64,000 nucleotides of DNA from NCBI GenBank assembly GCA_022071965.1, contig JAJVIQ010000019.1:1-64000 (forward strand), read 5' to 3'. The stretch comes from Gammaproteobacteria bacterium. Lineage in GTDB: Bacteria; Pseudomonadota; Gammaproteobacteria; JAJPIJ01. Below the pieces are notes generated by a model, which was given only the letters and a program-made list of their open reading frames with translations, did not search any database and was not told the origin of the DNA. The stretch's first letter is position 1. Every line of letters starts with the position of its first letter. The position numbers and the translations under genes are program-made. This document shows positions 1 to 64,000 of this stretch, one piece after another.

Positions 1-77
1 TACTCTGCGCGATGCTCCTGCACCATCCGAACCGCACGCTCACGGACCTCAGGTGAAAACTTGTTTGACTTGTTCAT
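1..77 (-). CDS. IS3-family transposase OrfA, N-terminal fragment at the window edge
   Basis: Only the first 25 or so codons are inside the window. They read MNKSNKFSPEVRERAVRMVQ followed by EHRAEY. This is the typical beginning of an IS3/IS911-type OrfA, whose helix-turn-helix region binds the element ends. The ATG at 77 lies about 50 bp inside the presumed IS terminus, as expected for the family. The gene runs off the left edge, so whether OrfA or the downstream OrfB is intact cannot be judged. Confidence 0.75.
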   Translation of the reverse strand, partial: MNKSNKFSPEVRERAVRMVQEHRAE

Positions 78-127
78 GGCTCCATTCTCTCAAGAGTTGA
101 AGCCTCCTCAAAACCCGGGGCGATTCA
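1..127 (-). mobile_element. End of an IS3-family insertion sequence (partial)
   Basis: The minus strand from position 127 begins TGAATCGCCCCGGGTTTTG, which has the TGA...CCCCGGG character of an IS3-family terminal inverted repeat. It is followed about 50 bp later by the start of an OrfA-like transposase. The rest of the element and its other end lie outside the window, so length and target duplication cannot be read. The terminus falls inside a methyltransferase reading frame, which it truncates. The family call rests on the OrfA N-terminus and the end sequence; the IS name is not known. Confidence 0.75.
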
Positions 128-689
128 CCATGTGCTCGAGTACGTGACTGATCACCACCACTTGCAGTTCGCGCTGGTGGATGGCCTCAGCCAATGTCGC
201 CTCGCTTTCGATTTTACCCACGGGCAAGCCCCGTTGTCGGCAGTGCGCCGCGGCCTTCGGATCAATCTCCAGCCCCTCGGCGATGGCCCCTCGTCTTATC
301 GCAGAAGCCACCAGCAACCCGTATCCGCACCCGACATCCAGCAGCTTGAGTCCGGACAGCGGTTTCCAACGCGCGCAAAGATCGAGCTGCGCCTCCGCGC
401 GGCGCGCCATGACTCGAAGATAGCGCGAGTTCACATGGTTCGCGCGCGCGTTGCTGTATCCCCTCACGTAATAGCTCTGCAGAGTTTCGGCATCCGGAAG
501 GACCGCCACCTGTATATGCTGGCACGATGTGCAGCGTAGTAGGGGATGCCCCATAAACTGGTCTTTCACATCCAGCCTCGCAACCCGAGCGCAATTGCAG
601 GCAATGCACCTGCCCATGTCGCAATCCGATCCTGCCGGGGAGGGGTGCTCGCCGGCAGTCCCGCATGAGCTTGCAAACGATTCGGACAT
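108..689 (-). pseudogene. Zinc-ribbon class I SAM methyltransferase truncated by an IS3 element
   Basis: The natural start is the ATG at 689, which overlaps the flippase stop as TGATG, so the two were translationally coupled. Near the N-terminus are two CxxC pairs (CIAC and CTSC), as in methyltransferases with a putative zinc-binding N-terminal domain found in sugar-biosynthesis loci. The SAM-binding motif LLDVGCGYG follows, then an acidic residue (GLEIDPKA) and the motif ISHVLEHMV. The frame then enters the IS terminus and ends as NRPGF-stop, so the last third to half of the fold is missing. The likely former role was modification of a glycan precursor. The substrate cannot be inferred. Confidence 0.8.
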
Positions 690-2005
690 CAGGACCGTCG
701 GAATCTGTGGATGGGCAACAGAGATCGCAATTTCATCTTTAATGCCGATCGGGTCTCCGGCCAGAGCGCATCGAACGCGATCACTACCACGAACTGCGCG
801 ACAAGCGTTGATACGGCGGCGCCTACCATCCCCAGTCGGGGAATGAGCAGCCAGTTCCCGAAGACGTTTGCAATGACGCCCGCCAACGTCCGCCCCAGAT
901 AGGCCCGACTCATACCCTCCAGTATCATCCAACGACCGCTGGCTACGCCTAGAAATACCAGGATCCCGGTCCAGATGTGCACTCCAAGAACCGTGCCAGC
1001 TTTGCGGTACTCCTCCCCAAAGAACAGCGCCAGCAGCTCATCAGACCAGAACGAGAACGGAATGGCGATCAGCAATGCCATCCAAACCATCAGATCATAG
1101 AGATCCTGCAGGCGCCCCAGGTAGTGCTCCCTCGAAGTCTCTCGCGCCCTGACCAGCGCCGGGAACACCGAGCTCACGATCACCGCCGGCAGAAAGTACC
1201 AAGCCTCACTGACCTTGGCCGCGGCGGCGTAGAGGCCAGTCGCTTCGTCTCCCAGCAGCGCCCGGACCATCACCCGGTCGATATGCGCGTACAGGGAAAC
1301 CAGTCCCATCGAAAGGGCCAACGGCCACGTCTCGCGCAGCAACTGGATTGCAAGCTCCCTGTCGAAGCTCCAGACCAACTTCTCTCCCGGGAACATCCGG
1401 TATGCGAGAAGAAGGGATACGGCCAGAACCATGGCCTCGACCAGCGGCTGGCCGGCGAACAGGGCGAGCGGCGCCTCCGTCAGGATACATGCTCCGGCGA
1501 AAGCTGCCCCCGCAAGCCACGCGCAAACCTTGGCCAGGGAGCTCCAGCGCGCAGCGACTCTTGCCTGGAAGAAGAACTCGACGACCGCCACGGCCTGGGG
1601 AAGCAGCGCCAGACTGATGACCAGCGTCATCCACTGCAGATTCCGATCGTGACCGGAGAGGCCGCTCGCCACCATCAGCACGGCGATCACCGCCAGCCCG
1701 GCGCCCAGCCGCAGCGCCGCCGAAGTGCCGAGATACACGCCGCACCGCTCCGGTTCTTTCACGATCTGGCGAACCATGATCGCATCCAGACCAAGCCCGG
1801 CGAGCAGACCGAGCAGTCCGCAAAAGCTGATTGCATACTGAAGGAGCCCGAAATCCGCGACACCGAGATGGCGTGCAACGAGGATGTAGATGACCAGGCC
1901 AATCGCGAGCCCCGAGACACGCTCCGCGATCATCCAGGAGGTGTTGAGGGAGTATGTGCGCAGGCGTGCGCGGTCAAACTGCGGCGGTCGTTTGCCTGCG
2001 ATCAC
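689..2005 (-). CDS. Wzx-like polysaccharide/O-unit flippase
   Basis: This 438-residue protein is nearly all hydrophobic helices, about 12 membrane segments, beginning near residue 25. It matches the polysaccharide-synthesis transporter (MATE-like/MurJ-type) superfamily. The N-terminal pattern, a short arginine-rich stretch then a helix and a segment with LVARHLGVADFGLL, is typical of Wzx flippases that move lipid-linked oligosaccharides across the inner membrane. The gene is first in a minus-strand pair with the truncated methyltransferase and diverges from rfbB across about 150 bp. It probably exports a glycan made by this locus. The exact substrate is unknown. Confidence 0.85.
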   Translation of the reverse strand: MIAGKRPPQFDRARLRTYSLNTSWMIAERVSGLAIGLVIYILVARHLGVADFGLLQYAISFCGLLGLLAGLGLDAIMVRQIVKEPERCGVYLGTSAALRLGAGLAVIAVLMVASGLSGHDRNLQWMTLVISLALLPQAVAVVEFFFQARVAARWSSLAKVCAWLAGAAFAGACILTEAPLALFAGQPLVEAMVLAVSLLLAYRMFPGEKLVWSFDRELAIQLLRETWPLALSMGLVSLYAHIDRVMVRALLGDEATGLYAAAAKVSEAWYFLPAVIVSSVFPALVRARETSREHYLGRLQDLYDLMVWMALLIAIPFSFWSDELLALFFGEEYRKAGTVLGVHIWTGILVFLGVASGRWMILEGMSRAYLGRTLAGVIANVFGNWLLIPRLGMVGAAVSTLVAQFVVVIAFDALWPETRSALKMKLRSLLPIHRFRRS

Positions 2006-2157
2006 TCGATCACCGCTTGCGTGCGGACGCTCTGATGGGAACGGTTGGGAATGCCGGTGGCCGCATTTATACCCGAGTGCTCGTCAATCTTGCACATTCT
2101 ATGCATTATATTGCCGCAAGGCGGTGGGGAGGGCATTAGATTTGCTGAAGATTGACA

Positions 2158-3246
2158 ATGGATAGGCTGGCAGGAACGGTACTGGTGACGGGTGGAGCCG
2201 GATTCATAGGCAGCAATCTGGTTCGTCACCTGATCTCACGCGGTGACGTTTCCGTGGTCACTCTCGACAAGCTCACGTACGCGGGTCATCGCCTGAATCT
2301 CGGCGACATCCTCGGGAGCCCGCGTCATGTTTTCGTCGAGGGCGACATTGCCGATAGAGCGCTGGTCGCGCGCCTGCTCCAGACGCATGCCGTTGGCGCG
2401 GTGATCAACCTCGCGGCGGAGACGCACGTCGACCGTTCGATTCACGGTCCGGCCGCATTCGTTCAAACGAATGTCGTCGGAACGCTCAACCTCCTCGAGC
2501 AGGCATATCTGTACTGGCAGAAACTGCCCCCATCGGACAGGGCGTTGTTCAGATTCGTTCACGTTTCCACCGATGAGGTCTACGGGTCGCTCGGGTGCGG
2601 TGACCCCGCCTTCACCGAGGCCAGCCCCTACGCCCCGAACAGTCCGTATGCCGCGTCGAAGGCGGGAGCCGACCACCTGGTGAGGGCCTTCCACCACACC
2701 TATGGCCTCCCCGCCCTCACCACGAACTGCTCGAACAACTATGGCCCGCGCCAGTACCCCGAGAAGCTCATACCTCTGATGATTCTGAATGCGTCTAATG
2801 GCGAACCGCTGCCAATCTACGGGGACGGGCAGAACGTCCGGGACTGGTTGTACGTTGAGGACCACTGTCAGGCATTGCTCAGGATCCTCGAAGCGGGGAC
2901 GGTCGGCGAAACCTATGTCGTTGGCGGCAGCGACGAGCTGACCAACTGCGAGGTGGTAGGCATGATCTGCGACATGCTGGATGAAATGCACCCGCGAAGC
3001 ACAGGAGGCTCATACCGAGAGCAGATCGCTTTCGTTCCTGATCGCGCGGGTCACGACCGGCGTTATGCGATGAATGCCCAGAAGCTCCGCGGGGAGTTGG
3101 GATGGACGCCCGCGACGAGTTTCCCGGAGGGGCTGAGGCGTACCATCGGCTGGTACCTGGAGAACCCGCAGTGGGTCCGCGAGGTCCAGACTCCCGAGTA
3201 TCGCCAGTGGATCGCCACCCAGTACGGCGGCCGCTCGTCTGCATGA
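2158..3246 (+). CDS. rfbB: dTDP-glucose 4,6-dehydratase
   Basis: RfbB converts dTDP-glucose to dTDP-4-keto-6-deoxyglucose, a precursor of dTDP-rhamnose and other deoxysugars. The Rossmann NAD-binding motif [10 protein letters not shown] is at the N-terminus. The catalytic STDEVYG motif and the SDR-type YAASK pair are both present, followed by the [14 protein letters not shown] stretch characteristic of the family. The length, 362 residues, is normal. The ATG at 2158 is preferred over an in-frame TTG two codons earlier. The stop overlaps the rfbA start (ATGA). The neighbours rfbC and rfbD that complete dTDP-rhamnose are absent here and may lie elsewhere. Confidence 0.95.
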
Positions 3247-4121
3247 GAAAGGGGATCATACTCGCCGGCGGATCCGGGACGAGACTCTACCCCGTCACCA
3301 GGGCGATCTCGAAGCAGCTCCTGCCTGTCTACGACAAGCCGATGATCTACTACCCGCTAAGCATACTCATGCTGGCCGGCATACGGGATGTACTGATCAT
3401 TTCAACCCCCGAGGATACTCCGCGCTTTCGACACCTGCTGGACAGCGGTGCGCAATGGGGCATGCGGTTTACCTACGCCGTGCAGCCCGAACCCAGAGGT
3501 CTGGCACAGGCGTTCACGATTGGGGCCCCATTTGTCGGCAGCGATCCGGTCACTCTGGTATTGGGGGACAATATTTTCTTCGGCAACGAACTCGCGCCCT
3601 TGCTCAAGAGGGCCAGTGCCAGCACAGACCGTGCCACGGTATTCGCCTACCCGGTACAGGACCCGGAGCGCTACGGCGTCGTCGAATTCGATGCGCAGCA
3701 ACACGTGCTGAGCGTCGAGGAAAAGCCGGACAAGCCGCGGTCCCGATACGCCATCTCGGGCCTTTATTTCTTCGACAGCAGCGTCGTCGACGTGGCCAAC
3801 TCGCTAAAGCCGTCGCCGCGCGGCGAGTTCGAGATCGTCGACATCATTCGAACCTATCTTCACCGTGGACGGCTGGACGTCGAGATCATGGGGCGCGGCT
3901 TCGCATGGCTCGACACTGGCACTCACGAGTCCCTGCTCGATGCCTCGATGTTCGTGCAGACCATCGAGAAGCGACAGGGCCTGAAAATCGCTTGTCCGGA
4001 GGAAATTGCCTATCGCATGGGTTACATCGACGCAGCGCGCTTGACGGAACTTGCGGCCGCCTTGATGTCGAACAGCTACGGCCGTTACCTGAAGTCGATC
4101 TTGGATGAGGTGGTTTTTTGA
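3243..4121 (+). CDS. rfbA: Glucose-1-phosphate thymidylyltransferase
   Basis: RfbA makes dTDP-glucose from dTTP and glucose-1-phosphate, the step before RfbB. The nucleotide-binding signature [16 protein letters not shown] is at the N-terminus and is followed by [16 protein letters not shown]. Later conserved stretches are LGDNIFFG and [21 protein letters not shown]. From the ATG at 3243 the protein is 292 residues, the usual family length. The start overlaps the rfbB stop by four bases, so the two are translationally coupled. Longer in-frame extensions upstream overlap rfbB and are not credible. Confidence 0.95.
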
Positions 4122-4188
4122 CCCGATTCACCGCGCATTCCTTCTCGCCGGACGCAGGGAGCGGCCCATAAGGAGCTGTCGTCGCTCA

Positions 4189-4320
4189 GGAGTCGCGGCA
4201 TTTGCGCACGATCTGATCGATAGACACATCGACGGAAATTGGAGATGGATATGAGCCAGCAGCCGACACTCGACACGGGCTTTGCGCTGTGTGACCGCGG
4301 CCAGAAAGGCGGGTGACCAC
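4189..4320 (+). mobile_element. Relic of an IS5-group element end
   Basis: This stretch aligns by eye with the transposase-proximal end of the intact IS at 5657-6814. It shares the exact string CACGATCTGATCG, then AGACAC, GGAGATGG and a start region at 4251 reading MSQQPTLDTGF (the intact copy reads MSKQLTLGTGF). Similarity stops after about ten codons and the frame ends at GG-stop. The sequence from about 4189 (GGAGTCGCGGCATTTGCGCAC) is a weak match to the intact terminal repeat. This is therefore a fragment of a diverged related IS, orientated opposite to the intact copy. It fills most of the rfbA to GT4 gap. Confidence 0.7.
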
Positions 4321-4413
4321 AGCCACACTGTCGTTGAATAATCGGTCTATGGAGCGCGTTTTCCCACAGAACCTGTTGATTTGAGCGCAGTGCCGATTTC
4401 TTTCGCTACTCGT

Positions 4414-5631
4414 TCAGAGCCCCTTACCGCCTATTAGCGACTTGAGATGCAATCGGTATCGTTGCACAACCTCCTGCCAATCGAATCGTTGCACCGCCGC
4501 CTCTCGACCGCGGCGTGCAATCGCAAGTCGCCGATTTGGATCTCCAAGGAAAGCGATAATCTGCTCTGCCAAGCTTGCTGGGTCGCCGTGAGCGGCCAGC
4601 AAACCCGTCTCACCGTCAGCAATAACGTCACGTATGGCTGGCAAGTCGCTGGCAACGACCGGACATTCGCAGCCCAAAGCCTCCACCGGCACCAGCCCCA
4701 GTCCTTCTTGATCGCCACTGCCTGTCTTGACCGACGGGAATACGAGCATAGTTGCGCGACGATATTCTGCGACCAATTCGCTATGCGGCTTTCCGCCCAC
4801 CCAGTCGATGCGTTCGGCCACCCGCTGTCGTGCCGCAAGCTTACGATACCTTTCTCTCTCCGGACCGTCGCCGATGACCCGTAACCTTGCGTCCGGGTAT
4901 TGCTCCAGAATCTTTGGCAGGGCGTCAATTAGCACATCGAGTCCCTTCTTCGCCACAAGCCGGCCGACAAAGAGGATTTGCGCGTGGCTACGTTCTAGCC
5001 GTCGATCCGGGGTAAATGTTCCACGAAGGTCCGCCCCCATTGGCGATACGTAAATTGGTGTTTGAACACCGCCCTCCAATTCGGCAACGGCGGTCAGCAT
5101 AGACCGACTGACAACGGTTAGCGCATCGCATTGCCGAATCACGAAAGTCTTCAGCCTGCGAAAGAATTTGCCTCGAAGCGCAAACAGGTCCGCACCGTGA
5201 CTCGTACATAGGATAGGCACGCGGCGGCGGGCAATCCATCGCGCCACCACGGCGGCCAACCCCTGGGGAACTAGCCAGTGAGCATGAATGATATCGATCC
5301 GCTCTCGCCTCAAACAGTGGACAATTGAACACACTGCGGCAGCCATAAAAAACGGCACTAGCATCACCCGCACGGGGTTCCGGGCAAGCCCGGATAGAAT
5401 GCCTCCTTCGTAGGCCAATGTTTCCCATGCATCCGGGCCGTACCGAAAACGCCGTACTTCCATACTCTCGATCATCTCCGTCGCCTTGGCGCCCCGTGCA
5501 TGAGGAGCAAGAACGACGACATCGAACTCCGCCGCGAGACATTTTGACAGGTCAAACACAAAGCGTGGGACATGGTCGTTCGACCACCGTGGGAACGTGG
5601 AGGTCAACACGAGCACTCTATGGCGTTGCAT
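4414..5631 (-). CDS. GT4-family glycosyltransferase
   Basis: This 405-residue protein has the GT-B fold layout of family 4. The N-terminal Rossmann half begins VLVLTSTFPRWSND and contains HAHWLVPQGL. The C-terminal donor-binding half contains ILFVGRLVAKKGLDVLI, GDGPERERY and the GSGDQEGLGLVPVEAL motif with the nucleotide-sugar binding glutamates. It presumably adds a sugar to a lipid-linked glycan on the cytoplasmic face. The gene lies alone between an IS relic and a complete IS5 element whose end sits about 25 bp upstream of its start. Its native promoter or operon has therefore been separated from it. Base composition is visibly lower in GC than the core genes. Confidence 0.9.
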   Translation of the reverse strand: MQRHRVLVLTSTFPRWSNDHVPRFVFDLSKCLAAEFDVVVLAPHARGAKATEMIESMEVRRFRYGPDAWETLAYEGGILSGLARNPVRVMLVPFFMAAAVCSIVHCLRRERIDIIHAHWLVPQGLAAVVARWIARRRVPILCTSHGADLFALRGKFFRRLKTFVIRQCDALTVVSRSMLTAVAELEGGVQTPIYVSPMGADLRGTFTPDRRLERSHAQILFVGRLVAKKGLDVLIDALPKILEQYPDARLRVIGDGPERERYRKLAARQRVAERIDWVGGKPHSELVAEYRRATMLVFPSVKTGSGDQEGLGLVPVEALGCECPVVASDLPAIRDVIADGETGLLAAHGDPASLAEQIIAFLGDPNRRLAIARRGREAAVQRFDWQEVVQRYRLHLKSLIGGKGL

Positions 5632-5652
5632 TATGCACGCCCTTGTACATTC

Positions 5653-5673
5653 CTAAGGAATCTCTGAACAAGT
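5653..5673 (+). repeat. Left target duplication (CTAA) and left inverted repeat of the IS5-group element
   Basis: CTAA at 5653-5656 directly precedes GGAATCTCTGAACAAGT. The same CTAA follows the opposite end. CTAA fits the YTAR target preference known for the IS5 group. The inverted repeat matches the other end at 14 of 17 positions. Confidence 0.85.
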
Positions 5674-6814
5674 AGCGAAAAATGTCGTCACTGTCTTCCT
5701 ACGAGGTTCTTCCGCGTGAAATGTCGGTCGATAGACCGATTTGTCGTCGCCTGCGGGGCTGTTCGCGCCCCGCTCGGTGTCCTGCGGGCGCATTACGCCC
5801 CCGACAGGCGCAACAGCCGCCGGCGCATCATGTACAGATTGGCCAGCGCGCAGCTCACGAACAATCGATGCGCGTTCTTCGCCAGCCCCTTGTAGCGGGT
5901 CTTCACGAACCCGAACACCCGCTTGATGACGAAGAAGGCGTGCTCGACCTTGGCGCGTACGCGGGACTTGGTTTGGTTCTTCGCCCGCTGTACTTCATCC
6001 ACACAGCCTTTGTAGCGATAGCGACGGTGGGTGAAATCTTTCGCCTTCGGCGCATGCCTGGCGAGCACCTCGCCCTGGCCCTGGTAGGCCGGATCGCCCC
6101 AGATGCGGGTCTCCTCCCCGTGCAGCAAGTCCGGCAGGCAGGCGGCATCGTGCACGTTGGCCGGTGTCGCGGCCACGGCGTGGATGACCTTGGTCTTGCT
6201 GTCGACACCGATGTGCGCCTTCATGCCGAAGTACCACGGATTGCCCTTCCTGGTCTGGTGCATGTCCGGATCTCGTTTCTTCTCCTTGTTCTTCGTGGAC
6301 GGCGGGGCAGCAATGATGGTGGCATCGACGATCGTGCCGGTGCCGATCTTGACCCCCTGCGCCTCCAGGTGACGATGCACCTGCTGGAACAGCTTCACGC
6401 CCAGGTTGTGCTCCTCCAGCAGATGGCGGAAGCGCAGCACCGTGGATTCATCCGGCGCCGGCGCATCGGCCAGATCCACCCCGGCGAAGCGGCGCATCGA
6501 GGCCGAATCGTACAGCGCCTCTTCCACGCCCGGATCCGAGAGATTGAACCATTGCTGCAGGAAGTACACCCGCAGCATCATCTCCAGTTCCTTGGGCGGG
6601 CGACCGTCGCCGGCCTTCGGGTATTTCGGCGCAATCAGCCTGCACAGCTCGGCCCATGGCACGATGCGCTCCATCTCGGCCAGAAACTTCGCCCGCTTCG
6701 TCGTCCTGGAGAACTTCTCAAAGCCCGTGCCCAGGGTCAGCTGTTTGCTCATTGCCGTCTCCGATGTGTTTCGGTGTGCCTACCGATCAGATCGTGGACT
6801 TTTGCAGAGGTTCC
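5657..6814 (-). mobile_element. Complete IS5-group insertion sequence, about 1158 bp
   Basis: The element is bounded by imperfect terminal repeats, GGAATCTCTGAACAAGT on the left and GGAACCTCTGCAAAAGT on the reverse strand at the right. It is flanked by 4-bp CTAA duplications. One full-length transposase gene fills most of it. A length near 1.2 kb, a single transposase frame and 4-bp YTAR duplications all fit the IS5 group. It is inserted about 25 bp upstream of the GT4 start and next to a decayed methyltransferase gene. Because both repeats, both target duplicates and the frame are intact, the insertion is probably recent. Confidence 0.9.
5793..6752 (-). CDS. IS5-family transposase
   Basis: This DDE transposase has 319 residues, the normal size for the IS5 group. 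The N-terminal domain reads FEKFSRTTKRAKFLAEMERI then VPWAELCRLI. The catalytic acids are likely the D in TGTIVDATIIAAP, the D in TRIWGDPAYQGQ, and the E in SRVRAKVEHAFFVIKR, which carries the family R...E...K signature. The C-terminus ends in the usual NLYMMRRRLL segment. The ATG at 6752 has a GGAGAC ribosome-binding site five bases upstream. No disruption is visible, so it may be active. Confidence 0.95.
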   Translation of the reverse strand: MSKQLTLGTGFEKFSRTTKRAKFLAEMERIVPWAELCRLIAPKYPKAGDGRPPKELEMMLRVYFLQQWFNLSDPGVEEALYDSASMRRFAGVDLADAPAPDESTVLRFRHLLEEHNLGVKLFQQVHRHLEAQGVKIGTGTIVDATIIAAPPSTKNKEKKRDPDMHQTRKGNPWYFGMKAHIGVDSKTKVIHAVAATPANVHDAACLPDLLHGEETRIWGDPAYQGQGEVLARHAPKAKDFTHRRYRYKGCVDEVQRAKNQTKSRVRAKVEHAFFVIKRVFGFVKTRYKGLAKNAHRLFVSCALANLYMMRRRLLRLSGA

Positions 6815-6818
6815 CTAA
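6798..6818 (-). repeat. Right inverted repeat and right target duplication (CTAA) of the IS5-group element
   Basis: On the reverse strand the end reads GGAACCTCTGCAAAAGT from position 6814. It is followed on the plus strand by CTAA at 6815-6818, identical to the copy at 5653-5656. Confidence 0.85.
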
Positions 6819-6889
6819 GCACCATCATTAGGGCTCTTGGTGTCGCTTGTCGCGAGGCACACTACGATCCATAGCACAACGTCTACCAA

Positions 6890-7500
6890 AGGAACGGCTA
6901 TCGGAGCAGTGACAAAAACTTTGTGGCAAGGCGTAACCGCTGCAACCCGGTCAGCCCCATCATCGCGAGCGACCAATTCACCAACAGTGCAACCGTCTCA
7001 ACCCGCTCGCCCGACGGAACCACAATAGCAACATCCTCACCAGAGCGAAACGCAAGCGAGCGCAGCCCACGCGCAGTCCATCGTATTGAGTCGACCGGCA
7101 CTTCATGCAACGTATACAATAATGGGACGGACACCGTGGCCGCTCCGTTTTTTTGAGCACCCGACAACTTCGTGACGATAACGAAGAGGGGTTCTCAGAC
7201 ATTCGAGTACATCCACCAAAAAGACGATGTCGGCGCAGCCGTCTTGTAGCGGTAGCGCATAATCATCGGCGTACACGGCAGACTCCCGGCTGCTTCGACT
7301 CGCTACGGTTTCCGGGCATTCCATCGCAACAGACTTGACTCCCTTTCAAATAGCGGTGAAGACCATGGCTTGCACCGTCGAGGTCCTGGACCAATCCTCC
7401 CCCATGAATGCCCACGGTGTTGGCCATTGTTTTCTGAATACGGGATATCAACCATTGTCGTTGTGGCGATGTTGGCTCTGGACATTTCGGAATCTTGCGT
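6890..7500 (-). pseudogene. Frameshifted SAM-dependent methyltransferase remnant
   Basis: No single frame spans this stretch, but consecutive minus-strand frames give successive parts of a class I methyltransferase. About 7103-7330 encodes ALPLQDGCADIVFLVDVLEC, matching the family motif before the acidic-EH position. About 6898-7130 encodes SVPLLYTLHEVPVDSIRWTA and GLRSLAF, matching the usual C-terminal FLYP.HE.P.D..RWT..GL region. Frames change near 7110-7150 and again near 7300. The glycine-rich SAM loop is not readable. The gene was probably part of the same glycan locus and has decayed. It accounts for most of the gap between the IS and the GT2 gene. Confidence 0.65.
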
Positions 7501-7604
7501 ATGCGTTGAACCTTCATGTCTTGTTCTTATGCGGTGCGACACTTGCCCATATGGCTGCGCCCGTGCAGCCTATTCGATCCTGCCACGTAATGAAGAGGCG
7601 CGGT

Positions 7605-8465
7605 CTAATCCCGGCCGGTGCCCTGATAGGTTAAGGCCGTGATCTGTTCGGAGACCAGGCCAATAAGAAACACGACAATCGATGTGCTAATCAACAGCGC
7701 ACTCATGTTTGTGAATCTTCCGTCGTTGATGTATGTGTATAGGTAATAGCAGAGACCCGCTGACAGAAACGCGAAACTACAAGGGAGAAAGATTCGCAGT
7801 GGTGAGAAGAGAGTACAGATTCGTATCATGATCAATAGAAACCGCAAACCATCTCGAATCGGCCTGATATGACTCCTGCCCTCGCGCCTAGCAGCCTTGA
7901 TGGGCACATAAGCCACAGAGTAACCAGACCGAAAGAATGCCATGGTAGACGTCGTAGGATATGAAAATCCATTTGGGTACAGATGCATGAACTCTCGGAA
8001 TTGTCGTGCTCTTACCACACGAAATCCTGAGGTAAGGTCGTGCACTTTGTGCTTAACCACCCAGCTCGCAAAACGATTATAGAAGGTGTTGGCAAGCCAA
8101 CGGCCGAGGCTGGCCTGCGATTCAGAATCACGCGCGCCGACGACCATCTCGAAGCCGGCCTCGAGCCTGGCCAGTAGTCGATTTACGTCCTCCGGGGCGT
8201 GCTGACCGTCAGCATCCATGCATACAATCACTTCTCCGCACGCCACTCTTGCGCCCGTCTTGATCGCCGCGCCATTGCCCTTTGGATAAGGATGGGACAC
8301 GACAATTGCACCTCCAGCCACCGCAACCTCGGCAGTGTCGTCGGTGGAACCGTCATTGACGACAATTAGCTCAGCCGAAGGATAAAGCTCCCTCAGGCGT
8401 GGTACGAGTACCTGAAGGGACGGCGCTTCATTTCTGGCCGGCAGCACCAAGGAGACAGTGGACAT
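7605..8465 (-). CDS. GT2 polyprenyl-phosphate glycosyltransferase (DPM1/ArnC-like)
   Basis: The first 200 residues form a GT-A domain that starts TVSLVLPARNEAPSLQVLV and carries VVNDGSTDDT. The metal-binding motif follows as CMDADGQHAPED, then LTSGFRVVRARQF. Two hydrophobic helices follow near residues 215-275, as in enzymes that charge undecaprenyl or dolichyl phosphate with one sugar on the cytoplasmic face. Such products are donors for GT-C transferases, two of which lie just upstream on the same strand. An IS5 relic now sits between this gene and them. AGGGATT lies just before the ATG. The sugar cannot be read. Confidence 0.88.
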   Translation of the reverse strand: MSTVSLVLPARNEAPSLQVLVPRLRELYPSAELIVVNDGSTDDTAEVAVAGGAIVVSHPYPKGNGAAIKTGARVACGEVIVCMDADGQHAPEDVNRLLARLEAGFEMVVGARDSESQASLGRWLANTFYNRFASWVVKHKVHDLTSGFRVVRARQFREFMHLYPNGFSYPTTSTMAFFRSGYSVAYVPIKAARREGRSHIRPIRDGLRFLLIMIRICTLFSPLRIFLPCSFAFLSAGLCYYLYTYINDGRFTNMSALLISTSIVVFLIGLVSEQITALTYQGTGRD

Positions 8466-8649
8466 AATTAATCCCTATACGGCCGATCGAATCTCGAGCA
8501 TTATCTGCTCCCGACCGCTCTACTTCCCCAGATTAAGAATCTTATTAATAGGTGACGAAAGATGATCGGGGTGCCTGCGCACATAATGAGCCGCGGTGGA
8601 GACGGGCGATGAGAGCGCCTTATCATCGCTTAGGCGGGCTCAACGCGTC

Positions 8650-9108
8650 CCGTTTCGCGCTCTGCTGGCTGCCCTTTTTGGCCTAACGCATCTCCGCATC
8701 GCGATGCTGGGCTTTGTTCTTGCTGGAGGATGGCACGCTGATTAGGGCGGCAACCACAATCGTGCCTGTGGCCACCTTGATACCGCGGGCCTCGAGACGA
8801 CAATGTACCTGCTGGAAGAGCTTCGGGGGCGGAGAGGTTGACCGACAACTGCAGAACGTACACCCGCAGCATCTTCTTCAGTTCCTTCGGCCGACGGTCG
8901 TCGCCGGCCTTGGGGTATTTCGGCCCAGTTCGTGGGCACAGCTCCGCCCACGGCACGACGCTGTCCATCTCGGCACGAAACTTTTCCCCGCGCGTAGTCT
9001 GGGTGTACTTCTCGAAACCCGCGCCCAATGTCATTTGTATGCTCATTCTCATCCCCGACCGATATCGATATGCTTGCCGATAAAATCGCAAACATTTGCA
9101 GAGGTTCC
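8650..9108 (-). pseudogene. Degenerate IS5-group element with internally deleted transposase
   Basis: Reading from the right end (GGAACCTCTGCAAATGTTTG from 9108), the minus strand encodes MSIQMTLGAGFEKYTQTTRG and continues through VPWAELC, YPKAGDDRRPKELKKMLRVY and VNLSAP, parallel to the intact IS5 transposase. About 57 residues are then missing. The match resumes in another frame near 8830 as KLFQQVHCRLEARGIKVATG and continues to SSSKNKAQHRDAEM. After that similarity fades. This is an older relative of the intact element, not a recent copy, with one deletion, a frameshift and no recognisable left end. It lies between the GT-C and GT2 genes. Confidence 0.85.
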
Positions 9109-9165
9109 TTGACTCACCAGATACTGACCCTGGAGCATAAGGCATCAGCATAATCCGAATTGGCG

Positions 9166-11079
9166 CTATCTGATTGACTGCCCACTGGTACCCAATATAG
9201 ACACGACTTCATCGATCAGGTCTTGATAATATGCGCGATTGTCTCCAGCAGCCGACATCGCTTTTTGCAGAATATCACGTGACCACTCGGACTCGCCCAT
9301 TTCCGCAGAAAATTTCGCCGCCAGAAGTAGCGCGAGAACAGCCTCCTTATCCTTTGCGTACGCGTTCAACAGGCGTGTGACTGCTTCACTTCGCTCGCCC
9401 TTAGCCCACATCAGTTGTGCACGGTAGATATCGATCTTTGTCCGATTGGGGTTCCCACCCCACATGCCGCGCCGAGCGGCCTGGTTCAAGAGTTCAATCA
9501 TCGCATCGTTACGTATACCACAACGGCCATCTAACGCCAGGTTGCCCAACTCAAGCAGTCCGGTAAGCATGTACGACGTCACATGTGCGTCCAGCTTATG
9601 CGTCACCGCACGTAATGTGGCCTCCTCTATGCGACCACCGCTGATACACGTGATATAGAGCTGCTGTAAGGCTCTCCCGGAACTGACCGTGCTGCGGAGC
9701 AGGACCATCGCGTCCTCGAACCTTCCCTCCTGCGTGAGTCGCTGGGCGAGCACCGAAGCAGCCGCATCGGACTTTGGCCTGTGCCTGATAGCATGTGCCG
9801 CGATCGCCGTATCGCTGGTCCACAAGCCAGCGCGAATCCATGTAAGCGTCGCAATCGTCATTAGCGCACATGTCACAAATGATATCCGCACGACCATGCT
9901 AACTCTTGCTGACCACAATAGGGCGATGAAGGCCAGGACAAGACCAAAACTCGGAAGGTAGTTTCTATGCTCAAAGGCCAACTCCAAAGGTAACACCGTC
10001 GACTCAACTGAATGGCCCACCATGAATATCCAAATCCCGAGCGCAACCGCCGGCGCGGTCCTAATGGCGAAAACGGCATACACGGCAAGCGCAATCAGGA
10101 TGGCGATTGCGTACGTAGTCGTCAGCGGCTCCCGGAGACTCTTGGAGACCTCAATATCATCGTAGTAAAAAGTCATGCCTCCCGGGTACGGTAGCACTAT
10201 CTGACCCAGATACATCACAAGAACTCGCGCTTCTGTCAGAACACGTTCGCCGAGAGTGAATGGTCGATCCGAATAGCCAGATAGGGCAGGCTCAGTCACT
10301 CTTGCCATGCCAACCGCCAGGCACATCAGAATCACGATCGCGGCAATGACCACGGCAATCGCTCCAGTATGCGCAGTCACGCGACCCTTATACCTTGGCC
10401 AGAATAGAACCAATTCCAGAAGTGCAACGATCGGATACGTCAGCGCCCCGTTCTCCTTGCTCAAGGTAGCCAATGGAGCAAAGACAAAAAGGGAAAGCAC
10501 GATAAACCACGCGCCATCACGTCCTTCACCCTGACGCGTACGCCCAACAACGTAAGACAGCAGACCGAGAATGGTGAATAGCGTGGCGAGCTGGGTCATC
10601 CGCTGCACGAGGTACAGAACCGTACTCACGTTTAGTGGATGCGCAGCCCATAGCAAGGCGCACGCTGCACCAGCTAGCCAGTCTATACATAACGGATGAG
10701 TCCGTCTGTCGATTACCGCGAATACCCACGAAGACAACCACAGCAGCAGCATTGCGTTTATCAGATGAAGCCCAATGTTAACCTCTTTCCACCCACGAAC
10801 ATCTGGTCCTAATGTGATGGCATTTAGAATGAATGTCCCCATCGACACAGGCCGGCCGAGCGGCCCACTGCTGCTGAACAGGTTCTCGAAGGCGTGGCTG
10901 GAGTCCGTCAGACCAAGCAACTGGCCAAGCTGCTGGTAGTCGTCGAGCAATAAAGGACCATTCGCGCCGCGCTGATAGATCGCCCATAACAGCCCGAGGC
11001 CGCCCACCATAACGATGGAGATCGTGACCTGACACTTCCAGTGAGACTGCTCTGGTTTGGCGACGGCGGTGCCATTCAT
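9166..11079 (-). CDS. GT-C fold membrane glycosyltransferase with C-terminal TPR-like domain (copy 1)
   Basis: This 637-residue protein has about ten membrane helices (residues 20-430) and then a soluble helical repeat region. An acidic pair in the first periplasmic loop (LLLDDYQQL) is as expected for GT-C enzymes that use lipid-linked sugar donors. The motif HPLNVSTVLYLVQRMTQLAT recalls the TMTC/O-mannosyltransferase family pattern after a conserved HP. LSKENGAL and FEHRNYLPSFGL are further shared motifs. It is a paralogue of the gene immediately upstream and lies in the pilA direction. The inferred role is transfer of a sugar to an extracytoplasmic acceptor, plausibly the pilin. A polysaccharide acceptor remains possible. 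Confidence 0.7.
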   Translation of the reverse strand: MNGTAVAKPEQSHWKCQVTISIVMVGGLGLLWAIYQRGANGPLLLDDYQQLGQLLGLTDSSHAFENLFSSSGPLGRPVSMGTFILNAITLGPDVRGWKEVNIGLHLINAMLLLWLSSWVFAVIDRRTHPLCIDWLAGAACALLWAAHPLNVSTVLYLVQRMTQLATLFTILGLLSYVVGRTRQGEGRDGAWFIVLSLFVFAPLATLSKENGALTYPIVALLELVLFWPRYKGRVTAHTGAIAVVIAAIVILMCLAVGMARVTEPALSGYSDRPFTLGERVLTEARVLVMYLGQIVLPYPGGMTFYYDDIEVSKSLREPLTTTYAIAILIALAVYAVFAIRTAPAVALGIWIFMVGHSVESTVLPLELAFEHRNYLPSFGLVLAFIALLWSARVSMVVRISFVTCALMTIATLTWIRAGLWTSDTAIAAHAIRHRPKSDAAASVLAQRLTQEGRFEDAMVLLRSTVSSGRALQQLYITCISGGRIEEATLRAVTHKLDAHVTSYMLTGLLELGNLALDGRCGIRNDAMIELLNQAARRGMWGGNPNRTKIDIYRAQLMWAKGERSEAVTRLLNAYAKDKEAVLALLLAAKFSAEMGESEWSRDILQKAMSAAGDNRAYYQDLIDEVVSILGTSGQSIR

Positions 11080-11182
11080 TGGTTTATCTCATCACTCTGG
11101 CCCGGGGGCGATAGCGTGTCCTGCTTAGCGGACATTGCATATTGCGGCAACAACCGCAGAATACAATCCCGCGACGTTGACG

Positions 11183-13081
11183 TTAACGTCTTTGCTCTGC
11201 GTACGCCCGCCGCAGTTGCTCGTCGTACTCCGCAATCAATGCCGTATGCCGTTGTATCCTTCCGTTGTCCCTTGCTTTCACGTCATTTAGAACAGTTGAA
11301 GCGGCCGGCCATGCGTGCAGATCCATTAGAATCCTCACCCGCATCAATCCTGGCTCCAGGCGAGTTGGATCCAATGCGTCTGCCTCGGACCAGAACGCGA
11401 ACGCCGCCGCCAACTCCCCCGACATCTCAAGCATTCTTCCCATCATGAAATTGAATAGCCAGCCGCCAGATGAGTGTGATCGCCCGTACAGCTTCTTGAC
11501 CTGTAACGCGATAGGTCGGATATCGCGTTTCTTGCACATTCCTTGCTCATGAACTATAACCAGCGCTGTCATGGCACTTAGCGTATAGGGATGGGTCGGT
11601 AGCAGATCCCCTTTCAGCGTCGTTTCAGGCATGAATTCCCCGGAGTCATTGGTCGCAATGCAGCGGGCAACTTCTTTTTGAAGCCCAACGGCAACGCTAA
11701 GCGCCGGATTCATCTTTTTGACCATATTCAAATGCGCCATTGCGGCGACGTAGTCACCTTTGCTCATCGCCCAGCCGGCCAACTCGGCCTGTAACCGGGG
11801 TGAATTCGGATGACTCTGTTCCGCTGCTTTCAACATGGTCCCTATGTCACTCCAGATTAGGCTGCGCTGAAACGTCCCTAAAGCGAACAGCGTGGACATG
11901 ATCGCCAAAATTGCGATCAAGCCGCGCCGTGCCACAGGCCATTGATCCCACGTACGTATCCCCAAAAACACCGAGCTGAAGTAGACGCCAAAGGCCGGGA
12001 GGTAGTTGCGATGCTCAAAAACCAGCTCTAAAGGGAGCACGGTGGACTCGACAACATGTGCCGCCAGGAAAAATGCGATCCCGAACCAGAGCGTACGATT
12101 TGAAGAACAAATACCGCGAAGTGTGGCCACGATTACTGCGGCCCAGGCCACGCACGCGATTATTGTCGTATATGGACTGCCAAGAGAGGTGGACACAACG
12201 TAGTCGTCGTGAAACACGCCCATCCTATGAACTCGTGGCAGCATCAAGTCATATGCGTAACCCCACAGGATCCTTGATTCCGTAAGGAGTCGCTCCATGA
12301 GCGAAAAATCTCGCGAGGCATAACCATCCAATATGAGACCTGGTCGTGCCGCCGTGATAATCAGCGCAGCAACGAGTGGAATCACGATCGTTATGAAATA
12401 CAGGCTTTTCAGACTGAAGACCACTCCTCGGTTTCCTCGAAACCCAAAAAAGCATACTTCTACTATCAACAGGAGTAGAGGCAGCACCGCACCGTTCTCT
12501 TTGCTCAGCACCGCGAGTGGTAGACATACGAGAAATGCAACAGCCACAAGTAACGTGCCGATCCTCGGCTTATATGCAATCAAGGAACGCCCCTTCGCAT
12601 AGCATACGATTCCCAAGAGGCAAAACAACGCAGACAACTGCGCCATCCGCTGTATGACATATAGCACAGTGCTGACCGACATCGGCGAGAGGAGCCAGAG
12701 CGACGTAAGGATGGCCGCGCCAATGTGAGCGCGATGAGTGGAAACGTTGGCGCGTTCGAACAATAGCGCGCCCAGATAAAAAATGACTAGGCCGCAAGAA
12801 ATATGAATAGCGAGATTCGTGGCCTTCAGGGGCCACAACAGGTCGCCGGTGGTCGCGTAATTTGCGGCGAAAGTAAGCATGCCGACAGAACGTCCGCCAG
12901 GACCTGAGCTATTTTGCTCCAAGACCTCAGAGAGGGTGAGTTTGCCGTCGAGGAAATCGGCCAGCGGTTCAAAGTTTGTTACATCATCCAATACCGGCCC
13001 GCCATACAATCCTGGAAAATAGGCACCGACGGTCAATACCGCGATCCCGAGGCCCAAGATCGTCAGATAGCGTTGCCGCAT
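11183..13081 (-). CDS. GT-C fold membrane glycosyltransferase with C-terminal TPR-like domain (copy 2)
   Basis: This 632-residue protein has the same architecture as its downstream neighbour: about ten membrane helices, then a soluble TPR-like tail rich in helical pairs. The shared motifs are PVLDDVTNFEPL in the first loop, VSTVLYVIQRMAQLSALF, LAVLSKENGAV, and ESTVLPLELVFEHRNYLP. Divergence between the two copies is substantial, so the duplication is not recent. The ATG at 13081 lies 75 bp beyond the pilA stop, with a hairpin terminator between them. The two copies may transfer different sugars or act on different acceptor sites. It is a candidate pilin glycosyltransferase by position only. 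Confidence 0.7.
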   Translation of the reverse strand: MRQRYLTILGLGIAVLTVGAYFPGLYGGPVLDDVTNFEPLADFLDGKLTLSEVLEQNSSGPGGRSVGMLTFAANYATTGDLLWPLKATNLAIHISCGLVIFYLGALLFERANVSTHRAHIGAAILTSLWLLSPMSVSTVLYVIQRMAQLSALFCLLGIVCYAKGRSLIAYKPRIGTLLVAVAFLVCLPLAVLSKENGAVLPLLLLIVEVCFFGFRGNRGVVFSLKSLYFITIVIPLVAALIITAARPGLILDGYASRDFSLMERLLTESRILWGYAYDLMLPRVHRMGVFHDDYVVSTSLGSPYTTIIACVAWAAVIVATLRGICSSNRTLWFGIAFFLAAHVVESTVLPLELVFEHRNYLPAFGVYFSSVFLGIRTWDQWPVARRGLIAILAIMSTLFALGTFQRSLIWSDIGTMLKAAEQSHPNSPRLQAELAGWAMSKGDYVAAMAHLNMVKKMNPALSVAVGLQKEVARCIATNDSGEFMPETTLKGDLLPTHPYTLSAMTALVIVHEQGMCKKRDIRPIALQVKKLYGRSHSSGGWLFNFMMGRMLEMSGELAAAFAFWSEADALDPTRLEPGLMRVRILMDLHAWPAASTVLNDVKARDNGRIQRHTALIAEYDEQLRRAYAEQRR

Positions 13082-13100
13082 GTTTCTGGCTCAAAAACGA

Positions 13101-13124
13101 AGAACCCCGGTTGCCCGGGGTTCT
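13101..13124 (-). terminator. Intrinsic terminator downstream of pilA
   Basis: AGAACCCCGG (13101-13110) pairs perfectly with CCGGGGTTCT (13115-13124) around a four-base loop. On the minus strand the hairpin is followed by TCGTTTTTGA. It separates the abundant pilin transcript from the two GT-C genes, which would then depend on read-through or a weak internal promoter. Confidence 0.85.
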
Positions 13125-13155
13125 CCTTCGTGCCTTTTACAACGTTGACCGTAAA

Positions 13156-13617
13156 CTAGTTGCGACAGTTCGCCGGCCGATACTTGTTTTCGAGCGTAGC
13201 GGTACTCGACGAACACGTCCAATTCAACGCCGAGAAGGTTGCATTCGGAGTGCCGGTCAGAAGAATCGTACGATTGGCACCGGAAAGCCCCAGCTCCGAG
13301 GCATTCAACGTTACCGTGATGATGCCCGAACTGGTCGTCGTAGTACCAGCGCGCGTAACCTGCATGTCGGTTACGTACTTGGATGTGACGGTAGAAATAC
13401 CGGCAGTCGAATTATTCGACGGCATGCGCCCATTGCTAATGCGGAACTCTGATACGGATGTTTTTGCAGCGGAGGCGAGATTTATGCCTTCCGTCACCTT
13501 CGCGCGGATAGTGTAGTCCTGGTAGGCGGGGATGGCGATGGCGGCCAGGATGCCGATGATCGCGACCACGATCATCAACTCGATAAGCGTAAAGCCCTTC
13601 TGATACTGCTTCTTCAT
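13156..13617 (-). CDS. pilA: Type IV major pilin
   Basis: This 153-residue prepilin has a class III signal, MKKQYQKG, cleaved before phenylalanine. The hydrophobic N-terminal helix [20 protein letters not shown] follows, with the essential glutamate at mature position 5. The C-terminal disulfide loop is formed by Cys135 and Cys151. The head is rich in Ser/Thr and contains NNST. The protein is processed by PilD and polymerised into type IV pili. GGAGAG lies six bases before the ATG. A sigma-54 type promoter lies about 130 bp upstream and the PilR and PilS genes follow directly, so regulation is probably as in Pseudomonas. Confidence 0.95.
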
Positions 13618-13746
13618 TTCGACTCTCCTTCGAATCGGTTAAGGATTGGGTACCCCGTGCCGGTATCGGCAACGACCCGGGGCAACTTGAGGCTGATACC
13701 AGCTTGCAGTCACCGGAGCCGCCGTGTCAGGGCTTGGCGGCAACGA

Positions 13747-13762
13747 TGCAGCGCGCGTGCCA
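13747..13762 (-). promoter_or_regulatory. Sigma-54 promoter for pilA
   Basis: On the minus strand the sequence is TGGCACGCGCGCTGCA. The -24 TGGCAC is perfect and the -12 element CTGCA differs from TTGCA by one base, with the five-base spacing required. Transcription would start near 13736 and leave a leader of roughly 120 nt before the pilA start. Confidence 0.8.
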
Positions 13763-13860
13763 AGTAGCAACTATAACGGCCGCTGTGACCCGCTAGTGGT
13801 CCTCCGACAGCGTCCGGGAATTCGGTCACAGATTCATTCATGGCGCCAGGGCGCCGCCAC

Positions 13861-13889
13861 TGACAATTTTTGTCAATTTTGACACTGTC
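13861..13889. promoter_or_regulatory. Probable PilR upstream activating sites
   Basis: TGACAATTTTTGTCA (13861-13875) is an inverted repeat of TGACA arms, and a further TTGACACTGTC follows at once. The cluster lies roughly 100 bp upstream of the -24 element, a typical enhancer distance for a sigma-54 activator, and uses TGTC half-sites like those known for PilR. The site abuts the pilR stop codon. Confidence 0.6.
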
Positions 13890-13891
13890 CG

Positions 13892-15229
13892 TCAGTCCGC
13901 CTTGCCCAGACCCAGCTTCTCGAGTCGGTACCGGAGCGATCGGAAGCTGATCCCGAGCAGCCTGGCCGCCGCCGTCTTGTTGCCGCCCGCCTGTTCCAGG
14001 GCGGCGACGATGCGCTTGCGCTCGATCTCGTGCAGCGCGGAGTCCAGCTCGGCCGTCGTCTCGATCTCACCGTCGTCCGTCGACTCCCCCGGCGATCGCA
14101 GCTGCAGGTCGTCGACACCGATGACGTCGCCCTCGCACAGGGTCATCGCCCGCTCGAGGATGTTCTCCAGCTCGCGCACGTTCCCGGGAAACGGGTACGC
14201 GCCCAGGGCCCGCAGCGCATCTCCGGAGAGCCGCGGCAGGGGAACCGCGTTGTCGCGCGCGAGACGCGTGATGATGAAGTCCACGAGCAGCGGGATATCG
14301 TCGGCGCGCTCCCGCAGCGGCGCCACATGCACCTCGATGACGTTGATGCGGTAATAGAGGTCCTGCCGGAAGCTGCCGGCCGCCACCATGGCCGCAAGAT
14401 TCTTGTGGGTGGCGCTCAGGACGCGCACGTCCACCTTCACCTCGGTCTGCGCGCCCACCGGTCGCACCGCCCGCTCCTGGATCGCGCGCAGCAGCTTGAC
14501 CTGCATCGCGAGCGGCAGGTCGGCCACCTCGTCGAGGAACAGCGTTCCGCCATGGGCGCCCTGGAACAGCCCGGGTTTGTCCGCGACCGCGCCGGTGAAG
14601 CTGCCCTTCTTGTGGCCGAAGAGCTCGCTCTCGATGAGATCGTGCGGGATGGCACCACAGTTCACCGGCACGAAGGGCTGGCTCGCCCGCGGCCCCTGCT
14701 CGTGGATCATCTGTGCCACCAGTTCCTTGCCGGTCCCGGACTCGCCGCTGATGTAGACGGGCGCCTGGCTGCGCGCGAGCTTGGCGATCCTGGCGCGCAG
14801 CTCGCGCACGCTCGCAGACTCCCCGATCAGCCGCGAGCGGCCGGCCTCCTGCCGCTGTTCGTTCAGCTTCAGCGCCGTCTCCACCAGGCGACGCAGAACC
14901 GCGAGGTCGACGGGCTTGGTGACGAAATCGAAGGCCCCGCTCTTCAGCGCCTGAATGGCGGACTCCATGTTGCCGTGGGCGGTGATCATCGCCACCGGAA
15001 GATTCGGATGGTTGCCCTGGATGTGCGCCACGAGATCCAGGCCGTTGCCATCGGGCAGTCTCATGTCAGTCAGACACAGATCGAAGCCGCCGCGCTTCAG
15101 CAGATCGCGAGCCTCGGTGAGATTCGCCGCCGCGACGCTGCCGACCCCCATGCGCGTCAACGTGATGGCGAGCAGCTCCCGGATGTCCGGCTCGTCGTCG
15201 ACGATCAGCGCTGTCGGCTGCTTGCTCAC
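13892..15229 (-). CDS. pilR: Type IV pilus response regulator PilR, sigma-54 activator
   Basis: PilR is phosphorylated by PilS and activates RpoN-dependent pilA transcription. The receiver domain begins [18 protein letters not shown], with the phospho-acceptor Asp55 in [14 protein letters not shown]. The AAA+ domain has Walker A GESGTGKE, the sigma-54 contact loop in the GSFTGA form usual for PilR, and Walker [14 protein letters not shown] Fis-type helix-turn-helix ([20 protein letters not shown]) ends the 445-residue protein. The GTG at 15229 is preferred because it gives the normal PilR N-terminus. An ATG 20 codons upstream adds unrelated residues. Confidence 0.93.
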
Positions 15230-15368
15230 TGCTTCCCGAATGTTTCGACCTGTTCCGATGCGGCAGGGTGGATTTCGGTGCGCCGGCATCGCGTTGCCTT
15301 GGGTATACGTATTCGACGCCGCGCCCGTTGAATTGCCGTCATCGCAGGGCCTGCGCCACGCTGCGACG

Positions 15369-17000
15369 CTAACCCTCCGTCAACTGCTGGCGCGCCGGAT
15401 GTGCAAAGTTTATACGGAATCGGCAGCCCCCGGGGGTATTCGCCTCGAGGCGCAGCGAGGCCTGGTTCGCCTCGCAGAGTTCGTTTGCGATATACAGCCC
15501 CAGGCCGGTACCCTTGGCCTCGGTGGTCGCGAACGGCTCGAAGATCCTCTCCACGAATTCCCCTGCGATACCGGTGCCGTGATCGACGACGTCGAGGAAC
15601 GGGCGCCCGGATCTCTCGTCCGTGCCGCCGCGCAGCTCGATGAGCGGCGCTCCCCTGCTGTATCGCAGGGCGTTCTCGCAGAGGTTCCACAGCACCTGCC
15701 GGCACTGCCCCCGGTCCATGCGCACGGTCAGATCGCGAGGCTCGATCGCGACGGTGACGGCGTCGCTGCCGAGGTCGTGCCGGTCCAGGAACTCCCTCAC
15801 GAACCCCTCGAGCCACGGCCTGAGCTCGAACGCCTCCGGGACCGGCATCTCCCGCCGTGCGAGGTTCATGACGTTCTCGACGATGGCGTTCACGCGCTGC
15901 GCGTGGTCGCGGATGATCTCCGTGAGGCGCTGATCCTCCCTGCCGTGCGTGTCGGACTCCTCGAGGAGCTGCGCGGCGTGGCTGATGGCGCCCAGCGGGT
16001 TGCGGATCTCGTGTGCGATGCTGGCCACCAGCCGCCCGAGCGAGGCGAGCTTGAGCTGCTGTGCGCGCTGGCGGAGCATGGCGTCGTCCTCCAGGAATAC
16101 CAGCGCACCCTCCTGGCCGCCGGCGCCCAGGGCGCTGAAGGCTACGGTCAGGTCCGCACCCCGCCCGCGTATGGGCATGGAGATATTGCGTCCGTCCGCG
16201 CGCCACATCTCGTAGCGGCGCCCGATCTCGGGCAGGAGATCCGCCAGCGGCTGCCCCTCGGCGCCATGCCCGGTACCGAGCAGCCTGGCGGCGGAGGCAT
16301 TCATCAATCGCACTCGCTCACCGCTGTCGATGGCCAGAATGCCCGATCGCATGCGCTGCACGATGTGCTCGTTGAGGCGCTCCAGGCTGGCCAGTGCCGC
16401 CGCGCGCTGCCGCGCCAGCGCCTCGCTCTCTCGCACGCGGCGCGCGGACACATAGGCCAGCAGGGAGGCGGCAAAGAAGGTGATGCCGAGCAGCCCGGCC
16501 TGCGTGTAGTTGACGACCGGCAGCTTGTTGACGGCGGCGGCGTAGATCTCCTCGCCGAGCACGGCGATGGACGCGATCGCGGCGAACGCCAGAGCATGCC
16601 GCCCGGTGGCAAGGATGCTCGCCCCCACGATGGTGACCACCAGCAGCATGCCCAGGCCGCTGGTCACCCCGCCGCTGCTGAACATCATGAGGACCACGGC
16701 GGCGGTATCGAGCACCACCAGCGCGTAGGTCAGCGCAATCTGAGTGGCGTAGCGCTGCTCGATGAAGACCTGCATCGCGACGGTGCCGGCAAAGTAGGCC
16801 AGCACCACCACCGCGAACAATTCATGGTCGACGGCGCCCAGGGGAGGCGGCAGGGTCCTGGTCAGCACGAAGACCGAGAACAGCCCGGTCAGGACGAGGC
16901 GGTAGATGTTGAAATAGCGCAGGGCGCGCCAACCGGTGGTCTCGGCAGCCGCGCCGCGCGCGAGCCCGCCGGAACCGGCGCTCGCGGCGAACCCGGTCAT
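15369..17000 (-). CDS. pilS: Type IV pilus sensor histidine kinase PilS
   Basis: The 543-residue protein has six hydrophobic helices (about residues 25-190), as in PilS, which senses pilin in the inner membrane. A PAS-like segment follows (LNEHIVQRMRSGILAIDSGE). The kinase core has the H-box SIAHEIRNPLGAISHAAQLL, an N-box with NLCENALRYS and G-boxes DHGTGIAG and GTGLGLYIAN. The ATG at 17000 overlaps the stop of the PP0621-type gene as ATGA. pilR follows after 139 bp. The paired arrangement with pilR and pilA makes the assignment firm. Confidence 0.93.
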   Translation of the reverse strand: MTGFAASAGSGGLARGAAAETTGWRALRYFNIYRLVLTGLFSVFVLTRTLPPPLGAVDHELFAVVVLAYFAGTVAMQVFIEQRYATQIALTYALVVLDTAAVVLMMFSSGGVTSGLGMLLVVTIVGASILATGRHALAFAAIASIAVLGEEIYAAAVNKLPVVNYTQAGLLGITFFAASLLAYVSARRVRESEALARQRAAALASLERLNEHIVQRMRSGILAIDSGERVRLMNASAARLLGTGHGAEGQPLADLLPEIGRRYEMWRADGRNISMPIRGRGADLTVAFSALGAGGQEGALVFLEDDAMLRQRAQQLKLASLGRLVASIAHEIRNPLGAISHAAQLLEESDTHGREDQRLTEIIRDHAQRVNAIVENVMNLARREMPVPEAFELRPWLEGFVREFLDRHDLGSDAVTVAIEPRDLTVRMDRGQCRQVLWNLCENALRYSRGAPLIELRGGTDERSGRPFLDVVDHGTGIAGEFVERIFEPFATTEAKGTGLGLYIANELCEANQASLRLEANTPGGCRFRINFAHPARQQLTEG

Positions 17001-17227
17001 TCGGCCCGCGGACCGGCGTTGAGGTGTTCGAGCGAACAGAAGTGCTGACCGCCGCGTTCCAGGGCCTCGTGCGCCGGGACGTGGGTACCGCAATGGGCAC
17101 AGCGAACCAGCGGGACGGTCGTGGAGCCCTTACGGTCGGTCACGGAGCGCCGTGTCGCGGAACGCCACAAACGGAACGCGATCCATACCACCGCCAGCAC
17201 GATCACCCAACGAAGCAGGTAGCTCAT
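16997..17227 (-). CDS. PP0621-family small zinc-ribbon-like membrane protein
   Basis: From the ATG at 17227 the product has 76 residues. It has one N-terminal membrane helix (YLLRWVIVLAVVWIAFRLW), a basic linker, and a C-terminal cysteine motif VRCAHCGTHVPAHEALERGG followed by HFC. This matches the small PP0621 family found next to pilS in many gammaproteobacteria. Four potential metal ligands (CxxC plus His and Cys) suggest zinc binding. Its biochemical role is not known. It overlaps the pilS start by four bases, so it is probably co-translated with the kinase. Confidence 0.85.
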   Translation of the reverse strand: MSYLLRWVIVLAVVWIAFRLWRSATRRSVTDRKGSTTVPLVRCAHCGTHVPAHEALERGGQHFCSLEHLNAGPRAE

Positions 17228-17337
17228 GACAGTACACCGTCTATGATTAGGGGGGTGCGCGGAGCTCCGGCCATCCTGACATAAGGTAGGCCCCGCCGCC
17301 GCGGGCGGGGACCGCACCCAACAGAAAGACCGAGATC

Positions 17338-18510
<1,173 letters not shown>

Positions 18511-19386
18511 ATGTCGATACTCGTCAACAGGAACACCAGGGTCGTCTGCCAGGGATACACGGGTCACCAGGGTACCTTCCACTCCCGGCAGGCGCTGGAG
18601 TACGGCACGACCCTGGTCGGCGGCGTGACGCCGGGACGCGGTGGCAGCGAGCATCTCGGCCTGCCGGTTTTCAATACGGTGCACGATGCCGTCGCGGCGA
18701 CGGGCGCGACGGCAACCATGATCTTCGTGCCGCCCGCGTACGCGGCCGAGGCCATCGTCGAGGCCGCCGATGCCGGCATCGAGGTGATCGCGTGCATCAC
18801 CGAGGGCATACCGGTGATCGACATGGTCAAGGTCAAGGCGGCGCTCGCGAGCTGCCCGCAGACGCGGCTCATCGGACCGAACTGCCCCGGCGTCATCACC
18901 CCGGGGGAATGCAAGATCGGCATCATGCCCGGCAAGATCCACACCCCCGGGCGCATCGGCATCGTCTCGCGCTCCGGCACACTGACCTACGAGGCGGTGC
19001 ATCAGACGACGCGCGCCGGTCTCGGCCAGAGCACCTGCGTCGGCATCGGTGGGGACCCCATCCACGGCATGAATTTCATCGACTGCCTGGCCCTGTTCCA
19101 GGCCGATCCCGGCACGGAGGGGATCATCATGGTCGGGGAGATCGGCGGCAACGCCGAGGAGGATGCCGCCGAGTTCATCGCCGGGAACGTCACCAAACCC
19201 GTCGTCGCCTACATTGCCGGGGTCACCGCGCCGCCCGGCAAGCGCATGGGGCACGCCGGCGCGATCGTCTCGGGCGGCAAGGGCACGGCGGCCGGCAAGT
19301 TCGCCGCGCTGGAGGCCGCCGGTGTCACCACCGTGCGTTCCCCGGCTCAGCTCGGCGCCGCCATCGCCCGGCGCCTCGGCCGCTGA
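18511..19386 (+). CDS. sucD: Succinate-CoA ligase alpha subunit
   Basis: SucD carries the CoA-binding domain and the phosphohistidine of the enzyme. The N-terminal CoA-binding Rossmann segment reads [15 protein letters not shown]. The middle carries [20 protein letters not shown]. The active-site histidine lies in [14 protein letters not shown]. The 291-residue length is normal. The gene begins immediately after the sucC stop, so the subunits are made from one transcript in equal amounts. Confidence 0.97.
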
Positions 19387-19456
19387 CACACCGGCGGCGA
19401 TCGCCTGCACCGGCGCGTGCTCCCCCGCGCCGACGGCGGTTCTGTAATATGACCGC

Positions 19457-21097
19457 ATGAAGAACAAGGCCGTCGTCCGCGTCGCCCTCGCTCAGATCAA
19501 TCTCCTGGTGGGTGACGTGCAGGGCAACACCGCGCGCGTCATCGAGTGGGCGGGGAAGGCCAGGCAACAGGGCGCGGCCCTCGTCGCCTTTCCCGAGCTC
19601 ACGCTGACCAGCTATCCACCCGAGGACCTGCTGCTGCGCAAGGCCCTGTACGGTCAGATCGACGAGGCCCTGGCCGGCATCTGCGAAGCGGTCCGGGACA
19701 TCGATGTCCTGCTCGGCTATCCGCAACGTACCGCGCGCGGACTGCACAACACCTGCTCGGTCATCCGCAATGGCCGCGTCATCGCGACCTATCACAAGCA
19801 GCACCTTCCCAACTACAGCGTGTTCGACGAGAAGCGCTACTTCGTCGCGGGCGACAAGCCATGCGTGTTCGACCTGCAGGGGATCCCCACGGCGCTGACA
19901 ATTTGCGAAGACCTCTGGGTGCGTGGCAGCTGTTTTCAGGCGCGTGCGGTCGGCGCGCGCCTGATGATCAACATCAACGGATCGCCCTACCACCTGGGGA
20001 AGACGCGCGCGCGCGAGGAGATTCTCCAGGCAGCGGTACGCGAGGGCCGCATGCCGGTGCTGTACCTGAACCTGGTCGGGGGTCAGGACGAGCTCGTGTT
20101 CGACGGCGGCTCCATGGTGCTCGACGCCAGGGGTCAGGTCGTCGCGCGCGCGCCGGAATTCAGGGAATCGCTGGAGATGATCGAGCTGGGAGGCACCCCC
20201 GAGGCGGTCGCAGTGAGCGGCGGCATGGTCGCGCCCCTGCAGGACGAGGAGAGCGTCTACACCGCGCTGGTCACGGGTGTTCGCGACTACATTGGCAAGA
20301 ACCGGTTCAAGGGGGCGATCATCGGCCTGTCCGGCGGCGTCGACTCGGCGCTGACGCTTGCCGTCGCGGTCGATGCCCTCGGCGCCGACGCGGTCGAGGG
20401 CGTGCTGATGCCTTCGCGCTATACCGCGCCCATGAGTATCGAGGATGCGCGGGCCGAGGCCGAGGCGCTCGGCGTGCGGCATCACCTCGTCTCCATCGAG
20501 CCGCCGTTCAGCGCATTCAGCGAGGCGCTGAAGGAGCGCTTCTCGGGTCTCGCCGCGGATGCCACGGAGGAGAACATCCAGGCCCGATGCCGCGGGATCA
20601 TACTGATGGCGATCTCCAACAAGACCGGCAGGATCGTCCTGACGACGGGGAACAAGAGCGAGATGGCCTGCGGCTATGCGACGCTCTATGGCGACATGGC
20701 CGGCGGCTTCGCGCCGCTGAAGGACGTGCCGAAGTTGCTCGTCTACCGCCTCGCCGGGTACCGCAACCGCCTCCGGCACGTCATCCCGCAGCGGGTACTC
20801 GAACGGCCCCCGACCGCCGAGCTGCGCGAGAACCAGACCGATCAGGACAGCCTGCCACCTTATCCCGTGCTCGATGCGATCCTCGAGCGCTACGTCGAGC
20901 ACGATCAGCCGCCGGAGGAGATCGTCGCCGCCGGCTTCGATGCCGAGACCGTCAGGCGGGTGGTCCGCATGGTCGACCACAATGAATACAAGCGCCGCCA
21001 GGCGGCCCCCGGGGTCAAGATCTCGGTGCGGGCATTCGGCCGCGACCGGCGCTACCCGATCACCTCGGGGTATTCCGAGGTGCCAGAGGACGCGTGA
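19457..21097 (+). CDS. nadE: Glutamine-dependent NAD+ synthetase
   Basis: This two-domain enzyme amidates nicotinate adenine dinucleotide to NAD+ with glutamine as nitrogen source. The N-terminal nitrilase-like glutaminase (residues 1-260) has the catalytic triad in FPELTLTSYPP, YHKQHLPNY and ALTICEDLWV. The C-terminal synthetase has the P-loop GLSGGVDSALTLAVA and the stretch TTGNKSEMACGYATLYGD. The 546-residue length is that of the bacterial fused form. It starts 70 bp after sucD on the same strand and is convergent with bamD. Confidence 0.96.
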   Translation: MKNKAVVRVALAQINLLVGDVQGNTARVIEWAGKARQQGAALVAFPELTLTSYPPEDLLLRKALYGQIDEALAGICEAVRDIDVLLGYPQRTARGLHNTCSVIRNGRVIATYHKQHLPNYSVFDEKRYFVAGDKPCVFDLQGIPTALTICEDLWVRGSCFQARAVGARLMININGSPYHLGKTRAREEILQAAVREGRMPVLYLNLVGGQDELVFDGGSMVLDARGQVVARAPEFRESLEMIELGGTPEAVAVSGGMVAPLQDEESVYTALVTGVRDYIGKNRFKGAIIGLSGGVDSALTLAVAVDALGADAVEGVLMPSRYTAPMSIEDARAEAEALGVRHHLVSIEPPFSAFSEALKERFSGLAADATEENIQARCRGIILMAISNKTGRIVLTTGNKSEMACGYATLYGDMAGGFAPLKDVPKLLVYRLAGYRNRLRHVIPQRVLERPPTAELRENQTDQDSLPPYPVLDAILERYVEHDQPPEEIVAAGFDAETVRRVVRMVDHNEYKRRQAAPGVKISVRAFGRDRRYPITSGYSEVPEDA

Positions 21098-21107
21098 TTG
21101 GCAAATC

Positions 21108-21179
21108 GTGAGTCGTGACCGGCACGACCCGCATCACCAGTCACCCGGCGCGAATCACCAACCACGCATCACGGCTCAC
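21108..21179. repeat. Inverted repeat in the nadE-bamD convergent gap
   Basis: GTGAGTCGTGA (21108-21118) faces TCACGGCTCAC (21169-21179), with ten of eleven bases complementary. Between them runs a short series of CATCACC/AATCACC units. It may fold into a long hairpin that ends both converging transcripts, although no U-tract is seen. Confidence 0.4.
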
Positions 21180-21187
21180 CGCCTCGA

Positions 21188-21976
21188 TCAGCGGATCACG
21201 GCCTCCCGCGCATCCTGCAGGCCCGGGTGATTGGGAAAGTTCAGCTCCAGGACGCGCAGGGCATCGTTGGCGAGGTCCTCCATGCCGAGGATCCGATAGG
21301 CCTTGGCCATGATGGTGAGCGCCTCCGGCATCGCGGGGGCCTGCTGATAGTTCTCGACCACGTAGCGCGCGCGATTGGCGGCCGCGATGTAGGCCTCGCG
21401 CCGCATGTAGTACTTGGCGACATTGACCTCATGCTGCGCCAGGATGTTGCGCAGGTAGACCATGCGCAGGCGCGCATCCTCCACGTAGATGCTGTTCGGG
21501 TAACGCTTCACCAGCTCGGAGAAATCGTTGAACGACTGTGCCGCCGCGCCCGGATCCCGCTGCGAGGGATCCGTCGGCAGGTAACGCTCGACCAGTCCCT
21601 GCTGGCCCTGGTTGAAGTTCGCGAGTCCCTTCAGATAGAAGGCGTAGTCCACCCCCTCGCCGTTCGGGTACAGCTTGATGTAGCGATCGCAGGCCGCCAC
21701 GGCCGAGGCTCCCTCCTCCTTTTTGAAATAGCCATAGGCGAGATCGAGCTGCGCCTGCTGCGCGTGCGGCCCGAACGGGTGGCGCGCCTGCAGCTTTTCG
21801 TAGAGTTCCACCGCCCTCTGGTAAGATCCGGAATCGAGCTCGGCCTTCGCCTCGTTGTAGAGCTTTTCCTCCGTCCACTTTTCGGTTTCGTCGCCCTTGT
21901 CCCGAAAATAGGAACAGCCGCTGCCGCCGAACCCGAAGGCAATGATGAGAAATACCGCTATGAACCTCTGCAGCAC
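21188..21976 (-). CDS. bamD: Outer membrane protein assembly factor BamD (lipoprotein)
   Basis: BamD is an essential periplasmic lipoprotein of the BAM complex that inserts beta-barrels into the outer membrane. From the GTG at 21976 the signal peptide FIAVFLIIAFGFGGSGC ends in a lipobox cysteine at residue 21. The mature part is built of TPR pairs (EEKLYNEAKAELDSGSYQRA, YFKKEEGASAVAACDRYIKL, VEDARLRMVYLRNILAQHE). The length, 262 residues, is usual. A longer frame would run into the divergent rluD gene, and AGAGG lies upstream of the GTG. This pairing opposite rluD is common in gammaproteobacteria. Confidence 0.95.
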   Translation of the reverse strand: MLQRFIAVFLIIAFGFGGSGCSYFRDKGDETEKWTEEKLYNEAKAELDSGSYQRAVELYEKLQARHPFGPHAQQAQLDLAYGYFKKEEGASAVAACDRYIKLYPNGEGVDYAFYLKGLANFNQGQQGLVERYLPTDPSQRDPGAAAQSFNDFSELVKRYPNSIYVEDARLRMVYLRNILAQHEVNVAKYYMRREAYIAAANRARYVVENYQQAPAMPEALTIMAKAYRILGMEDLANDALRVLELNFPNHPGLQDAREAVIR

Positions 21977-22044
21977 CCGGTTGACCTCTGGTGACAAGTG
22001 GCGGGCATTGTAGCCGATCCGGCCTCGATGGACGCGCGTGCAGC

Positions 22045-23010
22045 ATGAGCGCCGACGCCCCGCCGGTCCTCGATGCGATCGTGCCTGCCGGGCTGGCCGG
22101 CCAGCGATTGGACCGCGTGCTGGCAATCCTGTTCCCGGATTATTCCCGCAGCCGTCTGAAGGAGTGGATCGAGGCCGAACGCGTGCTCGTGGACGAGCGT
22201 CCCCGCCGGCCCCGCGATCCGGTACGCGGCGGCGAGCACGTGCTGGTGCATACGACCGTCGAGGCGCAGGCGGACTGGCGGCCCCAGGCGCTGGCGGCGC
22301 TGAACGTGGTCCACTGCGATGAGGACCTGATCGTCATCGACAAGCCTGCCGGCATCGTCGTGCATCCCGGGGCGGGCAACGCGGGGGCGACGCTGGCCAA
22401 CGCGCTGCTCCACGAATTCCCGGAGGTCGCCGGTCTGCCGCGCGCCGGCATCGTTCATCGCATCGACAAGGACACCTCCGGGCTGCTGGTCGTGGCACGC
22501 TCGCCGCGCGCGCACACGCAGCTCACCCGGCAGATCCAGGATCGCAGCGTCTCGCGCGAGTACGAGGCGATCGTGAGCGGCGTGCTCATCAGCGGCGGCA
22601 CAATCGAGGCGCCGATCGATCGCAGCGCGCGCGACCGCACGCGCATGGCCGTGATCGAGGGCGGGCGCGAGGCGGTCACGCATTACCGCGTTGCCGAACG
22701 CTTCCGGGCCCACACACTGCTGCGCGTGAAGCTTCAGACGGGCCGCACTCATCAGATCCGCGTGCACATGGCCCACGCCGGCCATCCGCTGCTGGGCGAT
22801 CCGGTCTATGGTGGCCGCCTGCGGCTGACTCGCGGCGCCACGCCGGCATTGGCGGAGGCATTGCGCACGTTCAGGCGCCAGGCCCTGCATGCCGCGCGCC
22901 TCTCGCTCGTCCATCCGGGCACCGGCGAGGCGATTTCCTGGACCTCGCCCCTGCCCGCCGACATGCGGATGCTGCTCGCGGCATTGCGGGCCGACACGGC
23001 GAGCGCCTGA
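22045..23010 (+). CDS. rluD: 23S rRNA pseudouridine(1911/1915/1917) synthase
   Basis: RluD isomerises three uridines in helix 69 of 23S rRNA. The N-terminal S4-like RNA-binding domain contains RLDRVLAILFPDYSRSRLKE. The catalytic aspartate is in GIVHRIDKDTSGLLVVA. The RTHQIRVHMAHAGHPLLGDP block is also conserved. The ATG at 22045 gives 321 residues, the usual size, and is preferred over an upstream ATG that would overlap the bamD leader. pgeF follows after two bases, the standard gammaproteobacterial order. Confidence 0.95.
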   Translation: MSADAPPVLDAIVPAGLAGQRLDRVLAILFPDYSRSRLKEWIEAERVLVDERPRRPRDPVRGGEHVLVHTTVEAQADWRPQALAALNVVHCDEDLIVIDKPAGIVVHPGAGNAGATLANALLHEFPEVAGLPRAGIVHRIDKDTSGLLVVARSPRAHTQLTRQIQDRSVSREYEAIVSGVLISGGTIEAPIDRSARDRTRMAVIEGGREAVTHYRVAERFRAHTLLRVKLQTGRTHQIRVHMAHAGHPLLGDPVYGGRLRLTRGATPALAEALRTFRRQALHAARLSLVHPGTGEAISWTSPLPADMRMLLAALRADTASA

Positions 23011-23012
23011 CG

Positions 23013-23801
23013 ATGACCGGGCCCGGGCTGGCGGCCATCAACGCCGAGTGGCCGGCGCCACCGCACGTGCTGGTACGAACCACCACCCGCCGCGGCGGTG
23101 TCAGCGAACCGCCGTATGAGTCCCTCAACCTCGCCACGCACGTGGGCGACGAGCCCGAGCGGGTCCGCGCCAACCGCGCCCGGGTGCGCGAGATGCTCTG
23201 TCTGCCCTCCGAACCCGCCTGGCTGGAACAACGTCACGGAACGCGGGTCATCGACCTGGAGCAGGACGGCGCGCGGCGTGCCGACGGCTCGTACACGCGT
23301 GTAGCGGGCACGGTCTGCGCCATCCTGACCGCCGACTGCCTTCCGATCGTCATCACCGATCGCGCGGGCACCGAGCTCGCCGCGCTGCACGGCGGCTGGC
23401 GCGGGCTCGCCGCCGGCATCATCGACGCCGGCCTCGCCCGCATGCGCGCGCCGCGCGGCGAACTGATCGCCTGGCTGGGGCCGGCCATCGGCGCCGAGCG
23501 CTACGAAGTAGGGGCCGAGGTGCTGCGCGCGTTCGCCCGGACGGAACCCGCCCTGGCCGGCGCCTTCGCACCCACGCGTCCCGGTCATTGCCACTGCGAC
23601 CTGTACGCCATTGCGCGCGGTCTGCTTCATGCCAGGGGCGTGGCCAGCGTCCATGGCGGCCTGCACTGCACCCACCGCGATGCCGCCCGTTTCTTCTCCT
23701 ATCGGCGCGACGCCGGCAGCGGCCGCGACACCGGCCGCATGGCGACGCTGGCATGGATGGAGCCCGTGGGACGTCGAACCGCTATACTCCCGGGCAAATA
23801 A
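23013..23801 (+). CDS. pgeF: Peptidoglycan editing factor PgeF (YfiH/laccase-domain protein)
   Basis: Members of this family cleave mis-incorporated residues from cell-wall precursors and some were described as polyphenol oxidases or purine nucleosidases. Conserved metal-ligand motifs are present: EQRHGTRV, ILTADCLPIVI, LHGGWRGLAAGI and LHCTHRDAARFFSYRRD. The 262-residue length is normal. The gene begins two bases after rluD, so the two are likely one operon. ClpB, the usual next gene, lies further along beyond a ZIP transporter. Confidence 0.92.
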   Translation: MTGPGLAAINAEWPAPPHVLVRTTTRRGGVSEPPYESLNLATHVGDEPERVRANRARVREMLCLPSEPAWLEQRHGTRVIDLEQDGARRADGSYTRVAGTVCAILTADCLPIVITDRAGTELAALHGGWRGLAAGIIDAGLARMRAPRGELIAWLGPAIGAERYEVGAEVLRAFARTEPALAGAFAPTRPGHCHCDLYAIARGLLHARGVASVHGGLHCTHRDAARFFSYRRDAGSGRDTGRMATLAWMEPVGRRTAILPGK

Positions 23802-23835
23802 CAATGCGATCGCCGGCCCCAGACCCGGCCCATAC

Positions 23836-24633
23836 ATGACACTGCTCGCGTGGATCCTCGTCTTCTCCCTGCTCGGCGGCGTGCTGAGCGTACTGGCGGC
23901 GGCCACGCTGCTGGTCGTGCCCCCGCGGTGGCGCGATCGCGCCATGCCGCACATGGTGAGCTTCGCCACCGGCGCCTTGCTGGGCGCGGCCTTTCTCGGT
24001 CTGCTGCCGGAGGCCCTCGAGCGCGCCGGCCATGACAGCCTCCACGCCGTGACCGGGGCGGTGCTGGGCGGCCTGCTGCTGTTCTTCGTCCTGGAGAAAC
24101 TCGTGATCTGGCGGCACTGCCACGAGGATCGCTGCGAGGGCCACGGTCACGATCTGCACGCGGGCAGCAGGCGGCGGTCCGCGGGGGCGCTGATCATCGT
24201 CGGCGACGGGCTGCACAACTTCGTCGACGGCGTGCTGATCGGCGCGGCGTTCCTGACCGACGTCTCCCTCGGGATCGTCACCGCTGTGGCGGTGGCCGCG
24301 CACGAGATCCCGCAGGAGGTCGGCGATTTCATCATCCTGCTCGACAGCGGCTACAGTCGCGCCCGGGCCTTCGTGCTCAACGTGCTGTCCAGCCTCACCA
24401 CCGTGGTCGGCGCGCTGCTCGCATATCTGGGGCTGTCCGCGACCAGCGCCGCGCTACCGTACGTGATCGCCGTTGCGGTGGCGAGCTTCATCTACATCGC
24501 CGTCAGCGATCTCATCCCGGGCCTGCACCGGCGCACGGATCTGCCCGCCGGCATCAGACAGGTGGTGCTGATCGCCGCGGGGGTGGCCGTCATCGCGCTG
24601 GCCACCGAATCCCTGCACGCCCACGGCGGCTGA
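23836..24633 (+). CDS. ZIP-family divalent metal transporter
   Basis: The 265-residue protein has about eight membrane helices. The metal site in helices 4 and 5 is intact: GDGLHNFVDGVLIG and AHEIPQEVGDFIILLDSG. A histidine-rich cytoplasmic loop (RHCHEDRCEGHGHDLHAGS) lies between helices 3 and 4, as in zinc carriers. It probably takes up zinc or a related divalent ion across the inner membrane. The start at 23836 is set by the membrane topology; a longer frame runs back into pgeF. It is inserted between pgeF and clpB. Confidence 0.88.
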   Translation: MTLLAWILVFSLLGGVLSVLAAATLLVVPPRWRDRAMPHMVSFATGALLGAAFLGLLPEALERAGHDSLHAVTGAVLGGLLLFFVLEKLVIWRHCHEDRCEGHGHDLHAGSRRRSAGALIIVGDGLHNFVDGVLIGAAFLTDVSLGIVTAVAVAAHEIPQEVGDFIILLDSGYSRARAFVLNVLSSLTTVVGALLAYLGLSATSAALPYVIAVAVASFIYIAVSDLIPGLHRRTDLPAGIRQVVLIAAGVAVIALATESLHAHGG

Positions 24634-24724
24634 GCGGCAAAGTGGCGATCGGGCGCCGCCTGCGCGCCGGGCATGCGGCAGCGTCGGACGGCTTGACCCC
24701 CGTCGCGCCCGGCCCTGCCGGCAC

Positions 24725-24753
24725 CTTGAAACCGCGTCTGATCGGCCCCATTT
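24725..24753 (+). promoter_or_regulatory. Sigma-32 heat-shock promoter of clpB
   Basis: CTTGAAA (24725-24731) and CCCCATTT (24746-24753) are separated by 14 bp. Both elements match the RpoH consensus without a mismatch. The start of transcription would be near 24760, leaving a leader of about 30 nt. GGGAG lies eight bases before the ATG at 24792. Confidence 0.9.
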
Positions 24754-24791
24754 CCCCGATCACCTGAGCCCACACGTCCCGGGAGCACCCC

Positions 24792-27413
<2,622 letters not shown>

Positions 27414-27648
27414 CGAGACCTGCGGCCCCGATAGCCTGACAGCCCCGGGCGTCTGCCGTGGGTCTGCGGAGCACGCCCGGGCCGGGGCGTGCAGCATGAA
27501 CAGCGAACACGGCGCCGGCGGCAGACGGCGATGCCGCGTGGTGGTAGCGGGCGCGCGGGCGAACGTACCAGACCCGGTGCCACTCGTTCGTTCCGCGCGC
27601 ACTCGCGGCCATGGTAGAGTGTGGCCGGCTCCCGGATCATCCCTCATC

Positions 27649-27978
27649 ATGCACGACCAATACCGGTCGATACAGGACGACCCGCTTTTCGCCGATCTGG
27701 AACGGCAGCGCGGGGCGTACGGCTGGCTGCTAACCGTTGTCGTACTGCTCGCCTATTTCAGCTTCATACTGACCGTCGCCTTCGCACCGGAATCGCTCGC
27801 GCGTCCGATCCGAGAGGGCTCTTCGATCAGCTGGGGGATCCCGGTGGGACTGCTGATCATCGTGTTGAGCTTCCTGCTCACCGGCCTCTACGTGCACCGC
27901 GCCAACGTGGCCTTCGATCCGATGGTCCGGCGGCTGCTGGAGAAACACGGCGGCGGTGAGCCCGATGGCTCGCGCTGA
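27649..27978 (+). CDS. DUF485 membrane protein, ActP partner
   Basis: The 109-residue protein begins with a soluble segment ([19 protein letters not shown]) and has two membrane helices. The second is followed by [20 protein letters not shown]. This is the DUF485 family (YjcH in E. coli), almost always encoded just before the acetate permease. Its overlap with actP is 14 bp, so co-translation is likely. It probably assists the permease in the inner membrane, but the exact role is not settled. Confidence 0.9.
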
Positions 27979-29617
27979 GCGCGCTGCGCTCGCCGCGGGC
28001 ATCGTGTCGTGGATCTCCCCGGCCGTGGGCGCGGCCGAGGGCGGCACGCCCCCGGTCGCATACACGGCCATCACGATGTTCGCGGTGTTCGTTGCGCTGA
28101 CCCTGGGCATCACCTGGTGGGCAGCGCGACGCACGCGCACACGCCGGGACTTCTATGCCGCGGGCGGCCGGATCACGGGGCTGCAGAACGGACTCGCCAT
28201 CGCCGGGGATTACATGTCGGCAGCCTCCTTCCTCGGCATCTCCGCCCTGGTGTATTCCTCCGGCTTCGATGGCCTGCTCTACTCCATCGGGTTCCTGGTC
28301 GGCTGGCCGATCATCCTGTTCCTGCTCGCGGAAAGGCTGCGCAACCTCGGCAAGTACACCTTCGCCGATGCCGTGTCGTACCGCCTGCGGGCGCTGCCGA
28401 TACGCAGCCTCGCCGCCAGCGGCACGCTCGCCGTCGTGCTGCTCTACCTGATCGCGCAGATGGTCGGCGCCGGCCAGCTCATCCAGGTCCTCTTCGGTCT
28501 GCCGTACGCCACCGCGGTGGTGCTGGTCGGAGTACTGATGGTGCTGTACGTGATATTCGGCGGCATGCTGGCAACCACCTGGGTGCAGATCATCAAGGCG
28601 GTGCTGCTGCTCACCGGGGCGACCTTCATGGCCCTGGCGGTCATGGCGAAGGTCGGCTTCTCCCTCGAGTCGCTGTTTGCCCGGGTCATCGCCACGCACC
28701 CCAAGGGCCCCGCGATCATGGCGCCGGGCGGCCTGGTGTCCGATCCGGTCTCCGCCATCTCGCTCGGGCTGGCGCTGATGTTCGGCACCGCCGGCCTCCC
28801 GCACATCCTGATGCGGTTCTTCACGGTCAAGGATGCGCGCGAGGCCAGGCGCTCGGTCTTCTTCGCCACCGGCTTCATCGGCTATTTCTACATCCTCACC
28901 TTCGTGATCGGCTTCGGCGCCATCCTGCTGGTCGGCACGAATCCCGCGTTCCTCGACGCGCAGGGAGGCCTGCGCGGCGGCAACAACATGGCGGCGGTGC
29001 ATCTCGCCAAGGCGGTCGGCGGTGACATGTTCCTGGGTTTCATCTCCGCCGTGGCCTTCGCGACCATACTCGCGGTCGTCTCGGGACTGACGCTCGCGGG
29101 GGCATCGGCGCTGTCGCACGACCTCTACGCCAGCGTCGTCCGGCACGGCCGCACCAGTGACGTGGAGGAGATCCTCGTCTCACGGGTGGCGACCCTGGGG
29201 CTGGGCGTGCTCGCGATCCTGCTCGGCGTCGTATTCGAAACGCAGAACGTTGCCTACATGGTGGGACTGGCGTTCGCCATCGCCGCCAGTGTGAATTTTC
29301 CGGTCCTGCTGCTGGCGATGTACTGGCGCGGGCTGACCACGCGCGGGGCCACCCTCGGCGGCTACTCGGGTCTTGCCGCCGCCGTCCTGTGCATGCTGCT
29401 GGGGCCGACGGTGTGGGTCGAGGTGCTGGGCAACGAACGCGCGATCTTTCCCTACAAGCACCCGGCGCTGTTCTCGATGCTGATCTCCTTCGCCGTCACC
29501 TGGCTGGTCTCGCGCACGGACCGCAGCGCGCGGGCGCGTGCCGAGGCGGGGCTCTTCGATGCACAGTACGTGCGCTCCCAGACGGGGCTGGGCGCGGATT
29601 CGGCACGCGCGCATTGA
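27965..29617 (+). CDS. actP: Cation/acetate symporter ActP (SSS family)
   Basis: ActP imports acetate and other short carboxylates with sodium. The 550-residue protein has an N-terminal hydrophobic leader and 13 or so membrane helices. Typical sodium:solute symporter stretches are [50 protein letters not shown] and [20 protein letters not shown]. The ATG at 27965 is preferred; a GTG nine bases upstream is possible. It is convergent with algR, about 60 bp away. Together with the DUF485 gene it forms the standard yjcH-actP pair. Confidence 0.95.
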
Positions 29618-29678
29618 AAGCCACCCGGCGCAGGCCCGGCCCGCCTGTGCCGCGCGGATGGCCTCGCGCACTGCCCGT

Positions 29679-30410
29679 TCAGGCGCCACGCAGTGCACGA
29701 AGGCGCTGCCGTACCTCCCCGATCAGCCGGCGACTGACCGCGACGCGGTCGGATGTACCGCGAAGGACCACCACCATCTCCCCGTCATCGAGCCTCTCCA
29801 GGGCCGCGACGTAGTCGACGGCCACCAGGGCATTGCGATGCACGCGCAGGAAACGCCGGGGAAACTCGACCTCCAGCGACTTCAGCGAGTCCTCGACCAG
29901 GACACGACCCTCCGGCCAGACGGCCTCCACGTATTTCTGATCGGCGCGCAGGTACCGGATCTCGGCGACCGGCACGAGCTGCAGCCGCCCCTTCACCACC
30001 GCGCTCAGATGCGTGCGCACGCTCGCCGCCGGCAGCACCTCGCGGTGCGGCGCGGCGAGCCCGCGCACCCGCTCCAGGGCCGCGGCGAGTCTCTCGGCAC
30101 GGATCGGCTTGAGGAGATAGTCGACGGCATTCGCCTCGAAGGCCGCCAGCGCATGATCGCCAAAGGCGGTCGCAAATACCACCGCCGGGGGATTGGCGAG
30201 CGTCCGGAGATGGCGCGCGACCTCCAGTCCGTCCATACCCGGCATGCGTATGTCGAGCAGCACCAGGTCCGGGTTCGAATTCTGCACGGCCTCGATCGCA
30301 CCCGGACCGTCGCCGGCCTCGCCGATGACGTCGTCGCGGCCGAGCTCGGCGACGAGCCTGCGCAGCCGCTCGCGCGCCAGCGGCTCGTCGTCAACGATCA
30401 GGATGCGCAT
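29679..30410 (-). CDS. algR: LytTR response regulator AlgR
   Basis: AlgR-type regulators control twitching and exopolysaccharide genes in Pseudomonas. The receiver domain begins MRILIVDDEPLARERLRRLV, with phospho-acceptor Asp53 in LLDIRMPGMDGLEV. The C-terminal LytTR DNA-binding domain (about residues 140-240) has EIRYLRADQKYVEAVWPEGR and FPRRFLRVHRNALVAVDYV. The ATG at 30410 lies inside the 3' end of the kinase gene, so the pair overlaps by 20 bp. The 243-residue length matches the family. argH lies beyond the kinase, the Pseudomonas order. Confidence 0.9.
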   Translation of the reverse strand: MRILIVDDEPLARERLRRLVAELGRDDVIGEAGDGPGAIEAVQNSNPDLVLLDIRMPGMDGLEVARHLRTLANPPAVVFATAFGDHALAAFEANAVDYLLKPIRAERLAAALERVRGLAAPHREVLPAASVRTHLSAVVKGRLQLVPVAEIRYLRADQKYVEAVWPEGRVLVEDSLKSLEVEFPRRFLRVHRNALVAVDYVAALERLDDGEMVVVLRGTSDRVAVSRRLIGEVRQRLRALRGA

Positions 30411-31470
30411 GGGCGAGATCCGCGGTCTGCCAGTAGGGGAATACGAGCACGATGCGGTAACGGCCGCCGCGCGTCTCGACCTCACTGCCGCCGGCTTCTC
30501 CGAAGAATGACCGGAGGCGCGCGAGCACGTTCTCCTGCGCCATCCGGTTGCCGTCGCGCGGCGCACGGGACGCGCCGTCGGGCAGCGGGTTGTCGATGAC
30601 GATGCGCAGCGCCTCCCGCGTCACCTCGCCCACGATGCGCACGACGCCGCCGTCCGGCCGCGGCTCCACGCCGTGATAGACGGCATTCTCCACCAGCGGC
30701 TGCAGGGTCAGGGCCGGCAGCACGGCGTCGGACGGCAACCTGTCGACGTCCCATTCCACCCGGAGCCGTTCCCCGAGGCGCAATGCCTCGATGTCCAGGT
30801 ACTGGCGGCACAGCCGCAGTTCCTCGCCCAGGGTCAGGTGCGACCGGGCGTCGGCCAGGCTGGCCCGGAACAGGTCAGCCAGGTCCTCCACGGCCTTTTC
30901 GGCCGCCGCCGGACGCACCCGCGTGAGGCTGGCGATCGTGTTCATGCAGTTGAACAGGAAGTGCGGACGGATGCGTGCCTGCAGGGCTTCGAACCGCGCC
31001 TGGGCCTCGGATTTCACGCGTCGCTGCCACTGGTGCTGCATGTAGAAGTAGCGCAGCAGGAAGGCGCTCAGTATGGCGCTGATGGCAAGGTTCCGCAGGA
31101 GGAACGCCGCGTGCGTCGGGGTGCCGAGGATCAGCAGTCCGGGCTGCATCGCGACCAGCCACCAGGCCGCCTCGCTGACGACCCAGGTGACGGCAAGAAT
31201 GACGGCGTAGGCCAGCACCGCGACCGCGGCCTCGGATCGGCCCGCCAGCCATCGCCGGAGCGCGCACAGGACCCCGGCGCAGGCAAGGGCGACCCATTGT
31301 ATGAACAGCGAGATCAGCGCGAGCTCGTCCAGCCGCTGCGTGAGCGTGCCGCTGCCCGCCAGCGCGATCACGATGGCAAGCATCTCGGCGATCACGACCA
31401 TCAGAAACACCGTGCGGATGGCACAGAAATCCGGCAGGAACGCCTGCTGCGGCTTCGCGTCGGCTGGCAT
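30391..31470 (-). CDS. algZ: LytS-type sensor histidine kinase AlgZ/FimS
   Basis: The 359-residue protein has four to five N-terminal membrane helices (residues 18-160). A histidine-kinase module of the LytS/YehU type follows, with RIRPHFLFNCMNTIASLTR carrying the histidine and TLQPLVENAVYHGVEP forming the N-box. It pairs with AlgR by gene overlap. In Pseudomonas this pair controls type IV pilus minor pilin genes. Because PilS and PilR also lie in this window, both known pilus two-component systems are near each other. The promoter is probably in the 125 bp shared with argH. Confidence 0.88.
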   Translation of the reverse strand: MPADAKPQQAFLPDFCAIRTVFLMVVIAEMLAIVIALAGSGTLTQRLDELALISLFIQWVALACAGVLCALRRWLAGRSEAAVAVLAYAVILAVTWVVSEAAWWLVAMQPGLLILGTPTHAAFLLRNLAISAILSAFLLRYFYMQHQWQRRVKSEAQARFEALQARIRPHFLFNCMNTIASLTRVRPAAAEKAVEDLADLFRASLADARSHLTLGEELRLCRQYLDIEALRLGERLRVEWDVDRLPSDAVLPALTLQPLVENAVYHGVEPRPDGGVVRIVGEVTREALRIVIDNPLPDGASRAPRDGNRMAQENVLARLRSFFGEAGGSEVETRGGRYRIVLVFPYWQTADLAHAHPDR

Positions 31471-31595
31471 GGCTTATCCTGGCGTGATCCCCATTCGACG
31501 TCCCGTAGATCGCCGCGCTGACAATCGGTTACCCCCTCCCCCCCATCAAGATATACTGATGCCCACGTGTCATCCACCCATCGGTATCGACCCAG

Positions 31596-32993
31596 ATGAC
31601 GATCCCCGACGAAGACAAACCCTGGAGCGGACGCTTCACGCGGCCCACCGACGAGTTCGTCGAACAGTTTTCCGCGTCCGTGCATTTCGACCAGCGGCTG
31701 TACGCCAGCGACATCCGCGGCTCGATTGCCCATGCCACCATGCTGGCGCAGGTCGGCGTGCTGACGGTGGAGGAGCGCGAGAAGATCGTCAAGGGGCTCG
31801 AGAACATCCTGATCGACATCGAGCGCGGCGATTTCGCCTGGCTGCGCGAACTGGAAGACGTGCACATGAACATCGAGGCGCGCCTGATCGATCGGATCGG
31901 GGATGTCGGCAAGAAGCTGCATACCGGACGTTCGCGCAACGATCAGGTCGCCACCGACGTACGCCTGTACCTGCGGGGCGAGACGGACGCGATCGTCGCG
32001 GCGCTGGAACGGCTCGTCGCGGCACTCGTCGATGTCGCCGAGCGCGAGGCCGACACCATCATGCCCGGCTACACGCACATGCAGCCGGCGCAGCCGGTCA
32101 CATTCGGCCATCACCTGCTCGCGTGGGTGGAGATGCTGCTGCGCGATCGGGCGCGCATGCTCGATGCGCGCAGGCGCGTGAACGTGATGCCGCTCGGCAG
32201 CGCGGCGCTCGCCGGCACCAGTTACCCGATCGACCGCCGGATCACGGCGAAGCTGCTGGGATTCGACGCGATCAGCGAGAATTCCCTCGACGCGGTCAGC
32301 GACAGGGACTTTGCCATCGAATTCACGTCCGCTTGCGCGCTCCTCATGATGCACCTTTCGCGTTTTTCGGAGGAGTTGATCCTCTGGTCATCGGCGCAGT
32401 TCGGCTTCGTCGACATCGGCGATGCCTTCTGTACCGGCTCCTCGATCATGCCGCAGAAGAAGAACCCCGACGTGCCGGAGCTCGTGCGCGGCAAGACCGG
32501 CCGGATTTACGGAAATCTCACCGCCCTGTTGACGCTGATGAAAGGCCAACCGCTGGCCTACAACCGCGACAACCAGGAGGACAAGGAACCGCTTTTCGAC
32601 ACGATCGACACCGTGCGCGACTGCCTGCGCGCCTATGCCGACATGATGCCGCACGTGAGCGTCCGTCGCGACGCGATGAAAAAGGCGGCCGGCGCCGGCT
32701 ACACCACGGCCACGGATCTCGCCGACTATCTCGTGCGCAAGGGCGTGCCCTTTCGCGATGCGCATGCCATCGTCGGCCGGAGCGTGCGCCATGCCATCGA
32801 AGTGGGCCGCGACCTTGGCGAACTGACGCTCGATGATCTGCGCCGCTTCAGCGACAGGATAGACAACGACGTGTTCCAGGTGCTGAGCCTCGAGGGCTCC
32901 GTCTCGGCGCGCAATCACCTCGGCGGCACCGCCCCGGCCCAGGTGCGTGCCGCGGCGGTGCGCGCCCGCGAGCGGCTTGCGGCGAAGGAGTAA
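31596..32993 (+). CDS. argH: Argininosuccinate lyase
   Basis: ArgH cleaves argininosuccinate to arginine and fumarate, the last step of arginine synthesis. The N-terminus [20 protein letters not shown] is typical of the family. [19 protein letters not shown] and the fumarase-superfamily signature [20 protein letters not shown] with the catalytic serine loop are intact. The 465-residue length is normal. It diverges from algZ. The conserved argH-algZ-algR cluster supports relationship to the pseudomonad type of gammaproteobacteria. Confidence 0.97.
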
Positions 32994-33062
32994 GGGGGCC
33001 GGCAGCGCGGCGGCCTGAGCGCGTGGAGGAAACCTTTGCCGGCGACGGAGGACCAAAGCGTA

Positions 33063-33434
33063 ATGAGCGACGAACTGGGGGGACTGCGCGATCGCTTGCG
33101 CGAGTTCGCACGCGCACGCGACTGGGATCAGTTCCACACACCGAAGAATCTGTCGATGGCGCTCATCGCCGAGGCGGCGGAACTGGTCGAGCACTTCCAG
33201 TGGCTCACGCCCGAGCAGAGCGCGGACCTGCCGCCGGAGAAGATCGCCGCCGTACGGCACGAGCTCGCGGACATATTTGTCTACCTGGTGCGCCTCGCGG
33301 ACAAGCTGGACGTGAATCTGCTGGCGGCGGCCGAGGAGAAGATGGCGATCAATGAGCGGCGCTACCCCGCGGATCGGGTGCGCGGCGATGCGCGCCGCGC
33401 CGCGGAATACGGGTCCCGGGCGCCGCCGGAATAG
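33063..33434 (+). CDS. MazG-like nucleotide pyrophosphohydrolase
   Basis: The 123-residue protein is an all-alpha NTP pyrophosphohydrolase of the MazG/RS21-C6 type. The metal site is formed by ALIAEAAELVEHFQWLTPEQ and, on the second helix pair, VRHELADIFVYLVRLADKL. The short single-domain size and the FHTPKNLSMA stretch are typical of the house-cleaning group that hydrolyses aberrant dNTPs such as dCTP analogues. The ATG at 33063 is preferred over one 27 bases upstream. It sits 69 bp after argH and may be read from the same transcript. Confidence 0.85.
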   Translation: MSDELGGLRDRLREFARARDWDQFHTPKNLSMALIAEAAELVEHFQWLTPEQSADLPPEKIAAVRHELADIFVYLVRLADKLDVNLLAAAEEKMAINERRYPADRVRGDARRAAEYGSRAPPE

Positions 33435-33565
33435 CGGCGCCCGGAATCGTCGCCGGACCGACGAAATCGGCCCTCCCGGGCGTCCGTCCGGGGTATTTTT
33501 TCGCCATACTTCCAACCAGGGGCGCGGTTGGCCGGTTACCGCACGGAAACGAGGGGACGAGGAGA

Positions 33566-36500
33566 ATGAGCAAGCTGCTGAAGGTTCTGCTGGGCATCGT
33601 CATCGCATTGATCGTGGCCATCGGCGCCGCCGCCGTGCTTTTGCCGCGGTTCTTCGATCCGAACGACTACAAGGATCAGATCGTGGCCCAGGTCGAGAAG
33701 GCCACCGGCCGCAAGCTCGGCCTCGAGGGTGATCTGAAGCTCTCGGTGTTTCCGTGGTTGGGGGTGTCGACCGGCAAGTTGACCTTCGGCAACGCCCCGG
33801 GCTTCGGCGAGGCGCCGATGTTCAGCGCCGACGCGGTCAACGTCCGCGTCCAGTTGATGCCATTGCTTCGCAAGGAGGTGCTCGTCGACACCATCGTCGC
33901 CGAGGGCGTCAACGTCAATCTCGCGCGCGACGCCAGCGGCCGCACGAACTTCGAGGACCTGACCGGTGGCAGGAAGGAAGGGGGCAAAGGTCCGCAGATG
34001 GCCGCGCTGGTGCTCAACGGGCTGGATCTGCGCAATGCCAACATCAGCTGGGATGACCGGCAGAAGGGGGAGAAGTACACCGCCACCCATCTGAATCTGA
34101 GGACCGGAACGCTCGACTTCGGGGAGTCGATACCGGTGTCGCTGTCCACGGAATTCGACGCCTCGCCAAAGGGCGTGAGCGGCAATATCGCACTCGAAGG
34201 CGAGTTCGAGGTCAGCAAGGATCTCAAGCGCATCAACATCACGCCCGTCGACCTGAAGGGCACACTGACGGGCAAGGCGATCCCCGGCGGCTCCTCCGAG
34301 GTCAAGCTCAAGACGGCCGCGAACATCGATCTCGACGCGGGCACCATCAAGGTGGAAGGCCTGGATTTCGCGGGCTTCGGCGCCTCGGCGCAGGGCGGTG
34401 TCGAGGTGACGGACTTCCAGAGCGGCAAGCCCGTCGCAAAGGGCAAGGTGGCGCTCAATGCCGCCGACCTGCCCGCGATCGTCAACATGCTCGCCGGTGT
34501 CCTCCCGGCGCAGGCGGAAAGGCTCAGGCCGCTGGCGGGCGCTGCCGGCAAGGAGCTGAAGCTCGGTGCGGATTTCGACGTCGACATGAAGGCCGGTACC
34601 GCCCGGCTCGAGGGCATCGACTTCGCCGGGCTTGGCGCGACGCTCAGCGGCAACGTGAACGCACAAGGCATTGGCGCTGGAATGCCGACCGCCAGCGGCA
34701 AGGTCGCCCTGGCGGTAGCCGATCTGCCGGCTCTGCTTGGCGCCATCGCGCCCTGGGTGCCGCCGGAGAAGACCGCGCCGCTGCTCGAGCCGTTCCAGGC
34801 CGAACCGACGCTGGCCAGGGACCTGAAGCTCGACGCCGCCTTCGACGTCAACGCGCAGAGCGGCGTGGCCACGATCGAGGATCTCAAGCTGCACGTGTAT
34901 GGCTCCGACATCACCGGCAGCGTCGATGCGAAGAATCTCCAGACCGGCAAGCCCGCCGCCACCGGCAAAGTGAGCATCGTGAGCAGCAACGGTCCTGCCC
35001 TGATCACCGCGTTCACCGGCAGGCAACTGCCCGCCGGCGCGAAGGAGCTGACCCTCGATACCGCGTTCGCCGTCGATCTCGCGGCCGATACCGCCAGGCT
35101 GACAGGTCTGAACTTCAAGGGACTGGACGCGACCGTGCAGGGCGACGTCACCGCCGGTGCGCTGAGCAGCGGCAAGCCCGCTGCCAGCGGCACGCTGAGC
35201 CTCGCCAGCAGCAATGCCCCGGCGATGTTGCAGGCGCTGACCGGCAAGAAGCTTCCCGAGGGCGCCGGCAGGGATCTGAAGGCCTCCAGCACCTTCAACG
35301 TCGATCTCGCCAGTGGCAGCGCCAGACTGCAGGATTTGAACTTCGTCGGTCTCGGCTCGGAGATCAGGGGCGACATCGACGCCAGGAACATCCAGTCGAA
35401 GCAGCCGGCCGTGGCCGGCAAGATTGCCGTCAACAGTCAGAACGGTCCGGCGCTCGTCAGCCTGCTCGCCGGCAGGCCGGTCCCGGGCGCGGCGGGCGAT
35501 CTGAAGCTCAGCACGGCCATGAACGTCGATCTCGCGGCCGGATACGCAACGCTCTCCGGCCTGCAACTCGACACCATGGGCACCAGCGTCACCGGCGACA
35601 TCGATGCCCGGAACATCAATGCCAAGGACTCCTCCGTGGCCGGCAAGCTCAACATCAGGAGCCCCGATGTGTCGGCGCTGCTGAAGGCGTACGGCCAGGC
35701 GGAGCTCCCCGTCGGCGTCACCAATCTCATCGCAGCCGCCAACATCGCCGGCACCGCGCAGAAATTCAAGCTCGATCCGATCACCGCCACGGCGCGCGTC
35801 AGCGGTCCGGCGGTGCCGCAGGGCGCGAGTGACGTGAAGATCTCCTCGCGCGCCGACGTCGACCTGGGTGCCGATACGCTGAACGTGTCGGAGTTCGCCG
35901 TTTCCGCCCTGGGATTGAATGCCACGGGCGCGATCGATGCCACGGCGCTGCGTACCGATCCGAAGCTCAACGGCACGCTGAGCGTCGCCGAGTTCAACCT
36001 GCGCCAGTTCCTGAAGACGCTCGGCAAGGAGAATGCGCTGCCGGCGATGGCCGACGCCAACACCCTGACAAAGGTCGCCGTCACCAGCGCCTTCACCGGC
36101 TCCAGCAACGATCTCAGCCTGCAGGGCATGAAGCTGAGGCTGGACGACAGCAACATCAGCGGCGATCTCGCCATCGCGGGCTTCGCCAATCCCGCGATCA
36201 CCTTCAATCTCGCCGTCGACGCGCTGAATGCCGATCGCTACCTGCCGCCGGTTGCCGAGGAGAAGCAGGGTGGCGGCAAGTCCGAGGCGGCGGCCGCGGC
36301 CCCTGCGACGCCCGCGGCCGCCGCCAAGCTGCCGCTCGATACCCTGCGCCGGCTGAAGATCAAGGGCGACGCCAGCATCGGCACGCTGACCGTGAAGAAG
36401 GCGCGGATGTCCAACGTGCGCCTCGGCATCAACGCCCGTGACGGCGACATTCAGCTCGAGCCGATCGCCGCCAAGTTGTATGATGGCTCGTACAGCGGTT

Positions 36501-37444
36501 CAGTCGGCATCAATGCCAGGGCAGATGCCGCGGTGATACGGCTCGACCATACCCTGACGGGCATACAGATCGAACCGCTGCTGAAGGACATGAAAGGCAA
36601 GGCCAGGATGCGCGGCAAGGGGGATTTCTCCCTGCACGCCGCCGGCAGCGGCGCCACCAGCACGCAGGTCCAGCGATCGTTGAACGGCAACGGCGATTTC
36701 GTCTTCCGCAACGGCGCCATCAAGGGCTTCAACATCGCCAAGTTCCTGCGCAAGGCCGAGACGCTTTTCGTCGGCGACGTGGAGACGGAGGAAACCGATT
36801 TCACCGAGCTGACCGGGACCTACAAGATCGTGAACGGTGTCGTGACCAACAACGACCTGGCCGCCAAGTCGCCGCTGCTGCGCATTGCCGGACAGGGCAA
36901 GGCGGATCTCGTGAGTTCGGAGCTCGACTACCGGATCGACGCGACCGTGGTCGGCACCGTCGAAGGCCAGGGCGGCAAGGAACTCGCGGATCTGGGTGGC
37001 ACGACCATACCCATCAGGGTGGGCGGCACCTTCGACAAGCCCAGCTTCAGCCCGGACATCGAGAGCATCGCCAAGGCGCGGGCGAAAAAGGAACTGCAGA
37101 AGCAACTGGACAAGAACGCAGAGAAGCTGCCGGTGCCCAAGGAACTGCTCGAAGGCGTGCTCGGGACTCAGACGCCGGCGCCCACCGAGGGTGCGGCGCC
37201 CGGAGCCGCTCCGGCACAGGAGACGACCGACCCGACCAAGAAGCTCCTGGAAGGGCTGATCGGCGACAAGAAGAAGACCGCGTCACCACCCGCGGACGGG
37301 GCGGCCGCGCCGGCCCCGGCGAAGCCAGCGGCCCCGAAGTCCGCGCCGAGCGCTGCCAAGGAGGCGGCCCCACCCGCGAAGGAACCGGCGAAGAAGAAAG
37401 ACAGCGTCGAGGATGCACTGAAGGGCCTGCTCAAGGGCTTGTGA
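33566..37444 (+). CDS. AsmA-family envelope protein with tandem internal repeats
   Basis: AsmA-like proteins are inner-membrane anchored, extend into the periplasm and are thought to help lipid transport to the outer membrane. The N-terminal helix is LLGIVIALIVAIGAAAVLLP, followed by the AsmA signature (DQIVAQVEKATGRKLGLEGD). The protein has 1292 residues, about twice E. coli AsmA. The added length is at least six tandem units of roughly 73-91 residues between residues 245 and 810. Each has a pattern like LKL...F.VDL..G.A.L.GL.F.GLG followed by SGKP.A.GKV and a PAL segment. The AsmA C-terminal domain lies at about 910-1200, then a low-complexity Ala/Pro/Lys tail. GAGGAGA precedes the ATG. Confidence 0.88.
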   Translation: MSKLLKVLLGIVIALIVAIGAAAVLLPRFFDPNDYKDQIVAQVEKATGRKLGLEGDLKLSVFPWLGVSTGKLTFGNAPGFGEAPMFSADAVNVRVQLMPLLRKEVLVDTIVAEGVNVNLARDASGRTNFEDLTGGRKEGGKGPQMAALVLNGLDLRNANISWDDRQKGEKYTATHLNLRTGTLDFGESIPVSLSTEFDASPKGVSGNIALEGEFEVSKDLKRINITPVDLKGTLTGKAIPGGSSEVKLKTAANIDLDAGTIKVEGLDFAGFGASAQGGVEVTDFQSGKPVAKGKVALNAADLPAIVNMLAGVLPAQAERLRPLAGAAGKELKLGADFDVDMKAGTARLEGIDFAGLGATLSGNVNAQGIGAGMPTASGKVALAVADLPALLGAIAPWVPPEKTAPLLEPFQAEPTLARDLKLDAAFDVNAQSGVATIEDLKLHVYGSDITGSVDAKNLQTGKPAATGKVSIVSSNGPALITAFTGRQLPAGAKELTLDTAFAVDLAADTARLTGLNFKGLDATVQGDVTAGALSSGKPAASGTLSLASSNAPAMLQALTGKKLPEGAGRDLKASSTFNVDLASGSARLQDLNFVGLGSEIRGDIDARNIQSKQPAVAGKIAVNSQNGPALVSLLAGRPVPGAAGDLKLSTAMNVDLAAGYATLSGLQLDTMGTSVTGDIDARNINAKDSSVAGKLNIRSPDVSALLKAYGQAELPVGVTNLIAAANIAGTAQKFKLDPITATARVSGPAVPQGASDVKISSRADVDLGADTLNVSEFAVSALGLNATGAIDATALRTDPKLNGTLSVAEFNLRQFLKTLGKENALPAMADANTLTKVAVTSAFTGSSNDLSLQGMKLRLDDSNISGDLAIAGFANPAITFNLAVDALNADRYLPPVAEEKQGGGKSEAAAAAPATPAAAAKLPLDTLRRLKIKGDASIGTLTVKKARMSNVRLGINARDGDIQLEPIAAKLYDGSYSGSVGINARADAAVIRLDHTLTGIQIEPLLKDMKGKARMRGKGDFSLHAAGSGATSTQVQRSLNGNGDFVFRNGAIKGFNIAKFLRKAETLFVGDVETEETDFTELTGTYKIVNGVVTNNDLAAKSPLLRIAGQGKADLVSSELDYRIDATVVGTVEGQGGKELADLGGTTIPIRVGGTFDKPSFSPDIESIAKARAKKELQKQLDKNAEKLPVPKELLEGVLGTQTPAPTEGAAPGAAPAQETTDPTKKLLEGLIGDKKKTASPPADGAAAPAPAKPAAPKSAPSAAKEAAPPAKEPAKKKDSVEDALKGLLKGL

Positions 37445-37459
37445 CGAACCGCCTGGAGC

Positions 37460-38623
37460 GTGGCTGACATCGCCTGTTCCTCACCCTGCCACCAGTCCTC
37501 CCCCGCGGGAAGCACGCAGTTGGACGGGTTCGCGCGCAACCTGCTCCACTGGTTCGACGGCCACGGCCGCACGCAACTGCCGTGGCGGCGCGAGCGCTCG
37601 GCCTATCGCGTGTGGCTCTCGGAGATAATGCTGCAGCAGACGCAGGTGGCCACGGTCATTCCCTACTACGAGCGGTTCCTCGTACGCTTTCCCGACGTCC
37701 GGGCATTGGCCGCAGCCCAACTCAACGAGGTGCTGGCGCTGTGGGCCGGGCTGGGCTACTACGCGCGCGGCCGCAACCTGCACCGCTGCGCCCAGGTCGT
37801 GGTGCGCGCTCATGGCGGGGAATTCCCGCGCGAGATCGACGTGCTCACGGCACTGCCGGGTATCGGGCGCTCGACCGCCGGCGCCATACTCGCATTCAGT
37901 TGCGAACAGCGGCATCCGATCCTCGACGGCAACGTCAGGCGGGTCCTGTCCCGCTACCACGCCGTGGAAGGCCCGCCCACCGCACGCGCAGTCGAGGGCC
38001 GGCTGTGGGAGCTGGCTGCCCTCCACACCCCCGCCGCGCGCGTCGCCGACTACACCCAGGCAATCATGGATCTCGGCGCCATGGTGTGCACGCGTGCGCG
38101 GCCGCATTGCAGGTCCTGCCCACTCGCCATGGATTGCCGCGCTCACCACGACGGCGCCGTGGATCGCTATCCGGGTTCGCGTGCACGCAGGCAGGCACCG
38201 GTTCGCAGCCGATGCTTTCTCATCGTACGGCGCGACTCCGGTCATATCCTGCTCGAGGCGCGGCCACCGACGGGGCTCTGGGGAGGCTTGTGGAGCCTGC
38301 CCGAGACCGATACATGCGCCGCGGCAGAAACCTGGTGTGCTGCACATGCCCTGCCCGTGCGTCGGTCGACCTCCTGGGAGGTGATGCGGCACACCTTCAG
38401 CCACTTTCATCTCGACATGCATCCGCTGCTGCTGGAGATAGAGACCTCCCCGCAGGCGGTCATGGATGCCGATCGCTGGCTCTGGTATAAAGACGGCGAT
38501 GCGATCGAGGTAGGTCTGCCCGCACCGGTGCGCCGCCTCCTCGACCGCCTCGATGCGCAGGGCAGCCCGGAGACGCCAGATGACCCGCACCGTGCATTGC
38601 GTAAAACTCGGCAAGACCGCTGA
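37460..38623 (+). CDS. mutY: A/G-specific adenine DNA glycosylase
   Basis: MutY removes adenine mispaired with 8-oxoguanine. The catalytic domain has [20 protein letters not shown], the helix-hairpin-helix [18 protein letters not shown] with the catalytic aspartate in [16 protein letters not shown], and four cysteines of the [4Fe-4S] cluster ([17 protein letters not shown]). A NUDIX-like C-terminal domain recognises 8-oxoguanine ([27 protein letters not shown]). The GTG at 37460 is accepted, though its ribosome-binding site is too close and a TTG downstream (LDGFARNLL) is an alternative. It overlaps yggX by 44 bp. Confidence 0.95.
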
Positions 38624-38852
38624 GGGGCTGAAGATGCCGCCCTATCCCGGTCCGCTGGGCAAACGCATCTTCGACAATGTCTCCGCCGAGGGGTGGCAGT
38701 TGTGGCTCAAGCACCAGACCATGCTGATCAACGAGTATCGCCTCACACCCTTCGAACCGAAGGCGCGACAGTTCCTCGAGCAGGAGATGGAGAAGTTCTT
38801 CTTCTCCGGGGGCGCCGACATGCCGGAAGGATACGTACCGCCGGGCCGCTGA
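38580..38852 (+). CDS. yggX: Fe(2+)-trafficking/oxidative damage protection protein YggX
   Basis: This small 90-residue protein protects iron-sulfur clusters against oxidative damage. The family pattern is complete: [20 protein letters not shown] with the conserved cysteine, [40 protein letters not shown], and the C-terminal [16 protein letters not shown]. The ATG at 38580 gives the normal start. It overlaps the mutY 3' end. mutY-yggX is a long-conserved gammaproteobacterial operon that links DNA and cluster protection. Confidence 0.95.
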
Positions 38853-38997
38853 GGCATGCGATCGGCGGACGGGGGCCAGGCATGCGGCATGCCGAATAGC
38901 GGGACGGCGTCAATCTGTAAGCGCGGCAAACCGCTGCCGCTCCCCTTACGCCGAGGCTGCGTCCCCCGCTCACCGGATGCGTGAGGACCTGCCCGGC

Positions 38998-39026
38998 TTG
39001 ACGACAACCCCGCCAATCGCTTTAAT
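38998..39026 (+). promoter_or_regulatory. Sigma-70 promoter of tRNA-Phe
   Basis: TTGACG (38998-39003) and TTTAAT (39021-39026) are separated by 17 bp, each one base from consensus. A GC-rich discriminator (TGCCCCTCCTCGCGGCC) follows, as in stringently controlled stable-RNA promoters. The tRNA begins at 39061. Confidence 0.75.
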
Positions 39027-39060
39027 TGCCCCTCCTCGCGGCCCGCATCGATTCCCGTTC

Positions 39061-39136
39061 GGCCAGGTAGCTCAGTTGGTAGAGCAGGTGACTGAAAATC
39101 ACCGTGTCGGCGGTTCGATTCCGTCCCTGGCCACCA
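39061..39136 (+). tRNA. tRNA-Phe (anticodon GAA)
   Basis: The 76-nt cloverleaf has an acceptor stem GGCCAGG/CCTGGCC, a D-arm with GCTC...GAGC, an anticodon stem GGTGA/TCACC with loop CTGAAAA (anticodon GAA at 39094-39096), and a T-arm GGCGG-TTCGATT-CCGTC. CCA is encoded at the 3' end. Confidence 0.97.
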
Positions 39137-39446
39137 GTTCTTCCAGGCCGCTGCACACACACCCGATACCGAGGCGTACCGCAGGGGATCCTCCGGCCTC
39201 CTTGCCCAGAATCGGAACGGTCCTCCCGCTATCGAGCCGACCCTACGCCACCGACCCCGGTCTTCCGAGGCTGCAGCCTGCGTATCGAAGCCCCCATTTC
39301 GTTGCAGCAGCTCGGGCATGCTCGTTGCGTTCCCGACCTGATGACTCGACGTCGATCCTGGAGCGTCCGCCGGAACTTCATGATTGCCTGAACGGTGCCG
39401 GCCGGAATTGCGACGCTGCATTCGCCAGCGACGGGCGTAACGTCAC
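39137..39446 (+). other. Gap between tRNA-Phe and the GT2-GtrA gene; nothing recognised
   Basis: No convincing coding frame, hairpin with a U-tract or repeat is seen in these 310 bp. Short frames on both strands lack ribosome-binding sites and family motifs. No copy of the tRNA 3' end was noticed in the following few kilobases. Confidence 0.5.
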
Positions 39447-40541
39447 ATGCCAGAAATCTCGGTAGTAGTCCCGGCATATCGCGAGCGCGAGAACCTGCCG
39501 GCTCTCATTGCCGCCCTCGACGAGGCGCTGCGTGGGCATGACTGGGAGACGATAATCGTCATCGACGACGCCGAGGATGAATCGGAAATCCTGGTCCGGG
39601 AGCACGCGCAACGGAATCCGCGCATCCGGTGCATGCTGCGGGTTGGTCGGCGCGGTCTGGCCTCGGCGTGCATAGAAGGCATGCTATCAAGCTCCGCGCC
39701 CTACCTCGCCGTGAGTGACGCCGACCTGCAGCATGACGAGAAATCTCTTCCGGACCTGATCGCCGCAATCAAGAGATCCGATGCGGATGTGGCAGTGGCA
39801 AGCCGATACGCGACCGGCGCCAGCACGGGCGACCTGCCGCGACATCGCGTCTTCATGAGTCGCCTTGCGACCGGATTCAGTCGTCTCCTGGGCGTGACGC
39901 TCAGCGACCCGATGAGCGGATACTTTGTTGTCAGCCGCAAGTACCTCGATTCCGTCGTCCGCAAGCTGTACGGGCGCGGATTCAAGATTCTCCTGGATCT
40001 CGTCTCGGCTTCGGACGGTCGGGTGCGCGTGGTGGAAATACCTTATCGCATGCGAAGTCGGGCCCACGGCGAAAGCAAGATGAGCTTTCGAGTAATCTCC
40101 GAGTTTCTTGCGCTCGTACTTTATCGCATGTGCGGGCGGCTCTTCCCCGCGCGGTTTTTCCTGTTCCTCGCCGTCGGGCTCAGCGGGATGGCGGTTCATC
40201 TCGCCGTGCTGTCCGCCATGTTCGGGTTGACCGCCGGGGACTTCCTGCTCAGCCAGGCAACGGCCATTACCGTCGCCATGACCGGCAATTTCTTCCTGAA
40301 CAACATCTTCACGTACGGCGACCGGCGTCTTCGTGGCACACGGATGTGGCGCGGACTCCTGGCTTTTTACGCGGCATGCGGCCTGGGAGCACTTATCAAT
40401 GTGTCGGTTGCCGATTGGCTGTTCCTGAAGGCGGTTGACTACCGCCTGGCCGGGATGGCGGGAGCGGCCGTTGCGGCAATCTGGAATTTCCTCACGACCG
40501 CCTCAGTCACCTGGGGAGACTCCGGTCGCAAACGACAATGA
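39447..40541 (+). CDS. GT2 polyprenyl-phosphate glycosyltransferase fused to a GtrA-like domain
   Basis: The N-terminal GT-A domain (residues 1-225) begins ISVVVPAYRERENLPALIAA and has the metal motif AVSDADLQHDEKS plus DPMSGYFVVSRKY, like dolichyl-phosphate mannose synthases. Residues 230-360 add four membrane helices of the GtrA/DPMS type (FFLFLAVGLSGMAVHLAVLS, ATAITVAMTGNFFLNNIFTY). GtrA proteins are thought to flip the lipid-linked sugar, so charging and flipping are in one chain. The stop overlaps the start of the DUF2723 gene (ATGA). The probable product is a lipid-linked hexose for the neighbouring GT-C enzyme. Confidence 0.88.
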   Translation: MPEISVVVPAYRERENLPALIAALDEALRGHDWETIIVIDDAEDESEILVREHAQRNPRIRCMLRVGRRGLASACIEGMLSSSAPYLAVSDADLQHDEKSLPDLIAAIKRSDADVAVASRYATGASTGDLPRHRVFMSRLATGFSRLLGVTLSDPMSGYFVVSRKYLDSVVRKLYGRGFKILLDLVSASDGRVRVVEIPYRMRSRAHGESKMSFRVISEFLALVLYRMCGRLFPARFFLFLAVGLSGMAVHLAVLSAMFGLTAGDFLLSQATAITVAMTGNFFLNNIFTYGDRRLRGTRMWRGLLAFYAACGLGALINVSVADWLFLKAVDYRLAGMAGAAVAAIWNFLTTASVTWGDSGRKRQ

Positions 40542-42547
40542 TTTCACGACCGGACAGCCGCCAGGAATGGCCGCATCCTGTCGTCGTCTTTCTCGTTTTG
40601 CTTGCGCTGTACGCCGCAACCGCGCCTCGAACGGTCGCGCTCGAGGACGACGGATTATTCATCCTGTCGAGTTTTTTTCTCGGGATCGAGCACCCCCCCG
40701 GATATCCACTCCACACGCTGCTCGGTCACCTCTTCACCTTGCTGCCCGTCGGATCGGTGGCATTTCGCGTACACCTGATGAGCGCGTTCTTCGGCGCGCT
40801 CACCTGCGCTGTCGTCTGGCTGTGCGTTCAGGCCCTGACGCGGGAACGCGTATGGGCGTATTTCGCCGCATTGGGATTGGGGGTTTCGCGCGCGTTCTGG
40901 TCGCAGTCGCTCGTCGCCGAGGTCTACACACTCAACACATTTTTCGTTTTCCTTCTCGTCCACCTCGGGTTGCGATTGGGATCCTCCGAGCGGTTCGCCC
41001 CCCGCACGGCGTCACTGATGGCATTCCTGTTCGGCCTGAGTTTGTCGAACCACTGGCCACTCATGCTGCTCGTATCGCCCGCATTTGCGATCCTGCTCTG
41101 GCCGCACAGAAGCAAGATCATCCGCTGGCTGCCGACACTCGTGCCGTTGTCGCTGCTCGGACTGTCGCCGTATGCCTGGCTCGTGGTGCGGTCATGGTCC
41201 GATCCCGTGTTCAGCTTCTACGGCCCTCTGACTTCGCCGGGCGAGTTCTGGACCATGGTCAGTCGCGCCGGCTATGCGTCCATCGACGCGTCCGCATCCG
41301 CTACGTGGATCGATCGTCTGTACTTCCTCCGGTATTTCGGTCAGCAGTTGATTCTCCAATTCGCGATCGTCGGCACCGCACTCGGACTGCTTGGAGCCAT
41401 TGTGCAATGGCGAACGTGGGGCTACCGGGTCTCGATGTGCCTGACCGTCATCTTCCTGATGCCATCCGTCGTCCTCATTTTTCTCCTGGGATTCGATTAC
41501 GACTTTCTGCACGCGCACATCTACAGCGTCTATCCGTTGCCGGCCTATGCCATCGTGGCAGTCTGGATGGCCTTGGGCCTGATGCACCTTGCCCGCGCCA
41601 GAAGGTTCGCGGGATGGTTCGTTCATGTGATCGGCTTGATATCCATCTCCCTTATCGCCGCGATGTCGGCACGCACCAACCTTCGCGCCGGATATGACTG
41701 GTCGAGCCGCTACGCGCGCACCATTCTGTTACCCCTTCCCGCGAACACGATCCTGTTCGTCTCGGGTGACGCCGAGGTCGGCGCGGTCGGCTACTTCCAC
41801 TTGATCGAGGGAGTGAGGCCCGACGTCACCGTCATGAACCCTGGCGGCCTGGGCTTCGATACGCGGATCTTCCATCCGTTGCGGACCCGGCGATCCGACG
41901 GCCGCGCCGCCGTCGCCGCCTTCGCGCAGGCGGTCCGGCGACCCGTGGCCTTCACGCCACCGGTTCCGGAGGGGGTCAACACCACCAATCATTGGCTCCA
42001 CTACATCGTTACGGACCCGGGCCAGGGCGGCAGCGCTGCGCTCCAGCCTCTCGACGCGACCCAGCGGGAGTTTCTCGAAACCGCGGTGCTGACCGGGGAT
42101 CATCCCGATCCGTGGACATCGTTCGTGCAAGGCGGGCTGCGCCGCCGTATCGCGACGTTTCTGGCCATGAGGCCGGAGACCTGGAAAACGAACGATACCT
42201 TCGGCGACCGCTACCTCGGGAAACTTGACGCCGACTTCGACGGCGCGCTGGGCATCGCGATAGGCATGCTGGCCAACCCCGTCGGATACAACGCCGCCGA
42301 TGTTGCGCGTCAGCTCGAGCGCGCCGCGTACCTGATGCCCAGTGACCTGCCCAAGAGCGACAAGGCTCTGTTCCTCGAACTGCGCGGGCACCTCCGGCTC
42401 GAGCTCGGGGATCTCGACGGCGCGACTCGCGATCTGCGTGCCGCGGTCGAACTGCATCCGCCCTCGACAGGCCGCTCTGCATCCACGCTGGCGGGATTGG
42501 TCCACCGCGGCAACGACATCGATGACGGGATGCGGATGTCCCGGTGA
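40538..42547 (+). CDS. DUF2723 GT-C membrane protein (putative glycosyltransferase)
   Basis: The 669-residue protein has about ten membrane helices up to residue 385 and a soluble C-terminal part of roughly 280 residues. The N-terminal loop carries VALEDDGLFILSSFFLGIEH then PPGYPLHTLLGHLFTLLPVG, the hallmark of DUF2723 and similar to protein O-mannosyltransferases, with an acidic pair in the first extracytoplasmic loop. Its start overlaps the GT2-GtrA stop, so they are coupled. By analogy with gtrABC it would transfer the flipped sugar to a periplasmic acceptor. The acceptor (protein, lipid A or O antigen) cannot be told. Confidence 0.8.
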   Translation: MISRPDSRQEWPHPVVVFLVLLALYAATAPRTVALEDDGLFILSSFFLGIEHPPGYPLHTLLGHLFTLLPVGSVAFRVHLMSAFFGALTCAVVWLCVQALTRERVWAYFAALGLGVSRAFWSQSLVAEVYTLNTFFVFLLVHLGLRLGSSERFAPRTASLMAFLFGLSLSNHWPLMLLVSPAFAILLWPHRSKIIRWLPTLVPLSLLGLSPYAWLVVRSWSDPVFSFYGPLTSPGEFWTMVSRAGYASIDASASATWIDRLYFLRYFGQQLILQFAIVGTALGLLGAIVQWRTWGYRVSMCLTVIFLMPSVVLIFLLGFDYDFLHAHIYSVYPLPAYAIVAVWMALGLMHLARARRFAGWFVHVIGLISISLIAAMSARTNLRAGYDWSSRYARTILLPLPANTILFVSGDAEVGAVGYFHLIEGVRPDVTVMNPGGLGFDTRIFHPLRTRRSDGRAAVAAFAQAVRRPVAFTPPVPEGVNTTNHWLHYIVTDPGQGGSAALQPLDATQREFLETAVLTGDHPDPWTSFVQGGLRRRIATFLAMRPETWKTNDTFGDRYLGKLDADFDGALGIAIGMLANPVGYNAADVARQLERAAYLMPSDLPKSDKALFLELRGHLRLELGDLDGATRDLRAAVELHPPSTGRSASTLAGLVHRGNDIDDGMRMSR

Positions 42548-42647
42548 TGCGCGGCAGGACTACGGACCGTGCCCGGCGTCCCACCACACGTCATGGCAAG
42601 GACTCGAACAGCTGGCGTGTGTCAGCTGCAAGGCCGGCGCTTGCCCT

Positions 42648-45548
42648 TCAATTCAGCCCCTCGGCGGGCGGGGGCTGCCGGAAGAAACGCGGGATCTCCG
42701 CCGCGGGACGCGGGTGGCTGAAAAAAAACCCTTGCATGCTGTGGCAGTTCTGCTCGCGCAGGAAGGTCACCTGCGCCTCGGTCTCCACGCCCTCCGCCAC
42801 GACGGTGAGATCCATGCTGCGCGCAAGAGCGATGATCGCCTGCGCGATGGCGGCATTGTCGGGATCGTTGGTGATGTCGCGCACGAAGGACTGGTCGATC
42901 TTCAACTCGTCGATCGGAAAGCGCTTCAGATGCGTCAGCGACGAGAACCCGGTGCCGAAATCGTCAATCGCGACCCGGACTCCGAGCGCCTTGAAATCGC
43001 GCAGCGCCACGAGCGTCTTCTTCACGTCCTTGACGATGGTGGTCTCGGTAATCTCCACCTTGATGAGTCCCGGGTCTATGCCGTTGTGTTCTATCGCCTT
43101 GCCGAGGGTGCGCGCGATCTCGTGGCGCGCGAACTGGCGCGGCGAGACGTTGATGCTGATCGGCATCGGGAGCGGACTCAACTCCGCCCACGCCCGTGCC
43201 TGTCGGCAGGCGGCCTGAATGACCATGTCGCCGATGGGATGTATGAGTCCGTTCTCCTCAGCGATCGGGATGAATCTGCTCGGGGAGATGAGGCCGTCGC
43301 GCGGATGGTGCCACCGCAGGAGCGCCTCGACACCCGTGGTCTCGCCGCTGAGCAGCGAGACCTGCGGCTGGAAGAACAGCTCCAGTTCCCCGCGCTTCAA
43401 TGCGCGGTGCAGGCTCTGCTCCATCGCAAGGCTTTGCATCGTCCAGTTGTTGATGTCCTCGGAATAGAATCGGTAGGCGTTGCGGCCGCGGTCCTTGACG
43501 CGATACATGGCCGCATCCGCCTTCTTCAGCAATTCCTCGGCATTCTCGCCGTCCTTCGGGCAAAGGCTGATGCCGATGCTTGCCGTCACGTAGAGCTCAT
43601 GCCGGTCGAACCTGAAAGGCCGCTGGAAGCACCTGAGGATCTTGCTCGCCAGGCGCGCGACGACCTCCTTGCGCGATATGCCCTCGATGATGAACACGAA
43701 CTCGTCCCCGCCCCAGCGCGCGACGGTGTCCTGGCCGCGCATGCCCGACTTCAGGCGCTTGGCGACCTCCCTGAGCAGACTGTCGCCGGCGCTGTGACCG
43801 AGGCTGTCGTTGACGCGCTTGAAGCCGTCCAGATCGAGGAACATGACGCCTATCCAGGTTCCGGCTCTCATGGCGCTGGAGATGGCGTGGGTGAGCCGGT
43901 CCTGCAGCAGCATTCGGTTGGGCAGCTCCGTAAGCGAGTCGTGCGTGGCCTGATGCAGCATGCGCGCCGTGATCGACAGGCTGTCGGTCACGTCATCCAG
44001 CGCCAATACCGCTCCAAACACGCTGCCCTCGGCATCACGCAAGGGGCCCGCCGTCGCGCGCACCAGCGTCCGGCGATCATTGCCGCGGTGGAGCATCGCA
44101 GGGTCCACGAGCTCCTGCACGCGGCCGCTGGCAAGACAGGCATCGAGGATTGCCGCGAGCTTCTCCTGCGCGCTCGGCTCGAGGGACAGCAGGACATCGC
44201 GCAACGGCCCGCCGCCGGCATGCTCGCCGTCGATACCGAGCAGGTCCCTGGCTGCCGGATTGACGAAGGTGACGTTGCCCCGTTTGTCCGTCGCCACCAC
44301 CGCCTTGCCGACGGAATCCAGGATCGCCCGGCTGCGTTCCTGCGGATGGTGCAAACGCTCCGCAGACCCGTGCGTCCGCTGCCATGCCCAGGTGAGATGG
44401 CAGCCACACAGCGCGATGACGGTCGTGGACGGCGCAAACCAGCGCCCGCCGTATCGCATCAGGAGGTAGCTCGCCAGCAGCGCCGCGACGATCGTCACGG
44501 CGGTTGCGATCGGCGCGTATCGCGGCCGCACCGCCCCGTAGAGCACCGTCGCAGCCAGCAGCACGAGCAGTGTCAGCAGCAGGCTCGACGAGTTGCCGAT
44601 CGGCACCACGCCGCTGTCATGCCGTAGCGTATCGAGGACGTGGGCGCTGACCTCCACGGCGGGCATGGCACGGGCCACGCCGCCGTGGGGCGTGGGATGC
44701 GCCTCCTGGAGACCCGCGGCAGTCACACCCACGAGCACGAATTTCCCCCGCAGCGAGCCGGCCACCGTGTCGTTCCGGAGCACGTCGACAGCACTCAGGC
44801 GGCGATACTGGCCAGGCGGCCCGGCAAATGGAATGTGCAGGCGGAAGTCCCGTACCCAGCCCTCCGCACGCGCAGCGGCGACAGTGACACCCCGTTCGCC
44901 TGCCAGCTGGTGCATGTTCCGCGGCGTCGTGAGCATCAGCATGGCCAACGGCAGCGCAGGCAAGGCGGACCCGGGTGGTCCCGCCTCGAGGAATACGCTG
45001 CGCAGAACGGCGTCCTGATCGGGCAGCAGCTCGATGTGTCCCAGGCCGGCGGCGGCGCCTTCGAACCTCGCCAGCGGGCGGGATCGCTCATCCGCCTCCC
45101 CGGGGCCAGTCGCGGGAGGCGCAATCGACAGCACCGTGCGCCCGCTCGCCTGCAAGGCACGCGCGAGGGCGGCGCCGCCCGCGGGATCACCGGCGTCGGG
45201 CGCGTTCAAATCGAACTGGAGGCCGACGACGCGCACCCCGGCGCCAGTGAGCCGATCGAGCAACTTCGCAAGCAGCCGGCCTGACCACGGCCACCGACCC
45301 AGCTCGGCGATGCTGCGATCATCGATGGCGACGATGACGATGTCCGGGGAGACCGGCCGTGGCCACGCCCGAAGCGCGAGATCGTATGCGGCCAGATCGG
45401 CGCGGATCAGGAGCCCGGAGGCCTGCAGTCCCGCCGCGAGCGCGGCCGCGGCCAGCATCGGGAAGATCTGCTGGCGGCGCACCGCCCGGCCGAGGATGCC
45501 GGTGTTCAACTCAGTGGACTTTCCGGGGCGCAACGTCCTGGCGGGCAT
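42648..45548 (-). CDS. CHASE2-PAS-GGDEF-EAL cyclic-di-GMP signalling protein
   Basis: This 966-residue multi-domain protein begins with a membrane helix and an extracytoplasmic CHASE2 sensor (about residues 45-310, with PDIVIVAIDDRSIAELGRWP). Membrane helices span about 315-385. A PAS domain lies near 400-530 (AILDSVGKAVVATDKRGNVT). The GGDEF domain has an intact WGGDEFVF signature around residue 612, and the EAL domain an intact GVEALLRW around residue 741 with DDFGTGFSSLTHLKRFPIDE. Both activities could therefore be functional. It may switch cyclic-di-GMP level in response to a periplasmic signal. It stands alone, convergent with the DUF2723 gene. Confidence 0.93.
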   Translation of the reverse strand: MPARTLRPGKSTELNTGILGRAVRRQQIFPMLAAAALAAGLQASGLLIRADLAAYDLALRAWPRPVSPDIVIVAIDDRSIAELGRWPWSGRLLAKLLDRLTGAGVRVVGLQFDLNAPDAGDPAGGAALARALQASGRTVLSIAPPATGPGEADERSRPLARFEGAAAGLGHIELLPDQDAVLRSVFLEAGPPGSALPALPLAMLMLTTPRNMHQLAGERGVTVAAARAEGWVRDFRLHIPFAGPPGQYRRLSAVDVLRNDTVAGSLRGKFVLVGVTAAGLQEAHPTPHGGVARAMPAVEVSAHVLDTLRHDSGVVPIGNSSSLLLTLLVLLAATVLYGAVRPRYAPIATAVTIVAALLASYLLMRYGGRWFAPSTTVIALCGCHLTWAWQRTHGSAERLHHPQERSRAILDSVGKAVVATDKRGNVTFVNPAARDLLGIDGEHAGGGPLRDVLLSLEPSAQEKLAAILDACLASGRVQELVDPAMLHRGNDRRTLVRATAGPLRDAEGSVFGAVLALDDVTDSLSITARMLHQATHDSLTELPNRMLLQDRLTHAISSAMRAGTWIGVMFLDLDGFKRVNDSLGHSAGDSLLREVAKRLKSGMRGQDTVARWGGDEFVFIIEGISRKEVVARLASKILRCFQRPFRFDRHELYVTASIGISLCPKDGENAEELLKKADAAMYRVKDRGRNAYRFYSEDINNWTMQSLAMEQSLHRALKRGELELFFQPQVSLLSGETTGVEALLRWHHPRDGLISPSRFIPIAEENGLIHPIGDMVIQAACRQARAWAELSPLPMPISINVSPRQFARHEIARTLGKAIEHNGIDPGLIKVEITETTIVKDVKKTLVALRDFKALGVRVAIDDFGTGFSSLTHLKRFPIDELKIDQSFVRDITNDPDNAAIAQAIIALARSMDLTVVAEGVETEAQVTFLREQNCHSMQGFFFSHPRPAAEIPRFFRQPPPAEGLN

Positions 45549-45899
45549 TGCGGATTACCCACCGCACGCACCCTCCCTGCCGCAACGGCGTACCGGGTGC
45601 CGGCGCCGCCGCCAGGGCGGCGCGACATCGCGTCGGGGCGGGCATCGGTACTCACCTTGTGCTCGCAATGGATCCCTCATAGCCACATTCTAGTTACTGG
45701 CCGGAATTCCCGATATGCGCGCATGGGCACCTTGAGCGGCGGCGGGATCGGGATGGTCGTGCAGCTCGGACTCACACGGGCGGTGAACGGTCGGCCGCGG
45801 CAGGCGTTCCGCCGTCGGCAGGCTGGCGATGACGATGCCGATGCCGATGCGGTTACGGGGTTCGATCGCCGTCGCCGCGACCGCACGCGCGGCGGCGGC
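45549..45899. other. Gap between the CHASE2 regulator and the HerA-like ATPase; nothing recognised
   Basis: About 350 bp without a credible frame. Plus-strand frames here extend into the opposite strand of the ATPase gene and look like codon shadows. The promoter of the CHASE2 gene must lie at its left part, but no clear -35/-10 pair is seen. Confidence 0.45.
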
Positions 45900-47414
45900 T
45901 CAGCCGCGCCGGCTGCCGCCGCTCAGCGACCCGAGCACGCCGCGCAGGATCTGCCGGCCGAGTTGCGTGCCGATGGAACGCGCCGCGCTCTTTGCCATGG
46001 ACTCCACGATACTGTCGGTGCGGCGGGCGCGCCGCCCTCCGAATACGGAGCCAAGTATGTCCTTGACGAGTCCGCCGCCGCCCGGGCCGGAGCCCTCCTC
46101 GACACGCCCCTGCGCCGGAGCGTCCGCATGCGATTTCGCCGCACGTTGCTTCAGCATCTCGTATGCCGACTCCCCATCGAGCAACTTCTCGTAGTGACCA
46201 TAAAAAGCGGAGGCCTTGATGATGCTGTCGCGCTCGGCCTCCGTGATGGGCCCGATCCGGCTGGCAGGAGGGATCACGAATGCACGCTCGGTGACCCCTG
46301 GGCGCCCTTTTTCATCGAGAAACGAGACCAGCGCCTCGCCCACCCCCAATGCGGTGATGACCTGTTCCGTGTCGAATGCCGGGTTCGGGCGCATGGTCTC
46401 CGCCGTCGCCCTTACCGCCTTCTGATCGCGAGGCGTGAAGGCGCGCAAGGCATGCTGCACGCGGTTGCCGAGCTGTGCCAGTACTGCATCCGGCACGTCG
46501 AGCGGGTTCTGGGTGATGAAAAAGACGCCAACGCCTTTGGAACGGATGAGACGCACGACCTGCTCGATCTTCTCCAGCAGCGCCCGGGGCGCCTCGTCGA
46601 AAAGCAGATGCGCCTCGTCGAAGAAGAACACCATCTTCGGCTTCTCGGGATCGCCCACCTCGGGAAGGCTTTCGAACAGCTCCGCCAGCAGCCAGAGCAG
46701 CAGCGTGGAATACAGCTTCGGGGCATTCATGAGTCGATCGGACACCAGGATATTCACCACTCCCCTGCCGGCGCCGTCCGTCTGCATCAGGTCCTGTATG
46801 TTCAGCATGGGCTCGCCGAAGAGCAGATCGCCGCCCTGCTCCTCCAGCTGCAGCAGAGCGCGCTGGATCGCGCCGACGCTGGCCGCGGAGACGTTGCCGT
46901 ATTCGGTGGTGAACTGCCTGGCATTCTCGCCGACGTGCTGGACCATCGCCCGCAGGTCCTTCAGATCCATCAGCAACAGGCCGTTGTCGTCGGCGATCCG
47001 GTAGATGATGGCCAGCACCCCGGCCTGGGTCTCGTTGAGATTCAGGACCCGACTGAACAGCAGGGGTCCCATGTCGGAGACGGTCGCCCGCACCGGGTGG
47101 CCGGCGGCCCGCAGGGGGTCCCAGAACACCACCGGGCAGCCTTCGAAGGCGAAGTCGGCGAGCTGCAGGAGATCGAGCCGCTCCTTGATCCTGGGCGTCG
47201 CCGTCCCCGCCCGGGCTATGCCGGCGAGGTCGCCCTTGATATCGGCCATGAAGACGGGGACCCCCAGGTTGCTGAACCCCTGGGCGATCGCCTGGAGGGT
47301 GACGGTCTTGCCGGTGCCGGTGGCCCCGGTTATCAGACCGTGCCGGTTTCCCATCGCCGGCAACAGGCACACGTCCGTCGCCCCCGATTTCGCGATGACC
47401 AGCGGTCCGGGCAT
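45900..47414 (-). CDS. HerA/YjgR-like ATPase (DUF853)
   Basis: The 504-residue protein is a FtsK-HerA class P-loop ATPase of the YjgR/DUF853 kind. Walker A is [19 protein letters not shown] and Walker B is [20 protein letters not shown], and a [20 protein letters not shown] arm follows. The C-terminus is Gly/Arg-rich. No partner nuclease gene such as nurA is adjacent. The ATG at 47414 has GGGGGAGAG directly upstream; the longer frame is not credible. A role in DNA translocation is inferred from the superfamily only, and no specific process is established. Confidence 0.85.
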
Positions 47415-47665
47415 CTCTCCCCCCCTTGCGTCATGGTTGTATGGTCGTCCGGCCCCGTGGATTATACCGATCGGTGGCCGGGCACTGACCGTCGCCATGA
47501 ACATTTCCCCCACTGCGGCGAGATTTCTCCTTGTGAGCGACTCACAGTTCCAGTAAGCTTTGCTGCAACAAGTCTGTAATCTTAAGTGACGAAAAAGCCA
47601 CACTGTTCCGTGAAGGCGGGCGTGACTCAGCTGCCCGTCAGGTCAAACCGAGGGGGATTCGAATC

Positions 47666-48397
47666 ATGAGGAACTATCTCAAGCTCGCCACAACGATTGC
47701 TTGTGTCGCCACGCTCTCCGGCTGCGCAAACTCCGGCGGCCTCAGCAAGCCTGTCTGCATGCTGGCCGGTGCTGCCGTGGGCGGCCTCGCCGGCGGTCTC
47801 GCCGCCGACGAAGACGAAGGCATCTACGCGGGCGCCGGTGCCGCGGCCGGAGCGCTGATCGGCGCGGCGCTGTGCCCGGAGCCGCCGGCGCCCGAACCGG
47901 TCGCGGAAGCGGCACCGCCACCGCCGCCGCCTCCTCCTCCCCCTCCGCCGCCTCCACCGGAGGAACCGAAGCTGATCCACACCCTGCGCGGGGTGAATTT
48001 CGACTTCGACAAGGCGACCATCAAGCCTGACTCGGCCGCCATCCTCGATGAAGGCGTGCGCAAGCTGGAAGAGGTCGGCAATGCCGACGTCAAGATCGTC
48101 GGCCATACCGACAGCATCGGGTCCGAGGCATACAATCAGGGGCTGTCGGAGCGCCGTGCCGAGGCCGTCCGCGAATACTTCGTCGCCCACGGGATCGCCG
48201 CATCGCGACTGACGACCGAGGGTCGCGGTGAGAGCGAGCCCGTCGCCTCGAACGATACGAAGGACGGTCGCTACATGAACCGCCGCGTCGAACTCTATAC
48301 GAACGGCCAGTCCGGCGGTGCCGGCGCAGCGGCCGCCGGCGGCCCGTGCGACCCGAGACTCTGGCAGTGCGTCTGGCATGAAGTGCAGATGAAGTAA
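47666..48397 (+). CDS. OmpA-family lipoprotein with glycine zipper and polyproline linker
   Basis: The signal peptide ends in a lipobox with Cys20 (ATLSGC). A glycine-zipper segment follows (LAGAAVGGLAGGLA and AGAGAAAGALIGAAL). Residues about 90-105 are an uninterrupted run of 15 prolines. The OmpA C-terminal domain then has the peptidoglycan-binding pattern VNFDFDKATIKPDSAAILDE and VGHTDSIGSEAYNQGLSERR and ends with NRRVELY. It anchors to the outer membrane by lipid and to the wall by the OmpA domain. GAGGGGGA precedes the ATG. A strong terminator follows. Confidence 0.93.
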   Translation: MRNYLKLATTIACVATLSGCANSGGLSKPVCMLAGAAVGGLAGGLAADEDEGIYAGAGAAAGALIGAALCPEPPAPEPVAEAAPPPPPPPPPPPPPPPEEPKLIHTLRGVNFDFDKATIKPDSAAILDEGVRKLEEVGNADVKIVGHTDSIGSEAYNQGLSERRAEAVREYFVAHGIAASRLTTEGRGESEPVASNDTKDGRYMNRRVELYTNGQSGGAGAAAAGGPCDPRLWQCVWHEVQMK

Positions 48398-48437
48398 CGC
48401 CGAACTACCGACAATAACGAAGTCCTTCAGCTTGACG

Positions 48438-48469
48438 GGCGCGTGGGATCACCCACGCGCCTTTTTCTT
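48438..48469 (+). terminator. Intrinsic terminator after the OmpA-like gene
   Basis: GGCGCGTGGG (48438-48447) pairs perfectly with CCCACGCGCC (48452-48461) around a four-base loop and is followed by TTTTTCTT. Confidence 0.92.
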
Positions 48470-48495
48470 GTCCGGCAGCCAGCGAGGACACGGTG

Positions 48496-49170
48496 ATGCA
48501 CGGTGAGCCCGAGCGCGACGACAGTGCGCTCAACACGGCCTATGCGTACAACACTCGTCCATGCCTTCCCCGGGGCGAGGCACGCAGCGGCTGGCACGGG
48601 AAGATCGACGAGCTGTTGCGGCTCGATCACTCCTTTCTCGGCTATCGCTACAGCGACTCCGGTGTGCTGTTTCGCGGCCTGCCGCGGGGACTGACGGCGA
48701 ACCTCCGCGCCGGCCGATGGCTGCCGAGCGTGGAGGCCGGTCCGCTAGGCTCTCTGGAGCGCCAGCTCGGCGTTTACCTGCTCTCGCATGATCTCTCGGA
48801 CGCCCTGACGGTCGCGCGCATCTGGGCAAGCCTCGAAGACGCCGCGGTGATGATCTTCCCCGCCGCCGAATTCAACCGGCGCTGGGGGAGCGCCACGGCG
48901 GCAATGCTGGGATTCGCGGAGCCCGGCGTGGTGTTCAAGTACCCATTCCTGGTGGAGCCCCTGCCCATGCATGCGGTCGACAGCATCGTTGTGTCGACGC
49001 GGTGCGACGGTGTGAACGACCCCCGCGTGGTCAGGCCGCCGGCAGCGATCGGCGCCGTCCGGGGCCCGCTGGAGCGCTGGATACTGGAGCAATTGGAGAG
49101 CCGGGGCCTTTGTCCGGCACATCCGGAAGCCACGGACCGGTATCCCCGCCGCGACTCATCCCCGGGGTGA
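48496..49170 (+). CDS. Unrecognised 224-residue protein
   Basis: No family is recognised. The protein has no signal peptide and no clear membrane helix. It is moderately rich in Arg, Ala and Leu, and has the stretches YLLSHDLSDALTVARIWASL and FNRRWGSATAAMLGFAEPGV. Codon use resembles its neighbours, and a GAGG lies nine bases before the ATG at 48496 (a GTG immediately before it is an alternative). It is the only gene between the OmpA terminator and the converging queG, whose 3' end it overlaps by 15 bp. It is probably real but functionally blank. Confidence 0.6.
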   Translation: MHGEPERDDSALNTAYAYNTRPCLPRGEARSGWHGKIDELLRLDHSFLGYRYSDSGVLFRGLPRGLTANLRAGRWLPSVEAGPLGSLERQLGVYLLSHDLSDALTVARIWASLEDAAVMIFPAAEFNRRWGSATAAMLGFAEPGVVFKYPFLVEPLPMHAVDSIVVSTRCDGVNDPRVVRPPAAIGAVRGPLERWILEQLESRGLCPAHPEATDRYPRRDSSPG

Positions 49171-50214
49171 CGGCGCCGCGTGCCGGGCCAGGGCCCATTG
49201 CACGTGCTCGCGTACCAGTCCCGAAGGATGCCCGGCGCGTGCGCGCAGGCCGGCGAGGACCTCGGGACGGCCAGGCGCATTGCCGAGTGCCACGGCAAGG
49301 TTCCGCAGCCAGCATTCGTAACCGATGCGCCGTATGGCCGAGCCCTCCGTGTATCTCAGGAAGTCCTCTTCGCTCCAGCCGAAAAGCCGCAGCAGGCTCG
49401 AAGAATCCAGGCCATGCCGGGGCCGGAAATCGCCCTCTCCGGTCGAGCGCGCGAAGCGGTTCCATGGACAATGGAGCTGGCAGTCGTCACATCCGTAGAT
49501 GCGATTGCCGATGAGCGGGCGCAATTCCTCGGGTATGGAACCGCGCAGCTCGATGGTCAGGTAGGAGATGCAGCGTCGCGCATCGAGCTGGTAGGGCGCC
49601 ACGATCGCCGCGGTCGGACAGACATCCATGCACACCGCGCAGCGGCCGCAGTGGTCCTCGCCTTCGCCGGCATCGACGGGCAAGGGCAGATCGGTATAGA
49701 TCTCGCCGAGGAAGAACCAGGACCCCGCGCCGCGGTTGATGAGGTTGGTGTGCTTGCCGATCCAGCCGAGACCTGCATTGCGCGCCAGCGGCTTCTCCAT
49801 GACCGGCGCGCTGTCGACGAACACCCGGTAGCCATGCCCGCCGGCGCTGACAGCCACACGCTCGGCCAGCCGCTGCAGGCGCGCCCGCAGGACCTTGTGA
49901 TAGTCACGGCCGAGCGCGTAGCGGGAGACATAGGCAAGATCGGGATTGCCGAGCACCCGCTCGGCATCGGCCGCATCCTCGGGCCAATAGTCCATGCGCG
50001 CGCAGATGACGCGCAACGTGCCCGGATGAAGCTCCGCGGGGCGGCAGCGCTTGCTTCCATGACGCCGCATGTATTGCATGTCACCATGAAAATTCCGCTC
50101 GAGCCATTCCTCGAGCCGCGCCTCGTCCGGCCCGAGATCGATCCCGGTTACGCCGATCTGCTGAAACCCCAGGGCCGCACCCCACGCCTTGATGCGCACG
50201 GCGAGCGCGGGCAT
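49156..50214 (-). CDS. queG: Epoxyqueuosine reductase QueG
   Basis: QueG carries out the last step of queuosine synthesis in tRNA, with cobalamin and two [4Fe-4S] clusters. Cluster cysteines are in DHCGRCAVCMDVCPTAAIVA and YGCDDCQLHCPWNRFAR. The catalytic region has RYALGRDYHKVLRARLQRLA and PVMEKPLARNAGLGWIGKHT. The C-terminal HEAT-like segment follows. The ATG at 50214 gives about 350 residues and the expected RIKAWGAALGFQQIGVTGID start. In-frame GTG (50271) and TTG (50307) are possible alternatives. It converges on the unrecognised gene. Confidence 0.95.
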   Translation of the reverse strand: MPALAVRIKAWGAALGFQQIGVTGIDLGPDEARLEEWLERNFHGDMQYMRRHGSKRCRPAELHPGTLRVICARMDYWPEDAADAERVLGNPDLAYVSRYALGRDYHKVLRARLQRLAERVAVSAGGHGYRVFVDSAPVMEKPLARNAGLGWIGKHTNLINRGAGSWFFLGEIYTDLPLPVDAGEGEDHCGRCAVCMDVCPTAAIVAPYQLDARRCISYLTIELRGSIPEELRPLIGNRIYGCDDCQLHCPWNRFARSTGEGDFRPRHGLDSSSLLRLFGWSEEDFLRYTEGSAIRRIGYECWLRNLAVALGNAPGRPEVLAGLRARAGHPSGLVREHVQWALARHAAPSPRG

Positions 50215-50522
50215 TGCCGCCGCATCGAGGCGGCGCGCCGGCGCAGCGTCAGAGTCCGTCGCGGTCGTCACGGCGGCGATGATGGAACTCCCTCCGGCGA
50301 TGCGCAAGCTCCGGCGCGCGCCAACGCGGCATGGCGAGACTCACCTGGCGTGGCGTGAGGCGGGCGCGGTGATGGCCGGCGTGCGCCATCGGCCGGCCAA
50401 ACCTCGAGGCATGGATCGAGCCATGCCGCCACAAACCGCATGCTCGTACATCCGACGGCGTTACATCGCCCTCACCGGACCCGGTGACCCGGGAGAGCGG
50501 CGATACGCTGCAGACCGTCGGG

Positions 50523-51722
50523 TCAGACCTGGGTCACCGGCCTCGCCCCGCTCCGCCTTGTCAGGAAGCCCAGCGCCAACGCCGCGATCACCGTGCCTGC
50601 GGCGGCGATGGAAAATGCGGCCGTGATGCTGACCTTCTCCCACAGCCAGCCGAACAGCAGCGCGCTGGGCAGGGCCAGCATACTGCAGACGAAGTGATAC
50701 ACGCCGAAGGCCGTGCCCTTCTGATCCGCTGGCGCGACATCCCCGATGAGGGCTCGCTCGGCGGCCTCGGTGCACGACAGCGCGGCCGCATAGAAGAGAA
50801 ACAGGCCGATCCCCGCCAACACGCCTGCGGCGCCCGCGGCGATGGCCAGCAGCACGACGACCCGCGCACACCAGCCGGCGATGACTACCGGCGTGCGACC
50901 GACGTGGTCGGAGATCGACCCGGCGGCATAGGCGATGAAGACCTTGATGCCGTGCGCGACCGCCCAGAGCACCGGCACCCACAGCGTCTCGATGCCGCCC
51001 ACCTGATTCACCCAGAGCACCAGCAGCGCCTCCGGCAGGGTCGAAAGCGTCAGCGCGGCGGCGGCGGCGATCAGCCCTTGCAACCGCCGGTCGAGGGCCG
51101 ACCAACGCGGCCATGCGACCGGCAGCGGCGGTGCCGCGGGTTGTGCCGGCAGGGCGTACCAGAGGACCAGCAATATCAGCACTCCGGGCACGGCCGAGGC
51201 GAGGAAGACGTTCTGGAGGGACATGCCGCTCGCGAGCAGCGGCCAGGCCAACAACGGGCCGACGATCGCGCCGACATGATCCATGGCCCGATGAAACCCG
51301 AAGGCGCGGCCGCGCTCGGCGGTCTGCACGGCTGCCGAGATGAGCGCGTCGCGCGGCGAGGTGCGGAGCCCCTTCCCGGCCCGGTCCAGAAAACGCAAAG
51401 CCATGATGGCACCCCAGCCGGAGGCGAGTCCGATGAGCGGCCGCGCGAGGTTCGACAGCGAGTAGCCGCCGAAGACCATCCAGCGCGGGCTCCAGCCCCG
51501 GTCGGCGAGCCAGCCGGAGGCCAGCTTGAGCAGACTGGAGGTCGCCTCGGCCAGTCCCTCGATCGCGCTTACGATGAGCGGCCCACCGCCCAGCATCCCG
51601 GCGACGACCAGGGGCAGCAGCGGGGTGATCATCTCGCTGGCGACATCGTTGAGCAGTGATACGATGCTGAGCAGCACGACCAGTCGGGGCAGGGGCCGGC
51701 GGTCTGGAATGAAACTCGGCAT
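50523..51722 (-). CDS. MFS transporter
   Basis: The 399-residue protein has 12 membrane helices with the loop 2-3 motif ASGWLADRGWSPRWMVFGGY and a helix 5 basic stretch RFLDRAGKGLRTSPRDALIS. This resembles the YxiO/multidrug-type MFS group with unknown substrate. From the ATG at 51722 the N-terminus PSFIPDRRPLPRLVVLLSIV is normal, so the longer frame upstream is discarded. It is divergent from the P-type ATPase remnant across about 96 bp. A metal or drug efflux role is possible but not shown. Confidence 0.85.
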   Translation of the reverse strand: MPSFIPDRRPLPRLVVLLSIVSLLNDVASEMITPLLPLVVAGMLGGGPLIVSAIEGLAEATSSLLKLASGWLADRGWSPRWMVFGGYSLSNLARPLIGLASGWGAIMALRFLDRAGKGLRTSPRDALISAAVQTAERGRAFGFHRAMDHVGAIVGPLLAWPLLASGMSLQNVFLASAVPGVLILLVLWYALPAQPAAPPLPVAWPRWSALDRRLQGLIAAAAALTLSTLPEALLVLWVNQVGGIETLWVPVLWAVAHGIKVFIAYAAGSISDHVGRTPVVIAGWCARVVVLLAIAAGAAGVLAGIGLFLFYAAALSCTEAAERALIGDVAPADQKGTAFGVYHFVCSMLALPSALLFGWLWEKVSITAAFSIAAAGTVIAALALGFLTRRSGARPVTQV

Positions 51723-51818
51723 GAATTGGACACACGAAGCCAACGAGGGGCCGGAGTATATTCGAATTCGCCAACTCCGATGTCCGGACTCCATGCCGAT
51801 GTACCCGCGAGGCGAAGG

Positions 51819-52738
51819 ATGAACGAGGAGAACGCGGCCGGGCACATCGACCCCATCTGCGGCATGGAGGTGGATTCGGCTGCCGGCGCCGACAGCGCCG
51901 AGCGCGACGGGCGCTTCTATTGCTTCTGCTCCACGTACTGCCTGGCCGCGTTCAAGGCCGCGCCGGCGACCGCGGCGACGGCTCGCTCCGGGCAGGCCTG
52001 CCGATCGCCGGCCACGAGCCCCGGCATGACGGTGACCGGCGTGAAGATCGGCGCGATCGGGCGCGGCGGCACGGCGCGTGATCCCGTCCGTGGCATGACG
52101 GTGAGCACGAGCACGCCATCGCGCAGCGAGCGCGACGGCACCACCCACTATTTCCGCGGCGAAGGGTGTCGGCGCAGGTTCGAGTCCGCCGTGGCGGCGA
52201 CGGCCGGGCGGGGGCGCGAGTACATCTGTCCGACGCATCCGGAGGTCATGAGCACCGTGCCGGCGGCCTGCCCGCCTTGCGGCATGGCTCTGGAGGCCGT
52301 GACAGCCGGGACCGACGCCGGGGACAGCCCCGAATGGCCTCTCCGGTCGTGCTCCGGGCCGGTCTGCCGTTCTTCGAGCGCGCATGGGCGTCCGCGCTCC
52401 GCCGGCGGGCCAACATGTTCACGCTCATCGCCATCGGCGTCGGCAACGCGGCGTTACTTGCGCGCGGCGGGATTGATGCCGCAGCGATCGAATCCCTTGC
52501 CGAGCAGGCGCGCGCGCTCGTGCGCGCCCGGCGGCTGAGCCGCGCAACGCTACGGAACATTCGCCGGAACCTGGCGTTCGCGTTCCTCTACAATGTGCTT
52601 GGTGTGCCGATTGCCGCGGGTGTACTTTATCCCTTCACCGGCATGGTGCTGTCACCCGTGATCGCGGCAGCCGCCATGTCGTTGAGCTCGATGTCGGCAA
52701 TCTTCAACGCATCGCGGCTGCAGCGGGTGCGGCTGTAA
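51819..52738 (+). pseudogene. Copper-type P-type ATPase with the catalytic core deleted and a frameshift
   Basis: The N-terminus is a YHS metal-binding domain (IDPICGMEVDSA, FYCFCSTYCLAAFKAA), then a second degenerate YHS-like part (DPVRGMTVS) and a heavy-metal binding domain ([20 protein letters not shown]). The frame changes near 52330. The next frame holds the entry to the membrane domain ([30 protein letters not shown]). It then passes straight to the very C-terminal helices ([40 protein letters not shown]). The actuator domain, the phosphorylation site DKTGT and the ATP-binding domain are missing, about 400 residues, so it cannot pump. Relict function as a metal-binding protein is conceivable. 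Confidence 0.88.
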
Positions 52739-52806
52739 CGGACCCCCGCAGACCGCGTTTCCGCGCGGCGGCACGGCGCACCGAACGATAGATGAGGGTG
52801 GGAATC

Positions 52807-53421
52807 ATGATCGAAATCGTCCCGAACTGGCACCCGATCCTGGTGCACTTCACCGTTGCCCTGCTGGTCGTCGCGCCGCTGTTGTTCTTCGCGTCCACCT
52901 GGCTGCCCGTGGAATCCCCCACGAAGCTGCGTCTGCTCGCGGCAGCACGATGCAACCTGCTGCTCGGGTACGTCATCAGCCTCGGAACCGTTGCCGCCGG
53001 ATGGTATGCCGCCAGCACCGTCGCTCACGATGAGGCCGCGCACGCCGCCATGCTCATGCATCGCAATTTCGCGCTGATCACGCTCGCCGCCTACACACCC
53101 TTCGTGCTGTGGACGCTGACGCGCGGCCACGGGCCGCGGTCGCATGGGTTCCTGTTCGCGGTCCTGTTGTTGCTGCCCATGGGGTCGCTGACCCTGACGG
53201 CGTGGCGCGGCGGCGAGCTGGTGTACGTTCATGGACTGGGCGTGCAGTCGTTGCCGGACCTCCGTGGCGAGCATCATCACGGCGAGGACGAATCGGCCCA
53301 TGCGGCCGGGTCCGGACCGGGCACCGCGCATGACGCCGGGAACGAGAACGGGGACGGCGGCGACGGTGACGATCACGACAATGGACAGGAGCACGCGCAC
53401 GAGGATGCGCCGCAGCCCTGA
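52807..53421 (+). CDS. DUF2231 membrane protein with acidic/histidine-rich tail
   Basis: The 204-residue protein has four membrane helices in the DUF2231 pattern, beginning IVPNWHPILVHFTVALLVVA with the conserved PxHPxxVHF-type motif and AGWYAASTVAHDEAAHAAML with further histidines. The last 50 residues are soluble and rich in His, Asp, Glu and Gly (GEHHHGEDESAHAAG, DDHDNGQEHAHEDAPQ), and may bind metal. It follows the P-type ATPase remnant. GAGGGTGGGA precedes the ATG at 52807. DUF2231 proteins are often found beside heavy-metal systems. The function is not known. Confidence 0.8.
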   Translation: MIEIVPNWHPILVHFTVALLVVAPLLFFASTWLPVESPTKLRLLAAARCNLLLGYVISLGTVAAGWYAASTVAHDEAAHAAMLMHRNFALITLAAYTPFVLWTLTRGHGPRSHGFLFAVLLLLPMGSLTLTAWRGGELVYVHGLGVQSLPDLRGEHHHGEDESAHAAGSGPGTAHDAGNENGDGGDGDDHDNGQEHAHEDAPQP

Positions 53422-53444
53422 GATCGCCGCGTCCGCAGTGAGCC

Positions 53445-54197
53445 TCAGGCCTGCGCCGCCAGCCGCTCCTTGATGATGGCCCACAGGGCCGCGAATGCGC
53501 GCCCGGGATCCGACGGCCCGGCAAAGGCCCCCACGGGTGCCTGCTCCAGCCCCATCCTTTCGATCTGGCTCGCATAGGGAATGAAGACGCGCAGCAGCTC
53601 CGCATGCTGCGCGGCGAACTGCTGCACCAGCTGGACATGCACCTGGCGGCGTCGGTCGAGCATGGAAAAGAACGGCATGAGCTCGAGGGACTCCGCTCCG
53701 CTCCGCCGCAGAAATTCAGTCAGCATGTCGTACGCCCGCAGCGAGAGGTGGGTGGGTATGATCGGGACAAGCAGCGCATCGGCGGCGTTGAACACGTTCT
53801 CGGACACCAGTGAGATTCCCGGAGGGCAATCGAGCAGGACATAGTCGAAGTCATCTACCACGGACTTCAGGATCCTGCGCAGGCGATCCGCGGAGTGCTT
53901 CTCCTCGTTCAGAATGAGGTCGAGATTGCGGTGGGAAAAATCCGCCGGAACCACGGACAGCCGCTCGTAGACTGTCGGCACTATGTTCTCCAGGATCTGG
54001 CTCCTCCGGCCAATCAACTTCTCGCTGCCTCCCTTGAGTTCCGGCTCCACGCGCAGGTAGAAGCTCGCGGCCCCCTGCGGATCGAGGTCCACGAGCAGCA
54101 CGCGCGCACCCTCCTGCGACGCTAACCACGCCAGGTTGACAGCGGCGGCGGTCTTGCCGACGCCGCCTTTCAGGTTGTAGGCGGCCAGTACGGTCAC
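53445..54197 (-). CDS. Orphan ParA/MinD-family ATPase
   Basis: The 250-residue protein begins TVLAAYNLKGGVGKTAAAVN, the deviant Walker A motif of ParA-type ATPases, and has LLVDLDPQGAASFYLRV and DYVLLDCPPGISLVSENVF. The full fold is present. No ParB or centromere-like repeat is adjacent, so it is not a plasmid-type partition system. The GTG at 54197 overlaps the CHAD gene stop (GTGA) and has GGAGAC upstream. It is the third gene of djlA-CHAD-parA. Orphan ParA proteins position cellular cargo by moving on the nucleoid; the cargo here is inferred from the CHAD partner. Confidence 0.88.
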   Translation of the reverse strand: MTVLAAYNLKGGVGKTAAAVNLAWLASQEGARVLLVDLDPQGAASFYLRVEPELKGGSEKLIGRRSQILENIVPTVYERLSVVPADFSHRNLDLILNEEKHSADRLRRILKSVVDDFDYVLLDCPPGISLVSENVFNAADALLVPIIPTHLSLRAYDMLTEFLRRSGAESLELMPFFSMLDRRRQVHVQLVQQFAAQHAELLRVFIPYASQIERMGLEQAPVGAFAGPSDPGRAFAALWAIIKERLAAQA

Positions 54198-55171
54198 GTT
54201 GCTGTCTCCTCCAACATTCTCCGGAATCTGCGGCGATTGCGTTTGCGTCCGAACTTCCGGCAGCGCTCCGTGGCCTGCCGCCTCGCCGACCGCAACTCTT
54301 CGCGTATCTCCCGGCGCCACTGGCGCATGGCGACGGCCGCTGGCGGCGCGACATCGCTCGCCTCGTTCTCCACCAGCATCTCGCCCAGCGCCCCGACCTG
54401 CACGTGCAGGTCGCACAAGTCTCCCAGATCGTCCTGCAGCCGCCTCAGCGGTCGCGTTAGCCTCGCAATTGCATCATCGCCGTACAGCTCGCTGAAGGCC
54501 TCCACCGCGTAGCGCAGCTCCTTGCCATCCTTGCGCAGGGCATGCAGCCGTCTGTATCGGCTGTCCGCGCCGATCCGGCCGCAACGCCGGCAGAAGTCTT
54601 CCCAGCCGCTGCGGAGGCTCGCGCCCGCGAATTCCCGCGCCGGCGCGGATGGCGCGCCGGAAATGCGCTGTTCATCCAGAAAGTGGAACCAGTCGGCCTT
54701 GAGCTGCCCGTATCGCGCCGAGGTCAGCAACCGGAGCAGTCCGCTGCGGGCGACCCGGCGACGTTCGGCGATCTCGGCCTGCAATGCGGCTGCCGGTTCC
54801 CTGGCCAGGGGCGGCCTGCGCTCGCCTCGGAGACGCTGGAGCAGCACGTCGAGGTCGCGTTGGCGACCGGCCGACGTTGCCATCCATGCGAAATCCCTCT
54901 GGAAGCGCTTCAATGCGCGGCCGTCCAGACATTCGCCGAATCTCCGCAACAGTGCGCGGGTGCGCCGGATGGCGACGCGAAACTCATGCAGGGGTTCGAT
55001 GTCGCGGTCATCGAGGACGCCCGCCTCGGCAACGACGAGCTGGGAGCGGTATTGACTCAATACCCCGGCGAGGACCGTGCGCATGGACTGCCCGCCGGGG
55101 GCGCGGCCGGATTCCGTTCCGCGCGGCGCCGGGCGCATGCCGCCCCGCTGCCGCGCCGCGCCCCTGCTCAC
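54194..55171 (-). CDS. CHAD-domain protein
   Basis: The 325-residue helical protein has the CHAD signature with conserved histidines and arginines: EPLHEFRVAIRRTRALLRRF at the N-terminal repeat and LHALRKDGKELRYAVEAF at the C-terminal one. CHAD domains bind polyphosphate, and CHAD proteins are known to localise to polyphosphate granules in other bacteria. The GTG at 55171 overlaps the djlA stop (GTGA), and the gene stop overlaps the ParA start in the same way. Later ATGs (residues 12 and 30) are alternatives. The C-terminus is strongly basic (KFGRKRNRRRFRRML), as if to bind an anion or DNA. Confidence 0.88.
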   Translation of the reverse strand: MSRGAARQRGGMRPAPRGTESGRAPGGQSMRTVLAGVLSQYRSQLVVAEAGVLDDRDIEPLHEFRVAIRRTRALLRRFGECLDGRALKRFQRDFAWMATSAGRQRDLDVLLQRLRGERRPPLAREPAAALQAEIAERRRVARSGLLRLLTSARYGQLKADWFHFLDEQRISGAPSAPAREFAGASLRSGWEDFCRRCGRIGADSRYRRLHALRKDGKELRYAVEAFSELYGDDAIARLTRPLRRLQDDLGDLCDLHVQVGALGEMLVENEASDVAPPAAVAMRQWRREIREELRSARRQATERCRKFGRKRNRRRFRRMLEETAT

Positions 55172-55956
55172 GCAACCCCTCGTACGGACTGTATCCGCTC
55201 GTAGGCGCGCCGTATCGCCTGGGTCCGGTCATTGGCCATGCGTATCATCTCCTCGGACATGCCCTCGCCGGCGAGCTTGTCCGGGTGGTGCCTGCTGAGC
55301 AGACGGCGGTAGGCGCGCTTGACCTCCGCATCGCTGGCATTCATCTCGATGCCCAGCGTGCCATAGGCGGATTCCAGATCATCGGCAGGCGCGGATCGAT
55401 CCGGCTGCCGTGCTCGGCCACCGCGCCCCGCCGAGGCCGCGCGCAGCAGTTGCTCGAACATGGGCCGCGGGACCCCCAGCCGAACGCAGAAGTAGCGCAA
55501 CGCGGAGTCCTCCTGCGGCGTCAGCGCGCCGTCGGCGAGGGCCGCGGACAACTGTATCTCGGTGAACAGGCCAAGCAGCATCGGGTGTCTGCCGCACCGC
55601 GCACGGAAGCGATTCAGCGTCTCGTCGAGGCGGAAGTCCGCCGCCTTGCCCTGCCGGAACATGTCCATCGCCATCTGCCGATGCGCGGCGTTGAGCGCCA
55701 TGCGATCCATGACCCGGGAGGCCATCGCGATCTCCTCCTCGCTCACGCGTCCGTCGGCCTTGCAGAGATACCCCATGACCGAGAACGTCGCCTGCAGGAA
55801 GATCGCCTGCGTGTCTGACCGTTCGCCCGTCCCGGCCGGGGCGGCGCGTTGCCGCCCGTCCATCATGTGCCCGAGTACGGCGCCCGCCACGGCGGCCCAT
55901 GGACCGCCCAGCAGGTAGCCGGCGATGCCCCCGATGACCTTTCCCAACCATTTCAC
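55168..55956 (-). CDS. djlA: DjlA-type co-chaperone
   Basis: DjlA is an inner-membrane J-domain protein that stimulates DnaK. The N-terminal membrane segment reads VKWLGKVIGGIAGYLLGGPW. A TerB-like middle domain follows (QATFSVMGYLCKADGRVSEE). The C-terminal J domain has the HPD motif in RAYRRLLSRHHPDKLAGEG. The GTG at 55956 gives the standard start and 262 residues, although an ATG 13 codons upstream exists. The stop overlaps the CHAD start, so a chaperone is tied to a CHAD protein and a ParA ATPase. Confidence 0.9.
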   Translation of the reverse strand: MKWLGKVIGGIAGYLLGGPWAAVAGAVLGHMMDGRQRAAPAGTGERSDTQAIFLQATFSVMGYLCKADGRVSEEEIAMASRVMDRMALNAAHRQMAMDMFRQGKAADFRLDETLNRFRARCGRHPMLLGLFTEIQLSAALADGALTPQEDSALRYFCVRLGVPRPMFEQLLRAASAGRGGRARQPDRSAPADDLESAYGTLGIEMNASDAEVKRAYRRLLSRHHPDKLAGEGMSEEMIRMANDRTQAIRRAYERIQSVRGVA

Positions 55957-56060
55957 GATTGAACCGCTCCCCTCCCCGAATCCGGCCGCCGCCACTGCCT
56001 GATTCCGCCCGCCCCCGGGCCGGCGTAGGCATTCAATGGTCTCGAGCAGGGAAGATAAAC

Positions 56061-57500
56061 CTACAGGCTCTCCGCGGCAAAATCGGCAAGTCTGGAGCGT
56101 TCCCCGCGCATCAGGATGATATGGCCGCCATGCCGCCAGCCCTTGAAGCGATCCACCACATAGGTCAGGCCGGAGGTGGTTTCGCTCAGGTACGGCGTGT
56201 CAATCTGCCCGATATTGCCGAGCGCGAGGATCTTCGTCCCCGGGCCCGCGCGCGTGATGAGCGTCTTCATCTGCTTGGAGGTGAGATTCTGCGCCTCGTC
56301 GAGAATGATGTAACGATTGAGAAAGGTGCGGCCCCGCATGAAGTTCAGCGATCGGATCTTGATGCGCTTCTGCAGAATGTCGGCCGTGGCCTGCCGGCCC
56401 CACTCGCCGCCGACCTCGCTTTGCGTGAGCACCTCGAGATTGTCGAGCAGCGCGCCCATCCACGGCGTCATCTTCTCCTCCTCGGTGCCGGGGAGGAATC
56501 CGATGTCCTCGCCCACGGGGATGGTGACGCGTGTCATGACGATTTCCCTGTAACGCTTCAGCTCCATGGCCTGCATGAGGCCGGCCGCCAGCGCTAGCAG
56601 CGTCTTGCCGGTACCAGCGGTGCCGAGGAGGCTGACGAAGTCCACCTCCGGGTCCATCAGCAGATTCAGGGCGAAATTCTGCTCGCGGTTGCGCGCGGTG
56701 ATGCCCCACACCGCGTTGTGCTCGCGCCGGTAGTCCACCGCGCGCTCGATCACCGCCCGGTCGCCCTCGATGCGGCGCACGATGGCCTCGAACCCCTCAT
56801 CGTCGCCGTTCTCCGGGTGATACAGGCATTCATTCGGGTTGAGGCCCGCCACGATCGGGCCGCGTATCGCGTAATAGGTCCGTTCACCCTCCTGCCAGCA
56901 TTCCAGTCTATCGCTGTGCCGGTCCCAGAAGTCCTGCGGCAGCTCCTCGTAGCCGGCGTAGAGCAGCGAGACGTCGTCCAGGACCTTGTCGCTGTAGTAG
57001 TCCTCGGCCGTTATCCCGAGAACCCGGGCCTTGATCCGCAGATTGATGTCCTTGGAGACCAGGCAAATCTGCTTGTCCTTGTGGATGTTCTGCAGCGCGA
57101 TGACCGTGCCGAGTATGGAATTGTCCGGCCTGTTGCCGGGTAGCGGCACCGGCAGATCCTCGGTCAGCGAACTGGTCTGCAGGTAAAGGCGGCCGCTTGG
57201 AGACGCGCCATTGAAGCCGCCATTCTGATTCAGGGGACCCGGTACGGGCAGGCCCTGCTCGATGGCATTCTTGTCGGCACCGCCGATCAGATCATCGAGG
57301 AACCGGCTGACCTGGCGCGCATTGCGCGAGACCTCCGATGAACCTTTCTTGGCATGGTCCAGCTCCTCGAGCACCACCATCGGAATGAAGAGGTCGTGTT
57401 CCTGGAACCGGTAGATTGCGGTGGGATCGTGCATCAACACGTTGGTGTCGAGCACGAAAAACCTGCTGCGGTCGATATCCGGCGATGCCTTCTTTGCCAT
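56061..57500 (-). CDS. PIN-PhoH family protein
   Basis: The 479-residue protein combines an N-terminal PIN nuclease domain (residues 12-160, with FVLDTNVLMHDPTAI) and a C-terminal PhoH helicase-like ATPase domain. Walker A is LLGTAGTGKTLLALAAG near residue 293 and Walker B is RYIILDEAQNLTSKQMKTL. This is the PhoH2/YlaK-type arrangement of an RNA helicase-nuclease. It may act in RNA turnover. It stands alone between djlA and bcp. TCGGCATTT-type regulatory features are not seen. Confidence 0.92.
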   Translation of the reverse strand: MAKKASPDIDRSRFFVLDTNVLMHDPTAIYRFQEHDLFIPMVVLEELDHAKKGSSEVSRNARQVSRFLDDLIGGADKNAIEQGLPVPGPLNQNGGFNGASPSGRLYLQTSSLTEDLPVPLPGNRPDNSILGTVIALQNIHKDKQICLVSKDINLRIKARVLGITAEDYYSDKVLDDVSLLYAGYEELPQDFWDRHSDRLECWQEGERTYYAIRGPIVAGLNPNECLYHPENGDDEGFEAIVRRIEGDRAVIERAVDYRREHNAVWGITARNREQNFALNLLMDPEVDFVSLLGTAGTGKTLLALAAGLMQAMELKRYREIVMTRVTIPVGEDIGFLPGTEEEKMTPWMGALLDNLEVLTQSEVGGEWGRQATADILQKRIKIRSLNFMRGRTFLNRYIILDEAQNLTSKQMKTLITRAGPGTKILALGNIGQIDTPYLSETTSGLTYVVDRFKGWRHGGHIILMRGERSRLADFAAESL

Positions 57501-57550
57501 CAGTCCTCGTTCAGATTCTCGGCGGATCCCGCGGGAACGGAAAGGCGGGC

Positions 57551-58018
57551 TCAGAGCTCCCTCGCCGCCGCGAGAACCTCCTCGACATGCCCGTCAACCT
57601 TCACCTTGCGCCACTCCCGGCGCAGCACGCCCCCTGCGTCGATGAGAAACGTGCTGCGTTCGATCCCGCGCACCCTTCGGCCGTACATGGTCCTTTCCTT
57701 GATGACGCCGAACATCGAGCAGAGCCGCTCGTCAACGTCGGAAAGCAGCTCGAAAGGGAAGCAGTGCTTGGCCTTGAACTTGTCGTGGGCGGCGGGGCTG
57801 TCGCGCGATACGCCGAGGATCACGGTATTCAGTTTCCGGAACGCGGCATGCTGGTCCCGGAACGCCTGGCCCTCGGCCGTGCACCCCGGGGTGTCGTCCT
57901 TCGGGTAGAAATAAAGCACGACATTGCTGCCCTTCAGGTCCGCCGATTTGATGCTCCGGCCGCTCGTCGATGCCGCGGTATACGAGGGGACCTTCCTGCC
58001 TACGGCGACCGTGCTCAT
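57551..58018 (-). CDS. bcp: Thioredoxin-dependent peroxiredoxin Bcp/PrxQ
   Basis: The 155-residue enzyme reduces alkyl hydroperoxides. The peroxidatic Cys46 is in YPKDDTPGCTAEGQAFRD. The resolving Cys that follows five residues later in E. coli Bcp is absent. Other cysteines are Cys86 (KAKHCFPFELLSD) and Cys100, either of which could serve as the resolving residue as in XfPrxQ-like enzymes. It lies just downstream of gcvR, the conserved gammaproteobacterial pairing. Confidence 0.92.
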   Translation of the reverse strand: MSTVAVGRKVPSYTAASTSGRSIKSADLKGSNVVLYFYPKDDTPGCTAEGQAFRDQHAAFRKLNTVILGVSRDSPAAHDKFKAKHCFPFELLSDVDERLCSMFGVIKERTMYGRRVRGIERSTFLIDAGGVLRREWRKVKVDGHVEEVLAAAREL

Positions 58019-58038
58019 CGTACCTGCCCGCCCCCCTG

Positions 58039-58566
58039 TTATTTCACCGGCTCCATGATCGAGTCGAGATTCAGCCTGTCGCAGAACTCCATGAATTCCC
58101 CCCGCAACCCGGCGATGGAGGTGTTGTTGGGCACCGCGATGGTCATGTGCAGCGAGAACATCGGCGCGCCGGTGTGCGTCGCCGCGTAGCCGCTGGTGTA
58201 CATGTCCTCGATGTTGATGTTGCGCGCCGTGAAGAAACTGGCGATCTCGTAGACCACACCGGGATGATCGTAGGAGACGACCTCCACCGCATATGGCACC
58301 AGGCTCGTGGAGCTCTTGCGCGGCTCCGTGCGCTTGGTGGTGAGGACCAGGCCGGTGCTCTCCTGCAGGCGCGGCAGGGCGGACTCGATCTTGGCCACGA
58401 CATCCCACGTTCCGGACACGAGCATGATGAGCGAGAACTCGCAGCCGAGCATGGTCATGCGGCTGTCCGCGACGTTGCCGCCACAATCGCGCACGACCTT
58501 GGTGATGGCATCGAGCAGTCCGGGTTTGCTCGGGCCAACGGCGGCGACGACGAGGAAGTTCTGCAT
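58039..58566 (-). CDS. gcvR: Glycine cleavage system transcriptional repressor-type ACT protein
   Basis: The 175-residue protein has two ACT domains: NFLVVAAVGPSKPGLLDAIT at the N-terminus and PYAVEVVSYDHPGVVYEIAS in the second half. GcvR binds GcvA and represses the glycine cleavage genes. Membership of the family is clear, but no gcvA is adjacent. The ATG at 58566 gives the normal start. The bcp gene follows after 20 bp, so the two are likely co-transcribed. Confidence 0.9.
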   Translation of the reverse strand: MQNFLVVAAVGPSKPGLLDAITKVVRDCGGNVADSRMTMLGCEFSLIMLVSGTWDVVAKIESALPRLQESTGLVLTTKRTEPRKSSTSLVPYAVEVVSYDHPGVVYEIASFFTARNINIEDMYTSGYAATHTGAPMFSLHMTIAVPNNTSIAGLRGEFMEFCDRLNLDSIMEPVK

Positions 58567-58688
58567 CAAGGCAATGGGGACAGCCGGAGGGATGGTCGGA
58601 TTCCTGCGGGAGGCGTCGTGAGTTCTTTTGCCGCGCATTGTGCCCGGTTCGAGTTGCCCCCTCAAGCCTCCGCAGACGGGCCCCGCGG

Positions 58689-58713
58689 AAAAAAAGCCCC
58701 GCAGCAGCGGGGC
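58689..58713 (-). terminator. Intrinsic terminator after the beta-barrel gene
   Basis: GCCCCGC (58696-58702) pairs with GCGGGGC (58707-58713) around AGCA. On the minus strand it is followed by seven T residues. It ends the 58742-59353 transcript before gcvR. Confidence 0.88.
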
Positions 58714-58741
58714 GAATGTCTCAGCCTACAACAAACCGAGA

Positions 58742-59353
58742 TCAGAAATCGTACTGGATGCCGCCGGTGAACAGGTCCACGTCGGTGTCATCGTCGCCCA
58801 GCCCCTGGAATCGTTCCCATTCGGCGCGAACCTTTACGTGTTCGACGAGTTGGTAGGTCCCGCCGATGCCGAACGTGAGACTGACGCCGCTGTCGTCGTC
58901 CCCGAGTCCGACCGGGCTGCCCTCGGCGTTGGAATCCCAGATGAATCCTCCGAGCTTGCCGAACACGTATGTGTTCGGCAGCACCGGGTAGCCGGCCGTA
59001 CCGGCCACGCTCGCGCCGCTGACGCTGTTGGTGGCGGTGAGCGTCCCCAGCAATGGGCCGAGGTCGACATCCACGCTCTCCTCGCCGAGATCGACGTAGG
59101 CCAGTTCGGCGCCGAAGTACGGCGTGAAGCGGTAGCCGCCGAAGATCTTCCATCCGAGATCGTCCGTGTCGCTGTCCACGTCGGCCGCGAAGCCGGCAGC
59201 GCGGAAATCCGCCTCAATGTCGTCGTCATCGTCCTCGTAATGCGACAGACCGACGCCGCCACCCGCGTAAAAGCCTGGCCCCTCGCCCGCCCATGCTGCC
59301 GGTCCAGCCAGGGCCACGATGCCGGCGAGACCTATCAGGCGCCAATTCCTCAT
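58742..59353 (-). CDS. Outer membrane beta-barrel protein (OmpA/OmpW-like)
   Basis: The 203-residue protein has a signal peptide (RNWRLIGLAGIVALAGPAAWA) and a mature part of alternating hydrophobic beta strands with the terminal aromatic DVDLFTGGIQYDF. FYAGGGVGLSHYEDDDDD and LGWKIFGGYRFTPYFGAELA are typical of the small OmpA-like porin fold. Loops are notably acidic (DDDDDIEADF, GLGDDDSG, GLGDDDTDVD), perhaps binding calcium or other cations. The upstream 60 bp are AT-rich, with AAGGAT before the ATG. Confidence 0.88.
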   Translation of the reverse strand: MRNWRLIGLAGIVALAGPAAWAGEGPGFYAGGGVGLSHYEDDDDDIEADFRAAGFAADVDSDTDDLGWKIFGGYRFTPYFGAELAYVDLGEESVDVDLGPLLGTLTATNSVSGASVAGTAGYPVLPNTYVFGKLGGFIWDSNAEGSPVGLGDDDSGVSLTFGIGGTYQLVEHVKVRAEWERFQGLGDDDTDVDLFTGGIQYDF

Positions 59354-59588
59354 AGGGTATAATCCTTATGAAACGATATGTTATGACCGTAATTTAATCT
59401 CTTTGTTTAGTAAAGTAAAGTATCGTGGGCTCTCGAGGCTGCCGGACCTGACCGTCCCTGCGGCGAGTCGCGAGTGTTTGAACGGGGCCGCGGCAGCGGC
59501 TATCTTTACCGCCCATATCACGCCAACGGGAGCGTGGGGTTGCCGCCAGCGCCGGCATGGGCGAACTCATGTGCAGAGGCCATCCATC

Positions 59589-60089
59589 GTGATCCGACTC
59601 CTTGCCCGTCTCATCGATCTCGTGACCCGGACGGCGATGTGGCTGCTGCTACCCGTGGGGCCCGTGGCGGCGGCCCTCATTGCCAGGAACGGGGACTACC
59701 TGCGCCATTACCCACGCAGTCTGCGTGCCTCGGCGAGCCATCTGCGCGGGCTGGGGCGCGGGCAACCGATCCGCCGGGCCGTGGAGCGCTGGCTGGCGAG
59801 CGGCGAGGAGGCGATTGAGACGAGGGAGATGGTGAGCGGCGCCTGTACCCACTGCGGACGGTGCTGCCTGGAGAAGGCCTGTATCTTCCTGCGTTACGAC
59901 GAGGCGGGTCGCTCCCGCTGCGAGATCTACAACACACGCTTCTGGTCGTTACTCCCATGCGGAGACTACCCGCTGAGCGCCAGCGAGATTGCCCAATACA
60001 GCTGCCCGTCCTACAGCGCGCACACGGTGCGCATCATCCCGATCCGGGCCTTGCCGCTCGGAAACGAGGAGGGGCCGCAGCGGGCCTGA
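59589..60089 (+). CDS. YkgJ-type cysteine cluster protein
   Basis: The protein begins with a short membrane-like helix (TAMWLLLPVGPVAAALI) and ends in the cysteine cluster CTHCGRCCLEKACIFLRYDE, with further Cys residues in RCEIYNTRFWSLLPCGDYP and YSCPSY. This matches the CxxCxxCC zinc or iron-sulfur cluster family. The GTG at 59589, with AGAGG upstream, is chosen; longer in-frame extension into the divergent promoter region is not credible. Its function is not known. Confidence 0.7.
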   Translation: MIRLLARLIDLVTRTAMWLLLPVGPVAAALIARNGDYLRHYPRSLRASASHLRGLGRGQPIRRAVERWLASGEEAIETREMVSGACTHCGRCCLEKACIFLRYDEAGRSRCEIYNTRFWSLLPCGDYPLSASEIAQYSCPSYSAHTVRIIPIRALPLGNEEGPQRA

Positions 60090-60269
60090 TCGCCACATCC
60101 CGATGTTCCCGTCCCCCTTGCCTGCCTTTATCGGCCCGAGATCGATTACGGCAGGCATGTGGCGTGTTCAGCATGCCGGCGCAGCCGGCGTCCGCGCCAT
60201 CGTTCTTGTGTTCACCGATAAGGCTAAGTACCATACCGGCCCACATTGACATCCGCGGATAAAATCCCA

Positions 60270-61163
60270 ATGTTTCAAGGAAGTATGGTAGCCATCGTGA
60301 CGCCGATGCAACCGGGGGTTACGCCCGACACGCCCGTGGACTGGCCGGCGCTGGATCGTCTGCTCGAGTGGCACATCGAGAACGGGACCGACGCCATCGT
60401 GGCGGTCGGCACCACCGGCGAATCGGCCACGCTGAACATGGAGGAGCACGTGGCGGTCATCCGCCGGGTCATCACGGTCGTCAACAAGCGCATTCCGGTG
60501 ATCGCGGGCACCGGCGCCAACTCGACCACGGAAGCCATCGAGTTGACACAGGCGGCGAAGACCGCCGGCGCCGACGCATGCGTGCTGGTGACGCCGTACT
60601 ACAACAAGCCGACGCAGGAAGGCCTCTACCTTCACCACAAGGCGGTGGCCGAGGCCGTCGCCATCCCCCAACTCCTGTACAACGTGCCCGGCCGGACGGC
60701 CTGCGACATGCAGCCGGAGACCGCTGCCCGACTGGCCAGGGTCGACAACATCATCGGCATCAAGGAGGCAACGGGAGATCTCGGCCGCGTCGAGCGTCTG
60801 CGCACACTGTGCGGCGAGAAATTCCTGCTCTTCAGCGGTGACGATGCGACGGCAGCGGACTTCATGTTGAACGGTGGCCACGGCGTGATCTCGGTAACGG
60901 CGAACGTCGCGCCGCGACTGATGCACGAGCTCTGCGCGCTTGCCACGCGCGGCGAGCGCGACGCGGCGCGCGCCATCGACGGCCGGCTGGCCGGGCTGCA
61001 CAAGGACCTGTTCTGCGAGGCCAATCCCATCCCCGGCAAGTGGGCCCTGAGCCAGATGGGGCTCATCCAGGCCGGCATACGCCTGCCGCTCACCTGGCTA
61101 TCGGAAGGATGCCACGCGCGCGTACGCGCCGCGATGGAACAGGCGGGTGCAGCACGGGTCTGA
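60270..61163 (+). CDS. dapA: 4-hydroxy-tetrahydrodipicolinate synthase
   Basis: DapA condenses pyruvate and aspartate semialdehyde in lysine and diaminopimelate synthesis. The Schiff-base lysine lies in IIGIKEATGDLGR. The catalytic Tyr is in VTPYYNKPTQEGLY and the substrate loop is VGTTGESATL. The 297-residue length is standard. The ATG at 60270 is preferred over an in-frame TTG eight codons upstream. bamC follows after 100 bp on the same strand, the common order. Confidence 0.97.
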   Translation: MFQGSMVAIVTPMQPGVTPDTPVDWPALDRLLEWHIENGTDAIVAVGTTGESATLNMEEHVAVIRRVITVVNKRIPVIAGTGANSTTEAIELTQAAKTAGADACVLVTPYYNKPTQEGLYLHHKAVAEAVAIPQLLYNVPGRTACDMQPETAARLARVDNIIGIKEATGDLGRVERLRTLCGEKFLLFSGDDATAADFMLNGGHGVISVTANVAPRLMHELCALATRGERDAARAIDGRLAGLHKDLFCEANPIPGKWALSQMGLIQAGIRLPLTWLSEGCHARVRAAMEQAGAARV

Positions 61164-61263
61164 ATCACGCAGGGGTCAGCACCGAACCAACGCGGCCAGC
61201 ACCCGGGAAGCCGCCGAACCGCGGTCACCACCCTCGCATTCGTAACAGCAAAAGGGTTTTCGT

Positions 61264-62322
61264 ATGGTCCGTAATGTCCTGATATTGATGGCCGCCATCC
61301 TGGTGACGGGCTGCCGCTACATGCCCAAGCTCGACGAGGTGCTCCCCGACAAACGCTCGGAATACAAGAAGAGTCAGACGCTGCCCGACCTCGAGGTGCC
61401 GCCGGACCTTTCGACGGAGAGCATTAACGACAAGATGGCGGTACCCGACGAGGAAGGCGCGAGCTTCTCGACCTATCAGGAGCGTGTGGCGGCGCGCAAG
61501 AAGGCACGCGAGGAGGAAGGCCTGGCCGAGAATGCCATCGAGGCCCTCTCGGGCGAGAAGGTGCTCGTCGTGCCGGGGTCCACCAGCGAGGTCTGGGACA
61601 AGCTGCACGCGTTCTGGAGCGAGAAAGGATTCGAGCTCGACCTGGACGACGCCGAGTACGGCGTGCAGGAGACGACATGGCGCGAGGATCAGGATAATCT
61701 CGTGCGGGACAAGTACAAGATCTTCGCCGAGGCCGGCGAGGACAGCGCCAGCACCACCCTCTACGTATCGCACGAAGGCGAGGAGATGCGGCCGGACGGC
61801 GAGGGGCTGACCTGGAAGCGGCGAACGGATTCCGGCGCGCGTGATCGCATTGTCGCCGCGCTGCAGGAGTACCTCGGTGCCAGCGCCGGCGGCGAGCGTG
61901 CCGCCAGCGACACCGCCTCCTCCGGCGACTTCCTCGCCGAGGGCGGAGACGTCTCGGCGCCGGCCGAGATCATCAACTCCGGCGATGGCAAGTTCTATCT
62001 TTCCTATCCGGTCGAGTTCGCCGAGGCGTGGTCGCGCACGGGCGAGGCGCTTGCCGGCGCGGGCCTGAAGGTCACCAGCTCCGACAAGGGCAAGGGGACA
62101 TACACCGTGCGATTCCAGGGGGAGCCCGCGGAAAAGAAGGGCGTCCTGTCGAAGCTCGCTTTCTGGAAGGGCGGCGAGAAGGAATATCAACTGAGCCTTA
62201 CGGGCGTGGGCAGGAAGACCGAGATCGTCGTTCTCGACGAGGACGGCGACTGGGACAAGAGCGAGGCCGCCGGCGCGCTCCTCAGTCAGTTGAAGAGCGA
62301 ACTCAACAAGGTCACCCGGTAA
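61264..62322 (+). CDS. bamC: Outer membrane protein assembly factor BamC
   Basis: BamC is a lipoprotein of the BAM complex. The signal peptide ends in a lipobox with Cys17 (LILMAAILVTGC). The unstructured N-terminal segment that binds BamD has YKKSQTLPDLEVPPDLSTES. The two helix-grip domains follow (VWDKLHAFWSEKGFELDLDD and FAEAWSRTGEALAGAGLKVT). The 352-residue length is normal. It follows dapA. BamD is encoded about 40 kb away in the same window. Confidence 0.92.
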   Translation: MVRNVLILMAAILVTGCRYMPKLDEVLPDKRSEYKKSQTLPDLEVPPDLSTESINDKMAVPDEEGASFSTYQERVAARKKAREEEGLAENAIEALSGEKVLVVPGSTSEVWDKLHAFWSEKGFELDLDDAEYGVQETTWREDQDNLVRDKYKIFAEAGEDSASTTLYVSHEGEEMRPDGEGLTWKRRTDSGARDRIVAALQEYLGASAGGERAASDTASSGDFLAEGGDVSAPAEIINSGDGKFYLSYPVEFAEAWSRTGEALAGAGLKVTSSDKGKGTYTVRFQGEPAEKKGVLSKLAFWKGGEKEYQLSLTGVGRKTEIVVLDEDGDWDKSEAAGALLSQLKSELNKVTR

Positions 62323-62333
62323 AGCGCGCGGCC

Positions 62334-63110
62334 GTGCGTTTCGCCTCCTTGGGCAGCGGCAGCCGGGGGAACGCCACGATCGTCACGGCCGGCTCGACCA
62401 CCATCCTGGTCGACTGCGGTTTTTCGGTGCGCGAGACCGCCGCGCGTCTGGCGCGCGCCGGACTCGACCCCAATGACATCGACGCAATCCTCGTCACCCA
62501 CGAGCACGACGACCACATCGGCGGTGTGGGGGCACTGGCACGACGCCACGGAGTGGAAGTGTGGTCGACGGCGGGGACCCGGCGCGTCGCCGCCGGCGCG
62601 TTGGGGGAGGTGCCGCGGATGTGTGTGTTCTCCAGCCATGAGAGCTTCGCCATTGGCGACCTGCTCATCGAGCCGATCTCGGTTCCCCACGATGCCAGCG
62701 AACCGAGCCAGTTTGTCTTTTCCGACGGCCAAAGCCGCGTGGGCCTGCTCACCGATGTCGGCCGCATCACTCCCCATATCTGCCGCATGTTGTCGGGACT
62801 CAGCGCCCTGTTGCTGGAGTTCAATCACGACGAGGAGATGCTGCGTCACGGGCCATATCATGCATCCCTGAAGCAGCGCATAGGGAGCGACCTCGGCCAT
62901 CTCAGCAACGCCCAATCCGCGGCGCTCCTGCGGGAGATCGACACGCGGCGGCTGCAGCATCTCGTCGCGCTGCATCTCAGCCGGCAGAACAACGACGCCG
63001 GGTTGGTGCGCGCCGCCGCCGCGGCGGCGTTGAATTGCGGCGCAGACTGGATCGCCGTTGCCGACCAGGACTCCGGATGCCCCTGGCGTGAGGTCTCCCC
63101 CGGCCGCTGA
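62334..63110 (+). CDS. MBL-fold metallohydrolase (YycJ/VicX-like)
   Basis: The 258-residue protein has the metallo-beta-lactamase motif THEHDDHIGGVGALARRH and the start RFASLGSGSRGNATIVTAGS. Later ligands are VPHDASEPS, EFNHDEEMLRHGPYHASLKQ and LVALHLSRQNND. This is the YycJ/VicX subgroup, often a nuclease-like or regulator-associated enzyme. The GTG at 62334 is chosen, 11 bp after bamC, because it gives the family N-terminus. The longer upstream frame runs inside bamC and is not credible. Confidence 0.88.
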   Translation: MRFASLGSGSRGNATIVTAGSTTILVDCGFSVRETAARLARAGLDPNDIDAILVTHEHDDHIGGVGALARRHGVEVWSTAGTRRVAAGALGEVPRMCVFSSHESFAIGDLLIEPISVPHDASEPSQFVFSDGQSRVGLLTDVGRITPHICRMLSGLSALLLEFNHDEEMLRHGPYHASLKQRIGSDLGHLSNAQSAALLREIDTRRLQHLVALHLSRQNNDAGLVRAAAAAALNCGADWIAVADQDSGCPWREVSPGR

Positions 63111-63140
63111 CCGCGCATCCGGCCGGCGGAGCCATCCGGT

Positions 63141-64000
63141 TCAGGTTCGCTTTTTCACGTGGCGCATCAGGCGGCGGCGCTTGGCGGCCTGGCGTGGCGT
63201 GATCTGGGTGCGCCTGTTCTTGTACGGATTCTCACCGGTTCGAAACTCCAGCCGCAGCGGTGTGCCCTCTACTGCCAGAGCCTCGCGGAATCCTTTGTCC
63301 AGGTAGCGCTTGTAGGATCCGGGGACGGCATCGGTCTGGTTGCCGTGGATGACGATGCACGGCGGATTCTGGCCGCCAAGGTGCGCGTAACGCAGCTTGA
63401 TCCGGCGACCGCCGATCAGCGGCGGCTGATGCGTCTCGAGCAGATACTCCAGGATCTGCGTCAATTGCGAGGTCGGCGGATTGATGAATGCGGAGGCGTA
63501 GGCGCGATCAATCGACTCGAAGAGATTGCCGACCCCGCTGCCGTGCAGCGCCGAGATGAAATGAATGCGCGCGAAGCCGACGAAATCGAGGCGGCGATCG
63601 ACGCCAGCGCGCACCCGATCGCGCTGTTCCTCCGCCATTCCGTCCCATTTGTTGACTGCGACGACCATGGCGCGCCCGGCCTTCAGCACTTCGCCGATGA
63701 GGCTGGCATCCTGATCGGTGACCCCCTCGCGGGCATCGATCACGACGATGACGACGTTCGCCTCCTCGATGGCCTGAAGGGTCTTGATGACGCTGAAGCG
63801 CTCAATACCGCGCTCCACCCGCGCGCGCCGCCGCACGCCCGCGGTGTCGATGAGGGTATAGGGTTTGCCGTCGCGCAGGAAAGGCACGGCGACGGCGTCG
63901 CGTGTCGTGCCCGGCATGTCGCAGGTCAGCATGCGTTCCTCACCCAGCATACGGTTGACGAGCGTCGACTTGCCGACGTTCGGGCGGCCGAGGACGGCTA
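63141..64000 (-). CDS. der: Ribosome biogenesis GTPase Der (EngA), C-terminal part
   Basis: Der is the two-GTPase-domain 50S assembly factor. The part in the window carries most of the second G domain: P-loop [17 protein letters not shown] at the right edge, switch [20 protein letters not shown] and [12 protein letters not shown]. The C-terminal KH-like domain follows and ends [11 protein letters not shown]. The 5' part continues beyond the window. It converges with the MBL gene. Confidence 0.95.

Follow-up and report, generated by a model that had tools for sequence, protein, structure and literature searches.

The window is a stretch of 64,000 nt of gammaproteobacterial DNA, and three genes on its minus strand follow one another between positions 55956 and 53445. 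The first, djlA (55956-55168), matches the NCBIfam DjlA equivalog model above the cut-off (3.1e-86) and encodes a protein with an N-terminal hydrophobic segment, a TerB-like domain, and a C-terminal J domain with HPD. The second (55171-54194) encodes a CHAD protein (PF05235, 7.1e-50) of 325 aa when read from a GTG. The third, parA (54197-53445), also has a GTG start and encodes a 250 aa ATPase (AAA_31, 1.1e-33) of a CHAD-linked ParA clade. As the initial annotation had it, two stop/start overlaps join the three genes: both junctions, djlA/CHAD at 55171-55168 and CHAD/parA at 54197-54194, read GTGA on the minus strand of the window sequence. The ribosome-binding site of the parA start is strong (GGAGGAG); that of the CHAD GTG is weaker (GAGGGG). 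Upstream of djlA, on the same strand, lies a gene for a PhoH2-type PIN-PhoH protein (56061-57500). On the plus strand, positions 51726-52738 hold the remnant of a heavy-metal P-type ATPase gene, probably CopA-like, broken into short frames. Its counterpart in a congeneric genome (L166:4707-7298, minus strand) is an open frame of 864 aa; two separate parts of it align with the window copy, from which the middle is absent.

The CHAD/parA overlap is secure, but functional use of the djlA/CHAD overlap is doubtful because of the codons that lie behind it. In a comparison of the window genome with the congeneric genome G001, dN/dS is 0.08 for parA, which is under the strongest purifying selection of the three genes, 0.19 for djlA, and 0.37 for CHAD when counted from an in-frame ATG at 55087 onward. 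The 28 codons from the CHAD GTG to this ATG give a near-neutral value of about 0.89, and their differences by codon position (5/10/8) show no excess at the third position; 28 codons are, however, too few for a decisive call of the start. A short N-terminal tail is also present on the CHAD proteins of the sister genus. From this sequence comparison, the true start of CHAD may be the ATG at 55087, which would yield a protein of 297 aa. If so, the overlap with djlA would not couple translation.

The initial annotation had proposed that CHAD is an adaptor linking polyphosphate (polyP) granules to ParA, with DjlA/DnaK affecting assembly, and thus treated djlA-CHAD-parA as one unit. The djlA/CHAD overlap is present in both genomes of the genus, which favors a three-gene unit in which DjlA/DnaK controls assembly of a granule-positioning complex; the near-neutral evolution of the overlap region speaks against it. 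Moreover, at the loci examined (those fetched in the genome search span 1.5 kb per side), no genus but this one has djlA beside CHAD-parA. The sister genus lacks both djlA and parA there: its genes run phoH-CHAD-MFS-queG, with phoH conserved upstream of CHAD. Consequently, djlA probably joined the locus within this genus, and the sister genus probably lost parA. A unit of all three genes is therefore very improbable. DjlA was rejected as a member of the core module, and the role once given to it is not supported; it is probably a lineage-specific bystander outside the core mechanism.

The window genome (3.56 Mb in 39 contigs) contains six ParA-type matches and just one CHAD gene, the window copy. 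Its sole ParB gene, at C9:63797-64078, adjoins a different ParA gene at C9:62856-63383. The ParA of the window was thus rightly described as an orphan: at its locus there is no ParB encoded beside ParA, the arrangement that defines ParABS, and the distant ParB is not a likely partner since it pairs with another ParA.

Relatives of the window ParA in other families of the class are 45-52% identical to it and are set off from other ParAs by a clear score gap; most of them have CHAD immediately upstream. In an even sample of the class (232 Gammaproteobacteria genomes, at least 90% complete), ParA of this clade is present in 33 genomes as 34 genes, and CHAD lies directly upstream on the same strand of 28 of these genes, in 21 families, as judged by comparing coordinates by hand; the loci that were fetched give the same picture. 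A scan of named genomes gave 80 clade ParA loci, at about 30 of which CHAD is the next gene upstream, in the same orientation. Confinement of the pair to the window genome would have refuted the adaptor idea; instead, the pair is conserved in at least six phyla (Pseudomonadota, Actinomycetota, Acidobacteriota, Desulfobacterota, Planctomycetota, and Lentisphaerota). Many of the pair-bearing named genomes are metagenome bins, and cultured strains are present as well; carriers include Rhodothalassium salexigens DSM 2132, Prauserella muralis DSM 45305, Sedimenticola selenatireducens BK-1, and Lentisphaerota zth2. The 4-nt CHAD/parA overlap also recurs in other genomes, in about 23 of 30 same-strand pairs across phyla (18 by script, plus five by reading junctions at which the script had chosen a later start).

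Overlaps of 4 nt are common in bacterial operons generally, and the sister genus, like many other genomes, retains CHAD in the absence of ParA. Both facts would suit an ordinary conserved operon, whose two products are useful under the same conditions and have no physical partnership. Such an operon is nevertheless quite improbable here, since the pairing survives over six phyla while nearly all other neighbors change. Indeed, no neighbor family other than CHAD occurs in more than eight loci, the runners-up including SixA, PPK1, and small CYTH proteins. No fusion of CHAD to ParA was noticed at the loci examined.

In a tree of 133 sequences, the clade stands apart from Soj/ParA and from ParC-like proteins with 99% SH-aLRT support. 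On this tree, at least 15 changes in CHAD adjacency are needed, which implies repeated loss or gain. In other classes of the phylum, CHAD is adjacent in only four of 28 newly fetched clade ParA loci, and the unlinked loci among them, where examined, appear to stand alone. Among 22 genomes with an unlinked clade ParA, 15 encode CHAD elsewhere and seven have no CHAD; PPK1 is found in 20 of the 22, including all seven without CHAD. In Halothiobacillus (two genomes) and a relative, the clade ParA gene directly follows a gene for an NtrC-type response regulator. The idea of one alternative neighbor for the unlinked members was rejected because no gene connects the lineages. A search for PHA synthase near unlinked members found no PhaC-type active-site motif in the neighboring proteins of the called loci. 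At eight Bacteroidota loci (Chitinophagales and their kin), a conserved gene for a 243-aa esterase-like protein follows the clade parA. At several loci of another class (among L198-L216), by our own reading, truA and RnfH-like genes lie divergently upstream of the unlinked clade parA, and the RnfH-like gene of L207 encodes a long, repetitive Lys/Ala-rich tail.

The occurrence of ParA alone or beside unrelated genes in several lineages, such as ntrC in Halothiobacillus, raises the possibility that the cargo is something other than a storage granule, for example polyP-bound chromosome regions or a cluster of a polyP-using enzyme, with CHAD as just a tether. The genomes with unlinked ParA that lack CHAD fit this as well. 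Such a cargo is improbable, given that PPK1 is present in all seven of those genomes and that, in other bacteria, CHAD proteins are found at polyP granules (cited in PMC6537752 and PMC9239181).

The ParA of the window carries the deviant Walker A motif KGGVGKT, and the signature K10, the Walker K15, D37, D39, and D123 are invariant across the clade. About 95% of members retain Arg183, which lines up with the Soj DxR arginine. The position of a second Soj arginine (211) is replaced in the clade, and position 184 is basic in more than 90%; we take both Soj arginines to be DNA-binding residues. From these residues, clade ParA proteins are likely to bind DNA. At nineteen positions the clade differs from other ParAs, for the most part in the same way in linked and unlinked members; this suggests a single function throughout the clade.

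On the CHAD side, mutating His253, Arg256, Arg260, Arg296, Arg418, or Tyr419 of the Chlorobium protein CtCHAD lowers polyP binding (PMC6537752). All six contact residues are identical in the window protein (H62, R65, R69, R105, R220, and Y221) and in all 54 aligned CHAD rows. Among CtCHAD residues on the back side, R385 is retained, but not K386 or K389. The predicted structure of the window CHAD (mean pLDDT 84.9) is closest in fold to the CHAD-polyP complex of Chlorobium tepidum, 6qva (TM 0.80/0.84); residues 1-23 are predicted to be disordered and are Arg-rich. We infer that the window CHAD binds polyP. A C-terminal region of the F..F...LF type was rejected as a ParA-specific CHAD motif, as it also occurs in CHADs without ParA.

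Most ParA-linked CHADs are extended at the N-terminus by about 230 residues, and 42 of 54 have a DSFDW-type motif in this extension. None of four long ParA-linked CHADs that were scanned has a CYTH family match in Pfam, and the EXEXK metal site of an active CYTH/TTM triphosphatase occurs in none of 54 long ParA-linked CHADs. The predicted fold of the N-domain of a long linked CHAD (pLDDT 90.4) matches TTM enzymes and YgiF. Judging from this model, the N-domain appears to be a TTM domain that has lost its activity and is retained for binding. It is absent from the window CHAD and from its sister-genus relatives. The ParA-linked CHAD of Rhodothalassium (L064:6124-8001) ends in a long Lys/Ala-rich C-terminal tail, similar to histone-H1-like nucleoid tethers such as AlgP.

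Clade ParA co-occurs with CHAD and with polyP synthesis. Of 33 ParA-positive genomes, 30 have CHAD and 31 have PPK1; of 199 ParA-negative genomes, 44 and 111 do, respectively (Fisher p 2.6e-14 for CHAD and 1e-5 for PPK1). These tests treat genomes as independent and ignore phylogeny, and thus overstate the association. Both ParA-positive genomes without PPK1 (G115 and G222, of one genus) have PPK2; a CHAD-parA pair of this genus is found at L165. The ppk1 gene lies at a distance of 1.7-7.4 kb from six of the 34 parA genes, when about 0.15 would be expected by position alone, and in one genome (G172; L151 on G172:C2) parA and ppk1, which share a strand, overlap directly without an intervening CHAD. 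The window genome has PPK1 and four PPK2-domain matches. Two of these domains share one 529-aa open frame (C27:7259-8698); with the two other PPK2 genes and PPK1, the genome is richly equipped with polyP genes.

The overlap of parA with ppk1 in G172, which does not involve CHAD, and the nearby ppk1 genes elsewhere would be in keeping with the main rival to positioning, a regulatory ATPase of polyP metabolism. Such a ParA would act as an ATP-driven switch, its ATP form binding CHAD or PPK1 and turning granule synthesis or breakdown on or off. A TTM-fold domain that lacks EXEXK in 54 of 54 linked CHADs is what might be expected of a regulatory pseudo-enzyme, and the linked CHADs have no obvious charged N-terminal peptide of the kind that activates ParA. 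A switch of this type would, however, have no need of the conserved, putatively DNA-binding R183, and ParA relatives of known function are positioners. It is possible but unlikely.

The reading that we prefer, with a probability of roughly 0.55, is that CHAD and ParA together form a two-component module that positions cargo in the manner of ParA/MinD systems, with the polyP granule as cargo and CHAD as adaptor. This reading builds on the presence of the genes, the conservation of the pair, its linkage to ppk1, and the conserved polyP-contact and ParA catalytic residues. In this model, CHAD would coat the granule, holding polyP in its basic cavity, and nucleoid-bound ParA-ATP would hold the CHAD-coated granules. 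The granule-bound adaptor would then trigger ATP hydrolysis, clearing ParA locally. Such clearing would space granules along the nucleoid and give each daughter cell a share, in the way that McdAB handles carboxysomes. Contact between ParA and CHAD, binding to the nucleoid, stimulation of the ATPase, and the spacing of granules are all steps that we infer, and the open literature yielded no experiments on any CHAD-ParA pair. Thus, the adaptor idea of the initial annotation survives in part: the pair is conserved and is tied to polyP synthesis and to polyP-binding residues, but a part for DjlA is not supported. The broader proposal, that an ancient, dedicated ParA subfamily in several phyla positions and partitions polyP granules through CHAD adaptors, usually fused to a dead TTM domain, is about evenly balanced.

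Several observations count against positioning. CHAD adjacency is scarce in other classes of the phylum (the four of 28 new loci), seven of the 22 genomes with an unlinked clade ParA have no CHAD at all, although all seven have PPK1, and the sister genus keeps CHAD without ParA. The second of the Soj arginines, at position 211, is replaced. In addition, ParA partners normally activate the ATPase through an N-terminus that is charged and disordered (PMC10241942), but the modeled long linked CHAD is disordered just in residues 1-3 and folded from about residue 4, and the disordered, Arg-rich N-terminus of the window CHAD evolves neutrally and may not be translated.

Among known systems, McdAB offers the nearest parallel. 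It too combines a gene for a ParA-type ATPase with a neighboring gene for a cargo-binding protein, lacks ParB, and carries a cytoplasmic body, and the gradient mechanism proposed is identical. The differences are that the adaptor here is CHAD, which is unrelated to McdB, that the cargo would be polyP, and that solved McdA chains match the ParA profile at 1e-14, versus 4.8e-36 for Soj-type proteins; the tree was built without McdA. AlgP of Pseudomonas aeruginosa arranges polyP granules with respect to the nucleoid (PMC9239181, PMC13052382), as is proposed for CHAD-ParA, but it is a single histone-H1-like DNA tether without an ATPase. The CHAD phosins (Chlorobium tepidum CHAD, E. coli YgiF, and Streptomyces PptA) have the same fold (6qva, 6qv5, 6rn5) and the same polyP-contact residues. 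They differ in that the CHADs described here are linked to a dedicated ParA and in that most ParA-linked members have a TTM-fold N-domain without EXEXK, which the Pfam CYTH family misses; the window member has lost this domain.

The initial annotation knew of no description of the three-gene unit, and this holds only in part. In Acidithiobacillus, folD-ppk-parA-CYTH/CHAD has been reported as a conserved neighborhood in the context of cAMP signaling (PMC6416229) and of copper resistance (PMC10892726). As in the window, parA and CHAD stand together there, but the window pair is not next to ppk1. No positioning role was proposed in those reports. Acidithiobacillus provides the only mention of CHAD-parA found in the open literature; subscription journals and preprints lay outside the search and may hold earlier proposals.

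For the placement of polyP granules, a 2025 review names only AlgP, gives the need for ATP as 'unknown', and states that the granule-placing proteins of Caulobacter are not identified (PMC13052382). If the positioning model is true, CHAD-ParA would be the first system in which ATP drives the positioning of polyP granules. The conserved pair provides concrete genes and culturable organisms with which to approach ATP-driven placement and the question of granule inheritance. A ParA/MinD clade with no known cargo would gain a candidate as well, and this clade may include an ATPase of Halothiobacillus neapolitanus. That protein was listed as a 'nitrogen metabolism' ParA/MinD ATPase and left unstudied in a paper that reports genetic tools for the species (PMC10241942). 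From two other Halothiobacillus genomes, in which the gene adjoins ntrC rather than CHAD, it is probably a member of the clade.
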